Positions 1 to 46,918 of a DNA stretch of 46,918 bases are shown piece by piece. The notes under the pieces were generated by a model. The model saw only the letters and a list, made by a program, of their open reading frames with translations. It did no database searches and was not told where the DNA came from. The stretch is from positions 1 to 46,918 of IMG/VR virus record IMGVR_UViG_3300032676_001246; one strand, 5' to 3'. Position 1 is the first letter of the stretch; each line of letters begins with the position of its first letter. Source of the DNA: a virus. Position numbers and translations under genes: made by a program.

Positions 1-40
1 TCTGGTACGTTCTCTGATCAATGTTTATGGTGATCTGCAC
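1..40 (-). CDS. Partial CDS, N-terminus only (hypothetical)
   Basis: A minus-strand reading frame starts at a GTG that overlaps the TAG stop of the upstream gene (TAGTG) and runs off the left edge after 13 residues (VQITINIDQRTYQ). An AAGAAGGA ribosome binding site lies about 6 bases upstream of the GTG. The coupling and the binding site support a real gene, but too little is visible to identify it. Confidence 0.45.
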   Translation of the reverse strand, partial: MQITINIDQRTYQ

Positions 41-345
41 TACAATCCTTCTTCGTGTAATTTCTTTAAGTATAGCTTGTGCGCTTCAAGCTCCAGATAA
101 TGTGTTTCTTTTACCCGAGCTTGAGCATCGATGTGAGTCTGTCTAACTACATAATACTCTTCTTCGATCTCTTGCCTACGTGAGTTATTAGCTTTTGGGT
201 TTAGACGAGGCTTATGTAAAGTAGACATTGTACCGGCCGATGGGTAACACTTTAGTACACCGCTAGAGTCTATACCCTTATCCCCATCAGTGGCAACAAT
301 ATCTACGTGACAGTATAGACATTTTGAATCAGGGTTAAAGCTCAT
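40..345 (-). CDS. Hypothetical protein with CxxC motif (101 aa)
   Basis: Not recognised. The ATG start is preceded by AAGGA at 7-8 bases. A single CLYC motif near residues 9-13 could be half of a zinc-binding site. The C-terminal half is charged and helical-looking (many Glu, Lys and Arg around EIEEEYYVVRQ). Its start lies inside the last codons of the membrane protein gene upstream, so it is probably the next cistron of the same operon. No function is proposed. Confidence 0.6.
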   Translation of the reverse strand: MSFNPDSKCLYCHVDIVATDGDKGIDSSGVLKCYPSAGTMSTLHKPRLNPKANNSRRQEIEEEYYVVRQTHIDAQARVKETHYLELEAHKLYLKKLHEEGL

Positions 346-553
346 CGCTAATCCTTAGAAACACTGTTGACATACTATACACCATCACTACTATGAGAAT
401 AATACTAAGTATAAATGAAAAGAGCACTGCGCTCCAGGTATAGATGCCTTCTAAGTCCGTACCGTCAATGGTGCGACCATCCCAAAACTTATAGAGAAAA
501 GTTACATATGCTTTTGCTGCTACTAATATAGTTAGGAATAGAAACAAGTGCAT
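335..553 (-). CDS. Small two-helix membrane protein (72 aa)
   Basis: The protein has a hydrophobic segment at about residues 2-20 and a second at about 42-62 (AVLFSFILSIILIVVMVY), separated by a short polar loop, which suggests a small integral membrane protein with two passes. The ATG overlaps the TAA of the upstream gene (TAATG), so it is translationally coupled. Two short membrane segments are compatible with a holin-like role, but there is no adjacent endolysin and no diagnostic motif, so no function is assigned. Confidence 0.6.
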   Translation of the reverse strand: MHLFLFLTILVAAKAYVTFLYKFWDGRTIDGTDLEGIYTWSAVLFSFILSIILIVVMVYSMSTVFLRISDEL

Positions 554-858
554 TATTCACCATACTTCTGAGAATCAGCGTACTCTTCCTCAGTAGCAAA
601 ACGGATGCAACAACCATCGCAGCCATGTACCCCGTCGTCAGCCTTATTAATTATGCGGATGTCATCTGGGTCTGGATGGCCTACGCCATGGCTACAGATA
701 CGTTCCATGATGCCACGACCAAATCGATAGAATTGCTTAAAGCTCCGCATATGGTGGTCTGTGCGGTTATGAATCGTACATGCATCAGGACTTTTGCATT
801 CGTCTGGTTCATGTGCCAATAATTTAATATTGCTATTCTCTAGATTTGTATACTTCAT
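553..858 (-). CDS. Cys/His-rich hypothetical protein (101 aa)
   Basis: The start was placed at the ATG at 858, giving MKYTNLENSN, because AGAGGA lies about 7 bases upstream and the ATG overlaps the TGA of the preceding 47-residue gene (TGATG). A longer frame to 912 is open but has no binding site and would overlap that gene. The protein has several Cys and His residues (CKSPDACTIH, DHH, ICSHGVGH, CDGCC), which suggests metal binding. It is otherwise unrecognised. Confidence 0.6.
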   Translation of the reverse strand: MKYTNLENSNIKLLAHEPDECKSPDACTIHNRTDHHMRSFKQFYRFGRGIMERICSHGVGHPDPDDIRIINKADDGVHGCDGCCIRFATEEEYADSQKYGE

Positions 859-1001
859 CACAATTCCTCTACTAGTTCCCACATAGTGGTCAGGTTCTTG
901 TTCATGGTGCAACGGTGAGCTACTGCGCTACCAATTGCTTGGATCTCTTCGCTGCATTTTGGGCAACGCCATCTTTTCATTTTTGATGCTGTACGAGCCA
1001 T
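858..1001 (-). CDS. Small zinc-ribbon-like protein (47 aa)
   Basis: A short frame begins MARTASKMKRWRCPKC and contains CPKC at residues 13-16, then H29 and C31, an arrangement like a minimal zinc ribbon. A purine-rich GAAAGG lies about 8 bases before the ATG, and the TGA stop overlaps the ATG of the next gene (TGATG). Tiny CxxC...HxC proteins of this kind are common in actinobacteriophages. The cellular role is unknown. Confidence 0.6.
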   Translation of the reverse strand: MARTASKMKRWRCPKCSEEIQAIGSAVAHRCTMNKNLTTMWELVEEL

Positions 1002-1024
1002 TGAGCTACCTTTCTTAACTGTAA

Positions 1025-3322
1025 TTATATTACTGCATCGGTTTTAAGTTTGTCAAGTCGGAATACACTTCTTAAGCTTAAGCCATCACGCATTTTCTCA
1101 ACTTGGACCAGAACAGGTGTACCAACTTCAAGCTCATTCTTCACCCTTTTATAAGCTTCTGGGAATGCGACGATCTGTACTGTCTCATCTCTCTGCGATA
1201 ATTCTTCTTCTTCTTCAAGCATATCGTCTTCAAGGCTAGAGATCGGTAGTTCCACCCATAGTTGGCACATTTCGGATCCTGGGTGCTTGCCCTTCTTTGT
1301 TACCAATGGTTTGATCATGGTTACGATACCACCGAGCATTGCTTTCTCACCTTGGAACATGTGCTTCTCTCCGGGGAAATTGTGTTCTTCTTCAATTACT
1401 TCGATGTAATCAGCAAGAGGATCAATACTAACCATAGTACCCAAAAGGTCCTGTTCGTTAGCACCACGCGCATCAATCGCTTCAACGTTGATTGAAAGAC
1501 AATCGAAATAATTGTCACGTCCAGCACAATAAATACAAACAGCATCGCAATTATTATCAACATATTTTTTATATTCCTTACGGGTCTTGTAATACTCGTA
1601 CAAAGCAGTTTTTGGGTCACCGCATAAACTATCGAAGACACCACATTTAATCATAGATACAATAACACGCTTGTTAATGCGCTTTGTCGGCACACGGTTC
1701 AAGAAGTCTTCCATACTAGCGAATGGGCCAAACTTATTGATCTCAGCTGCAGCGTTTGCAACGTGCTTAACCTTGCTTAGACCATAACGGATATTCCCAT
1801 CGCTAGTGAGTGTGAAGTTGTCACCGCTCTCGTTAATGTCTGGACCAAGGACCTCAATACCCATACGGCGAGATTCACGCTGGTAAATAACACTATCGTT
1901 GGGATTAGTACGGAACAATGCAGTCATGAACTCCTGCGGGTAATGATGCTTCACCCATGCAGTCCAGTAGGAGAGCATTGAATAACCATAACCGTGACTT
2001 TTGTTGAAACCATACATACCAAAGGCACGCATATCATCAAAAATAGATTCTGCAGTCTTTTTATCGATTCCATTGTCGATACACTTCTGAACAAAGATCT
2101 CAGCTTCGTCCTTCATGTCCTCATAGTTAGACTTGGCCACTGCCTTACGAACACGGTCAGTCTCAACAATGGTATAGCCAGCTAGCGCTACACATGTTTC
2201 CATGATCTGTTCCTGATAAACGAAACTACCGTAGGATACACCGAGGATGTCGCGTAGCTTAGGGTGCTTATACGTTACGTTACGCTTGCCCTCACGCTTC
2301 TGCATGTACATCTCGAGAAGATTAAGTCCAGTCTCAGAGTCTACTGACCGAGTAATACCTGGGCGGTAGATGGCAATCATGGTGCAGAGGTCTTCTATGC
2401 TTCTTGGTTGGAATCGCTTAACCAGACTTCTAAGGGGACCTGTCTCGATTTGGAATAACCCAATATTGTTACCGGTGCAGATGGAGTCCCAGACAGCACT
2501 ATCGTTGTAATAGGTGTCCCAGTCGTAGTTCCATTCATAGAAATGACGGAAAGGTAGGGTGCCATCGTTGCTCTCCTTGATTAGATCTAATGCAGCCATA
2601 AGTGTGCTAAGTGTGCGGAGTCCGAGCAAGTCGATCTTGACGAACCCAAGCTCGTCTACACCGTTCATATCGAATTGTGTGCGGATATCATCTTGGCTAG
2701 GACTGTAGCGCAATGGCATAGCACCAATGAGTGTATCTTTGCTGATTACGATACCTGCAGCGTGAGCACTGGTGTGACGAATGTGATTGACAAACTCAGG
2801 AAGATTATCGAATAGCTTAGGATACTTTACCATCCACGGCGAATAATCCTTAGAATACTGATGCATAACATCTGCCCAGCTGGCACCACGGTTCTTAAGG
2901 TTCCAGTCATCCTCAATGATGTCACACATCTCTTGAGTGTCTTCCTTGTTGATACCTAAACCACGGCAAACATCCTTGATTGACTGCTTTGGCCCTAAGG
3001 TGTTCGATGTGCCAATCGAAGCAATGTTATAACGGCCATACTTCTTTTCGAGGTAAACGCGTACCATACCACGTTCTAGCTTTGGCATGTCGATGTCAAT
3101 ATCTGGCATACTTACGCGCTCAGGGTTAAGGAACCGTTCGAAGATAAGGCCGGATGGGATAGGGTCTACCTCAGTAATATCCATTACGTATGACAGCAAT
3201 GAACCACCAGCTGAGTTGTGGACAACTTTATTCCCAATAATATAACTATGATCTTGTGACGATACACCAATATCATAGACTGGGCCTACATAGTGCTCAA
3301 TCGTCTTTGATTTTAGCTTCAT
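1025..3322 (-). CDS. dnaE: C-intein fused to DNA polymerase III alpha, C-terminal part (765 aa)
   Basis: Residues 1-36 are a C-intein (YDIGV, block-F His25, terminal VVHN) and Ser37 begins the extein. Residues 37-765 carry the catalytic part of a C-family replicative polymerase: the palm Asp cluster PDIDID at 73-78, HTSAHAAG near 183-190, the third palm region FVKID with D231, YQEQIM, then FNKSHGYGYS and an OB-fold region around GGIVTMIKPL. The upstream half (368 extein residues) plus this part (729) would total about 1097 residues, normal for bacterial DnaE. The ATG at 3322 lies inside the end of the endonuclease gene and has only a weak AGAGAG binding site. The function depends on trans-splicing with the upstream half. 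Splicing activity is inferred from conserved residues. Confidence 0.93.
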   Translation of the reverse strand: MKLKSKTIEHYVGPVYDIGVSSQDHSYIIGNKVVHNSAGGSLLSYVMDITEVDPIPSGLIFERFLNPERVSMPDIDIDMPKLERGMVRVYLEKKYGRYNIASIGTSNTLGPKQSIKDVCRGLGINKEDTQEMCDIIEDDWNLKNRGASWADVMHQYSKDYSPWMVKYPKLFDNLPEFVNHIRHTSAHAAGIVISKDTLIGAMPLRYSPSQDDIRTQFDMNGVDELGFVKIDLLGLRTLSTLMAALDLIKESNDGTLPFRHFYEWNYDWDTYYNDSAVWDSICTGNNIGLFQIETGPLRSLVKRFQPRSIEDLCTMIAIYRPGITRSVDSETGLNLLEMYMQKREGKRNVTYKHPKLRDILGVSYGSFVYQEQIMETCVALAGYTIVETDRVRKAVAKSNYEDMKDEAEIFVQKCIDNGIDKKTAESIFDDMRAFGMYGFNKSHGYGYSMLSYWTAWVKHHYPQEFMTALFRTNPNDSVIYQRESRRMGIEVLGPDINESGDNFTLTSDGNIRYGLSKVKHVANAAAEINKFGPFASMEDFLNRVPTKRINKRVIVSMIKCGVFDSLCGDPKTALYEYYKTRKEYKKYVDNNCDAVCIYCAGRDNYFDCLSINVEAIDARGANEQDLLGTMVSIDPLADYIEVIEEEHNFPGEKHMFQGEKAMLGGIVTMIKPLVTKKGKHPGSEMCQLWVELPISSLEDDMLEEEEELSQRDETVQIVAFPEAYKRVKNELEVGTPVLVQVEKMRDGLSLRSVFRLDKLKTDAVI
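3215..3322 (-). other. C-intein segment (36 aa) of split DnaE intein
   Basis: The first 36 codons of the downstream dnaE piece encode intein blocks F and G: VYDIGV with D17, His25 in SSQDHSYIIG, penultimate His35 and Asn36, followed by Ser37 as the +1 nucleophile. The N-terminal end is basic (MKLKSK), while the partner N-intein ends acidic (DDE), a charge pairing seen in natural split inteins. Its length is close to known fractured-gene C-inteins. Confidence 0.9.
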
Positions 3323-4232
3323 TTTTCTCTCTCTTACTCAAAATACTTTGACGAATCTTTTCTTTTGTTTCTTCTGTGCATGGGATACCTTTATTCCATG
3401 CAGTTTGTCCCCTACTGCTTTCTGACATTTTCTTTCGTGATTCTTCTGAGAATATTTTCCCTTTATTGGCTTCAGAGATTTTCTTCTTAGAATCCTCCGT
3501 ATGCGGTGTGCCAGGTTTCCCAATTTTAGATTCAGATATTTTTTTCTTAGTTTCTTCCGAAACAATCCTACCAGAAAATATTTGTGAATGTTTAACTCTA
3601 CGATTGTCAGTCCATGACGATTTGATATTATCTATGCCTTCTTTACTCATTTTCTTACCTTTGTTGGATGAAGGCTTCCCCTTTTTAGCTAAAGATAACT
3701 TTTTTTTATGTTCTTCAGTCTTTGCTTTGCCTTTATTAGCTTCACTAATTTTCTTACAAGTATCTTCTGTAAATACTCTACCCTTATTAGCTTCACTATA
3801 CTTTTTTTTCATTCCAGGCAAAGAAGGATGAGTACCATTCTTCATCTTTGTTTCGGTGGTTTTATCTTGTTTGGCTTTAGATAGCACGGGATCATTATTA
3901 ACTCTTGCATTAGATTCTATTAACTTTCTAAGAATCTCTTCTCTATTAGGGTTATTTGTATACGAATCTTTTTGGTTACCACCTGGTTGTATATTGTAAG
4001 CTATTTTCCTGTTGTTAGCATCTAGTTTGCTAATCCATTCTATCTCTGCTTGATTGAGTTCATCTATAGTATTACAAACTTGGAGTACTTCTTTAAAAAA
4101 ATTAAGTTTTCCATAAAATTTTATAGCATTCACGATGGCAACCCCTGACCCATAATAGTTTGGATCATCGTGTGTATCTTGCCCTATATAAAATTTCCCG
4201 TTAATTTTGTTCGTCGTCTTGTAAACTTGCAT
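3297..4232 (-). CDS. Free-standing GIY-YIG homing endonuclease with NUMOD3-type repeats (311 aa)
   Basis: The N-terminal ~95 residues match the GIY-YIG nuclease fold: QVYKTTN...KFYIG at 2-17, YYGSG, then NAIKFYGKLNFF and the likely catalytic Glu in NQAEIEWI. The remainder is very Lys/Ser/Glu-rich, with about seven copies of a unit like (S/T)EE-x-KKKISEANKGK, characteristic of NUMOD3 DNA-binding modules in phage GIY-YIG enzymes. The gene starts inside the end of the dnaE N-terminal piece (32-base overlap) and ends inside the C-intein coding region (26-base overlap), exactly where an intein endonuclease domain would sit. The region is visibly AT-richer than flanking dnaE. It would be predicted to cleave intein-free dnaE alleles and spread the element. 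Specificity is not visible. Confidence 0.9.
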   Translation of the reverse strand: MQVYKTTNKINGKFYIGQDTHDDPNYYGSGVAIVNAIKFYGKLNFFKEVLQVCNTIDELNQAEIEWISKLDANNRKIAYNIQPGGNQKDSYTNNPNREEILRKLIESNARVNNDPVLSKAKQDKTTETKMKNGTHPSLPGMKKKYSEANKGRVFTEDTCKKISEANKGKAKTEEHKKKLSLAKKGKPSSNKGKKMSKEGIDNIKSSWTDNRRVKHSQIFSGRIVSEETKKKISESKIGKPGTPHTEDSKKKISEANKGKIFSEESRKKMSESSRGQTAWNKGIPCTEETKEKIRQSILSKREKNEAKIKDD

Positions 4233-5604
4233 AATGTTCTATTACCTCGTCATCTAGCGTTAATTCGATGGCAGGCACCCAACCTCTTTGAGTCAAGAAC
4301 TTATGATCTTGCGTACATTTTATTATCGCACCGTCTTCGAATTCTAATGAAATTATATCTTCATCGATTTCATAAACAAATGTATTAATAACCGTACTTT
4401 CACCTTCAAAGTAATTTGTTACCTTGTCACCTTTCTCTATTAACTCTATTAACTTATGTTCTCCATTACACTGTCCTACATAAGATCCAGGTAAAAAACA
4501 TCCACGGCTAGGTCCTACAAGGAATCCTTCACTCTTACTCCAATTGATGAGGTCTTGTACGGTCAAGAAGTAGCCTGGGAATCCACGAGTGGTAACGATT
4601 TCGATCTCGTATTCTAGGCGGTCTCGATATACCTGAATCATATCTTCAGCGGTATGCCCAACGATCTTACGGGCGAAGCCTTCTTCGGCAGTCTCACGCA
4701 TCTTACGTTCGTCCATCTTGGCAGTATTGTAGAATACAGGCATCTTACGTGAGCCTGGTACCCGAGCATCGCACATATCAGCAATCTCACCAGTACGTTT
4801 GATAGCTCCGTCAACAATCGAATCGGGTAGATAGCTTAAACGGCTACGAGTCTCTTCCTCTGAGAAGAGGCACAACTGATTAGAACCATAGCTGAACCGT
4901 GATGGGTCATTGATGGTCTTGCCCATCTGGATAGCTGTCATGAGTTCATGCGCATACCACTGGTCGGGCTTAGCGTAGTGAGAGTCTGCTACGGTAATCA
5001 GAGGAACGCTGTAGTCAAGAGCAGCTTCTGCAACGCGCAAGTTCCATTCGTTGCTCTCTGGGTCAAGATACGTGTGCAGCTCTAGGTGGAATCGTTCACC
5101 AAAGATCGCTTGGTATCGACCGATACGCTCTACAGCCTTTGAATAATTACCTTCATCTTTAAGGTGCTTACCGATGCAACCACCCATGCAACCACCAGTG
5201 ATGATAAGCCCTTCATTGTACTTTTCCAGTAGTTCCCAGTCGAAGCGTGGGTTGCCGTAGTAGCTACCTTCGATATAAGCAAGGCTGGAAAGTGACCACA
5301 AGTTCTCTAGGCCTTTGGAATTCATTGCCAGGATTGTCATGTGGTCGTAGTTCTCGCCCTTCTTGCCAGCTTTCTCATGGCGATTCTCGGTGAAGTAACC
5401 TTCCATGCCATAGATGGGCTTGATACCAGCCTTATCAGCTGCATGCTGGAGCTGTAGGTGGCCACTGCATTCACCGTGATCGGTAATAGCTACGGCACTC
5501 TGCCCAAGGTCTACTACACGGTTAACAATATCATCGATTGTTGCGAGACCATCGAGGCAACTGTGCTCTGAATGAACGTGTAAAGCGACTAATTTATCTG
5601 TCAT
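4201..5604 (-). CDS. dnaE: DNA polymerase III alpha, N-terminal part, fused to N-intein (467 aa)
   Basis: Residues 1-368 are the N-terminal part of DnaE. The PHP domain keeps metal-ligand motifs (LHVHSEHSCLDG at 8-19, ITDHGE near 39-44, GMEGYF), unlike the degenerate PHP of E. coli, so it could be an active proofreading-type domain. The extein ends at VGPSRG, the start of the palm motif GxGRG/SAGGS. Cys369 begins a 99-residue N-intein (CFLPGSYV, then CTQDHKF). The frame stops after DDEQN, so this half lacks all palm catalytic Asp residues and cannot polymerise alone. The gene follows the groES-like and ssb genes and lies downstream of a structured 100-base spacer. Confidence 0.93.
   Translation of the reverse strand: MTDKLVALHVHSEHSCLDGLATIDDIVNRVVDLGQSAVAITDHGECSGHLQLQHAADKAGIKPIYGMEGYFTENRHEKAGKKGENYDHMTILAMNSKGLENLWSLSSLAYIEGSYYGNPRFDWELLEKYNEGLIITGGCMGGCIGKHLKDEGNYSKAVERIGRYQAIFGERFHLELHTYLDPESNEWNLRVAEAALDYSVPLITVADSHYAKPDQWYAHELMTAIQMGKTINDPSRFSYGSNQLCLFSEEETRSRLSYLPDSIVDGAIKRTGEIADMCDARVPGSRKMPVFYNTAKMDERKMRETAEEGFARKIVGHTAEDMIQVYRDRLEYEIEIVTTRGFPGYFLTVQDLINWSKSEGFLVGPSRGCFLPGSYVGQCNGEHKLIELIEKGDKVTNYFEGESTVINTFVYEIDEDIISLEFEDGAIIKCTQDHKFLTQRGWVPAIELTLDDEVIEHYASLQDDEQN
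4204..4500 (-). other. N-intein segment (99 aa) of split DnaE intein
   Basis: The segment starts at Cys369 of the upstream dnaE piece. Block A is CFLPGSYV. Block B is IKCTQDHKFLTQRGW with the conserved T-x-x-H. It ends in ELTLDDEVIEHYASLQDDEQN-stop with no endonuclease domain, so the intein is split at the usual endonuclease insertion point. All residues needed for the first splicing steps appear to be present. Confidence 0.9.
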
Positions 5605-5704
5605 GATTCAACCTTACTATATGGAGGAGGAAGCAGCCTATCCTAGACTTCAGCTACTTCACGGGCGTTGGAAGGGGATACCAGGACCCGAAACTTAATG
5701 CAAA
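5605..5704 (-). promoter_or_regulatory. Structured spacer / 5' leader before dnaE
   Basis: This 100-base non-coding stretch lies between the groES-like stop and the dnaE start. On the minus strand GAAGTAGC (5653-5660) can pair with GCTGCTTC (5630-5637), with one G-U pair, around a 15-base loop. Upstream of that CGGG and CCCG can close a second fold. AAGGTTG lies just before the dnaE ATG. No clear promoter hexamers were found. It may control dnaE translation, but that is inference. Confidence 0.4.
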
Positions 5705-5995
5705 CTAGTTTTCTACAATAGCAAGAATGTGGTCAGAAAGGAAGACAAGATAGTCTTCATCCTCGATCACAATCTTCTGCGCAGAACGCTTGCTAAATAC
5801 TACTGTATCACCAACACTAATGCCAGTAGGCAGCAGGGTGCCATTACTGGTAACTCTACCAGGACCTACGGCAACCACAACACCAGTTTCTGGCATGGCA
5901 GCAGCTGAATCAGGGATGTAAAGGCCACTCTCAGTGGTTTCTTCTACCTGTGCAATCTTAATTACTACTTTATCTTCTAGTACAGTAAACGACAT
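5705..5995 (-). CDS. GroES-like co-chaperonin (96 aa)
   Basis: The sequence follows the GroES/Cpn10 pattern: DKVVIKIAQVEETTESGLYIPDSA at the N-terminus, VVVAVGPGRV in the middle, and SVGDTVVFSK followed by EDEDYLVFLSDHILAIVE at the C-terminus. Length (96) is typical. The start was placed at the ATG at 5995 because AAGGA sits 6-7 bases upstream; the open frame further upstream encodes a hairpin rather than conserved protein. Phage co-chaperonins such as T4 gp31 redirect host GroEL to fold phage capsid protein, which is a plausible role here. No GroEL gene is in the window. Confidence 0.85.
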   Translation of the reverse strand: MSFTVLEDKVVIKIAQVEETTESGLYIPDSAAAMPETGVVVAVGPGRVTSNGTLLPTGISVGDTVVFSKRSAQKIVIEDEDYLVFLSDHILAIVEN

Positions 5996-6018
5996 ATTCA
6001 TTCCTTTTGTTTTGGTAA

Positions 6019-6096
6019 CTAGCATACCCAGAGCGCAACGATCGCTTATGGTGTGCACTCTGGGCATACTAGCTGGGTTTTGCTTGTGGAAGCAAA
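6019..6096 (-). promoter_or_regulatory. Double RNA hairpin in ssb-groES intergenic region
   Basis: Immediately after the ssb stop, TTTGCTT and AAGCAAA (6079-6096) form a 7-bp stem with a CCAC loop. It is followed by a long stem between 6054-6072 and 6019-6037: 19 consecutive pairs in the minus-strand RNA, using a few G-U pairs, with a 16-base loop. No U-run follows, so it is not a classical terminator. It could be an RNase III processing site, an mRNA stabiliser or a translation switch for the groES-like gene. Confidence 0.6.
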
Positions 6097-6098
6097 CG

Positions 6099-6932
6099 TT
6101 ATGCCTGAGCTGCTAGCTTACGCTGCAAACGCTCTGCGGTGGTTTCTTCCTCAATGGATACGTAGTCATCCTCTGCGTACTCTTCTTCAACAGCCATTGC
6201 TGGTGCGGAGTAATTGCTGGAGCTAGATGGCTTCTTATCCATCTTATCCTTAACAATACCACGGATCTTCGCGTCGTAGTACTCGGCTGAACCAATACGC
6301 TTGAGGTAGGCCTCAAGGTCTGGTACAAACTTCTCGTAACGGCTGTCCATGTTGGCGATTTCCTTCTCAGGTTGGGCGAATGCCATGTACGTGGTGTCAG
6401 TACCAGCACCTTGTCGCATAATCTCGATTTCACGATCACGAAGTGACCCATACTTCTCGGAGATAACAGCAATCTGATTCCAGAAGTTTCGCATACCCTG
6501 TGAGACGATGCCGACATAAGGACGCTTCTTGATGACAGTCTTACCGTCTACCACGTCTTCGTACTCTTCAGTAACATCACGGTAGCCAGTGGTCTTACCA
6601 TTTTCCTTAACTTCTTCACGAAGTACGGCAATGCCATAACCAACATCACGACGGTACGCACCAGGGGTGCCCTTCTCACGAGCACAAAGCTCACAAGACT
6701 CTTCGAACGCACTACGGCAGACGAAAGCTGTCGTCTTACCGTCGAAGGTAGGGACCTTGTCATGCACTGGCACGACGTAGATGTCGTTGGAATCCGTCAG
6801 GAATCGCAGAGCCTTTGTCTCTGTAGACCGCCAATAGAACCACTTAGTCTGCTCATACGTTCGAGGGCCTTGACTCTGTTGTGAACGTTCAATACTGGCT
6901 TTTACGGCAGCCATGCCTTTTTGCAACGCCAT
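6099..6932 (-). CDS. Single-stranded DNA-binding protein, gp32-like (277 aa)
   Basis: The protein has a potential zinc site H57-x14-C72-x7-C80-x2-C83, close in spacing to the His-Cys3 site of T4 gp32, in a region with aromatic and basic residues (KWFYWRSTE) suited to binding ssDNA. A basic N-terminus (QKGMAAVKASIERS) resembles the cooperativity segment of gp32-type proteins, and an acidic stretch near the C-terminus (EEEYAEDDYVSIEEE) resembles the protein-interaction tail. It lies between primase and the polymerase genes. The assignment rests on this architecture and context, not on strong sequence identity. Confidence 0.65.
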   Translation of the reverse strand: MALQKGMAAVKASIERSQQSQGPRTYEQTKWFYWRSTETKALRFLTDSNDIYVVPVHDKVPTFDGKTTAFVCRSAFEESCELCAREKGTPGAYRRDVGYGIAVLREEVKENGKTTGYRDVTEEYEDVVDGKTVIKKRPYVGIVSQGMRNFWNQIAVISEKYGSLRDREIEIMRQGAGTDTTYMAFAQPEKEIANMDSRYEKFVPDLEAYLKRIGSAEYYDAKIRGIVKDKMDKKPSSSSNYSAPAMAVEEEYAEDDYVSIEEETTAERLQRKLAAQA

Positions 6933-6948
6933 TAGTTTATCTTTCTAT

Positions 6949-6964
6949 TAAAAGCCCTAGGGCT
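6949..6964 (-). terminator. Possible weak terminator between primase and ssb
   Basis: The palindrome AGCCCTAGGGCT on the minus strand is followed directly by TTTTAATAG. The stem is short (4-5 bp), so this may be a weak terminator or attenuator between the primase gene and ssb. The rest of the 82-base spacer is AT-rich, with no convincing promoter. Confidence 0.35.
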
Positions 6965-7014
6965 GTATGTATTTTATTATTTTGTTGTTGTACTGCATCT
7001 TCAATAGTAGCAGC

Positions 7015-8019
7015 TTAACTGCTGTAAGTCAAGCAGTGTTTTAACTGATACTCAAAAGAATTTACTGAAGCGGGTATAACATCTAGCGTAGCAGGATCTT
7101 CATCATCGGGGGTCTCAATTATAGATAATTTCGTATAACTCCCTAAACTCTCTATAAGATGACTCGTGGCCATACGACCAGGGGCGTCACCATCCATAAA
7201 GATAATCACCCGAGAGAAATTACGTAGCAAAGCGAGTTGGCTAGCATCAACTTTTGCGCCGAATGTTGCTACGACGTTATCAATACCCCGACTTTTCATC
7301 ACAAGGACGCTCATTGGGCTCTCAACAACGTACACCTCATCGTGCAAGATTGCATTATCCAAATTAAACAGCCATGCACCTCGAGGGAAACCCTTAGAGT
7401 TCCTGTACTTGGGAATTCCTTGAATATCTTGTAGCTTACGTGCTACCCATCCAACTAGTTGACCTTTCATGAAATGTGGTATTACAACCCTATCGACAGC
7501 AACCATCCGCTCTCCCTGTGGGGATTTTTGGACCTCTGACCGGTTCTTCTCTACACCAGTTCGCATCTCCCGTTGTACGGCCTCTGAGACCCCTCTGGAG
7601 GTAAGGTAGTCGCATGGGCCTTCCCAACGTCTAAGCAATGTATCACTGTAGATGGGGATATCAGTACGTTCATGATGGTTTTGCTCGAAAACACCTTCCA
7701 AACGCTTGATAAAATCCTCAATCGGCACGATCGTAGTCCCATTGGCTTCTCCCATGAGGATTGCAACGGCTTCTTCACGGCTTACATTCAGTGAGTTCTG
7801 AACTAGCCAAATTACGCTACCGCCCCCGCACGTAAAGCAATTAAACAATAGAGTATCTTTATTTAAGCTAGCACTGGGGCTTTGATCCCCATTCTTATGG
7901 TTGCCAATGCGGAGATGGCACGAGTGAATAAGCTCATCGCCACTCTCATGGATCTCGCCTACTCCTAAAATGTCTTGTAGCACCACATAAGCGTTGAGGC
8001 CGTTGAATATATCATGCAT
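7015..8019 (-). CDS. DNA primase, DnaG-like (zinc finger + Toprim; 334 aa)
   Basis: The N-terminal region has a CHC2-like zinc-binding site (SCHLRIGNH near 33-41, then CFTC at 61-64) framing PSASLNKDTLLFNCF, typical of primases that check for plaintext DNA. The Toprim region has the invariant Glu in VVESPMSVL and the DxD in FMDGDAPGR. The start was placed at the ATG at 8019, which overlaps the stop of the 36-residue gene upstream; open frame extends 14 codons further. At about 330 residues it is a short primase without a helicase domain, consistent with the separate DnaB-type helicase gene. Confidence 0.85.
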   Translation of the reverse strand: MHDIFNGLNAYVVLQDILGVGEIHESGDELIHSCHLRIGNHKNGDQSPSASLNKDTLLFNCFTCGGGSVIWLVQNSLNVSREEAVAILMGEANGTTIVPIEDFIKRLEGVFEQNHHERTDIPIYSDTLLRRWEGPCDYLTSRGVSEAVQREMRTGVEKNRSEVQKSPQGERMVAVDRVVIPHFMKGQLVGWVARKLQDIQGIPKYRNSKGFPRGAWLFNLDNAILHDEVYVVESPMSVLVMKSRGIDNVVATFGAKVDASQLALLRNFSRVIIFMDGDAPGRMATSHLIESLGSYTKLSIIETPDDEDPATLDVIPASVNSFEYQLKHCLTYSS

Positions 8020-8122
8020 TACAATTCTCATCCTCTTGGTGACATCCAAAGATACGCCCATGGAACATACAAAGTGATCCTTTACAGGTCTTTACATCTT
8101 TTACAAGTTCTTCAGCGTTCAT
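8012..8122 (-). CDS. Cys-rich microprotein (36 aa)
   Basis: MNAEELVKDVKTCKG... carries Cys at residues 13, 18, 27 and 34, enough for one zinc site. A strong GGGGAAGGTGAG binding site precedes the ATG by about 8 bases. The TGA stop overlaps the primase start, implying translational coupling. Function unknown; the placement suggests a role with or control of primase expression. Confidence 0.5.
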   Translation of the reverse strand: MNAEELVKDVKTCKGSLCMFHGRIFGCHQEDENCNA

Positions 8123-8148
8123 AGATAATACTCACCTTCCCCCCATTG

Positions 8149-8259
8149 TCAGGGCATTAATGAACCATCACGACTGATAATATAGACTGGTTCAACCTTT
8201 TTATAAGCTTCAAAAACTGTACCAAAACCAACAAGATTAGGTAGTTCTTCGGGGGTCAT
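8149..8259 (-). CDS. Hypothetical microprotein (36 aa)
   Basis: The frame MTPEELPNLVGFGTVF...ends SRDGSLMP. Its ATG overlaps the TGA of the upstream gene (ATGA) and GGAG lies 7 bases upstream, so it is likely translated. No cysteines, membrane segments or known motifs are visible. It is part of a run of very short coupled genes between 9275 and 8012. Confidence 0.5.
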   Translation of the reverse strand: MTPEELPNLVGFGTVFEAYKKVEPVYIISRDGSLMP

Positions 8260-8537
8260 ACTTCTGCTCCGTCAGGGTGTCCTAAAGCCTTTCCCTTTTC
8301 GCAGGGATATGGCTTCCAGCAAGTCCTACACCACGGGTCCTCTCGGTCAGTATCCCCATCATGATAATGGTATTCAATCAATGATTCGTAAGCATCCAGT
8401 ACCTTGATTACGTCGCAGGGCCACTCCACGTAATACTCGCCACAACCGCACCTATCGCAGTAATCGCAGATTGAGCCGTAATCATCAAATATTTCTCGGT
8501 GCTTCTCTCGTAGGGCTTGGCGCTCGTCTTCAGTCAT
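8256..8537 (-). CDS. Cys-rich hypothetical protein, paralogue of next gene upstream (93 aa)
   Basis: The protein contains CDYCDRCGCG near residues 24-33, CRTCW and PCEKG near the C-terminus, suggesting one or two zinc sites. The segments RQALREKH and PCDVIKVLDAYE are shared almost exactly with the neighbouring 72-residue gene, so the two arose by tandem duplication or are domain variants. The ATG overlaps the upstream TGA (ATGA). The molecular function is not known. Confidence 0.6.
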   Translation of the reverse strand: MTEDERQALREKHREIFDDYGSICDYCDRCGCGEYYVEWPCDVIKVLDAYESLIEYHYHDGDTDREDPWCRTCWKPYPCEKGKALGHPDGAEV

Positions 8538-8752
8538 GGGATCATCTTTGCTAGTGATTGGGCAAAATTCAACGCTATCGTCAATGCTTCTAATGTTTTC
8601 TTATTATCATCATAGAGTTCTTCGTAAGCGTCTAGTACCTTGATTACGTCGCAGGGGTGTGACATTGCTCCACCACAAGCCAAGCACCGCCCCCCGTCAT
8701 TAAGACGCTTGCTGTGCTTCTCTCGTAGGGCTTGGCGTCCGGCGGGGGTCAC
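8534..8752 (-). CDS. Small Cys-containing protein, paralogue of downstream gene (72 aa)
   Basis: The start was placed at the GTG at 8752, overlapping the upstream stop as GTGA, giving VTPAGRQALREKH. CLACGG and HPCDVIKVLDAYEELYDD follow, matching the downstream 93-residue paralogue. A much longer frame upstream is open but is only the shadow of the 129-residue gene. No other motif is visible. Confidence 0.6.
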   Translation of the reverse strand: MTPAGRQALREKHSKRLNDGGRCLACGGAMSHPCDVIKVLDAYEELYDDNKKTLEALTIALNFAQSLAKMIP

Positions 8753-9138
8753 GAGTGCCACACAATCTCTGTGCCATAGCGAGGTTCGGGGTGTCCGTGG
8801 ACCTTCATGGCGTCCTCGAACGAGGCCCAAATGCTGTGGGACACCGAAGGACCGTTCCAACGGAGAACGCAGGTTCCGTCTGGGAAAACAACACCCCAGT
8901 AGGCGGCAATGTCTGGCCCAAATGGTCGTTGATTTTCGTCGTGGGTTTCGCTTAAGTCGCCCTTGCGGTACACGGTAAATGTTTTGATGGTCATGGCTTC
9001 TCCGTTTCTGCGATTCGGTGGTCGGGCTGGTGCTTGATGAGTGTAGACATTCTGCCTCCAACCTTCATGGATGGGGAACCAATCACCATTTTCAAGATCT
9101 ACTTGTACGAGAGTTTCCTTACAGTGTCGGCAGTTCAT
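8749..9138 (-). CDS. Hypothetical protein, possibly two-part (129 aa)
   Basis: The first ~48 residues carry CRHC and a W...H arrangement like a small zinc-ribbon protein. The remainder (from Met49 at 8994: MTIKTFTVYRKGDLSETHDE...) looks like a compact soluble domain rich in Trp and Gly. GGAG lies 6 bases before Met49, so that domain may also be made from an internal start, or the gene may be a fusion of two small phage genes. The start at 9138 overlaps the upstream TGA. Confidence 0.6.
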   Translation of the reverse strand: MNCRHCKETLVQVDLENGDWFPIHEGWRQNVYTHQAPARPPNRRNGEAMTIKTFTVYRKGDLSETHDENQRPFGPDIAAYWGVVFPDGTCVLRWNGPSVSHSIWASFEDAMKVHGHPEPRYGTEIVWHS

Positions 9139-9275
9139 ACTCTCTTCACCCAGTCTCTTGATTTACAATTATTGCAGTAGCGAATAATTATTGGGACTTC
9201 ACCATATTCGTTTGCCCTAACAGCTTCACACCACTTACCGTAGTCATGGCCTTTTAACAAGCATTTAAAATTCAT
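9135..9275 (-). CDS. Small zinc-ribbon-like protein (46 aa)
   Basis: MNFKCLLKGHDYGKWC at the N-terminus and YCNNCKSRDW at the C-terminus give a CxnC...CxxC pattern typical of small phage zinc ribbons. GGAGAG precedes the ATG by about 6 bases and the TGA overlaps the next start. The role is unknown. Confidence 0.55.
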   Translation of the reverse strand: MNFKCLLKGHDYGKWCEAVRANEYGEVPIIIRYCNNCKSRDWVKRV

Positions 9276-9300
9276 AGTTTCTCTCCGAGTTTAAAGCAGT

Positions 9301-9729
9301 TCATGGTACAAGGATTTCATCTGGCCAGACGTAGGGAAGATCATTTGCTTCATCCCAAAATTGATTATAATGTTCAGGCAGCTTGCGTGTCAAATTGCTA
9401 CGATGACTGCGATGGAATTCTTCATTGCCTAACCAATCAGGCTTTGTCAATCCGAATGGCTTACCAAGAATGATGTCTGTGGTTTTTTCTAGGCAAGTAT
9501 CTTTATACCCGCGTGAAGTCCATTCATTGCAGATAGCAAGCTGGTACAGATAAAGGTACCATTCGTGACCACGCCACATATTTACAGCTGGATGGTTCTG
9601 CCAACCGTAGGAAGGATCGAATAGGGCTTTCATAACTTGCATAGTTTCGACCCGCTGTTTCCCCAAACGCTGACGGTCTAGCGATGCAGCTGACTCTTTG
9701 AAGCTTTCATAGGGTAAAAATGTTTGCAT
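9301..9729 (-). CDS. MSMEG_6728-type protein, putative pyrimidine-dimer glycosylase-related (142 aa)
   Basis: The sequence starts MQTFLPYESFKESAASLDRQ, continues RLGKQRVETMQ, and includes NHPAVNMWRGHEW, HRSHRSNLTRK and DLPYVWP. These are the hallmarks of the short actinobacterial family annotated MSMEG_6728, often described as related to pyrimidine-dimer DNA glycosylases. A repair role on phage DNA is plausible but unproven. The family link, recalled rather than searched, supports an actinobacterial host. Confidence 0.7.
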   Translation of the reverse strand: MQTFLPYESFKESAASLDRQRLGKQRVETMQVMKALFDPSYGWQNHPAVNMWRGHEWYLYLYQLAICNEWTSRGYKDTCLEKTTDIILGKPFGLTKPDWLGNEEFHRSHRSNLTRKLPEHYNQFWDEANDLPYVWPDEILVP

Positions 9730-9790
9730 ACTTACTAACTTTCTCTACTATTGTTGCACTGTTTATCATACTAGCAGGTTTTACAACAGG

Positions 9791-9828
9791 TATGGTGGAC
9801 TAGGCAAAATTCTAGACCACCACACCCG
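9791..9828 (-). terminator. Hairpin after helicase gene, terminator-like
   Basis: GGTGTGGTGG (9819-9828) pairs with CCACCATACC (9791-9800) with one G-U pair, and CTAG/CTAG extends the stem inside a T-T mismatch. It lies just downstream of the helicase stop and before the MSMEG_6728-type gene. There is no strong U-tract, so it may be a processing or attenuating hairpin. A TATGAT hexamer at 9765-9770 could be a -10 element for the following gene, but no clear -35 was found. Confidence 0.45.
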
Positions 9829-9832
9829 TGTA

Positions 9833-11116
9833 TTACTCAGCGTTAGCTTCTTCGTACTCTCTGACAATACTCAAGTTGGTTCGATCATGCAACTCCATGC
9901 TCATCATCCAAGACTTGAGGTTGCTTCGTCGGCTCTTCATGATATCAAGCACTAGAGCTTCCTGACGCTTCATCTCCTGAGTACAGCCGATTCCGAGAGC
10001 AATGTCTACGATCTGTTCGATCTGTGAGCTAAGGCCGATATTGCCTAGACCACCACGACCCTTCTTACTCTTCGTAGCCTCACGGTTGAACTGAGCAAGC
10101 CATACGGATGCCATACCCATCTCACGATTAGTAGCTGCGACATCGGTGATTACTTCAGACATTTGCAACGATTGGTAGTTGCTGTTTGAACCGAAGTTCT
10201 TATCAGTAGTGATCCATGACAGTTGGTCACCTACCATAAGTTCGGCACCCCAATGCTTAGCCTTGGAATAAAGTTCCATGACACTACGCTCAGATTTCTT
10301 GCTTGGAGAATCGATAAGAAGGTACTCACCAAATTCCATGATCTCTTCCCGAGCATCTTTAAGGCGCTTCAACTCATTAGGAGTAAGTTCACCACGTTCG
10401 TAACGAGTGTAAGGGACACCACTGACTAGGCAGTCGAGTCGCATGAGCGTAAGCTCCTTGCTCAATTCTAGCGATGCGAAATAAACCTTATTCTTGCGTC
10501 GTGCTGCCTCTAGTGCGATTACTGATCCAACCCATGACTTACCAACGTTTGGGATACCAACGACCACGGCAAGCTCACCCTTGCGGATCCCATACATGTG
10601 GTCATTAAGAGCATCCCAGCCAAGATAAATGCCTTTCTTATCCTTTGTAGGGTTAGCAACTTCATCCATGTATTGGTTAACACGGCGGTCATAACCTTCG
10701 CCATAGATTTCAATACGTGCACGGGTGCTAGTGTCACTCTGGATTCTTGAAAGGTTACTTAAAGCGATCGAGATGCCTTCTTCAGGGTCCTTATCCAAAG
10801 CGTTAGCTGCTTGTAGTAATGCGCCCTGAGCAGTTGACTTACGGTATTTTGTCACCATTTCTTCGATGAGTACACCAACAAGGTATTCCTCTTCTGGCCA
10901 GTCATGACGATCAAAATAATCATCAAACTTTGTCTCTAGGAAATCTTGTGTCACCGTCTGCTTGAATTCACTGCGGACGTAGTAATCAAGGCTGTAGTCA
11001 AACAGCTCCCGGATTCCTACATCGAAAAAGTGCTCACTACGAATACCTTGGTCCCAAATCTTTTGAAAGCTCTCTAGGTTGGTGAAATGCTTTATAAGGC
11101 TGCGTTCAATATCCAT
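9833..11116 (-). CDS. dnaB: Replicative DNA helicase, DnaB/RecA-fold (427 aa)
   Basis: An N-terminal helical domain (about 1-130) is followed by a RecA-type ATPase core. The Walker A motif is GIPNVGKS at 187-194, the Walker B-like segment is ELMVGDQLSWI, and a conserved DnaB-type segment is QIEQIVDIALGIG. The order linker, Walker A, KVYFASLELS fits DnaB-family 5'-3' hexameric helicases. The gene directly follows the loader gene with a TAATG overlap, the usual partner arrangement. Membership of the DnaB/T4 gp41 superfamily is clear; the specific subfamily is not. Confidence 0.88.
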   Translation of the reverse strand: MDIERSLIKHFTNLESFQKIWDQGIRSEHFFDVGIRELFDYSLDYYVRSEFKQTVTQDFLETKFDDYFDRHDWPEEEYLVGVLIEEMVTKYRKSTAQGALLQAANALDKDPEEGISIALSNLSRIQSDTSTRARIEIYGEGYDRRVNQYMDEVANPTKDKKGIYLGWDALNDHMYGIRKGELAVVVGIPNVGKSWVGSVIALEAARRKNKVYFASLELSKELTLMRLDCLVSGVPYTRYERGELTPNELKRLKDAREEIMEFGEYLLIDSPSKKSERSVMELYSKAKHWGAELMVGDQLSWITTDKNFGSNSNYQSLQMSEVITDVAATNREMGMASVWLAQFNREATKSKKGRGGLGNIGLSSQIEQIVDIALGIGCTQEMKRQEALVLDIMKSRRSNLKSWMMSMELHDRTNLSIVREYEEANAE

Positions 11117-11916
11117 TACAAAATCTTTCTTACTTGTCCGGTCTTAATCTCATCTAGAGTACGGTTTCTTGCATACTCACGGTAGTCGATACCTTCCATG
11201 TTGTGAACGATCATACGCTCTTTCAACAATGAGAAAATAGCACTACCGTATCCCTCGTTCAATTCTTCAATCGTCATATTCGTGGTGATGAATGTTGGTC
11301 GGTTATCGAGCGCACGCTGACGAAGCACGTGGTCGAATGTTGCTTCACTAAGATTGTTTTTGGTTCGGAATTCCTTGCCAATGTCATCTAAGAAGAATAC
11401 ATCACTCTTTACTACCTTGCTCTCGAAACGAGCCTTGTCCTCATTGCTTCCCCAACCACGGGTGAACTCGTCAACCATTTGGGTGAAGGTAGCGAAGTAC
11501 ACCTTGTAGCCTAGCTTAACCAATTCTTTAGCGATAAGACTAGTAAGGAGTGTCTTGCCGGTTCCCCATGAACCATGGTACAAGCATCCCATACCACCCT
11601 TGACGAATTCCTTGTGCTGACCTAGGTAAATACGAGCGAGGTCCGATGCCTTCTCATCACCGTGGAAGTCTTCCCAGCTTAGCTTCTGATAATTCAAACC
11701 AATGCCTGCACGCAGGTAGTGCTTATAAAGCTGTAGCTGAATCTTGCAATCGCCACATGATCGATCTTCGCACGTGGGGCAACCACGCTTATTGAAGGTC
11801 TCAAACTGTGGGTACTTTAATGCTAGGTAGTCGATCTCATCATCGTCTAGGAAATCATACTTGAGATTGACATAATCCTTCTGCCAATCAAACATTGAAT
11901 CGTTTAAGGAAATCAT
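11116..11916 (-). CDS. DnaC-like helicase loader, AAA+ ATPase (266 aa)
   Basis: A Cys cluster C46-C49-C54-C57 (CPTCEDRSCGDC) gives an N-terminal zinc site, followed by an AAA+ core with Walker A GSWGTGKT at 115-122 and Walker B VFFLDDIG at 173-180, then THxTTN-like sensor segment FITTNMTIEEL. This is the IstB/DnaC architecture. The loader would deliver the adjacent DnaB-type helicase to DNA. The gene overlaps the preceding gene by about 29 bases. Confidence 0.85.
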   Translation of the reverse strand: MISLNDSMFDWQKDYVNLKYDFLDDDEIDYLALKYPQFETFNKRGCPTCEDRSCGDCKIQLQLYKHYLRAGIGLNYQKLSWEDFHGDEKASDLARIYLGQHKEFVKGGMGCLYHGSWGTGKTLLTSLIAKELVKLGYKVYFATFTQMVDEFTRGWGSNEDKARFESKVVKSDVFFLDDIGKEFRTKNNLSEATFDHVLRQRALDNRPTFITTNMTIEELNEGYGSAIFSLLKERMIVHNMEGIDYREYARNRTLDEIKTGQVRKIL

Positions 11917-12355
11917 CAGTTGACATTAACCCTTCTGAACTTGGTCGGTTTTCTTCTTTAATTTTATCTTGTTGCAACTCAACGTAAAGGATGTCTTGCA
12001 TCCATTTACTGCCCTGACTAAAAGCTGTAATAGTGAACACCTTATCATTAATCTTGCCCTTGTGCTTATCAAAAAGGAGCTCAATCATTAACCCAGCGTT
12101 ATCACCATAACGTTCTTTAAAAGACTTAAGAATCGATGTTTCTTTGACCCACTCTACGTTGTAGTCGTAGCCTTGAGTCTCTTTGAATCTACTACAAAAA
12201 TACAACAACAATTCTCGTGCATTAGCTTTTGACAAATCTAATTCTTTAACGAGATCTTCTTTACTTGCTGCTCGTTCTACTTCTACTATCTCATCGTAAC
12301 TATCATCATCATAGTTAGCAAGAGGTCCATCAAAGCTTTTCTCTTCTATTGTCAT
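11888..12355 (-). CDS. Hypothetical replication-module protein (155 aa)
   Basis: Acidic N-terminus (about 1-30) followed by a helical region with LLLYFCSRFKETQG and a segment LMIELLFDKHKGKI then FTITAFSQGSKWMQDIL. No catalytic motif is visible. It lies immediately before and overlapping the helicase loader, so a replication-initiation or loader-accessory role is possible. The function is not recognised. Confidence 0.6.
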   Translation of the reverse strand: MTIEEKSFDGPLANYDDDSYDEIVEVERAASKEDLVKELDLSKANARELLLYFCSRFKETQGYDYNVEWVKETSILKSFKERYGDNAGLMIELLFDKHKGKINDKVFTITAFSQGSKWMQDILYVELQQDKIKEENRPSSEGLMSTDDFLKRFNV

Positions 12356-12716
12356 TTTTGTTTACCTTTGCTGACAGAAACTTTTCAGAAACATCTGAAA
12401 AAATCTGAATCTTCTTACTGATCCAAACGCGTGTTACTTCATCGATATCACCTAGGTTACGACCAGTGGGTCCAATCGCTGAAATATTCTCTTTGCTTAT
12501 TAGGATGAATCTCCACTGAGAATCAATGTTATCTTTATTGTTCTCTTCATGCCCATAGAGTTGTACCCATTTTTCGTCAAGCCCGCACAGGAAACCTTCG
12601 TAGACAAAACCATCACTAAAGATTTGTACTTCTTGGCGTTTACCCGCAATGATAGCAATGTTTCTTTCGAACATTACATCTGATACTTGAGCTAACTTGT
12701 CTTGAATTTTATCCAT
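12330..12716 (-). CDS. Hypothetical protein with possible Sm-like beta-barrel (128 aa)
   Basis: Residues ~20-80 have a beta-rich pattern (VQIFSDGFVYEGFLCG, KWVQLYG, FILISKENISAIGP) like the Sm/LSm fold: a V-x-I..DG..YEGFL strand pair, then a W-x-L segment and an I-x-x-I-x-P strand. A charged C-terminal tail (NKNDNRREK) follows. If correct it could be an RNA- or DNA-binding ring protein. This is fold recognition by eye, with no diagnostic sequence identity. Confidence 0.55.
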   Translation of the reverse strand: MDKIQDKLAQVSDVMFERNIAIIAGKRQEVQIFSDGFVYEGFLCGLDEKWVQLYGHEENNKDNIDSQWRFILISKENISAIGPTGRNLGDIDEVTRVWISKKIQIFSDVSEKFLSAKVNKNDNRREKL

Positions 12717-12997
12717 TAATCTTTACCCATCTTATTCCATCCGTCTTGCTTATCATTGAAATTATCCCAGAAACTTTTGAATCCGTCACTGTTCTGTTCT
12801 TTGATTGCTGTCTTTTTATTTATTACATTTTTAGCTAGATCCCATGCAACCAAAATTGGTGATGTCACCAGTACGATTGGGATAATTAATAAAATACTAA
12901 TTGCTACACAGAGTGTCAACAGCATTCTATAGATCTTAATCCCAATAATTTTATCATACAACTTTTGGATGCATGGTTTTGACAATAAACCTGTCAC
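12716..12997 (-). CDS. Small membrane protein (93 aa)
   Basis: The GTG start at 12997 has AGGAAG about 8 bases upstream. A long hydrophobic stretch (MLLTLCVAISILLIIPIVLV plus TSPILVAWDL, ~25-55) predicts one long or two tight membrane helices. The C-terminus is charged and soluble (SFWDNFNDKQDGWNKMGKD). The TAA overlaps the next ATG. The role is unknown. Confidence 0.6.
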   Translation of the reverse strand: MTGLLSKPCIQKLYDKIIGIKIYRMLLTLCVAISILLIIPIVLVTSPILVAWDLAKNVINKKTAIKEQNSDGFKSFWDNFNDKQDGWNKMGKD

Positions 12998-13027
12998 GGT
13001 TACTTCCTCTCTTTCCTTACTTAAGAA

Positions 13028-14104
13028 TTAAATATAGTCTTCATCACCGTTAAAGAAGCAATCTAGATCATCTTCCTCTGGTGCATAGATATTGAAATCA
13101 TCTATGTTGTCATACTGCTCAAAGAATTCTGGAAATTGCATTTCTCCAACTTCACAAACTCTCATGACCATACGATCTTCTAGATAGTCTAGCACATCAT
13201 GATCATCTTCAAAGTTCACTGCGATAGTACTAATACTATCACCAACTTTATCGATGTAATCACCGATCTGCTCTAGATCATCAACATGAATCAATCTTAT
13301 GTCACCGTAGAGCTTATCAAACTTTTCTCTTGAGTTCAAACTATCAATGCGTACAAATTTAGCGTAGTGATTCGCTTCAACGAGGTTCTTTGCTAAATCG
13401 CTTTTACGGGTCAATGGAAGCTTACTGCGGTATTCGTCGATCGCTATCTCGTACAAAGATTGCATCGTTGCACTGAAATGCTTTACCATAGATTTTGTTA
13501 TCGGCCCAATGATGAAATAGAACTTTGGTGCCAATGTACCTTCACCATAAAAGCTGAAGAAATCAAAACAGATTTGTCTGATGATTGTCATGTTAAGGTT
13601 CTCTGATTTTACGACACCAAAACTAAACTTGAAACCATGCTCCCATACACGACGGTCTACTGTTTCGTATTCACGGAATGCTTCCATGGCGTTGGAATCA
13701 CCAAACACTATTATATCTGTTGACAATTCTATCTCATCACGCCAATCGTTACTGAGTTTTAACTCATCATGCATTGTCAATAAAACTTTAGTACGTACAC
13801 CTTCACCAAAGTTTTCGAACACATTTTGCACCATGAAATAATCATCTAAGCTATACGTCTTTACAACTACGCTATCTGGACCAGCTAGCTTCAAGCAAAG
13901 AAACACACTCTTAGCAACTACCCATGGAGCTTCTTTATAACTTATTATTAAGAAGTTTCGACCTGTTTTGGTATCATTCTCTTCGAATGTCCTAGGGATT
14001 TCTAAATGTTCTATAGCCATCCTATAATCACTTTCTAAAAAGCGGCTATATTGGGCTAGGATGCTTACCATATCTAAGTTAGGGTTGATAATCCAATCAG
14101 ACAT
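13028..14104 (-). CDS. LuxC-like acyl-CoA reductase homologue lacking catalytic Cys (358 aa)
   Basis: The first two-thirds resemble the LuxC acyl-CoA reductase branch of the aldehyde dehydrogenase fold: APWVVAKSVFLCLKLAGPDSVVVK like the cofactor domain, DIIVFGDSNAMEAFRE, then HGFKFSFGVV at 156-165, and CFDFFSFYGEGTLAPKFYFI. In LuxC proteins the nucleophilic Cys sits at the position of Thr190 (GTLAP, usually GCLSP-like). The usual C-terminus also seems replaced by a very acidic tail (YAPEEDDLDCFFNGDEDYI). The enzyme is therefore probably inactive and may act as a binding or scaffolding protein. The family call is made from memory of motif patterns. It lies among replication genes next to the exonuclease. 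Confidence 0.55.
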   Translation of the reverse strand: MSDWIINPNLDMVSILAQYSRFLESDYRMAIEHLEIPRTFEENDTKTGRNFLIISYKEAPWVVAKSVFLCLKLAGPDSVVVKTYSLDDYFMVQNVFENFGEGVRTKVLLTMHDELKLSNDWRDEIELSTDIIVFGDSNAMEAFREYETVDRRVWEHGFKFSFGVVKSENLNMTIIRQICFDFFSFYGEGTLAPKFYFIIGPITKSMVKHFSATMQSLYEIAIDEYRSKLPLTRKSDLAKNLVEANHYAKFVRIDSLNSREKFDKLYGDIRLIHVDDLEQIGDYIDKVGDSISTIAVNFEDDHDVLDYLEDRMVMRVCEVGEMQFPEFFEQYDNIDDFNIYAPEEDDLDCFFNGDEDYI

Positions 14105-14107
14105 TTG

Positions 14108-15058
14108 TCATCGTAATCTTTTACCAAATCTAGGGGCATCTAACCACAGGTTGTGATGTTTCCATCTATCCTTTATTTGTACAAAACCAAGTAGATCAAA
14201 AAGTTCTTCTAATTCATCAGAGTAATCTGAACCTGGTTGGATAGGATTAAATTGTAGCTGCCCTAAAGGAGGGAATGGCAATTCTTCATCGATACCTAGT
14301 TCTATCAGGCTGAATGCTTTCTTTACAATATCAATATTCTCAGAGATCTTAGGATCATCTAAATCAAGTACAGTACTCAAATCGCCATGTTCCTTGATAA
14401 GTTTAGTAGCCTTTTTAGGTCCTACTCCTGGGATGCCTTTGACATTATCTCCCTTGTCTCCCATCAGAGCCCATATCTCAGGCAGGCGTTGAGGTTCTAC
14501 ACCCCATTCTTTTAGCACTGATTCGACATTAAAAATTTCTTCTTCGATATCACGGGAACTAATACTAGGTTTAATAACAACGATGTTATGTCTAATCAAT
14601 TGGTGTAAGTCATGGTCAGCGCTTACAATGATTATTTTATCAAACACTTCTGAGAATCTCAACGCTGCGGTAGCAATGATATCATCAGCTTCTACATTTT
14701 CTAATTGGATATAAGGTATGCCATTCTTTAAGCATAATTCCATAAAAGCAGAAAGTTGTGGCTTGAACTCTTGAGAGAAAGCTTCGTCCATAGGATTTCT
14801 TGGCTTATCATCTCTACGTTTCCGATTAGCTTTATACTCTGGATCTATAGCCAAACGCTTTGAGCTACGACCTTTATCGAAGGCGATCATAACATGTGTT
14901 GGGTTATGCCTACGAACTATGCTAGCAATTGTATTGAAAGCACCGAACGTCCCCCAGGTGCCAGAACCATCTGGTGCGCTAAGCCCTTGTCTCATTAAAC
15001 CGGAAAACGATCTAATAAAAATATTGTGGCCATCGAGTAAGATTAAGCATTTTTTCAT
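14108..15058 (-). CDS. 5'-3' exonuclease / flap endonuclease (316 aa)
   Basis: The sequence matches the PIN-like 5' nuclease domain found in Pol I N-termini and T5/T4 RNase H-type enzymes: ILLDGHNIFIRS with metal ligand Asp9, VMIAFDKGRSSKR, VEADDIIAT, IVSADHDLHQL, and the helix-3-turn-helix segment GDKGDNVKGIPGVGPKKATK. It would remove RNA primers and flaps during replication. The ATG overlaps the upstream TGA (ATGA). Confidence 0.9.
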   Translation of the reverse strand: MKKCLILLDGHNIFIRSFSGLMRQGLSAPDGSGTWGTFGAFNTIASIVRRHNPTHVMIAFDKGRSSKRLAIDPEYKANRKRRDDKPRNPMDEAFSQEFKPQLSAFMELCLKNGIPYIQLENVEADDIIATAALRFSEVFDKIIIVSADHDLHQLIRHNIVVIKPSISSRDIEEEIFNVESVLKEWGVEPQRLPEIWALMGDKGDNVKGIPGVGPKKATKLIKEHGDLSTVLDLDDPKISENIDIVKKAFSLIELGIDEELPFPPLGQLQFNPIQPGSDYSDELEELFDLLGFVQIKDRWKHHNLWLDAPRFGKRLR

Positions 15059-15420
15059 GTTGGGTCTACTCTAACACCTTTGATAGTACCTTTGCGATAC
15101 TTTAACGTAGTTTTTTTGATTGGCTCTTTAAAAGAATCAACACGAAGAATAATTAACCGAAGTTGTCTATCCGTCATCTTATTCATTCTTCTTAGCGCAT
15201 GAGCTATCTTTAGTATATCATTAAGACTATACCTGCGATCTCCTCCAGGAGTCCTGCTAATTACGATTGGCTCACCGAAAGAATCAAAAAGATATTGCTC
15301 TTTTTGCCTCAATGATTGTGAACTAAGATCAAAAAAAGCAGCAGCCATTGCAACAGTAAACAATGGCTTATCGTCTCGAAGCTTTAAGCTATCCTTCTTT
15401 TTCTTATAGGCTTCGGACAT
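15055..15420 (-). CDS. MerR-type helix-turn-helix protein (121 aa)
   Basis: Residues ~20-80 look like a MerR-type winged helix: FTVAMAAAFFDLSSQSLRQKE as helix-turn-helix and RTPGGDRRYSLNDILKIAHAL as the wing and following helix (G-x-RRYS-x-xDI is the family signature). Both ends are basic. It has no effector-binding domain, so it could be a phage DNA-binding or excision-type protein rather than a sensor. It is cotranscribed with the exonuclease. Confidence 0.65.
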   Translation of the reverse strand: MSEAYKKKKDSLKLRDDKPLFTVAMAAAFFDLSSQSLRQKEQYLFDSFGEPIVISRTPGGDRRYSLNDILKIAHALRRMNKMTDRQLRLIILRVDSFKEPIKKTTLKYRKGTIKGVRVDPT

Positions 15421-16093
15421 AAAAAGCTGAGCGAATCTTCCCAGGCATGGTCGCCTTTACAACCTGTTCCATGCCGATGTTACCTATTTTGAGTTCCTTC
15501 TCGAGGCATTCTTCGTTCAACTGGTATGCCTTCGTTGCCTCAATTAGCTTGCTTCCATCAGGCTTTGTAGTAATAGTCTGAGTCTCTACAATGTTTACTA
15601 CTGATTTGAATTGATCGGTATCTAGAACTTGCTCAAGCAAATCGATATCGATATTGAGTTTACCACCCGTGACTTCCTTCGAAAGCTTGATACCATTCTC
15701 TGGGCTTACAAGGTAACCACTCGTCTCTGAAGGATCGTTGCCAATAGAAGCAATGTTGAGATTGATTACTTCAGTCGCATAAGCCTTCAGAGATGCCTCA
15801 CGGCCTTCTACTATATCCTTCACCCTACGCACAGCAACGAGTTCAGCAGCCAAGGAATCGATCTCTACTGGTGACAATGGCTTTGCAACCTTTGCATCAA
15901 AAGAATACATCAATTCATTCAAGCCATTGATGGCATCTACTGCTATCAGTAGACCTTCTTCGTTGGCACTAGTTCGACGTACGTCAGCTCGGGATTGAGC
16001 CTTGCTGGATTCCCCATAGGTAGGTTCCGTAACCTCCTGAAGGGGAGTAGTAGCGAGTACTTTCTTTTGGGGCATAATGTAGTTTTGCTTCAT
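15404..16093 (-). CDS. Hypothetical protein (229 aa), first gene after strong promoter
   Basis: Starts at an ATG with AAGGA 8 bases upstream. It is polar and mainly helical in the first half (ISSLAAELVAVRRVKDIVEG-like), with mixed alpha/beta in the second half (NIDIDLLEQVLDTDQFKSVV). No catalytic or metal-binding motif was recognised. It is the first gene behind the TTGACA promoter at 16123-16151 and leads the exonuclease/replication operon, so an early replication- or recombination-associated role is plausible. Confidence 0.65.
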   Translation of the reverse strand: MKQNYIMPQKKVLATTPLQEVTEPTYGESSKAQSRADVRRTSANEEGLLIAVDAINGLNELMYSFDAKVAKPLSPVEIDSLAAELVAVRRVKDIVEGREASLKAYATEVINLNIASIGNDPSETSGYLVSPENGIKLSKEVTGGKLNIDIDLLEQVLDTDQFKSVVNIVETQTITTKPDGSKLIEATKAYQLNEECLEKELKIGNIGMEQVVKATMPGKIRSAFYVRSL

Positions 16094-16122
16094 TAGAGTT
16101 GTCCTTACTGTTTATGTTATAA

Positions 16123-16151
16123 ATCTTATCATACCACGATAATGATGTCAA
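16123..16151 (-). promoter_or_regulatory. Strong sigma70-type promoter (TTGACA-N17-TAAGAT)
   Basis: On the minus strand TTGACA (16146-16151) is separated by exactly 17 bases from TAAGAT (16123-16128). Transcription would start near 16116, about 23 bases before the 229-residue gene. This is a near-consensus primary-sigma promoter and would drive the replication operon. Confidence 0.75.
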
Positions 16152-16159
16152 ATAATAAT

Positions 16160-16714
16160 TCATGCTTGTCTTACAACCAGATCAACCGTGTCGATTGTGA
16201 ACAATGGACCACTGACACCGACTGCTGTAACCATAGCACGATTTGCTGCTTCGATCACATCGTTCTTTGTCCAACCGCCCTCGTTACCAAGCGCTCCCAA
16301 AGCTTCACTCTGGCCAGAGCCAATGGCATACCGTGCACTATTGGGAATTGTAACGCCAAACTTTTCATCGATAACAACTAAGTTATCTTCCCATGCCATG
16401 ATGAACGAGCTTTCATACTCTTCCATCTTCACACCGTTATCGAGTAGGGCTTCACGCATCTTAGGAACGACTTCCTTAACAACGAACTCTTCGACAGGAT
16501 AGATGTCTCTGTAGTAAGGCCATGATACATGATACTTAATAACTTGGATATCTCTTAGGTTGCCAGCACCACCGAAAATATAACCTTCGTTGATCTCATC
16601 AACCCAAACTTTGCTATAACCATCACTGTCCTTTGTGTATGGGGTAGAAAGTTCTGAGTCACCTACGATGACAACACCGCTATCAATGGTCAAAGCTGCT
16701 GCGATGACTGTCAT
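16160..16714 (-). CDS. HslV/proteasome-beta-like Ntn hydrolase (184 aa)
   Basis: After removal of Met1 the N-terminal residue would be Thr, the nucleophile of Ntn proteases (M/TVIAAALTID). The core GVVIVGDSE places an Asp at mature residue 18, and SKVW places a Lys at mature residue 34, close to Asp17 and Lys33 of HslV. YIFGGAGNLRD resembles the HslV AGFAGGTAD segment. Length (184) matches HslV (~175). The HslU unfoldase partner is absent from the window. A role in host or phage protein degradation, or in virion maturation, is inference. It is coupled by ATGA overlap to a 41-residue gene upstream. Confidence 0.7.
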   Translation of the reverse strand: MTVIAAALTIDSGVVIVGDSELSTPYTKDSDGYSKVWVDEINEGYIFGGAGNLRDIQVIKYHVSWPYYRDIYPVEEFVVKEVVPKMREALLDNGVKMEEYESSFIMAWEDNLVVIDEKFGVTIPNSARYAIGSGQSEALGALGNEGGWTKNDVIEAANRAMVTAVGVSGPLFTIDTVDLVVRQA

Positions 16715-16836
16715 TGTTCAACCTTTTTAAAGTTCCCATCCCACCCAGTGGCACCTGATAACCAGGCAGCAAATGCTGGGCCCATTTCATCTGGTTGAAT
16801 ATTATGTTTCTTTACAAACGCATCAAATTCATCCAT
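16711..16836 (-). CDS. Small protein coupled to the Ntn hydrolase (41 aa)
   Basis: MDEFDAFVKKHNIQPDEMGP, then AFAAWLSGATGWDGN. The start overlaps the previous TAA (TAATG) and its TGA overlaps the Ntn hydrolase ATG (ATGA), so translation is coupled at both ends. The acidic, Trp-containing sequence has no known motif. Constant coupling with the protease gene suggests a partner or adaptor, which is only inference. Confidence 0.55.
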   Translation of the reverse strand: MDEFDAFVKKHNIQPDEMGPAFAAWLSGATGWDGNFKKVEQ

Positions 16837-17162
16837 TAGTAGTAGTCGTCCTCATCGGTATTGGGCTTTTCTTCCTCAATGAGATCTTCTTCAACACTAA
16901 CGTCATTAGCAGTCTCTTCAACAGTTTCTTCTGTCTTGGGAGACTGTTCAGCAATGAGCTCTTGTACGACCGATGCAAACTGAGGACCTACAACTTGATC
17001 CCACATAGCAGCGAATTGGTCTGATAAAACTTCTGGAGAACCAACCTCATTTTTGTTCATACTAATCTCGCAGCCCACTTCTGGTTTGATCCAGTCCCAT
17101 TCTCCCCTGGCATTCTTTACCTGCAGGGTAGCACCGATGCTTACGCTCAACTTAACTTCCAT
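16836..17162 (-). CDS. Hypothetical acidic-tailed protein (108 aa)
   Basis: The start was placed at the ATG at 17162 (MEVKLSVSIGATLQVKN) because AAGGAG lies 6-7 bases upstream; a slightly longer frame begins with the binding-site codons themselves. The N-terminal ~75 residues look globular with a GEWDW segment; the last ~30 are strongly acidic (VEEDLIEEEKPNTDEDDYY). No function is recognised. Confidence 0.6.
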   Translation of the reverse strand: MEVKLSVSIGATLQVKNARGEWDWIKPEVGCEISMNKNEVGSPEVLSDQFAAMWDQVVGPQFASVVQELIAEQSPKTEETVEETANDVSVEEDLIEEEKPNTDEDDYY

Positions 17163-17490
17163 TGTCTTCTCCTTCATTCAATAGTACCCATTCCATCATA
17201 ACAAGAATTCGGTTTGCTTCTGATAGGATAGCATCATCGATTTCAATGTCATTCGCAACGATTATCTCTAGCAGGTCCGATACAGTTTTTGAAACGCTCT
17301 TTACTGCACGCTCATAAAAAACATATTGGTATTCTTGGCTAAAATTTTGCTCATGTAGAGCATTCTCATTAGCGACTCTTTCTTCTTCTTTTTCCATACT
17401 CTTTCTAGCCATTTCTAGTGTCTTACCCGCTGCAATCATTTCCATGCTAGCACCGAACAAAAATAAGTTTCTCTTAGAACTCTTACGCAT
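17152..17490 (-). CDS. Hypothetical helical protein (112 aa)
   Basis: Basic N-terminus (MRKSSKRN) followed by almost wholly helical, charged sequence (MARKSMEKEEERVANENAL, and a hydrophobic heptad-like C-terminal helix ANRILVMMEWVLLNE), suggesting a coiled coil. AAGGAG lies near the ATG. It is the first gene behind the promoter at 17513-17541. No function is recognised. Confidence 0.6.
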   Translation of the reverse strand: MRKSSKRNLFLFGASMEMIAAGKTLEMARKSMEKEEERVANENALHEQNFSQEYQYVFYERAVKSVSKTVSDLLEIIVANDIEIDDAILSEANRILVMMEWVLLNEGEDNGS

Positions 17491-17512
17491 ACTTTCTCCT
17501 TACTCATAAATA

Positions 17513-17541
17513 ACTATATCATTATTCTTGCTACGTTGCAA
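17513..17541 (-). promoter_or_regulatory. Promoter candidate (TTGCAA-N17-TATAGT)
   Basis: TTGCAA (17536-17541) and TATAGT (17513-17518) on the minus strand are spaced by 17 bases, directly after tRNA-Val and before the 112-residue gene. The start would be near 17506, about 16 bases upstream of that ATG, leaving room for its AAGGAG. Confidence 0.55.
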
Positions 17542-17542
17542 G

Positions 17543-17614
17543 TGGATGATGAGAGGATTGAACTCCCGACCTTCTCGGTGTAAACGAGTTGCTCTACCGC
17601 TGAGCTAATCATCC
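17543..17614 (-). tRNA. tRNA-Val (UAC)
   Basis: Full cloverleaf: acceptor GGATGAT/ATCATCC, D-arm AGCTCAGCGGTAGAGC, anticodon loop TTTACAC giving UAC, T-arm with GTTCAAT. Discriminator A; CCA is not encoded. Last gene of the tRNA group in transcription order. Confidence 0.93.
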
Positions 17615-17615
17615 T

Positions 17616-17690
17616 TGGTGCCTCCACTCAGACTCGAACTGAGATCCCAGGGTTAGAACTCCTTTGCACTATCCCTTGTGCTATAGAGGC
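17616..17690 (-). tRNA. tRNA-Arg (UCU), with encoded CCA
   Basis: Acceptor GCCTCTA/TGGAGGC, D-arm GCAC/GTGC, perfect T-stem CTCAG/CTGAG with TTCGAGT loop, discriminator A then CCA encoded in DNA. The anticodon loop GTTCTAA gives UCU. The anticodon stem AAGGA/CCCTG has two mismatches at its ends, weaker than in the other tRNAs, so this one may be degenerating. Confidence 0.8.
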
Positions 17691-17697
17691 ATGTGAT

Positions 17698-17997
17698 CTA
17701 ATAAATAAGATCGTCCAACTCTTCTAGTGTACCATAGTTAACCACTTCATAGCCATTAAAAGACTCTCCTAGAATGCCTTCTACTGATTCATAAACAGCT
17801 CTCCATGCTGGAATCTTACGGATTCGTGCATAATCCTCTTCAGTCAGAGCAGAAGGGTTAGGTACACGATTTATTGCTGATTTGAATGTGTGCCCCTGGC
17901 AAAAACGACCTTGAGATCTTTTCTCCTTTTTTGTAATAATAGTCCCACAACCACATTGGCACAAACGTGGTTCAATTTTTACCCAAGTAGTTGGCAT
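17698..17997 (-). CDS. Cys-rich zinc-binding-like protein (99 aa)
   Basis: CQCGCG near residues 13-18 and FCQGH near 33-37 form a plausible zinc knuckle of the kind seen in small actinophage DNA- or RNA-binding proteins. The C-terminal half (ALTEEDYARIRKIPAWRAVYE) is helical and acidic. It lies between tRNA-Arg and the membrane protein gene, and its ATG overlaps the upstream TAA. Confidence 0.6.
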   Translation of the reverse strand: MPTTWVKIEPRLCQCGCGTIITKKEKRSQGRFCQGHTFKSAINRVPNPSALTEEDYARIRKIPAWRAVYESVEGILGESFNGYEVVNYGTLEELDDLIY

Positions 17998-18293
17998 TAG
18001 TGCTTCACTCCGTGTTCTTCGTCAAACTTCTTGTGTTCCTTGTGCCAGATTCGCTTACCCCAAGAGATGCCCACAAACAAGATCACCAAGTCTTCTAGGG
18101 TTGAATAGAACAGTTCAGCGGTAGCATGTGGTGCATCCGTGATCAGTCCCACTGCTTTCTGGAAGTATCCAGCTTTATCAGTTTGCTCACCAATCCATTG
18201 TGGATGGATAAGATGAACAGCTCCAATAATAGATAATAAGATTATAATTACAATCACTGGTACTGCGATAAAAAACTTATTCTTACTCTGCAT
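17997..18293 (-). CDS. Small membrane protein (98 aa)
   Basis: A hydrophobic helix at ~7-28 (FFIAVPVIVIIILLSIIGAV) and a second weaker one at ~65-82 (LEDLVILFVGISWG), with a charged His/Lys-rich C-terminus (WHKEHKKFDEEHGVKH). This two-helix layout with a basic tail resembles some holins, but position among tRNA genes gives no support, so it stays a membrane protein of unknown role. Confidence 0.6.
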   Translation of the reverse strand: MQSKNKFFIAVPVIVIIILLSIIGAVHLIHPQWIGEQTDKAGYFQKAVGLITDAPHATAELFYSTLEDLVILFVGISWGKRIWHKEHKKFDEEHGVKH

Positions 18294-18307
18294 ACTTTTT
18301 CTTTCTA

Positions 18308-18541
18308 CTAGTTGGTATCAAAGATATTAATATCAATTCCATTTGCACGTAAAACGTTTAATGCTTCCTCATAATAAGGATTACTCAACGTGCTTGCTGC
18401 CGGAGCAGCTCCCTTAAGCACACTTTTGATCCACATACTATTAACATCATAGTTGTTAAATGCTGCAACGAGCTTCGGTTCAGCAGGAATCTTACACAAT
18501 TCTAGCATAATCGTCGCTGCTTGTTTTAATGTCATTGCCAT
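18308..18541 (-). CDS. Hypothetical protein (77 aa)
   Basis: AAGGAG precedes the ATG by 5 bases. The sequence is soluble and helical (LKQAATIMLELCKIPAEPKL) with a conserved-looking SNPYYEEALNVLRANGIDI segment at the C-terminus. It sits between tRNA-Leu and the membrane protein gene. No motif is recognised. Confidence 0.6.
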   Translation of the reverse strand: MAMTLKQAATIMLELCKIPAEPKLVAAFNNYDVNSMWIKSVLKGAAPAASTLSNPYYEEALNVLRANGIDINIFDTN

Positions 18542-18554
18542 ACTATCTCCTTAG

Positions 18555-18628
18555 TACCCTGAGTGGGACTCGAACCCACACTTGGGGCGTTTTAAGCGCC
18601 CTTCCTCTGCCAATTGGGATATCAGGGC
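18555..18628 (-). tRNA. tRNA with UAA anticodon (Leu), short variable arm
   Basis: Acceptor GCCCTGA/TCAGGGT, anticodon stem GGGCG/CGCCC with loop CTTAAAA (UAA, reading UUA), T-stem GTGGG/CCCAC, discriminator A. The variable loop is only five bases, whereas bacterial leucine tRNAs normally have a long class II variable arm. The amino acid it carries is therefore less certain than its anticodon. Confidence 0.85.
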
Positions 18629-18673
18629 TTATACAAAAACCATCATACCAGATAACAACCTTATCATACTACG

Positions 18674-18744
18674 TGCCCCCGGAGAGAATCGAACTCCCGT
18701 CACAAGATTACAAGTCTAGTGTACTACCACTGTACTACAAGGGC
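18674..18744 (-). tRNA. tRNA-Thr (UGU)
   Basis: Acceptor GCCCTTG/CGGGGGC, D-arm GTACAGTGGTAGTAC, anticodon loop CTTGTAA (UGU), T-arm GGGAG TTCGATT CTCTC. No CCA encoded. Confidence 0.9.
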
Positions 18745-18751
18745 TACTGCG

Positions 18752-18826
18752 TCGGGTAGGAGGGATTCGAACCCCCGACCCTCTGGACCCAAACCAGATG
18801 CGCTGACCAAGCTGCGCTACTACCCG
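18752..18826 (-). tRNA. tRNA-Pro (UGG)
   Basis: Acceptor CGGGTAG/CTACCCG, D-arm GCGCAGCTTGGTCAGCGC, anticodon loop TTTGGGT (UGG) in a perfect stem TCTGG/CCAGA, T-arm GGGGGTTCGAATCCC. The C1 start is the usual proline tRNA feature. Confidence 0.93.
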
Positions 18827-18891
18827 TTGTTGGGAAGTTTAATCTCATTCCCAGGAGCTTGCTGCATCTACGGTATTTGCTTCGTTCGGAG

Positions 18892-18964
18892 TGCTCCCAG
18901 TTGGGCTCGAACCAACGACCTTGGGATTAAAAGTCCCCTGCTCTTCCAACTGAGCTATAGGAGC
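18892..18964 (-). tRNA. tRNA-Lys (UUU)
   Basis: Acceptor GCTCCTA/TGGGAGC, D-arm GCTCAGTTGGAAGAGC, anticodon loop CTTTTAA (UUU) in stem GGGA/TCCC, T-arm GTTGG TTCGAGC CCAAC. First tRNA in transcription order. The 65-base spacer to tRNA-Pro holds a short TGGGAA/TTCCCA hairpin and nothing else recognised. Confidence 0.93.
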
Positions 18965-18970
18965 AGAGCA

Positions 18971-19165
18971 TCATTTGCTAATGTCCCAATCTTCTAGACT
19001 ACCCAATCGTACCATATGGGCGCATGGGTCTTCACCATATTCTTCCCATGCTTTTTGTTCACTTTCATGCATTGGGACAAGATCATGAGTATTACAAAAT
19101 TGTTCTGAGCAATAACCATGCTCTTCACCATATTCTAACCACTCATCAAAAGTCATTCGAAACAT
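18971..19165 (-). CDS. Small acidic protein (64 aa)
   Basis: MFRMTFDEWLEYGEEHGYCS with CS...FCNTH and a C-terminal DPCAHMVRLGS. AAGGAAC lies about 8 bases before the ATG, which directly follows the TAA of the GT17-like gene. Such short Cys/His-containing acidic proteins are widespread in actinophages. The role is unknown. Confidence 0.6.
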   Translation of the reverse strand: MFRMTFDEWLEYGEEHGYCSEQFCNTHDLVPMHESEQKAWEEYGEDPCAHMVRLGSLEDWDISK

Positions 19166-19951
19166 TTAAAGTTCCTTAATATATTTGTTGTACTTAACTT
19201 TGTTGTCTCTAATATACTTTGGGTATGAGTCGTTGTCAAGTTCAACTAACTGAAGTTGAAAACCTCTTCCAAGAGTATCTGTATTATTTTCATAATGGTA
19301 CTCGAGGTTGCTCTTGACATTATCTATGTCGAATTCAGTATGAGCGAATGCTTCAATCTTATTCTTTATAAATTCTGGGTCACCAATATATGTCCAATGC
19401 CATCCACCATTTGGTATATGAATAGAATTGTCATCTAATCTAAGACCAGTGGCCCAGAATCCATCGCGACGATATTCAGCTACACTGCATGCTTTTGCCT
19501 TCGACCAAACACCCTCGCCAAGATTTTGATTATTTAAATAATATTGATGGACCACCATGTCGAATGCATAGGTGAAATCAGGATCAAAGTTATCTCTCAA
19601 GAATTTAACAGCAATTGGGTTTGGAATCTCATCAAGGTCAGTGATTAGAACGATATCATCATCATCGTATTCAGAGAGATCAATGATCAGATCTCTTTGA
19701 TAATTCTCTCGACCCCATTCCTGCGTAGCTATTGATCTACCCATTATATCTTTGGGGAAATCAATAGCTACTACAGAATGTTTTGGGTGCTGGATTGTGT
19801 TGGCTAGCATTGGTTTATCAATGCCTGTGAACGTCTGTGATGCTTCTACCGTATAGAACTTATCAACTACATCTTCTAGGATGCCTAGACGCAATTCAAG
19901 GATATGCGTCTCATTCCAGAATGGTGTGATGCTAACTACACGGCGTGGCAT
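19166..19951 (-). CDS. GT17-like glycosyltransferase (261 aa)
   Basis: The pattern ITPFWNETHILELRLGILED, VEASQTFTG, ENYQRDLI and LITDLDEIPNP (the metal-binding DxD) followed by FDMVVHQYYLN is that of glycosyltransferase family 17 (beta-1,4-GlcNAc transferases of N-glycans and bacterial homologues). Fold GT-A, cytoplasmic, acceptor unknown. It is the last of three consecutive glycosyltransferase genes, with a TAATG overlap, so they probably build one glycan. Confidence 0.8.
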   Translation of the reverse strand: MPRRVVSITPFWNETHILELRLGILEDVVDKFYTVEASQTFTGIDKPMLANTIQHPKHSVVAIDFPKDIMGRSIATQEWGRENYQRDLIIDLSEYDDDDIVLITDLDEIPNPIAVKFLRDNFDPDFTYAFDMVVHQYYLNNQNLGEGVWSKAKACSVAEYRRDGFWATGLRLDDNSIHIPNGGWHWTYIGDPEFIKNKIEAFAHTEFDIDNVKSNLEYHYENNTDTLGRGFQLQLVELDNDSYPKYIRDNKVKYNKYIKEL

Positions 19952-21222
19952 TACTTTTGTGCCTTGAACTTTCGCGCTGTTCGGGCCTTATTGGTTGCCT
20001 TATTGAATACATTGGTCCACTGCTTGCAAACTTTATCCCAAGTATTGTCTAGAATCCATGCGTGAGCATTCTCTGTTCTAAGAGCAGCTTCCTCTGGGTG
20101 TTCCATGATGTACTTGATTGTTTCAGCAGCCTCTTCTACATCCATCAGAGGGCGCATACGCTCATTGTCATTCTCTTTGATCACCCAGTGGGTAGGCGTA
20201 TGACCGCTGCTAATTCTCCAACCACGATCATCTCCAAGAATCTCTGGCAAAGATGTGTTGTTAGGGGCCACGACAGGGAGCTTAGTAGCCATAGCTTCAG
20301 TGATGCTTAGACCCCATCCTTCACCATGCGTTGTGGTCAAGTAAAGATCACTTGCATTGTAGATCTGGTTGAGGAATTCGATTGGGAACCCACTGTGAGC
20401 ACCAAACTGCTGCGGGTTGGGAATCGTGAAGTCCTTATCAGGGACCACACCAATAGCACTAGCCATCTTCATGATGCTACCACCGAAATCAGTCTCCTGC
20501 ATATGCATATAAAGGAATGCGTCCTCGACACCAATATTACGGAGCTGCTTCAGAATCATAAGGCTACGTGATACATCCTTACGACCCTGGTTGCGGTTCA
20601 CATTGGTAATGATGAACTTATCTTTTACAGCAGAGAAAATCTCTTCTTTAACGCGTTTCTTACCCTCTGGTGACAGCGGGAAGAAGTTACTGGTATTTGT
20701 GCCGTGGTAAATAACGTCTTGCTTATCAGCAGCTGAACCAATGTACTTCCGGCTCTCATTCTTAGCATATTCAGTGTACGCTACGGGGAAGTCAAAAGCT
20801 GCCACACACTGCTTAACCCAGTCTTCCTGTGGTGTGCAGTCGAATGGGTAGTAGTAGATTGTTGAAAAGGTCTCAGGCTTTGTACGCTGGAGTTCTAGAA
20901 TCTGGGGGACAATAGGTTGAACAATGAAAGTATCCTGAACGATGAATACGATGTCATAGTCACGCTGAGCGAGCAAGTCTAAGAATACTTGACGACCAAA
21001 AACGTCCCCATAAGGCCCTTGTGTACGAAGAGCACTGATTGCTGGCCATAGGTTACCTGGCCATAGTGTGGTGTCGTATGGACCACCATCGTAGTTGACT
21101 CCTACGACATCGATCTCATAGCTACCAGACTTATTGATTTCTCCCATAATGTTTTTCATTACGGTACCGAAGCCTGTGCTACACGCGTAGTCACCCCAGG
21201 CTAATACTCTAATCTTGCTCAC
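19951..21222 (-). CDS. Glycosyltransferase, GT4-like (GT-B fold) (423 aa)
   Basis: RVLAWGDYACSTGFGTVMKN near the N-terminus and SDLYLTTTHGEGWGLSITEAMA near 290-330 with the E-x7-E type nucleotide-sugar site identify a GT-B retaining glycosyltransferase. The start was set at the GTG at 21222, which overlaps the upstream TGA (GTGA) and has GGAG 6 bases before it; the frame is open four codons further. Donor and acceptor are unknown. Confidence 0.8.
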   Translation of the reverse strand: MSKIRVLAWGDYACSTGFGTVMKNIMGEINKSGSYEIDVVGVNYDGGPYDTTLWPGNLWPAISALRTQGPYGDVFGRQVFLDLLAQRDYDIVFIVQDTFIVQPIVPQILELQRTKPETFSTIYYYPFDCTPQEDWVKQCVAAFDFPVAYTEYAKNESRKYIGSAADKQDVIYHGTNTSNFFPLSPEGKKRVKEEIFSAVKDKFIITNVNRNQGRKDVSRSLMILKQLRNIGVEDAFLYMHMQETDFGGSIMKMASAIGVVPDKDFTIPNPQQFGAHSGFPIEFLNQIYNASDLYLTTTHGEGWGLSITEAMATKLPVVAPNNTSLPEILGDDRGWRISSGHTPTHWVIKENDNERMRPLMDVEEAAETIKYIMEHPEEAALRTENAHAWILDNTWDKVCKQWTNVFNKATNKARTARKFKAQK

Positions 21223-21911
21223 AACGGTCTCCACTCTTTTGGACTTAGACTATTATCATTATACGGGTTAACGTAAGTCTCATGCAAGTCTTTCTTAGCA
21301 CTACCCCACTTTTTTACGAAGTATTCTCCACTCTTCATAGAGTTGAGAGGGAGGTTTAACTTCTGCGTAGTTTGATGACGCAAGTGCACGTATGGAACAA
21401 CTGTTTGTAAAGTCTTGTACCCAAGCAAGTGCATACGGTATTTCATGTCTGCATCTTCCCACCAAGCTGGGTCAAAGTTCTCATCAAAAGTCCCACACTT
21501 GTCGAAGAAGTCTGGCTTGATAGCAAAGCAGGAGAACGATTGATCTTCTGGGTTAGTAATGTCTAGGTCCCATCCATCACCGAACAGGATATCACTGGGA
21601 TCGGTTAGACCGTCGAGCACGTCCACTGGGAATGCCATTACATACTTGTCATCCATATCAAGTACATTCTCCGCAAGACGGTCAATGGTTTTTGGACCAA
21701 ACATTGCATCATCGTTGCTTACAATAATGACATCGCAGTCTGCTGCAATAGCTTGTCGGATGCCACGGTTCCATGCTGCTGCGAGTGGCACCTGGACTCG
21801 ATATTGTGGCTGAATAAAGACCTTTAGATCGTGTTCACTCTCCGCACTATAGACAAGATCGATTGCCTGCTCAAAAATATTTAGAACTGGAACGATTAAA
21901 CCAATTTTCAT
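21219..21911 (-). CDS. Glycosyltransferase, GT2-like (GT-A fold) (230 aa)
   Basis: IGLIVPVLNIFEQAIDLVYS at the start, AAAWNRGIRQAI, VIIVSNDDAMFGP (metal-binding DD), and PAWWEDADMKYRMHLLGYK (ED motif of GT2) are typical of GT2 enzymes. The ATG overlaps the WhiB TGA (ATGA). It leads the glycosyltransferase trio after the WhiB-like gene. Confidence 0.8.
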   Translation of the reverse strand: MKIGLIVPVLNIFEQAIDLVYSAESEHDLKVFIQPQYRVQVPLAAAWNRGIRQAIAADCDVIIVSNDDAMFGPKTIDRLAENVLDMDDKYVMAFPVDVLDGLTDPSDILFGDGWDLDITNPEDQSFSCFAIKPDFFDKCGTFDENFDPAWWEDADMKYRMHLLGYKTLQTVVPYVHLRHQTTQKLNLPLNSMKSGEYFVKKWGSAKKDLHETYVNPYNDNSLSPKEWRPL

Positions 21912-22276
21912 ACTTCATCCTTAACTGTAGTCTTTCTACCACGCCCTTGAATCTTAACTGGATGGTAGGTTTCTTTGATTGTTTCAATTACTTGGTCTCT
22001 AATGAACTCTGAGTTCAATGTAACCAATTCGATGCCAAGTTCTTTGCGCATCTTTCTACGTTCAGTAGTGCCGGTCCCTGCCCAATAGCCATATTCTTCA
22101 TACTTAAGAGAATAATCTAGACAAGATGAACTAACTGGGCAGCTATTGCAGATAGCTAGGGTTTCTTTCAAAAACACTTTGCCATGTTTTGGATAGAAAG
22201 CATCATAATCTTCTGATGACATAGATGCGCAAGCAGCATCTTTTTGCCATTTCAGGTCAAGTGTATTTAGTTCCAT
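21908..22276 (-). CDS. whiB: WhiB-family transcriptional regulator (122 aa)
   Basis: Four cysteines at 16, 43, 46 and 52 (C...CNSC-x5-C) form the [4Fe-4S] site, followed by EYGYWAGTGTTERR at 62-74, a variant of the G(V/I)WGG turn. A basic C-terminal tail (KIQGRGRKTTVK) would bind DNA. WhiB proteins bind primary sigma region 4 and occur in Actinobacteria and their phages, so this is the best host marker here. The long structured leader upstream may regulate it. No clear ribosome binding site precedes the ATG. Confidence 0.92.
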   Translation of the reverse strand: MELNTLDLKWQKDAACASMSSEDYDAFYPKHGKVFLKETLAICNSCPVSSSCLDYSLKYEEYGYWAGTGTTERRKMRKELGIELVTLNSEFIRDQVIETIKETYHPVKIQGRGRKTTVKDEV

Positions 22277-22302
22277 AATATTTATGTGGAAGCAGTAGCT
22301 GT

Positions 22303-22389
22303 AAGGGCCTCGGGGGGAGTCAAGGTATGAACACCGACTGCAACCCCCGAGGAAGACCAGGCCCTTCAGGAGAGGCGAGAAACGCCCTC
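22303..22389 (-). ncRNA. Highly stable structured RNA element upstream of whiB
   Basis: On the minus strand a small GC hairpin (GAGGGCG/CGCCTC, 22372-22389) is followed by a long nested stem: AAGGGCC (22360-22366) with GGCCCTT (22303-22309), TCGGGGG (22344-22350) with CCCCCGA (22310-22316), and AGTC/GACT (22336-22339 with 22318-22321). The 123-base spacer has no ORF of note. It could be a leader element controlling whiB, a processed small RNA, or a terminator of the upstream operon; no U-run follows. Confidence 0.6.
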
Positions 22390-22399
22390 ACTAGATAAG

Positions 22400-22615
22400 C
22401 TACGAATTGCTGCTCTTTACATTGTCCTTTCTAAATTGTTCCGCCTTCTTGAGCAGATCTACAATGTATTGTGCAAATTCGTCGGCTTGCTTAACGGTAC
22501 TTTCCTTGGAACCACCGAGTGTAATCTGCTTGCCGACCAGTGTGCTATGCATCTCTCCGCTAAGGAGCAGTTCCATAACATCAACGTGAATCTGAGCATA
22601 TTTTTTAATTGTCAT
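22400..22615 (-). CDS. Hypothetical helical protein (71 aa)
   Basis: MTIKKYAQIHVDVMELLLSG then STVKQADEFAQYIVDLLKKAEQF. The composition suggests a small helix-rich soluble protein; a Thr/Gly segment (LGGSKES) breaks the two helices. It lies between the Rpf-like gene and the structured RNA. No motif is recognised. Confidence 0.6.
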   Translation of the reverse strand: MTIKKYAQIHVDVMELLLSGEMHSTLVGKQITLGGSKESTVKQADEFAQYIVDLLKKAEQFRKDNVKSSNS

Positions 22616-22630
22616 TTTATCTTTATCTTT

Positions 22631-22978
22631 CTACCATGGGGCACAGTAGCCCTGTTGATCAGGCATACTCATAGTATATGCCTTTAGGAATTTTGTCCCT
22701 ACGGTTATTTGGGTTGCTCTACTACTTGGTTTTACAACACTTCCCCCGAACTGAATCCAGTTGGGTCTATCGATACCTAATGCATCTGGGTACCAATAAC
22801 TAAAATATCCCCAATTCCCTCCTTCTTCGCACTTAGCAACCTTCTGCCATTTGGCTAGGGTTGTTGCGCTCAGAATAATCTTAGCAACATGATGATGCTT
22901 TGTTGCTGCTGATGCTGTGTAGGGAACTAAAAATAAACTTAATGATAATGCAAATGTAATAATTGTTTTCTTTAACAA
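22631..22978 (-). CDS. Secreted Rpf-like (transglycosylase) protein (115 aa)
   Basis: A typical signal peptide (MLKKTIITFALSLSLF...TASAA, cleavage near 24) precedes a short resuscitation-promoting-factor-like lysozyme fold: WQKVAKCEEGGNW at ~44-56 with the catalytic Glu, then YPDALGIDRPNWIQFGG resembling the 'GGLQF' part of Rpf. Such enzymes cut actinobacterial peptidoglycan. The start is a TTG at 22978 with AAGGA about 10 bases upstream. An ATG with a perfect Shine-Dalgarno lies 45 bases upstream in the same frame but is cut off by a TAA (see next feature). Confidence 0.7.
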   Translation of the reverse strand: MLKKTIITFALSLSLFLVPYTASAATKHHHVAKIILSATTLAKWQKVAKCEEGGNWGYFSYWYPDALGIDRPNWIQFGGSVVKPSSRATQITVGTKFLKAYTMSMPDQQGYCAPW

Positions 22979-23002
22979 AATTTTCCAATCCTTGAGGAAT
23001 AA

Positions 23003-23023
23003 TTACTCTTGGTGTTGGTTCAT
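23003..23023 (-). promoter_or_regulatory. Six-codon leader ORF with perfect Shine-Dalgarno, in frame with Rpf-like gene
   Basis: AAAAAGGAGGTGAC, the best ribosome binding site in the window, is followed by ATG and five more codons (MNQHQE), then TAA at 23003-23005. The ATG is exactly 45 bases upstream of, and in frame with, the TTG start at 22978. Either a leader peptide feeding re-initiation, or the true start interrupted by a nonsense codon. Confidence 0.6.
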
Positions 23024-23037
23024 TTGTCACCTCCTTT

Positions 23038-24897
23038 TTATCCGAATAGAAATCCTTTTGGTGTTAAATCTATCACATCGTACAAGTCTACATCCTCGTC
23101 GATTACTCCACGAATTGCTTCTGCTTCATCTCGTCTACGTAGAATCTTGGCGTCTGCTCGTTCTTCAATCGTGTTCGCAGCCACCGCTCGAAAGATCCAA
23201 GTGTGGTCAATACCTTTGCTTTTAGAGTCTGCTCGATTGATTCTATTGGCACGCTGCTTATAGTCTGAGTAAGTGCGCGGTACTTCGATGTTCCAAAGGT
23301 AAGGGGCATATAAGTTTAGACCTTCCTGACCTACGTCTGAAGTAATAAGTATAGCAGGCCCTTTAGTGGAGTTAAAGGTTTTAATGTTTTCAGTTACAGT
23401 ATCGCTGCTCATACCAACTCCCCAGATAGGTAATACTGGAATATCCGGGAAGCGCTTCTTTAGAGCTTCTAGATAAGGGAACAAAGTACCATTGGTCCAG
23501 AATGTGAACAGTACAACTTTCTCACCATTCTCGATATATTCTTCGATATTGTTTTCAATGATCTGGTACTTAGCACTATTGCTTAAGCTTAAAACATCTC
23601 CGAATTGGTCGACAATCTCCTTGGCGAATCGGCTCTCACTCTTTTTAAGGCCTTCGGTTGTATTGCAAATCATTCTAAGCATATCAATATAAGACCAGTT
23701 TGCCACTGGGTTATCTGGGTTATACTTCTCCCTAGCACGTTCCTCAGCCCAATCGTAAACAGCACGATCGATGTCAGACAATTCATAAATAATTTTCTTA
23801 GGCATGCTTTCAGGGAATTGTGCAGCGATAGTCGGATCACTCTTCATTGCGATGTGTGTCCAATTCTCATGCTTTTTACCTAGGAGTGGGAGCTTAGTCC
23901 TATCCCATTCTTTTACATAGAGTTCTTGGACATAACCGTTGTTGAACATGCCGAACTCTTTGCCATAAAAACGCTTAAAAACATCACGTGGCATGTTACT
24001 AACGTCGTTAATACCAGGTTCAACAATAGAAAAAATGTTACGGATATTCAATGGGCTAGTCGTATATGGGGTTGCGGTCAATGCTAGTACACGCACATCA
24101 TTCTTGGGATCATTGATGACATTATAGAAACCTTCGCCAAGCAATGAGGATCCTGTATTAATCTTCTGCGCCTCATCAATGATGATTAACACGCGCTTTC
24201 CTTCGATAAGCTCGAGGACTTGCATCAAGTCTGTACGGTCATATGATCGGACACGGTTGCGCTTGCCCTTAACCTTGACAAGGTTGCCTTCTCGTACTTT
24301 TTCATAGTTAAGACAAAGGACTTGGCTTTTATTTTCCTTGTAGAACTTATGCCTTTTTGCTCGGGTTAGTTTCTCGCTTACCCTATCTACAGACAAGTAT
24401 GTCATGCGTCGGAATTCTTGTTCCCAGTCGTATTGCTTGATTTTCTTTGAGAATACGAGGACTAGATCAACATCGTTGTTATCAAAAAGCTTCTGGCTTG
24501 TTAAACAACTGAGTAAGGTTTTCCCAGCACCAGTGTCCCATTGGACTAAGACCCTAGGGCTCTCTGTGTGCATTTGCTTCCACACATAATTCAATCCAAC
24601 GTGCTGGAATGGGAATAGATTGTGATCGTTTAAGAAGGGGCTATCAACAACGTATTTGCCCACGCTGCAGGCGTAAAGTTCATCATGCAAAGTCTTGGCT
24701 TCGTCATCTTCATAGATGATTGTATAGCCACCATTGATTGCTAGCTCTGTGAACTCAGCAATTTTATCTCGGTTCTTAAGAGTTCCATACGTATCAAGGA
24801 ATGATGAACCATTGAAATTGTTATCAAGGGTCGAGTACCTCAATACCCCATTTAAAAGTTTGCTCTTCTGAACATAGATTGTCTTCTCTTTGGGCAT
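23038..24897 (-). CDS. SNF2/SF2-type helicase (619 aa)
   Basis: Walker A is DTGAGKTLL at 121-129, motif II is IIDEAQK, motif III is ALTATPYT, and the C-terminal domain has GQEGLNLYAPYLWN and DYKQRANRINR (motifs V-VI). This is a superfamily 2 ATPase of the SNF2 branch, such as those phages use for replication or recombination remodelling. The N-terminal ~90 residues are a separate domain. The mRNA may be leaderless, as a promoter would start at the A of the ATG. Followed within 15 bases by the leader ORF. Confidence 0.85.
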   Translation of the reverse strand: MPKEKTIYVQKSKLLNGVLRYSTLDNNFNGSSFLDTYGTLKNRDKIAEFTELAINGGYTIIYEDDEAKTLHDELYACSVGKYVVDSPFLNDHNLFPFQHVGLNYVWKQMHTESPRVLVQWDTGAGKTLLSCLTSQKLFDNNDVDLVLVFSKKIKQYDWEQEFRRMTYLSVDRVSEKLTRAKRHKFYKENKSQVLCLNYEKVREGNLVKVKGKRNRVRSYDRTDLMQVLELIEGKRVLIIIDEAQKINTGSSLLGEGFYNVINDPKNDVRVLALTATPYTTSPLNIRNIFSIVEPGINDVSNMPRDVFKRFYGKEFGMFNNGYVQELYVKEWDRTKLPLLGKKHENWTHIAMKSDPTIAAQFPESMPKKIIYELSDIDRAVYDWAEERAREKYNPDNPVANWSYIDMLRMICNTTEGLKKSESRFAKEIVDQFGDVLSLSNSAKYQIIENNIEEYIENGEKVVLFTFWTNGTLFPYLEALKKRFPDIPVLPIWGVGMSSDTVTENIKTFNSTKGPAILITSDVGQEGLNLYAPYLWNIEVPRTYSDYKQRANRINRADSKSKGIDHTWIFRAVAANTIEERADAKILRRRDEAEAIRGVIDEDVDLYDVIDLTPKGFLFG

Positions 24898-24903
24898 AAA
24901 AGC

Positions 24904-24932
24904 ATCTTAGCATGACTGATTGAAAAAATCAA
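24904..24932 (-). promoter_or_regulatory. Promoter (TTGATT-N17-TAAGAT), apparently leaderless start
   Basis: TTGATT (24927-24932) and TAAGAT (24904-24909) are 17 bases apart. The expected start, seven bases past the -10, is at 24897, the A of the helicase ATG, and no ribosome binding site is present. It marks the boundary between the virion genes and the next operon. Confidence 0.65.
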
Positions 24933-27900
24933 TCGATCGAGTATGGGATGATTGTCCCAGCAATCCTATTGATGTCAAAGATAGCAGGATGCACTTCAGT
25001 ATTCAGTTGGAAATATGGTTTATTCTCTATGGCAGTACGTGATTCTACTTCATTTGTTTTACTACCACCTAGGTAATCAATCTGTAGATTTGAGTAGTAA
25101 GGGTTCTGTTTGTAGTTAGGAACAAGACTGACGCCTGAAATGAATGTTCCTGGGTCTAGAGAAGTCATTCTCAATTGGATACCATTCGCTGGGATGCCTG
25201 AAGCTGTGCTGATCAATACTTCTGGGTCATTGATCCCTGTTGTGATTGGGTACCATGTGCCATTGATAGTATTCCGGTATTCATAACGGATTGGGTGATA
25301 GAAGGGGGCAAGCATGCTCAAGTAGAATGGCTCAGCGATCCCATTGAGCTGAAGTACCTGGACACTAAACCATTGGTAATTAGAGCCAGTAAATGTTTCT
25401 AGCTCAACATCAAACCAAGTATTAACAGGCATTGCGCCAGGGAGATAGCTCTTCGAGGCAAGTATAACACCATTGGATTTTATACTGGTGGAGTAAGCCA
25501 CTAAGTTTATCTGGTAGTTACCCTGGTTGGTTTGTGGCAAGAACATTCTTGCGACACCACTAATTCTCATGTTGCTTCGGTCAGCAGTAGTAACCCAGCT
25601 GGATGTGGGTGAGGCAAAGGCACCAGCTTGGTAAATATTGAATGGTGTACCGCTAGACCCACTAATAACAACTTGGATTGTATTACTAGGAGTACTACCT
25701 ACATAATTGGTTCCAGTAACCGTCATAACATTTGTGACGCCACCGGTTACGGTTATAGTATTGCCGCTTACGAGGGTCCCAGAAATTACTCCGCTTGTTG
25801 TTGGGTTAATAAACTGTGTGTACAACGTACCAGTTGTGGTAGTTGATGCTTGCAACGTAGCAAGAAAATAATAGTTTATACCAGTTCCAGTAGGATTATA
25901 GCTCGCGTACCCAACTGTACCGAGCGATGGCGTACCAAGTGCTAATGTCCACGGAGTTGTACCCATGGTGCTATAAACGTTCGGTATGGTGAAATTATAC
26001 GCAACCGAGTATGATCCACCACTCACAGACAAACCGCTGGCTGTGCCACCCGTGGTACCATTGACCCAAGATACTGAGGTACCTGTTACTGTGGTCGATC
26101 CAAGACCAAACCAATCTTTATTGGTATTACCTGAAACAGATGTGAAGTTCGCGTCGTAGTAGCTTAATAGGTTTGTTGACGCGTTGTATTGAGGTGTTTC
26201 TACACCATAGATACCTGGTTGGTTCTGAACTACTTGAACTATTTGTGCATCATTACCAAAGTTGCTTACTATAGAAACAATTGAGTTTTTGTTTATAACA
26301 CTTGGGTTGGTATAATTCATCAACGTAATATCATTGTTGATTGAATTATTCTGCGTTAAAAAGCTTTTCCAGTCAGTTGTAAGACCAGCCACATTAAAGC
26401 TACTAAATGAATCGATAGTTTGGATCCATGGGGTCGTAGCTGTATCATTCGTATTCATATAAACGTAATTTATATCTTGTGAAGCGAAACCAGTGTTACT
26501 CCCGTTCCTTGATAACAGGTTCTGTGGCGTTCCACGCATGTCATCATAGACAACCTCATAGAATGTTGTTAAATATCTAACTCCAACAAAATACGATTGA
26601 TGCCAACTTTGATCGATTGTTACTTGATTGTAATTATGGATTCTAGTGTCATAAAACCTTCTATCCAAAAATTCAGAGTATGATTGGAAATTATACTGGC
26701 CGTTGCTATCTATTAGCTTGTAGCTTTTTGTTGGATCAATAACTGTAGAGCTCGTGTTGTTACCAACGGTTGTCGATGCACCGAGTTGTGAAGTATTGAG
26801 CGCAGCGAGACTAGGCCAGCTATTGTTGTTTGCTACTGTATTTGTAGCAGCACCGAACACAGTTGATGAACTAAGCTGGTTTGAGTTCTGCGTCTGAGTT
26901 GTTGGGTTGTTGCCAACTGTGTAAGAGTAATTGACATTATTACCATCGATGATAGATTGCTCAAGATCATAGTAATATTGTTCAACATCCGGTGGAAATA
27001 TGTTTACTGTTCTAGCAATGGAATCAACCGGCAAGTCATAAACTTCTGGGACTAACTTCGTGAATTCGAACTTAAGATACGTGCAAGAGGTCGTTGGTAT
27101 TTCATAGATGCCTTTACGCAGAGTAAAATCTCTCTGGATAGGAGCCCAATAAAATTGGCTTGGGTCTATTCCACCACTTACCGAGTTTGTTGTGTAGTAA
27201 ACATTAAATTTACAACCACTATAAATTGGATCTACATAAATTCTATTGATAGCAGTTGGGCTTGGGTCACTAATCTTTGCGTAAAAATAAACAATAGAAT
27301 CTTTAACTGGTTGTGGAGAACATTTCCAATAGGCGGTGTCATTATTAAATATGTTAGAAACGCTGTTGTTTGTAAACTGATAATTTTCTACAAAACCAAA
27401 AAAGTTTTGTGTTGTTATCAAACCGCTTGGATTTGTTATGATTCCGTTTAATGGTGTCGTATTGTTGATAACTGGCAATGGGATGTCAGATTCCTGCATC
27501 ACGCTAAGACCGAACCGGAAATCAGTTACGCCAATCGAATAAGGTGTATTAACTGGTAAAGATTGGTTCTGATACGTTTGGACAGCTTGGTTTCTCGTTA
27601 TCCTTAAAGAGATAGAAGCTTGGGTACTACCACTCGCTGCTGCCGTAAGAGTCGATGGTGCTGTATAATTTAGACTAACCCAGTCATCTGTTGTATTGAT
27701 ATCGCTTCCACCGACTATCATAAAAGTAGAAGTTCCTGGCAACGCAGAACCATTTTGGTCCAAAAGTTCTACGAAGCAAGGGACGTTGAGTACAGCTAAT
27801 TGCACTGTGTTGTAATACGTTATCTTGTTAGATAGAACGTACTTAAGAACAACGGGGTTGCTATTGGGGCCACCGAAGTCTGTGTCAGAAATCCAACTCG

Positions 27901-28120
27901 TTTGCAAAACTTGTTCAAAAGTAGATATGTTATTAGAGTTGTTGGTTATACCTAAATTAGGATCGGAATAACCAGTTTGTTGGGTGTTACCCAACGAGTC
28001 TACAACACCTGTGTGAGCATAAACTTTATTGTATACAAGACCATTTAATGTCATTGGTGGTTGTATGTTTTGTGTTACATAATCTTTTAAAGGGTCTGTG
28101 TTCTGTGGGATAATTGACAT
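24929..28120 (-). CDS. Large distal tail / fibre or baseplate protein (1063 aa)
   Basis: The protein is rich in Ser, Thr, Asn, Gly and aromatic residues, with a globular N-terminal half (tail-proximal) and a C-terminal region of beta-rich repeats (for example TVTGTSVSWVNGTTGG and TGTLYTQFINPTTSGVISGT). No enzyme motif was found. Its position last in the virion operon after baseplate J suggests a baseplate-anchored fibre or host-binding protein. Coupled by TAATG to the preceding gene. The specific function is unknown. Confidence 0.65.
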   Translation of the reverse strand: MSIIPQNTDPLKDYVTQNIQPPMTLNGLVYNKVYAHTGVVDSLGNTQQTGYSDPNLGITNNSNNISTFEQVLQTSWISDTDFGGPNSNPVVLKYVLSNKITYYNTVQLAVLNVPCFVELLDQNGSALPGTSTFMIVGGSDINTTDDWVSLNYTAPSTLTAAASGSTQASISLRITRNQAVQTYQNQSLPVNTPYSIGVTDFRFGLSVMQESDIPLPVINNTTPLNGIITNPSGLITTQNFFGFVENYQFTNNSVSNIFNNDTAYWKCSPQPVKDSIVYFYAKISDPSPTAINRIYVDPIYSGCKFNVYYTTNSVSGGIDPSQFYWAPIQRDFTLRKGIYEIPTTSCTYLKFEFTKLVPEVYDLPVDSIARTVNIFPPDVEQYYYDLEQSIIDGNNVNYSYTVGNNPTTQTQNSNQLSSSTVFGAATNTVANNNSWPSLAALNTSQLGASTTVGNNTSSTVIDPTKSYKLIDSNGQYNFQSYSEFLDRRFYDTRIHNYNQVTIDQSWHQSYFVGVRYLTTFYEVVYDDMRGTPQNLLSRNGSNTGFASQDINYVYMNTNDTATTPWIQTIDSFSSFNVAGLTTDWKSFLTQNNSINNDITLMNYTNPSVINKNSIVSIVSNFGNDAQIVQVVQNQPGIYGVETPQYNASTNLLSYYDANFTSVSGNTNKDWFGLGSTTVTGTSVSWVNGTTGGTASGLSVSGGSYSVAYNFTIPNVYSTMGTTPWTLALGTPSLGTVGYASYNPTGTGINYYFLATLQASTTTTGTLYTQFINPTTSGVISGTLVSGNTITVTGGVTNVMTVTGTNYVGSTPSNTIQVVISGSSGTPFNIYQAGAFASPTSSWVTTADRSNMRISGVARMFLPQTNQGNYQINLVAYSTSIKSNGVILASKSYLPGAMPVNTWFDVELETFTGSNYQWFSVQVLQLNGIAEPFYLSMLAPFYHPIRYEYRNTINGTWYPITTGINDPEVLISTASGIPANGIQLRMTSLDPGTFISGVSLVPNYKQNPYYSNLQIDYLGGSKTNEVESRTAIENKPYFQLNTEVHPAIFDINRIAGTIIPYSID

Positions 28121-29064
28121 TATTGTGCCCCATAGATAGTAGAAGTCACTTCGACGCCAAGGTTGGCAATACTATTTGCTGGGTAACCAGTCGTATCGGT
28201 GCTATTGCAATAAGCAATATTGCCTGTCATATCAATTATTGTTTCTTGCGTCTGTAAGTGGGCAAAGTTTGGTGCCAGGGTTGTCGCATTGTTTTGGACC
28301 CAGTATCTGCTATTAGCTCCAGGAAGGATGTTCCCTGGCGGGTTGATTTGATTCGCATTGACATAAGTTTCTAAATGGAAATACTCTGAGTACCCATTAG
28401 TAGTTATGACATATGAGCCTGAAACTTGAGTGAATGTTTGTATCGGTGTGCCGAAACTAATGATAAAGTTACACGGAATCAATTTTTGTGCTGTGCTAAG
28501 GACTGCTTGAGCTAATTGTTGGTTCCATGACCAAAGGCTTCCACCAATCAAAGGTATTAGAACGATCTCTTGAGCATTATTGATCGAGCTCCTACCATGA
28601 CCAGGCGATCTCCAACTCTCAGTTACATAAAACTTCATTTGGGTAAGTGCTTCGCACAGCGTAACAACACCCCATAGAGTAGCACCGGTCTGAAAAGCTT
28701 CCGCTGCACCGAGCAGGCGCTCTCTATAGGAAGCATCACTTGTTATGATACTTTGCCATTGATCAGTTACAAGTTGGTCAATGAATGGATTGGTTGCAAA
28801 ACTATAAATTTCGCTTGAATTCCTTTTTACATCAAGGATGGTACCGAGTATGTCATCAAGGTTATTGAACTCTATATTTTGTTGGCTTATTTTAGCAGCA
28901 ATTTGTATATTGTTTAATTGGCCCGTACCACTATTCCCCAATAAAATTTTCATTAACGTTGTTAAATTATCGTTGTCATCGAAATTATAAACGTTGTCGG
29001 GAAAGTTACTAACTTTTTGATCAAAAGTAGTATGGACCCTAACGGGGAAAATGTTACCAGCCAT
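28120..29064 (-). CDS. Baseplate-associated protein, tail-protein-I-like position (314 aa)
   Basis: Not identified by sequence alone. It directly follows the baseplate J gene with a TAATG overlap, the position of the baseplate wedge protein I/gp7 in P2-type gene order. N-terminal segment FDQKVSNFPDNVYNFDDND and helix-rich middle (AAEAFQTGATLWGVVTLCEALT) with a Cys-containing beta C-terminal part. It is likely part of the wedge complex. Confidence 0.55.
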   Translation of the reverse strand: MAGNIFPVRVHTTFDQKVSNFPDNVYNFDDNDNLTTLMKILLGNSGTGQLNNIQIAAKISQQNIEFNNLDDILGTILDVKRNSSEIYSFATNPFIDQLVTDQWQSIITSDASYRERLLGAAEAFQTGATLWGVVTLCEALTQMKFYVTESWRSPGHGRSSINNAQEIVLIPLIGGSLWSWNQQLAQAVLSTAQKLIPCNFIISFGTPIQTFTQVSGSYVITTNGYSEYFHLETYVNANQINPPGNILPGANSRYWVQNNATTLAPNFAHLQTQETIIDMTGNIAYCNSTDTTGYPANSIANLGVEVTSTIYGAQ

Positions 29065-31511
29065 TAGAAGTTACTAGATCCCCTGATAATAAAGTTTATG
29101 TTATAAAGGTTTGGCAGCTGGTTACTAGCTAACATAAAATCGTTGGTCTTTGTGCTAATAGTTGTACCGTCAAGGGCAACGACATTGATGCTAGTCGTTC
29201 TGCAATTTGATATACCACCAACAGATAAGATCTGTGAGTTAATGTCAGCAAAGGATATTGTACCTAAAAAGGTATAGTTGTTAAAATATGCATTCAATAG
29301 ATTATAGATGTTTGATTCTACAGTTAATTGGCTATAGCCAGTGCTGATTACTACATTGACATTTATTGTCAAATTTACGTAATTTACTTGGTGGACTAGC
29401 GTATTAACACCCAGCGGTCTGCTTTGCTGAGTCAATGATTCTACAGTAGTAACATCGCTGTTATAGCCATGTGTATAAGTAAGCCAACTGATGTTATTAC
29501 CCGTTGGAAGAGCTGGCCAAGATGTTAATGGTGTTGAAGTGTCGAAGACAAGACCAGTGGATTGTAGCACACTGTTCTGATTGTTTGTATTATCATAAAT
29601 TGGATAGACAATGGCTTTGCCAGTTACTGAACCTGAGATTGAAGCACCAACGGGTAAGACAGTATTCAAAGTTATACCGCTGGTAGAGGTACTAGAGATA
29701 TAATAATTCGCACCGCTAACAACAGCACCACTCGCCAAAGCCATTCCTGGGTATAAGAAACTATTTGCGTTTGTTACGTTGAGGAAAGTAGTACCAGCGA
29801 TCAAAGCACCTGAGCTGGTTGTTGCTGTAAACGTTGTAGAAGCATAGGGGTTGAGAGCGATTGGGTATGTTAAACCACTACCTGTAGCAACATTATAAAG
29901 GTAGACGGTATCAGCAACCCCCGAAGAAGAGATACTCAACTGTGATGGGAAGTTTATTGCTGGCTGTTGATTCAATGGCACATAAATGTCACCGCTAGTT
30001 GATGTATTACTTGATGCCAATGTACCACTAGCTAATATATAATTATTTGTATTCAGATAATTAGTACTTGATCCGTTGCTTAAAATGAAGTTAGGGTTGA
30101 ATACCATCTGCTCTGTTATAGAGCTAGAAGTAGTGCCATTTATAAAAACATCTACAAAGTTACCGCTGGCAATTGCAGTAGATCTACTCGATGCTGGGCT
30201 ATACTCTGAAATTACTTCTACAGTGTTGCCTAAGAATAATGCTTGGTTATTGGTACTATTCCCGATTGTCAGTGCTAGCTGAGTAGTTGGCGTTGTTGGA
30301 TAGTAATAGTCAGTTAAATTAGCGAATGTTATCTGGCTATAAGTGTTTAGACCACTACCAACAAGTTCATTACCTTGTGGGAATAAATATCCACTAACAG
30401 TGCCATTGTAAGAAAGAGTCCCTGGGTAACCAATATCAGGATTGCTCGAGGTCACTGATTCGTAGTAGGTATACCCGCCAGAAGTAGTTACTCCACTGAT
30501 AGTGGTGCCAGACATTGTCAACCTGTAGGGTAGTGGCATATTAGCGCCAACGGTGAAAGAACCGTTAGAAATAGTTGTAGTACCACTTACTAAGAATGTG
30601 AACCCATTATTAGTAACAAACGATGGATAAACATTATTTATCATAGTGTTCAAAGATGCTTGTAAACCACCAGGAGTGGTCGCTGTACCTATGCCACTAG
30701 TGGCCACTAGCGTAGTCCCGCTGTAAGTGATATTATTTATTGTTTGCCCGCTATAAGCAACGAAGTTTAGCTGGACACCGCCTGTTCCAGTATTGTTGCT
30801 TAAAGTACCCGATATCTGAAGATTCTCATCAAAATAATTTTGTTGACCGAATGCGTTAGCTAAAGTAACGTTTGGGTCTTGTAAAGCAGTAAGGATGTAT
30901 TTACTATATGTACCAGCGGTGTTGCTAAATACTGTGCTCTGCCATCTGCCACGGAGCGCTGAATCACTCTCTGGGTCAGAACCGCCTGAGATTGCACTGT
31001 TGTTATTAACCGAAGTAACACCCATAAGAGCACTTATCTTCGTGATAATTGTATCCGCTGGTGCGTTACCAAATGCTCCTGGCAATACAGCTACGACTGG
31101 AACGTCTTGAGAAAAGTCTCCAACATTAATGATCGCTGGCGCTGTAGTGGCAAAGTATACGGCTGCTGTATAACTACCGCCCACAGGAATGGCAACTTGG
31201 GTACCAATGGGGATATCAATGATTGATGTGGCAGCAGAGCCAATTGAGAAAGTCACCAGACCAGTTGCTCTTTTACCCAGCTGACGATAGATACCGAAGA
31301 GGTTGCAGAAGGCATCTAACTCAGTGCCTGATTTCGTATTTATGTCATAGCTATAAGTTTGAAGGATTGAATTGTTGTTAGCATAAGCAATTTCTTGAGA
31401 TACAGCTTCGAGGATTTTATACGTTGCGGTGCCCACTCCAACATCCCATGTTGGGTCATAAACCGATAGTGCTGCTTGCAGCCTAGCTAAAACTCCTGAG
31501 GTATCAGCCAT
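29064..31511 (-). CDS. Baseplate J-like protein (815 aa)
   Basis: The N-terminus matches the baseplate J/gp47 family: VYDPTWDVGVGTATYKILEA, then QEIAYANNNSILQ, ELDAFCNLFGIYRQLGKRA and ESDSALRGRWQSTVFSNTAGT. The middle (about 250-620) is an inserted Ser/Gly/Thr-rich beta region, and the C-terminus (NINVVISTGYSQLTVESNIY) returns to wedge-like sequence. It identifies a contractile tail. Most family members are ~300-500 residues, so this one is enlarged by the insertion. Confidence 0.85.
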   Translation of the reverse strand: MADTSGVLARLQAALSVYDPTWDVGVGTATYKILEAVSQEIAYANNNSILQTYSYDINTKSGTELDAFCNLFGIYRQLGKRATGLVTFSIGSAATSIIDIPIGTQVAIPVGGSYTAAVYFATTAPAIINVGDFSQDVPVVAVLPGAFGNAPADTIITKISALMGVTSVNNNSAISGGSDPESDSALRGRWQSTVFSNTAGTYSKYILTALQDPNVTLANAFGQQNYFDENLQISGTLSNNTGTGGVQLNFVAYSGQTINNITYSGTTLVATSGIGTATTPGGLQASLNTMINNVYPSFVTNNGFTFLVSGTTTISNGSFTVGANMPLPYRLTMSGTTISGVTTSGGYTYYESVTSSNPDIGYPGTLSYNGTVSGYLFPQGNELVGSGLNTYSQITFANLTDYYYPTTPTTQLALTIGNSTNNQALFLGNTVEVISEYSPASSRSTAIASGNFVDVFINGTTSSSITEQMVFNPNFILSNGSSTNYLNTNNYILASGTLASSNTSTSGDIYVPLNQQPAINFPSQLSISSSGVADTVYLYNVATGSGLTYPIALNPYASTTFTATTSSGALIAGTTFLNVTNANSFLYPGMALASGAVVSGANYYISSTSTSGITLNTVLPVGASISGSVTGKAIVYPIYDNTNNQNSVLQSTGLVFDTSTPLTSWPALPTGNNISWLTYTHGYNSDVTTVESLTQQSRPLGVNTLVHQVNYVNLTINVNVVISTGYSQLTVESNIYNLLNAYFNNYTFLGTISFADINSQILSVGGISNCRTTSINVVALDGTTISTKTNDFMLASNQLPNLYNINFIIRGSSNF

Positions 31512-31956
31512 TGTATACGTTAACTCCGTTATTGTCTAAAGACACTGTTAGATCGATTGTATTACTCGCCAAAGTCGTTATTGATATATTAGCTAAAATA
31601 CTACTGTTTTGTACAGTCACGTTAACAGAATCTATGCTTTGAATAATTTCGCTCTTGTTCCATAGAGAAAGCTGAGCAGAATTCTGAGCAGTTTGTAAAC
31701 TAAGAATCTGTTGTCCTAAATAAAGCTGTAATACTCTACTTATCTCACTCTGGATTGAGCTAATAGACGAATTATTAAGTTGTTGACCAATCATTCCAAG
31801 TAATAAACTACCAAAACCAGGTGTAGTTGGACCTGTTCCGAGTGGTTCTTCCAGCCATCTTGTGATATCTTGCACAAGCTTGTTATTACCAATAGCGAAT
31901 TGGATCTTTCCACCACTCAATTGTATATCACCATTGCTGATTGAGATAGTTTTCAT
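31504..31956 (-). CDS. gp25-like baseplate wedge protein (150 aa)
   Basis: LVQDITRWLEEPLGTGPTTP and GFGSLLLGMIG match the gp25/W family (E-x-P-x-GTR...P-x-FGS pattern), a short wedge protein at the tube-baseplate junction. It precedes baseplate J with an 8-base overlap, the conserved order of contractile injection systems. Confidence 0.75.
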   Translation of the reverse strand: MKTISISNGDIQLSGGKIQFAIGNNKLVQDITRWLEEPLGTGPTTPGFGSLLLGMIGQQLNNSSISSIQSEISRVLQLYLGQQILSLQTAQNSAQLSLWNKSEIIQSIDSVNVTVQNSSILANISITTLASNTIDLTVSLDNNGVNVYNG

Positions 31957-31988
31957 ACTATCTTAAGCAAAATAGGGGTAATAATACA

Positions 31989-32039
31989 TTATGCTAGCCG
32001 TTCAGCTTCGCACCAAGCGGTCATAACTGCCCATAACAT
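31989..32039 (-). CDS. Possible tiny ORF after short tail protein (16 aa)
   Basis: MLWAVMTAWCEAERLA begins at an ATG overlapping the preceding TAA (TAATG), the coupling seen throughout this operon. No dedicated binding site is present. The frame could be chance or a remnant; the remaining spacer to 31957 is AT-rich, with no visible site. Confidence 0.3.
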   Translation of the reverse strand: MLWAVMTAWCEAERLA

Positions 32040-32248
32040 TAGTTATAGGCCTCATTGGTAGTAGACTCAACAATTGTTGGATCTGAAAAATTAATCCCGT
32101 CATAAACCCAACCAACCAAGGGTTGAGCGGTTAAATCGCTAACATCAACAATATGAGATGATTGTGTAAAGGATGGAGCCAAAGAAGGGTCGGTGTTTAA
32201 CACAAGCGTTACGTTTCCGTTTGTGTCTACAAAAGCAAGCGTGGACAT
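32039..32248 (-). CDS. Short fibre-associated protein (69 aa)
   Basis: MSTLAFVDTNGNVTLVLNTD and IVDVSDLTAQPLVGWVYDGINF resemble the small domain often found at the end of fibre gene clusters. The last residues (VESTTNEAYN) repeat the tail of the adjacent glycine-rich protein (GTTTNEVYN), also at DNA level, so part of the gene was duplicated. A fibre-accessory role is inferred. Confidence 0.6.
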   Translation of the reverse strand: MSTLAFVDTNGNVTLVLNTDPSLAPSFTQSSHIVDVSDLTAQPLVGWVYDGINFSDPTIVESTTNEAYN

Positions 32249-33210
32249 TAGTTGTAAACCTCGTTAGTAGTTGTTCCGACATTTGTGTTTGTTGCAAAAC
32301 TGCGACCAGCGCCCCATATAATTCGAACTGCGCCTGATCCACCACCACCACCGTAGTTGCTACCGTCAAGGCCGCCTACCCCCACTACGACTGTGTAAGT
32401 ATTACCAGGTGTTACTGCAACTGTATTATAGCAAAGGTATCCACCCTTGCCGCCTGCGTAAGCCGTGCCGTTGTTGCCACCGCCACCTCCACCGCCAAAT
32501 GCACCACCACCGGCTCCGTAGGCCGTACCGATTGCGGTTGCGTTACCACCACCATTTGTAGATGCACTTGCTGATACAGTTCCCGATATTACACCCGTGG
32601 GAAGCCCAGCAGTTGCCGACCCAACACCAGTTGTTGCGACCGTACCACCAGCGCCACCGTTTTCGTTTGAGTTGGTTCCAAGACCTCCACCGCCACCGTT
32701 ACCGCCAGTGCCTCCACCTGTTGATGTACCAGCCGCGTAGCCGTAAAGATTGGAACCACCACCACCACCGCCACCGTGGGCTGATGTAGAAGCGGAACCA
32801 CCACCTGCACCCGCACCAGAACTGCCGCTTAAACCGGCGGCGTTCGACCCGCCGTTTCCACCAGCGACGCCGTAACCACCTGCACCGCCACCTCCACCGC
32901 CCTTACCACCCGTTGCACCACCACCCGTACCACCAGCAGCAGCGTTACCGTAAGCGGTAGTCGAACTAGACCCACCAGGAGCACAAACAGTTGTGAGAGA
33001 ACTAAAGTAGGAATCACCACCAACGGTTGCATTTCCGCCCGCGCCGCCACCAATGGCAACAACCTGAACTGATGTAATACCCGTAGGGCAAGTCCAGGTG
33101 TACGTTCCAGCGGTAAAATAGACGTGTGAACCAATGAGCGCGGATGATAATGAAAACTCACCGAAAGCCTGTGCTGACATTCCGCCACGGGTTGCAAGCA
33201 TTGGGGTCAT
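32248..33210 (-). CDS. Glycine-rich receptor-binding adhesin (320 aa)
   Basis: After a short domain (YFTAGTYTWTCPTGITSVQV) the protein is dominated by glycine runs (GGTGGGATGGKGGGGGGAGG-type) to about residue 290, then AVRIIWG. Such glycine-rich adhesins stack as polyglycine II helices at fibre tips and carry variable receptor loops, as in T4-like S16 gp38. The gene is GC-rich, codon-distinct from its neighbours, and follows the fibre gene with a TAATG overlap, a usual fibre-adhesin pair. Confidence 0.75.
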   Translation of the reverse strand: MTPMLATRGGMSAQAFGEFSLSSALIGSHVYFTAGTYTWTCPTGITSVQVVAIGGGAGGNATVGGDSYFSSLTTVCAPGGSSSTTAYGNAAAGGTGGGATGGKGGGGGGAGGYGVAGGNGGSNAAGLSGSSGAGAGGGSASTSAHGGGGGGGSNLYGYAAGTSTGGGTGGNGGGGGLGTNSNENGGAGGTVATTGVGSATAGLPTGVISGTVSASASTNGGGNATAIGTAYGAGGGAFGGGGGGGNNGTAYAGGKGGYLCYNTVAVTPGNTYTVVVGVGGLDGSNYGGGGGSGAVRIIWGAGRSFATNTNVGTTTNEVYN

Positions 33211-35462
33211 TAGAACTTAGTCTGTCCCAATAGAAGGGTCCAAGCGGATGACCCCGTGCAGATGATGGTAATGGTGTAGAAGTCCAGTGTCGAAGCGTCT
33301 GCTGCCGACCAAGCGGTTCCGCCCTGATAGTAGGACGTGATGCTGTTGTTTGTCGCGCCCTGAACCGGAAGGACGGATGACGAAGCGCCAGCCTGAACCG
33401 TGTTAATCGTGATGTTGCTGGGAAGGTACGCGGTAGCGCCGTTGATAACGCCGATGGCGACGGTGGCAGATCGTCCGGTTGTCGTCGGTGCGCCGGTTAC
33501 GTTAAGCGCCCACGTCGCGGTCGGGTTGCCCGTGTAAAGGAATACCGCTTCGGAGCCAAGCGCGATAGATGCCGCCGTTGAACCTGACAAGGCAGTTGCA
33601 GAAATAAGTACTGTCTCAAAAGGCGCAATGATTGTCGGGTTGGTGCTAAGTACGTTGGAACCTGAACCTGTAGCCGTTGTAACACCTGTACCACCAGCCG
33701 CAACAGGCAAAACGCCGGGGCTATTGTTGACTTCGTACCATCCGCCACCAGAAGCAAACACGAAAGATATTGCAGAGCCAGCAGTAATGGAAAGCGTTGT
33801 AGACCCGCTGTAGTTCGGGTAACTAAACATATTTTGGCTGGTGTTGGCATTGAGGGTTACAACGTAGTTGGTGTTGTTGTAAAGCGTTGTGGTTGCGCCA
33901 ATGACACAACTTCCATTTGCGGGCATTGTAAGTGTCGTGGCCGATGCGGTCTGATAAACGTTGTACTGGTTCGCGAGAAGAGTACCGGCGGAAGCGACAC
34001 CGTTAGGGCTTGCGTAAGATGCAAGGTTCGCAGACGCGGGGATGGCCGTGCCGTTTACTGAGGTTACAGAAGGAAGCGAAGTGACGCTTGCAGACATAGC
34101 GCCAAGACTTGTCAGGGCCGCTGTCGAGGTTGAAGCTCCCGTACCACCGTTGGCGACGGATACAGTACCTGTGATTGCCGTGGTAATTGTTCCATTACCA
34201 TAGGTTACGCCAATCGGTGCTGTGCCATTCATTGATGCGATCACGGATGCCCATGTCCCAGCGGTTCCACTGGCTTCTACGAACCCAAGCCAATAAGCCG
34301 ATGGCTGTAGGGTGATAGCTGCCCCAGCTGAAGCTGCATCGATTGTTTGAGTGGCGAGGTTTGGGTATACATTCAATGTATATGGGGAAGAATTATCGAT
34401 GTAACAGAACTGGCCCAGCCCAGTAATAGCAGGAAGCGACACACCTAACCCGTTGGAAGACGATGAAATTACATTGTATTGGGCTGTCAATGGTGTCGCT
34501 GTACCCAGAGAAGAGCCTGATGATGTAACACTATTGTTCTCATTGAGAGATAGGTTACCATTCATCAGGATAGAACCACCACTAATAGTAATACTGCCGC
34601 TAACGGTCTGTAATTTAATATTAGAAGTGTCCAAAGCATTAAGGATAATACTTGTATTATTACTAGTTTGAAGAGTTAGTCCACCGTTGTCAAACATGGA
34701 AAGCGATGTATTCAAAGATTGAAGTGCAACTTCTCCTCCCCCAAGCCCTTCAGTGGCTATATTAACTTGATTCCCGCCAATATTAATTTGGCCACTAGCA
34801 GTAATATTCACACTACTATTATTACTAGTAATGTCTACTGCATTATTCGCAGTTATTAGTGCATAGTTACTACTAGTAATATCTACACCAAAAGCGCCTG
34901 CATCATTGACATAAAAGTTATGGGTATTGGCGGTAAAAGAGCCAGACGTAGTAAGAACTATTCCATTACCATTGGGGTCTTGTACACTAAAACCACCGCT
35001 CTGGGTTAATAGACCTGGAGAAGCTGTCTCACCTGGACCAGTAAGCGAAGCATACCCACCACCTCCACCACCTGGAGTAGTCCAATCATATTCTGTTCCA
35101 GTTATTACAGTTAGCACTTGCCCAGGTTCACCATTAGTTGGTATTGTCCCAGTTAATTGAGCAGTGCTATTAATCTGGCGTGTGGTTGGGTCATACTCGC
35201 CCGCATACAGGTATAGCCTATAAAGGCTTGTTCGCTTTTCTACCCACCATACTTGATTGGACTCAATCTGTTTGATTGTTACACCGACAGGCAATGCTTG
35301 TAGATCGATCTCTACTTGGAAACCTTTCATGTCGATTGCATAACAGAAATAATTTTCTGGTGCGCCTTGCGATACACTAAAAGGGTGTAATTGGGGTGCA
35401 CTCGTTATTATTACACGTAATACACCAGCTTTTTTATCCCAAGGGTTCCCTGTTACACTCAT
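33210..35462 (-). CDS. Tail fibre protein (750 aa)
   Basis: The N-terminus (about 1-140) is a tail-anchoring domain without repeats. Then come beta-rich repeats with Gly/Asn/Ser (NNAVDITSNNSSVNITASG) like a fibre shaft, and a C-terminal region ending SLDFYTITIICTGSSAWTLL-type residues (LDFYTITIICTGSSAW), a motif recurrent in fibre ends of aquatic phages. The 5' half is AT-rich and the 3' part (about 33210-34200) GC-rich, indicating a mosaic exchange. The ATG overlaps the hub stop (ATGA). Confidence 0.7.
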   Translation of the reverse strand: MSVTGNPWDKKAGVLRVIITSAPQLHPFSVSQGAPENYFCYAIDMKGFQVEIDLQALPVGVTIKQIESNQVWWVEKRTSLYRLYLYAGEYDPTTRQINSTAQLTGTIPTNGEPGQVLTVITGTEYDWTTPGGGGGGYASLTGPGETASPGLLTQSGGFSVQDPNGNGIVLTTSGSFTANTHNFYVNDAGAFGVDITSSNYALITANNAVDITSNNSSVNITASGQINIGGNQVNIATEGLGGGEVALQSLNTSLSMFDNGGLTLQTSNNTSIILNALDTSNIKLQTVSGSITISGGSILMNGNLSLNENNSVTSSGSSLGTATPLTAQYNVISSSSNGLGVSLPAITGLGQFCYIDNSSPYTLNVYPNLATQTIDAASAGAAITLQPSAYWLGFVEASGTAGTWASVIASMNGTAPIGVTYGNGTITTAITGTVSVANGGTGASTSTAALTSLGAMSASVTSLPSVTSVNGTAIPASANLASYASPNGVASAGTLLANQYNVYQTASATTLTMPANGSCVIGATTTLYNNTNYVVTLNANTSQNMFSYPNYSGSTTLSITAGSAISFVFASGGGWYEVNNSPGVLPVAAGGTGVTTATGSGSNVLSTNPTIIAPFETVLISATALSGSTAASIALGSEAVFLYTGNPTATWALNVTGAPTTTGRSATVAIGVINGATAYLPSNITINTVQAGASSSVLPVQGATNNSITSYYQGGTAWSAADASTLDFYTITIICTGSSAWTLLLGQTKF

Positions 35463-38284
35463 TGTACTAAGTCTATCCCATAGTGCATGATTGTTCCATT
35501 CTTTATTGGTGCAGTTAAGGTAGCTTGCGTCGAGAAACCACCTGTTCTATCACCCTGGTGTTGTACAGAAGTTACGTAGAACTCATAATGATCAGTGCCA
35601 CCAGATTCATTATCTAGATTAAGTGCTACACGCATTCCTGGATACAACTCTGGCATGAATGTGAATGATACATTGCTAACGAATTGGTTAACCCATTGCT
35701 GCATGAAAGATTGCAAAGCATAGATATATTCAAGAGTATGGCTGTGGATAACACTCTGTTCTTGGACAAAAGGTCTGATACCATAACGGTTCAAGAAGTT
35801 TAGAACATTTTTAGCATTCGTTACTTGCCCAGCAAGATTACTGGAATATTTACCAAAAAGGATTTCCATGGTACTAACGTCTTGGATGCTGACAATACCT
35901 TGGGTAGTGATTTGGTCAGCAAAACTGACTTGTTGTCCAATACCTGTTGTATCACCAAGCACTGCAACGTGTGTGATCAATTGAGTATCATCGTGATAGA
36001 TCTGGAAGTCTACGATCTCTACTGGGCTAATTTCTAATACTGGGTCTGTCCCATAGATACCATAATAATCTGGGAACCATGAAATGAAATCCCCATTTGG
36101 TGCGCTTTGGAATGTACGCAAACCCGCGCTCATAATTGTTGTAATGTCATTCATAACTGGGTTATCAAGGATGAATGCTCTCGGAGTACCTTGGACTACA
36201 CTCGCCGCTATATTGAAGTTTGGCGACAAGTAAGGTGTGTTATAAGCATCCGTGAGACTAAACGCTGTTCTATCATTGGCATTAACTGGGTTAGCAGCAG
36301 GAGTTGTAGTAGTAGTAGCTGTATTAGATGTGTTTGGAGACGTTGCACCAACGGCACTTGTAGTAACGTTGTAATAGCTAGAAGTCATAACGTTGGGATT
36401 AGAATTCTGGTTTATTCCAGTGCCCCAACCATGGTGAAGCGTTATTGGTCTGCGGCAACCAATCAATCTGCCTTTCCAACCACCGCCCCAATCTTGCCAT
36501 TGACCATCTTTTATTTGGTCCCAATAAAAAGGTTTTTCATTGACTGGGATACCAGGTTCGCTTGCTTGGATTGAATAACCAACATTAGGACTTGTGGGTA
36601 CAGAAATGCTTCCTCTTACATTGTCTTTCGGTGGAGTTCCACCGAGTTCAACGCTACAGATTGTTACGTGCTGTGGTACGCCACCACCGTCTTTAGGAAC
36701 TTCCCAGAACATGAGATCACCAGGTTGTGGCGGTACCGAGTTAGGTATCCATTGGCCATAGGTCCCTGGATCATCTCCATTGCTTGACCCACATTCTTTC
36801 GTAGTATTACTCCCGTAAAGATTGATACCAATGGTTGAGTATCCCCAATAAGCAAGCCCTGAGCAATCGAACCAACCCTTCCCTGAACCCGCTGCACCAG
36901 GTGTAATACGATAGTGTGATCCTTTAAGTGCCTTACTGTACTGATCACCGAGCTGCCCGCGAAGGTTGGATAGTAATGTTGCTATCGCAGTAGGTATCGA
37001 TGATGGATCTGTTGAACCAGTTGAGTTTACACCAAAGTATGAATCAGCTTGGGTAGTGTTCAGGTTTGGTTGTACACCAGCACTAATCTTAGTTTGGTCT
37101 GCCCATTGGAATGTAATGTTGGCATAATCGCTAACATTTGAATCTTGCTTCCATGAAGAGACATCTTTGATCGAACCATTTAGATAGGCAACCACAGCTG
37201 GATGACATTGCAAGTAATCAACGGAATCATCATATACAGCTTGATTCTTTTCGGTTAGGTTAGCCTTTTGCGGAACACTCGTTGCTCTAACGGCAACGAC
37301 TCTATTTGTTCTTTGATTCGCAAGAAGCAAAAGTCTACCATCATAGGATTTTTTGATTCTATTGTACGCGAGCCATGACTTGGCACGGCTAATTTCTCCG
37401 CTATCTTTCAAACCCATATATGAGAAAGGAGCAGAACAATAATAAATATCTTGGCTAATACCCTTGAGGTCTACTGGATTATTAGGATTGAAACCTGGGA
37501 AGTTAGCCAATCCACCACCAATTGGTCTACTATTGAATGCTATTGCTTTGGATGCAGTGATGGTTACACCGATGCTATTATCCGGTGCATCGCTGTTCTT
37601 CAATGTTTCTGCAGTTTTATATTCTGTACCACCGCTGGAAACACTCTTACCGCTAGCAATACTATCTATGCTCAGAATTTGGCTAAGCTGCGAGTAAATG
37701 CTATTTTCTAAAGCAGTATTAGAATTTAATAAATCAGAGTATGCATTCGCAGCAAAACTAATAAAGTTAGCGGGTATACCTTGGATATGGATAGAGTTAG
37801 CATTCCAGCCACAAACATCTGTAAGCACATTGACTACAGCTTGAGCAATACCACCATCATTAGTAGTCTGATTACTACTAGAAATTGTTTGGTCCATATA
37901 ATTAAGCAAAAGTTGTTGGTACTGGATGAGAGTGTCGTCCCAGTATGTATTCTGCAATAGGTATAGAGTACAATAAGCGTTGATAGTGATGGGCGTTGGA
38001 ACGAGAGTTTCAATCGGGGCATATGTAACAAGACCCGTAAAGCATTGGACCTCATTGGTTCGCTTTAGGAATACTGTTATACGATCCATTGTATTAATGG
38101 TTCGATTATATTTACGCCCAGGGTTATTTAGTGTGCATGAGAAAGAGCTCGGTGAAGCTATCTCTCTATCCATATTAAAATTAATTATGTCAGAGGATAC
38201 ATCTATCATACCATTGTTCATGGTTGATATAAATACTTTAATGTCTGGGGTATAGAAGAATGTTCCTGATTGGTTAAAACTCAT
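35459..38284 (-). CDS. Baseplate hub with embedded NlpC/P60 peptidase (941 aa)
   Basis: The N-terminal (IKVFISTMNNGMIDVSSDII, SFSCTLNNPGRKYN) and C-terminal (FTFMPELYPGMRVALNLD, YVTSVQHQGD) parts resemble the hub protein family (gpD/gp27-type), which closes the tube end. Between them, about 440-590, lies a cysteine peptidase: GWFDCSGLAYWGY with Cys474, and a His near residue 539 in VPQHVTIC. These are the NlpC/P60 catalytic pair, which cuts peptidoglycan stems. This makes a hub-lysin fusion, found in some phages of Gram-positive hosts. Confidence 0.8.
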   Translation of the reverse strand: MSFNQSGTFFYTPDIKVFISTMNNGMIDVSSDIINFNMDREIASPSSFSCTLNNPGRKYNRTINTMDRITVFLKRTNEVQCFTGLVTYAPIETLVPTPITINAYCTLYLLQNTYWDDTLIQYQQLLLNYMDQTISSSNQTTNDGGIAQAVVNVLTDVCGWNANSIHIQGIPANFISFAANAYSDLLNSNTALENSIYSQLSQILSIDSIASGKSVSSGGTEYKTAETLKNSDAPDNSIGVTITASKAIAFNSRPIGGGLANFPGFNPNNPVDLKGISQDIYYCSAPFSYMGLKDSGEISRAKSWLAYNRIKKSYDGRLLLLANQRTNRVVAVRATSVPQKANLTEKNQAVYDDSVDYLQCHPAVVAYLNGSIKDVSSWKQDSNVSDYANITFQWADQTKISAGVQPNLNTTQADSYFGVNSTGSTDPSSIPTAIATLLSNLRGQLGDQYSKALKGSHYRITPGAAGSGKGWFDCSGLAYWGYSTIGINLYGSNTTKECGSSNGDDPGTYGQWIPNSVPPQPGDLMFWEVPKDGGGVPQHVTICSVELGGTPPKDNVRGSISVPTSPNVGYSIQASEPGIPVNEKPFYWDQIKDGQWQDWGGGWKGRLIGCRRPITLHHGWGTGINQNSNPNVMTSSYYNVTTSAVGATSPNTSNTATTTTTPAANPVNANDRTAFSLTDAYNTPYLSPNFNIAASVVQGTPRAFILDNPVMNDITTIMSAGLRTFQSAPNGDFISWFPDYYGIYGTDPVLEISPVEIVDFQIYHDDTQLITHVAVLGDTTGIGQQVSFADQITTQGIVSIQDVSTMEILFGKYSSNLAGQVTNAKNVLNFLNRYGIRPFVQEQSVIHSHTLEYIYALQSFMQQWVNQFVSNVSFTFMPELYPGMRVALNLDNESGGTDHYEFYVTSVQHQGDRTGGFSTQATLTAPIKNGTIMHYGIDLVQ

Positions 38285-38979
38285 TGCCCTGGCAGTCCTT
38301 GGATCTGTTGTGTTGCAACAGTTAAGTTATTAATACTCATCCAGTTTACACCATAATTGTTTTGGTCAGCAACTGTCGCTTTGTAGCCAGGTGAATACGA
38401 TGCCAATGAGTAGGAGCTCGGGGCATATGTCGATGCAGATCCCGGCGCTGGCGTTGTCATAGGCGTCTTAGCCACGTTAGCAGTTAACATGTTCATCGTA
38501 TAGTCCGTTGTAAATACGTTTTGGAAACGTACGTGCATCTTTTCTGCAGTTTGTATAAACCCACTTATGGTAATAGGATTTAATGGTTCTTCACTGATCA
38601 GTTTGTTATAATTTTTAACATTAGAATTGTTGTAGTAGTTCAGCACCATTGGGGTTGTTATGCTGCCGTTGACAAGAGATAGTTGATGAGCACGGATAGC
38701 ATCCTGGAATAAATTCATCTTTGCGAACCCATCAGCTGGGTCTATTTTTTCAAAACCCTTTTGTTTAACAGGATTAGATGGTTGGACACTCCTAAGTGGC
38801 CATGCGATAGAGAAATTCATAAACATCTCTGCACGTCTAATTGGTATCCAACTCATACGATCGCGAACTTGTTGGCTCATAAACTCATTTGAAGTGGCAG
38901 TGTTTATTCTTTGCAGCCAAAGTTCATATGTTGTTAGTTCTTTACCGTTGTATAATGTTACTGTTGCGTTCCCAGCCAT
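38281..38979 (-). CDS. Tail protein (232 aa)
   Basis: The start was set at the ATG at 38979 (MAGNATVTLYNGKEL) since AAGG lies about 10 bases upstream; a TTG start three codons earlier is weaker. Its position between tape measure and hub and its beta/alpha mix (MSWIPIRRAEMFMNFSIAWP) suggest a tail-tip component. It is not recognised by family. Confidence 0.6.
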   Translation of the reverse strand: MAGNATVTLYNGKELTTYELWLQRINTATSNEFMSQQVRDRMSWIPIRRAEMFMNFSIAWPLRSVQPSNPVKQKGFEKIDPADGFAKMNLFQDAIRAHQLSLVNGSITTPMVLNYYNNSNVKNYNKLISEEPLNPITISGFIQTAEKMHVRFQNVFTTDYTMNMLTANVAKTPMTTPAPGSASTYAPSSYSLASYSPGYKATVADQNNYGVNWMSINNLTVATQQIQGLPGQ

Positions 38980-39140
38980 TGCTGCCAACCTTGTTCTATT
39001 ATGGGAGCAGATTCATGGATAATACCCATTGAGTTACTCCAGGCGAACCCATTGAAGCTAACGGCTTTAGCATCTGATGGGATAACTGGTGCAGAAATTT
39101 TACAGTTATAAAAATAATTATTATTAGGTTGAGCGTTCAT
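38958..39140 (-). CDS. Small tail protein (60 aa)
   Basis: MNAQPNNNYFYNCKISAPVI to the end IIEQGWQQWLGTQQ. AGGA lies 7 bases before the ATG. It overlaps the next gene's start by about 22 bases. No family is recognised; placement in the tail operon supports a virion or assembly role. Confidence 0.55.
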   Translation of the reverse strand: MNAQPNNNYFYNCKISAPVIPSDAKAVSFNGFAWSNSMGIIHESAPIIEQGWQQWLGTQQ

Positions 39141-39151
39141 TAATCATCCTA

Positions 39152-39676
39152 TTAACTTGTTTTAACATTTATTGAAGAGATACTTGACATACCTGTGTAC
39201 AGCCCGTTATAACCTATACCACCGTTTTTATCATTAACTATACGGTTTAATGCATCACTGGTAGAAGCAGACAATGCATTGCCATTAACATCTTCTTCTA
39301 CTTCGAATGACATATAGTATGGGTATGTCACCGTTGTAACATCCCAACCAATTTGCATTTGTTCTAAATAGACTTGCCACACTATGTTTCTGCTTGGTAC
39401 ATTTAGGGTGACACTTTTTCTAGTTTGATTTTGATCATCTTGTAAAGTTCTAAAATTATCATAGAGTTCTATCAATGATTTTCTACTACCAGCTTCTCCC
39501 TGGAGTATCATGCTCGTTATTTGAGCAGATAAGATCTGTGTTACACGACCACCGATTGTACTAAAACTTTGAGTATTAAGTTGATAGTTCCAAGTAAGAC
39601 TGTTGATGTTAAAAGGGAACTTATATTTCTTATTAGATGAATCTGTTATGTAAGCTGCATCTTTATCCGTGGTCAT
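39152..39676 (-). CDS. Tail protein after tape measure (174 aa)
   Basis: YKFPFNINSLTWNYQLNTQS, SMILQGEAGSRKSLIELYDN and VYLEQMQIGWDVTT give a compact beta-rich protein, like the small tail/hub proteins (LysM/gp53-type) found directly after the tape measure gene in contractile tails. No LysM repeat was recognised. The ATG overlaps the tape measure stop. Confidence 0.6.
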   Translation of the reverse strand: MTTDKDAAYITDSSNKKYKFPFNINSLTWNYQLNTQSFSTIGGRVTQILSAQITSMILQGEAGSRKSLIELYDNFRTLQDDQNQTRKSVTLNVPSRNIVWQVYLEQMQIGWDVTTVTYPYYMSFEVEEDVNGNALSASTSDALNRIVNDKNGGIGYNGLYTGMSSISSINVKTS

Positions 39677-42030
39677 CCTGTATGACCTTTATGCGAGGTA
39701 GGAGAATTTTTGGTCATCACATGCAGGAACTTTTTAGCAGCAGCAGAAAGTTCAATTGTTACTTGGTTGAGCTGGTATGGTGAGTCAGCATTCGTATAAT
39801 TACTGGTCGCTTTTTTGTACGCAGCGGCGGCTTGTGATTCATTGGTAGTGCCTTGGAAACCTTGAACATTAGATTCAGCCTGGTATTTATCATAAAAGTC
39901 TTGCAATGCATTTTTAGCACCGGCCACAGCGCTAGGAATCGCTGTTTTGAGTGACTGACCACCACGTGGCTGAAGCGCAGTTGTTAACTGTTTTGAGGTG
40001 GGCAAGTTTTTTGGGGATGTTAATGATGGAACTGCACCAATACCAGCTTGAGTAGATGAACTCTTTAGAACTTGATATGCCCAGTTAGCTGCTTCTTGTG
40101 GTGATTGGATATTAGTAAAGCCTGCCTGCTGAAGAATTAATGCAAGAATTTGCGCATTATTGTCTACGTCTGCTGATGTTTTAATCCCAGCCCATCCTAA
40201 AATCTCCATATTGTCAGCAGTATTTGCTGAAGCAATGGCTTGACCGGACATACTCTTCATCTTTGCATATGATTGCATATAACCAACACCTTCTCGTTGT
40301 GCGAATAACGCAGTTCCGAGAGGTGTTTGCATCGCTTCTAAACCAGTTTGCTTTGCTTTCTGTGAGATTAAGTTACCTGCACCGAATGTTGCCGCATTAA
40401 GCCCCATGTATGAAGCTGCTGCTGGACTTGCTCCCATAGCGGCAGCAGAGGTCATACCACTCATGTATGCAGAGTTGCCATAGGCAGTGCTAGTGGTCGT
40501 AGTGTTTTCAAGATTTCTCACAGCTCCGAATGCATTGGCATTTGTTGTTATGTCTACGCCCACACCCAAACCACCACCAAGGATCTGCTGTGATTGTTGC
40601 GCATTCAAACCATATTGCGTTTGGAACTGGATTGCATTGTTTACATAATTCTGGAGCTGTGTGCCTTTAAGGCCAAGACCAGCACCCATCATTTGCGCTT
40701 GCATAACATCTTGTGCACTAAAAGTTGGATTCAAACCAAAATCAGATTGAGCATAAGCTCCGAGTGTCATACCTAAACTTCTGCCATAATTTGTTTCACC
40801 AAAAACTTGACCTTGCTGTTGAGCAAATCCAGTAAGTTGTCTGGCTGTACTGGCAGCAGCTTCTGCAATGGTTGCACCAACTCCAATAGGGCCAGCGACC
40901 TTCAATGCAGCTTCAATTGCTGCTGAGCCCAATATTTCTGAAACTTTATTAGCTAACTTTAAAGTAGTTTGTTCAACCCCAGCAGGTATACCACCTGTTC
41001 GAGTTGTTACTATATCACCATTCTCATAACGTCGTGGGAGACCTGTAGATGAATCAATTACTGGTTCTGTATTAGAAGCCTGTGATTCTCTTATGTTACC
41101 AAGCGTAATGCCTGCAGCGTTCATTGATTGGCTAGCTACTCTGGCTACGGCCTTACCAATCAATGGTATATTCGATACATTATTTAGATTATTCATCAGA
41201 CTTCGGTAAGCGATCTCAGCTGAACGGCCTTCTTTACCAACTGGGATTATGTTCTTCATTCTTGGATAATCTTCAAGCTGTTTAAGGATTTCAACTTGTG
41301 ATGGCAATGCGGGCCTTCTATATACAGAAGATCCAATATTGAATTCATCATTAGGCATGATAAGAGGTGATCTACCACCTATACTCGCATAAGATTCATC
41401 TTCCTCACCGTTACCGCCATCGGGGAAGCCTGGGCCTCCTGGAGGCATTCCAGAGCCCCCTGGGGGTCTTCCTCTACCACCTCTGCCGCCTCTACCACCA
41501 CCACGTCCAGCTTCACGACCAGCAAAATCTTGGGGGAATGGGTTGGCTGAATATCTATCAATGCCCACTGCGGCAGTTGAGAACTCTGTCCTACTACTAA
41601 AATCTGGGCTGCTTGTAATATCTTGTCTATAAGCACCACCGTAAGCGGCTACAGCATTGCCACCACCACCCATGGTACCCATGATGCTCATGACATGACT
41701 CATGTTGCCGCCAGCACCTTTAACAGCATTGATTACTTCTCTTACTGAACTTAGGTTATTTCCTAGAGAAGTTTGGAAAGCTTGGTCAATGGCGCTTGCT
41801 ACTTCTAGGCCTTCTTTGATAGCCTTAACAGATTCTACAACTGTTTTCATAGTTTCTGCTAATTCTTTGGCTCTATCATTCGATGTTTTGAATGAAGAGT
41901 CTAGGGATTCGACATCTTTTCTAATGTCTTTAGTTAAACCTGATGCTTCTTGTAAACCTTCGACCAGGCCTGAGGCATCGCCATTGATATTGACGCCTAG
42001 TTGATAGGAGCTGTCGTCTGGAGCCATCAT
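39673..42030 (-). CDS. Tail tape measure protein (785 aa)
   Basis: The position immediately after the assembly chaperones, the largest gene of this part, a helical N-terminus with heptad-like charge pattern (KDIRKDVESLDSSFKTSNDR) and hydrophobic central segments (GAASAALKVAGPIGVGATIA-like) are typical of tape measures. An unusual Arg-Gly/Pro-Gly insertion (RGGGRGGRGGRGRPPGGSG) lies near residue 170-200. Length would imply a tail of roughly 100 nm by the usual ~0.15 nm per residue. Confidence 0.75.
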   Translation of the reverse strand: MMAPDDSSYQLGVNINGDASGLVEGLQEASGLTKDIRKDVESLDSSFKTSNDRAKELAETMKTVVESVKAIKEGLEVASAIDQAFQTSLGNNLSSVREVINAVKGAGGNMSHVMSIMGTMGGGGNAVAAYGGAYRQDITSSPDFSSRTEFSTAAVGIDRYSANPFPQDFAGREAGRGGGRGGRGGRGRPPGGSGMPPGGPGFPDGGNGEEDESYASIGGRSPLIMPNDEFNIGSSVYRRPALPSQVEILKQLEDYPRMKNIIPVGKEGRSAEIAYRSLMNNLNNVSNIPLIGKAVARVASQSMNAAGITLGNIRESQASNTEPVIDSSTGLPRRYENGDIVTTRTGGIPAGVEQTTLKLANKVSEILGSAAIEAALKVAGPIGVGATIAEAAASTARQLTGFAQQQGQVFGETNYGRSLGMTLGAYAQSDFGLNPTFSAQDVMQAQMMGAGLGLKGTQLQNYVNNAIQFQTQYGLNAQQSQQILGGGLGVGVDITTNANAFGAVRNLENTTTTSTAYGNSAYMSGMTSAAAMGASPAAASYMGLNAATFGAGNLISQKAKQTGLEAMQTPLGTALFAQREGVGYMQSYAKMKSMSGQAIASANTADNMEILGWAGIKTSADVDNNAQILALILQQAGFTNIQSPQEAANWAYQVLKSSSTQAGIGAVPSLTSPKNLPTSKQLTTALQPRGGQSLKTAIPSAVAGAKNALQDFYDKYQAESNVQGFQGTTNESQAAAAYKKATSNYTNADSPYQLNQVTIELSAAAKKFLHVMTKNSPTSHKGHTG

Positions 42031-42437
42031 TCATCCCCTATCTTATCTATATCTATCCCTGATAATGGGGATATGAATGTTTGTCCCGTTAAGTTCTCGT
42101 CCTCAACACCCTGGTTGTCACCATCCATCTCAGCGAGCATTCTTTCAAGCTCATGCAATTCCTCGATGGATCCTGGGGTTAACCATTCAACACCAGTAAC
42201 ACCATTCTTTTCATCTTCTTCTTTTTGTTCCTTGTAGAAGCGATACATTTCAGTGTTATTAATAAGCATATTCTCTTCGAATAGAGCTTCTCTAATCTCT
42301 TGTTCTTGCTTATTTTTTCTTTGCATTACAACTGCTAAAATTACTTCTTGTACCGTATTTAGATCTTGCTTATTAAGAATGCCTTTAAGGAAAGCTGATT
42401 CACTTTTCTCAATAATGTATGGATCTATTTCCCATCT
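42027..42437 (-). CDS. Frameshift extension of tail assembly chaperone (gpT-like; 136 aa)
   Basis: Read in the -1 frame after the heptamer, the sequence is RWEIDPYIIEKSESAFLKGIL and continues through QRKNKQEQE to the stop at 42027. The fusion would be about 307 residues. The internal ATG at 42326 has no ribosome binding site, supporting expression only by frameshifting. The segment is highly charged and helical, as expected for gpT-like tails. Its last bases overlap the tape measure start. Confidence 0.8.
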   Translation of the reverse strand, partial: RWEIDPYIIEKSESAFLKGILNKQDLNTVQEVILAVVMQRKNKQEQEIREALFEENMLINNTEMYRFYKEQKEEDEKNGVTGVEWLTPGSIEELHELERMLAEMDGDNQGVEDENLTGQTFISPLSGIDIDKIGDE

Positions 42438-42949
42438 TTTGGGGTATCAATGTCTTCTTCAATTTGTTTAAAGATATCAAGAGGCATGATAGGATCTAAT
42501 ATTCCTAATTCTTGCAAGACAATAACGACTTGGTTCTCTAGGCTTTCAATCTCATTGTACAATAGCTCAACGACAGAGTCATACCAATTATTGGTAACAT
42601 AATCAAACTTTTGTCTAATAACATTTATGTTTTTGTTACTAGGAACCAACTCACTACCGTCTACACTAACTAGACCAGCAGCGACTATGGCGGATTGGTA
42701 TGCACGTCCATAGCCGATGCTGTCTAGGTAAGGCTTGGTAATAAGACTAACTTCCAGCTTGTCGTTGACAGTAAGAGTCTTTACCACAAACTTGTGGAAT
42801 GGGATCTTAGTTACTTCACGCTGTAGGTGACCTATAAATAACATTCCTTCAAATTCATCTTTCCACTTATCTGGGAAAGAATTATTATCTTGGACTTCGG
42901 TCTGGGGAAGGTCTTCAGTTCCCCATCCGTTGTTTTCATGTGTTGTCAT
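42425..42949 (-). CDS. Tail assembly chaperone, gpG-like (174 aa)
   Basis: It sits before the tape measure gene and has the acidic C-terminal end (IEEDIDTPKDGK) where a slippery heptamer CCCAAAA lies at codon frames C-CCA-AAA. Ordinary decoding gives this 174-residue product. The protein contains FHKFVVKTLTVNDKLEVSLI, like phage chaperones that bind tape measure. The downstream frame continues the fusion. Confidence 0.75.
   Translation of the reverse strand: MTTHENNGWGTEDLPQTEVQDNNSFPDKWKDEFEGMLFIGHLQREVTKIPFHKFVVKTLTVNDKLEVSLITKPYLDSIGYGRAYQSAIVAAGLVSVDGSELVPSNKNINVIRQKFDYVTNNWYDSVVELLYNEIESLENQVVIVLQELGILDPIMPLDIFKQIEEDIDTPKDGK
42437..42443 (-). promoter_or_regulatory. -1 programmed ribosomal frameshift site (CCCAAAA)
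   Basis: The heptamer fits X-XXY-YYZ in the zero frame (..ACC CCA AAA..). After a -1 slip the reading frame stays open through the region between the two genes and joins the next one in frame, 37 codons before its first ATG. This is the gpG/gpGT arrangement of tailed phages. Confidence 0.85.
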
Positions 42950-42992
42950 TTTACCTTTGGGTCTAGGGCTATTAGTTTAGCCTACCAATTTA

Positions 42993-43979
42993 TCAGTTCT
43001 TGTTCAAGACTCGACTGTAAGGCTTCTTGACGCGGCGGCTACGAAGCTCAACAGCAGAGAACCACTGACCAGTACCGGTACCACTCGCAGGAGCAGTCAG
43101 GACTGTACCAATGATATTGTTGGCAAGAGCACTACCAGTAACGATTCCACCGCTAACTACAGTGGCAGTCGAAGCAGGGATCGTGGCATAACCAGCGTTA
43201 CTAGTGCCACTTACACCAACGGCAGCACCAATGGCAGTACCACTGACGACAGCTACGTTAGGGCAGAGACCCTCGAACTGGACCCAACCGAAGTTACCAG
43301 CAGGAATGTTTACCAGTGGGACACCAGCAAACTCACCCTGTGAGGTGCCAACTGTTACTACAGAGCCATTGGCACCCGAGAAGGTCGTATTGGCACTGAT
43401 GACGTACGGGGTGCCGAGGCCATCTTGCTTGACCTGGTACGTGATACCTGAGGCAGTTGAGATGTAACGGTTGTTCTTATCAAGCCATACTGTGCACCAG
43501 CCACCGGAGATGGTTGAAGCTGTACCGTTATAGACAAGTGTGTACTTGCTCTCATCGGGGCCTTGTACGGTCTGGTTAGAAGCAGAACCACTGAGCGTGG
43601 AACCAGGCAACCCGATCCCAGCGCCTGTACCAGCAGAGCCACCTGGGTCAAATCCCTGGGCAGAGAAACCAGCAAGGCTGATGTTACTCAAGTTAGGGCT
43701 AACCTGTGTCAGATATGTCAAGAAACTCTGGCCAGAAGCAGCAGCCATAAGGTTGATGCCAGAAGAGGACTGAGCCAAGACGTAGCTACCACTAGCTGTG
43801 GTTACGTCGGTGTTAACGGTGACGACCTTGATAACATTCTGACGAGCACCGAGGCTAATCTTCGAGAATGTATCGGCATCTACAACGTATTGTACACCAG
43901 GGATCATTTTACGGTGGTCTGGTAAGATGGCCTGACCAATTCCCGCTTGAAGCTGAATTACATATGAACGTGCGGACAT
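42993..43979 (-). CDS. Structural protein between tube and chaperones (328 aa)
   Basis: The N-terminus (SARSYVIQLQAGIGQAILPDH, VQYVVDADTFSKIS) is a compact domain, followed by beta-rich Ser/Gly/Thr/Ala sequence (GTAIGAAVGVSGTSNAGYAT). The C-terminus is basic (RSRRVKKPYSRVLNKN). It has no catalytic motif and is probably a virion decoration or tail protein. A short hairpin (GGCT/AGCC) lies in the spacer after it. Confidence 0.6.
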   Translation of the reverse strand: MSARSYVIQLQAGIGQAILPDHRKMIPGVQYVVDADTFSKISLGARQNVIKVVTVNTDVTTASGSYVLAQSSSGINLMAAASGQSFLTYLTQVSPNLSNISLAGFSAQGFDPGGSAGTGAGIGLPGSTLSGSASNQTVQGPDESKYTLVYNGTASTISGGWCTVWLDKNNRYISTASGITYQVKQDGLGTPYVISANTTFSGANGSVVTVGTSQGEFAGVPLVNIPAGNFGWVQFEGLCPNVAVVSGTAIGAAVGVSGTSNAGYATIPASTATVVSGGIVTGSALANNIIGTVLTAPASGTGTGQWFSAVELRSRRVKKPYSRVLNKN

Positions 43980-43997
43980 ATTGTTTAATTACCTTTC

Positions 43998-44480
43998 TTA
44001 GGAACCTGGGAAGGATTCTTTTCTTTGTTTGTACATGATTGTCATGGTTTTAGGGATTGTCATTGTTCCGATTTGGATGAGTTCATCGATCTGAGCATTA
44101 ATTACGGTACAACCATGGTAAGTTACTCTACGTACAACACCAGTTGGGCTTGTTATGGTTTTTGAAATAATAATTTCATTTGCGTTTAATTGTGCTGCAA
44201 AAACTCCCAACAAGTCAGCTGCATCAACGAATTTGCCACCAAGTTGGGCCCAAACTTCTGCGTTCCAAGTTTCAAGGAATGTTATTTCAAGAATTCCAGC
44301 GTTCAAAGCTGCTGGCAAAGCAATCTCAATAGGGTACTGGTTGTCTAATGGTTGGATTGGTTGAGGCTGAGCAACCGGTTGAGGAGCCCTCTCACTTACC
44401 ATCTGTACGTTAGCAAGAATTTTATTTCCGTATGTAAAGGTTGTATAACCTCCACCTACGCGGAATGTTGAAGTAGTCAT
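43998..44480 (-). CDS. Tail tube protein (160 aa)
   Basis: Directly follows the sheath gene, the universal sheath-tube order of contractile tails. The length and beta-rich pattern (LEITFLETWNAEVWAQLGG, GVVRRVTYHGCTVINAQID, TMTIPKTMTIMYKQRKE) fit tube proteins that stack as hexamers inside the sheath. Assigned mainly on context and length. Confidence 0.7.
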   Translation of the reverse strand: MTTSTFRVGGGYTTFTYGNKILANVQMVSERAPQPVAQPQPIQPLDNQYPIEIALPAALNAGILEITFLETWNAEVWAQLGGKFVDAADLLGVFAAQLNANEIIISKTITSPTGVVRRVTYHGCTVINAQIDELIQIGTMTIPKTMTIMYKQRKESFPGS

Positions 44481-44499
44481 TAATTCATTCTCCTAGTAT

Positions 44500-46041
44500 C
44501 TACGAGATCGTCGATTGCGAACTGGCACTGATAACTGTTCCAGTTTGAGTGTTTAGGCTCAGAGTTACCTGGATGTAATTAACTGGATACGTTGGCGCAT
44601 ATTGGAACGTAATATTTATCGTTGTTGGGTTGGGTGGTCCCAGCGTGTATGCAAGATTCTGATAACCCTGAATAAGCCCTGAATTCATGGCTGCAGTAAG
44701 AGTTCCTTCAACAGTGCTTAGAGCAGATGCCAAAGTTATTGCTGTTAGGGGGCCACCAATTAGATCAGCGTTATTAAGATCGTAAGCAACATTATTAGAA
44801 AGCTGGTCACCAATAGCACTTAACGAGATTTCTTGTGTTACCCAGTTAGTTATATTAGTCGTTAGGCCCTGAAGGACCCAGAAATTACCATCGCGCTTTT
44901 GGCGAACTGTAGTAATACCATATGGCAAATAGTTAGTGGCTGAGTCGACAAGGCTAATCTGATTAGGAATATAGTTGAATCCAAGAACTTGCTTGTTTGT
45001 GATTGAGGTCGCTACATTGGTTTGCCCAACAAAGATTCCAGCAAGAGCAGCAGCAAGATAGTAACCAGGAATATTGAAGTTCGCTGTGGTCAACCCTGTG
45101 GTTGTATTGTATCCTGGGTTATAATTTATAGAAGCTGGGTAGACCAGGCTGACTCTAGTACCTGCACCACTATTGCCAAAACCACTCGCGAGTGCCTGCA
45201 AAGAAGCAGTTGTAACTTGCCCAGCAGTTCCATCAACACCAACGAAAGCTCTTTGGTAAGAACCAACAGAATTCTGATTGATCAGATAAGCACTGATGGC
45301 GCTCGCAACACTTCCGCTGTATGCAACGACGTTAGAGCCACTAGAGCTTATAAAACCGTATAGTGGAACAAAAGCGTCTACACCGGTAAAGTTTGATAAG
45401 TAAATCTGGCTAGCGCCAGTTACACCAGTTGTGAATACACTTGCCCAGTCTGCGGTAGAGGCGGCAGAAGTTCCACTGCTTGATAATCTAGCAACAGGAA
45501 GAATTTGCACTGTATTAGCACCATTTTGGAAAGCCAATTGTGTAGCGAGCAACGCTGGATTAACAATCGTAGTGCCGCTTACAGCAGTACCGATGACGCT
45601 TGCTGCTTGATTAAATGTATAGTAAGTGCCATATGCACCCCAGTTGTGGCCATATGTGACATTAACAGTTCCACTAATTGGTGTACTTGTAATCCCAGAT
45701 GTTGTCAATGAACTGTAAGCATTACCCGAAGGGGTATAGATGTTGAAGTTAGCTCCAAGCGTTCCGGTTACAGTCAAACCAGAGGCATTTGTCCAAGTTA
45801 CTGTGTAACCAGAGAAAGCTGTGTATGTACCCGTATAAGTAGTATTAACCATTGGGACAGATAACTGACCAATCGTTATACCGCTGGTAGAGACTACGTT
45901 GTTAAAAGTGTCAGTGTTAGAACCTGGCGTGACCTGGTCCGCGATGATGGCAACGTTAAGAGCTGTGGGGTTCGCAGTGGTGAGAGACGTACCCGACTGC
46001 GTAACGTAGACCCCTGGGATCTGATAATTGGAAATGGGCAT
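44500..46041 (-). CDS. Tail sheath protein (513 aa)
   Basis: Starts ISNYQIPGVYVTQSGTSL, the PGVYV motif of sheath N-termini, and its C-terminal part (FWVLQGLTTNITNWVTQEIS, TAAMNSGLIQGYQNLAYTL) fits the sheath core. AAGGAG precedes the ATG. Middle segments are rich in Ser/Gly/Thr (SGTVNVTYGHNWGAYGTY). This is the contractile cover of the tube and marks the phage as a myovirus. Confidence 0.85.
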   Translation of the reverse strand: MPISNYQIPGVYVTQSGTSLTTANPTALNVAIIADQVTPGSNTDTFNNVVSTSGITIGQLSVPMVNTTYTGTYTAFSGYTVTWTNASGLTVTGTLGANFNIYTPSGNAYSSLTTSGITSTPISGTVNVTYGHNWGAYGTYYTFNQAASVIGTAVSGTTIVNPALLATQLAFQNGANTVQILPVARLSSSGTSAASTADWASVFTTGVTGASQIYLSNFTGVDAFVPLYGFISSSGSNVVAYSGSVASAISAYLINQNSVGSYQRAFVGVDGTAGQVTTASLQALASGFGNSGAGTRVSLVYPASINYNPGYNTTTGLTTANFNIPGYYLAAALAGIFVGQTNVATSITNKQVLGFNYIPNQISLVDSATNYLPYGITTVRQKRDGNFWVLQGLTTNITNWVTQEISLSAIGDQLSNNVAYDLNNADLIGGPLTAITLASALSTVEGTLTAAMNSGLIQGYQNLAYTLGPPNPTTINITFQYAPTYPVNYIQVTLSLNTQTGTVISASSQSTIS

Positions 46042-46107
46042 ACATTCTCCTTCAATGCCTTGTGCAAAAACCTCAGTGTTTTACAATCTTTCTTTTTGAA
46101 GAGTTTC

Positions 46108-46758
46108 CTAGAAAGCTATATCTTCTACTAATTTGATGTATTCTGTGCCGCTTGCAACCACTGCAGTAACCTGTGGAACCAAGTAATTGTACTTAGTTGT
46201 GTAGAAGTCACCTATACAGCTAATACGTAAACTTGCTTCATAAGTTAATTCTTCTGGGCTCCATGGAGTGCCTGCGCTGACACTATCCCCTAATATGTTA
46301 AAAGTACTGGGGAGAATTGTCATACCAACTAAGTCATTATTGGCAATACTGTTATAAAAAGCAGTACTTGCAACACTTCCACCACCCATAAGGATCAAGT
46401 TGCTGACACTATCGAATAGACGATCTCGCTCTTCGCTATGCATAGCCATTATTTGCAGGTCGATATTACCTTCAAAATAACCATTTCTAGTTACATTCGT
46501 TGCCGGGTAACTAGTGCCACTAATAGGGATTCCAGTGGTTGAAACGACGTATGAATCGGGGTTCAAACCGAACCATTGTACTTTGCTTGGTCTAAATTGC
46601 ACAAACATTGCAGGCCATTCGACCATTTCGAGTGGATACTCGATGGTAATACTGTTCGGCGTTAGATCCAAGCTTGTATCGATCGGTGATGAGGCTAAAG
46701 AACTAAAACCCGCATTCAACGCTTCAATAATCGCCGTTTTGACTGCTGTTATGAACAT
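46108..46758 (-). CDS. Tail terminator / neck connector-like protein (216 aa)
   Basis: Position just before the sheath gene, and a mixed alpha/beta sequence with an amphipathic N-terminus (FITAVKTAIIEALNAGFSSL), EWPAMFVQFRPSKVQWFG and AMHSEERDRLFDSVSNLI, fits a tail-completion or head-tail joining protein. The family is not certain. Confidence 0.55.
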   Translation of the reverse strand: MFITAVKTAIIEALNAGFSSLASSPIDTSLDLTPNSITIEYPLEMVEWPAMFVQFRPSKVQWFGLNPDSYVVSTTGIPISGTSYPATNVTRNGYFEGNIDLQIMAMHSEERDRLFDSVSNLILMGGGSVASTAFYNSIANNDLVGMTILPSTFNILGDSVSAGTPWSPEELTYEASLRISCIGDFYTTKYNYLVPQVTAVVASGTEYIKLVEDIAF

Positions 46759-46762
46759 TGGA

Positions 46763-46918
46763 CTATATATTTCTTCCGAATAGAATCTGGCTTAAAACAT
46801 CTTTAAGCTCAGTTTGCATCAACATATCAATCATCTGGGAAGGACTCGCAGAGTTTTTCCATTCGTTGATGCTCTTGTTAATAGAATTTTTCATGAAAGC
46901 TACACCTGGTTTATTAGG
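46763..46918 (-). CDS. Partial CDS, C-terminus only
   Basis: An open frame enters from the right edge and ends at TAG (46763), giving the last 51 residues of an upstream gene, including MKNSINKSINEWKNSASPSQ and ending KDVLSQILFGRNI. Internal ATGs exist but lack good binding sites. It is probably another head-tail or neck protein by position. No family is recognised. Confidence 0.5.
   Translation of the reverse strand, partial: PNKPGVAFMKNSINKSINEWKNSASPSQMIDMLMQTELKDVLSQILFGRNI

Follow-up and report, generated by a model that had tools for sequence, protein, structure and literature searches.

The dnaE gene of the window, as we call the whole 46,918-nucleotide stretch of viral DNA analysed here, is very probably a 'fractured gene', in which a laterally moving split intein occupies the GRG|S site of the polymerase and a GIY-YIG/NUMOD3 endonuclease gene lies in the break. 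From this arrangement we infer that the two DnaE halves are joined by trans-splicing, that the nuclease cuts and homes into empty dnaE alleles, and that replication depends on the splicing.

The gene is carried on the minus strand as two ORFs, at 4201..5604 (467 aa) and 1025..3322 (765 aa). A third minus-strand ORF of 311 aa (3297..4232) lies between them, overlapping the N-half by 32 nt and the C-half by 26 nt. Each of the three is in a different reading frame, and each start is preceded by a purine-rich sequence which, judged by eye, resembles a Shine-Dalgarno sequence. The N-half consists of the N-extein (4501..5604; DnaE residues 1-368, ending GPSRG and 92% identical to the uninterrupted dnaE of the related locus L004) followed by the 99-aa N-intein (4204..4500). 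The C-half begins with the 36-aa C-intein (3215..3322; MKLKSKTIEHYVGPVYDIGVSSQDHSYIIGNKVVHN) and continues from Ser+1 as a 729-aa C-extein (1028..3214). Compared with the empty site of related loci, where the flanking codons are directly joined, the whole insert spans 3215..4500, a length of 1286 nt that is not a multiple of three. Such a layout, with one enzyme gene divided between split-intein parts and a free-standing endonuclease gene in the gap, is what defines a fractured gene.

Profile matches show where the polymerase is interrupted. The N-half contains a PHP domain (E 1e-42) and then the start of DNA_pol3_alpha (profile positions 2-66 of 260, the first quarter of the 'NTPase'/palm profile); the same profile resumes after Ser+1 in the C-half (positions 53-260 of 260) and is followed by the fingers and HHH domains. 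The splice point thus falls inside the palm domain. All three catalytic aspartates are on the C-half, at D74, D76 and D231 of the C-part (codons 3101-3103, 3095-3097 and 2630-2632), the first two of which fall, by the offset in a PDB alignment, at D401 and D403 of the E. coli enzyme. Asp74 and Asp76 are 37 and 39 residues downstream of the splice point, which agrees with the sequence-only reading that the break is at RG|S, near the palm active site. That reading had also described dnaE as two ORFs with a 99-residue N-intein and a 36-residue C-intein, and the ORFs, profiles and motifs all support this description.

The N-intein matches Pfam Intein_splicing (E 8e-5) and TIGR01445 (E 1.4e-4), with scores that in both cases fall slightly short of the curated cut-off, and it also matches PDB inteins by sequence. 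A structure model built from a nine-sequence alignment (pLDDT 80) gave PDB inteins as its top matches (best E 5e-4, prob 1.00), including the MchDnaB-1, gp41-1, Npu DnaE and NrdJ-1 inteins, so that the N-part is predicted to adopt the Hint fold. The C-intein is too short to score significantly alone (TIGR01443, E 0.47), and was aligned with 34 other inteins from the same DnaE site; it begins with VYDIGV and ends with VVHN, giving the terminal His-Asn before Ser+1. Between them the two parts carry the residues of a class 1 split intein of the Hint type, namely Cys1, TxxH in block B (CTQDH), the His-Asn end and Ser+1, and they are encoded in separate ORFs in different frames. Searched by itself, the window N-intein found distant relatives only and no close ones; the family at DnaE RG|S was recovered with a site-specific DNA pattern and an N-intein alignment. 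The string IEHY, present in both intein parts, was considered as a possible target duplication and rejected, as by eye the copies occupy different structural positions when compared with the cis mini-inteins of L126 and L150, and we judge it a coincidence.

The ORF between the halves, which had been read as a free-standing GIY-YIG/NUMOD3 gene overlapping both of them, is indeed of this type. It contains five NUMOD3 stretches (E 5e-23), the best of these DNA-binding repeats being at residues 258-294 (3351..3461), and it matches TIGR01453, the GIY-YIG group I intron endonuclease profile (E 5e-10). An alignment and a structure model place the catalytic domain at residues 1-85 (3978..4232). Within it Y4, N8, Y15, G17, E63 and N80 are invariant among 12 aligned sequences, and the model (pLDDT about 96 over residues 1-80) has the I-TevI catalytic domain (1ln0) as its sole high-probability fold match. 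Searches of PDB sequences by phmmer, with the GIY-YIG protein and with one PD-(D/E)XK neighbour, gave no useful match. As judged from sequence and model, the protein combines the fold, the Tyr/Tyr/Glu/Asn catalytic residues and the DNA-binding tail of a GIY-YIG homing endonuclease. The PD...EIK motif of the usual PD-(D/E)XK (Vsr-like) nuclease is absent from this ORF and present in 24 other loci. A GIY-YIG gene was also found in another split-intein break, on the 318-kb viral contig L256, where ribonucleotide reductase is in three pieces and the first break runs in the order N-intein, GIY-YIG gene (5311..6225 of the locus), C-intein. The pairing of a GIY-YIG gene with a split intein has therefore been made at least two times, in different genes.

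The break is also neither a chance pattern nor an assembly artefact, as might have been feared, since two further IMG/VR contigs (L002 and L003) have the identical three-ORF arrangement with 100% protein identity to the window; L003 differs from it by 3 bases over 8.3 kb. A single frameshifted cis intein was rejected in view of the three frames and the insert length. Related phages with an intact dnaE, which had been proposed as a check, were found at 17 loci (L004-L020). Their gene is uninterrupted, its halves are 69-92% identical to those of the window, and GPSRG or GPARG is joined directly to Ser exactly at the window break point. The window and those relatives that were checked have DnaB helicase, primase and SSB neighbours in common. 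The source virus is a freshwater phage.

In a tree of the exteins the window adjoins L004 (93% identity in the part compared), within an intein-free group, which indicates that the cassette was recently gained here or lost in the relatives. Synonymous differences between the window and L004 are evenly spread across the insertion site, so that no foreign flank is visible, and these differences show no trace of a co-conversion footprint in the dnaE flanks. The N-exteins differ by 128 synonymous and 29 non-synonymous codon changes, from which dnaE appears to be under purifying selection. Searches for polymerases of families A and B were negative in both the window and a 63-kb relative, and the split dnaE is the sole family C match. 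Both records are fragments, and the result is suggestive of the split dnaE being the only DNA polymerase of the virus.

A search of phage metagenomes with the intein parts and the insertion site, another of the proposed checks, showed that inteins recur at DnaE RG|S. When the junction VHN|S-x-x-G-S was searched for as a DNA pattern, 58 viral contigs were retrieved, each with an intein at RG|S of DnaE, and the N-intein alignment added further loci. After removal of near-duplicates there were 42 non-redundant viral loci, 38 with a split intein and four with a cis mini-intein of 127-135 aa. By motif rules, which make the class counts approximate, a free-standing PD-(D/E)XK nuclease is present at 24 of the 38 split loci, one (L132) has an N-intein to which a nuclease of this kind is fused, 12 have no recognisable free-standing nuclease, and a single one, the window virus, has a GIY-YIG gene; one ORF is greatly extended in L137 and in L221, and a nuclease may lie in the extension. 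The expectation that nucleases of other families are the usual companions of fractured genes holds at this site. Some other phage DnaEs are interrupted by two split inteins or by three, as in L155, and in L163 DnaE is broken a second time, at a gap that contains an exonuclease ORF and in which no intein was seen.

Amongst the phage split and mini-inteins, identity to the window is 38-53% for the intein and 22-38% for the extein, and this excess points to lateral movement of the split intein. The nearest inteins are those of L132 (53%, with an extein identity of 24%) and L180 (53%, with 26%), and the deep branches of the intein tree are too weakly supported to single out a donor. In Sulfurovum, Parabeggiatoa and Persephonella the identical DnaE position is occupied by cis inteins, with a LAGLIDADG-type domain or with no nuclease.

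If the locus works as a fractured gene, the two DnaE halves would be translated separately, and the 99-aa N-intein and 36-aa C-intein would associate and fold as one Hint domain. Trans-splicing by Cys1 and Ser+1, with cyclisation of Asn36, would then give one DnaE of 368 + 729 = 1097 residues. The GIY-YIG nuclease would cut intein-less dnaE at or near GRG|S, repair would copy the nuclease gene and both intein halves into the recipient dnaE, and the intein would render the insertion harmless.

The main competing explanation concerns the nuclease step only, and the split intein stands either way. The GIY-YIG gene could be a later, independent invader of an existing split-intein break, perhaps replacing a PD-(D/E)XK gene, with its target in nuclease-less intein DNA or elsewhere, in which case it would spread itself and not the intein. 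Split loci at RG|S without a recognisable free-standing nuclease are common (12 of 38, as above), the usual nuclease there belongs to another family, and GIY-YIG genes occur in other phage contexts, including the unrelated ribonucleotide reductase split intein of L256. Being unrelated to the PD-(D/E)XK enzymes usual with this intein, the window nuclease may not target the intein-less dnaE site. However, intein and nuclease are absent together from the empty sites of the close relatives, and no relative was found that has the window intein but lacks the window nuclease. We regard independent invasion as rather unlikely.

The remaining alternatives are far less probable. It is improbable that the DnaE halves function as two polypeptides with no splicing. 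The second break in L163 does suggest that a phage can make its DnaE as separate pieces, and PMC10448857 cites a report of a phage ribonucleotide reductase that is divided by a nuclease gene and works without splicing. In the window, however, the splicing residues are kept on both sides of the break (Cys1, TxxH, His-Asn and Ser+1), and the palm domain, in which the break precedes the catalytic Asp pair by 37 residues, is a poor spot for a non-covalent joint. Marginally less probable again is a dead relic, in which intein and nuclease are no longer active and the virus relies on a host polymerase. Activity is not readable from sequence and another polymerase could lie outside the fragment that is this record, but each of the three ORFs is open, with near-identical versions in three assemblies, and the purifying selection on dnaE also argues for a working gene. 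It is hardly credible that the break stems from a group I intron, from a frameshift or from misassembly. Whilst group I introns are the typical setting of GIY-YIG/NUMOD3 enzymes, as in TIGR01453, no intron RNA family of Rfam was found over 1000..5700, around the nuclease gene, which led us to reject an intron; moreover, the insert borders fall exactly at the intein ends, the ORFs lie in three frames, and the two other assemblies have identical copies.

Beyond the fractured gene itself, a broader interpretation is offered more tentatively, at a little short of even chances. The nuclease and the split intein may be independently exchangeable parts of one mobile unit, the split intein repeatedly attacking the nucleotide-binding motif of phage DnaE, with GIY-YIG having replaced PD-(D/E)XK as the driver in the window lineage. 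Genome replication would then hang on trans-splicing, with up to three splices per polymerase in related systems. The close relatives form a matched set, differing by presence or absence of the entire cassette. DnaE GRG|S is also a hot spot for split inteins, which move there in company with interchangeable nucleases. The hot spot makes the origin of split inteins, by way of a cis mini-intein, a nuclease fused to the N-intein, a free-standing nuclease and loss of the nuclease, directly testable at one site. The loci also provide dozens of new divergent Cys1/Ser+1 split inteins for protein ligation work.

The closest known kind is the fractured gene of Dassa et al. 2009, who reportedly described such genes with split inteins at 26 loci and stressed the Vsr-like nucleases, said to be present at half of them. 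Those genes, mainly of phages and of DNA synthesis, resemble the window in that a split intein divides an enzyme gene and a free-standing endonuclease gene lies between the parts; the window differs in having GIY-YIG/NUMOD3 in DnaE. The cyanobacterial split DnaE (Ssp, Npu) is likewise made as two parts that a split intein unites; it has Cys+1 and is not known to have a nuclease gene between the parts. It is broken before CFNKSH, about 400 residues downstream of RG|S, which puts the catalytic Asp in the N-half, whereas the window break is at GRG|S. The IMG/VR phage split inteins at DnaE RG|S (e.g. L132, L131, L146 and L155) share the identical site and have homologous N- and C-inteins with 38-53% identity, but in place of GIY-YIG have a fused or free-standing PD-(D/E)XK nuclease, or none recognised. 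The Sulfurovum, Parabeggiatoa and Persephonella cis inteins share the site, His-Asn and Ser+1, as well as Cys1 where the N-end is covered. Unlike the window intein, they are in one ORF, with a LAGLIDADG-type domain or as mini-inteins, and those compared (three Sulfurovum-type loci and Parabeggiatoa) are about 32% identical to it.

Phage replicative polymerase halves joined by a natural split intein are also known from family B. In Pseudomonas phage MIJ3, PolB is split by an intein with an HNH nuclease gene between the halves (PMC6892783), and amongst T4-like Aeromonas phages the Aes123 PolB1 split intein, which has no cysteine, was shown to trans-splice in vitro (PMC11923092). Both differ from the window in polymerase family and insertion site, and MIJ3 in its HNH nuclease. 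In the literature searched we found no paper on a phage DnaE broken at RG|S or on GIY-YIG in such a break; one may have been missed, and the 2009 fractured-gene loci may include such a case. The suggestion of the sequence-only reading that this combination is a new variant holds in part. The GIY-YIG gene is confined to the window virus amongst the 38 split loci; the break at RG|S recurs in many phages, bacterial cis inteins share the position, a GIY-YIG gene lies in the L256 break, and split-intein PolB is already published. We conclude that the window locus is a real variant of the known fractured-gene kind with an exchanged nuclease, at a site and with a split that are both common.

In the viral locus L155 (IMGVR_UViG_3300027896_004530), over positions 2314..11419 on the dnaE strand, three split inteins at GRG/S, GVFQ/C and FNK/S divide DnaE into four pieces, with a nuclease-like ORF inside every one of the three breaks. 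Three trans-splicing events would be required for each single polymerase. Two or three split N-inteins per locus, mostly in DnaE, were also seen in the viral loci L180, L157, L239, L131, L142, L163, L165, L171, L182, L185 and L209. A listing made with an HMM of N-inteins, which takes in RNR and other genes besides DnaE, gave 15 non-redundant loci with two or three split N-inteins, possibly with a few false matches among them.

The N-intein of L132 (IMGVR_UViG_3300037295_000333) is followed by an in-frame fused PD-(D/E)XK nuclease overlapping the C-half, and this fusion looks like an intermediate between a cis intein and a free-standing nuclease. Within the dnaE split-intein break of L172, an ORF (5133..5702) that by eye looks like an MT-A70-type methyltransferase adjoins the nuclease. 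Two split inteins in L256 (4614..9377) leave ribonucleotide reductase as three pieces, with a GIY-YIG gene in one break and a PD-(D/E)XK gene in the other. Downstream of the DnaE RG/S cis intein in L121 and L166, dnaE ends at GKLP and does not reach PDID. The next ORF in L166 is of the GIY-YIG type, perhaps reflecting an intron at the catalytic motif.

A near-middle DnaE break in which no intein was seen is shared by L163 (5284..6135), L131 and L146, with a DnaQ-like exonuclease ORF lying in the gap, as if DnaE were a true two-chain enzyme at this point. Other fractured genes comprise NrdA (L024, 4669..8754), a UvsW-like helicase (L102, 5279..6307) and, with an atypical split intein, the terminase large subunit of L046.
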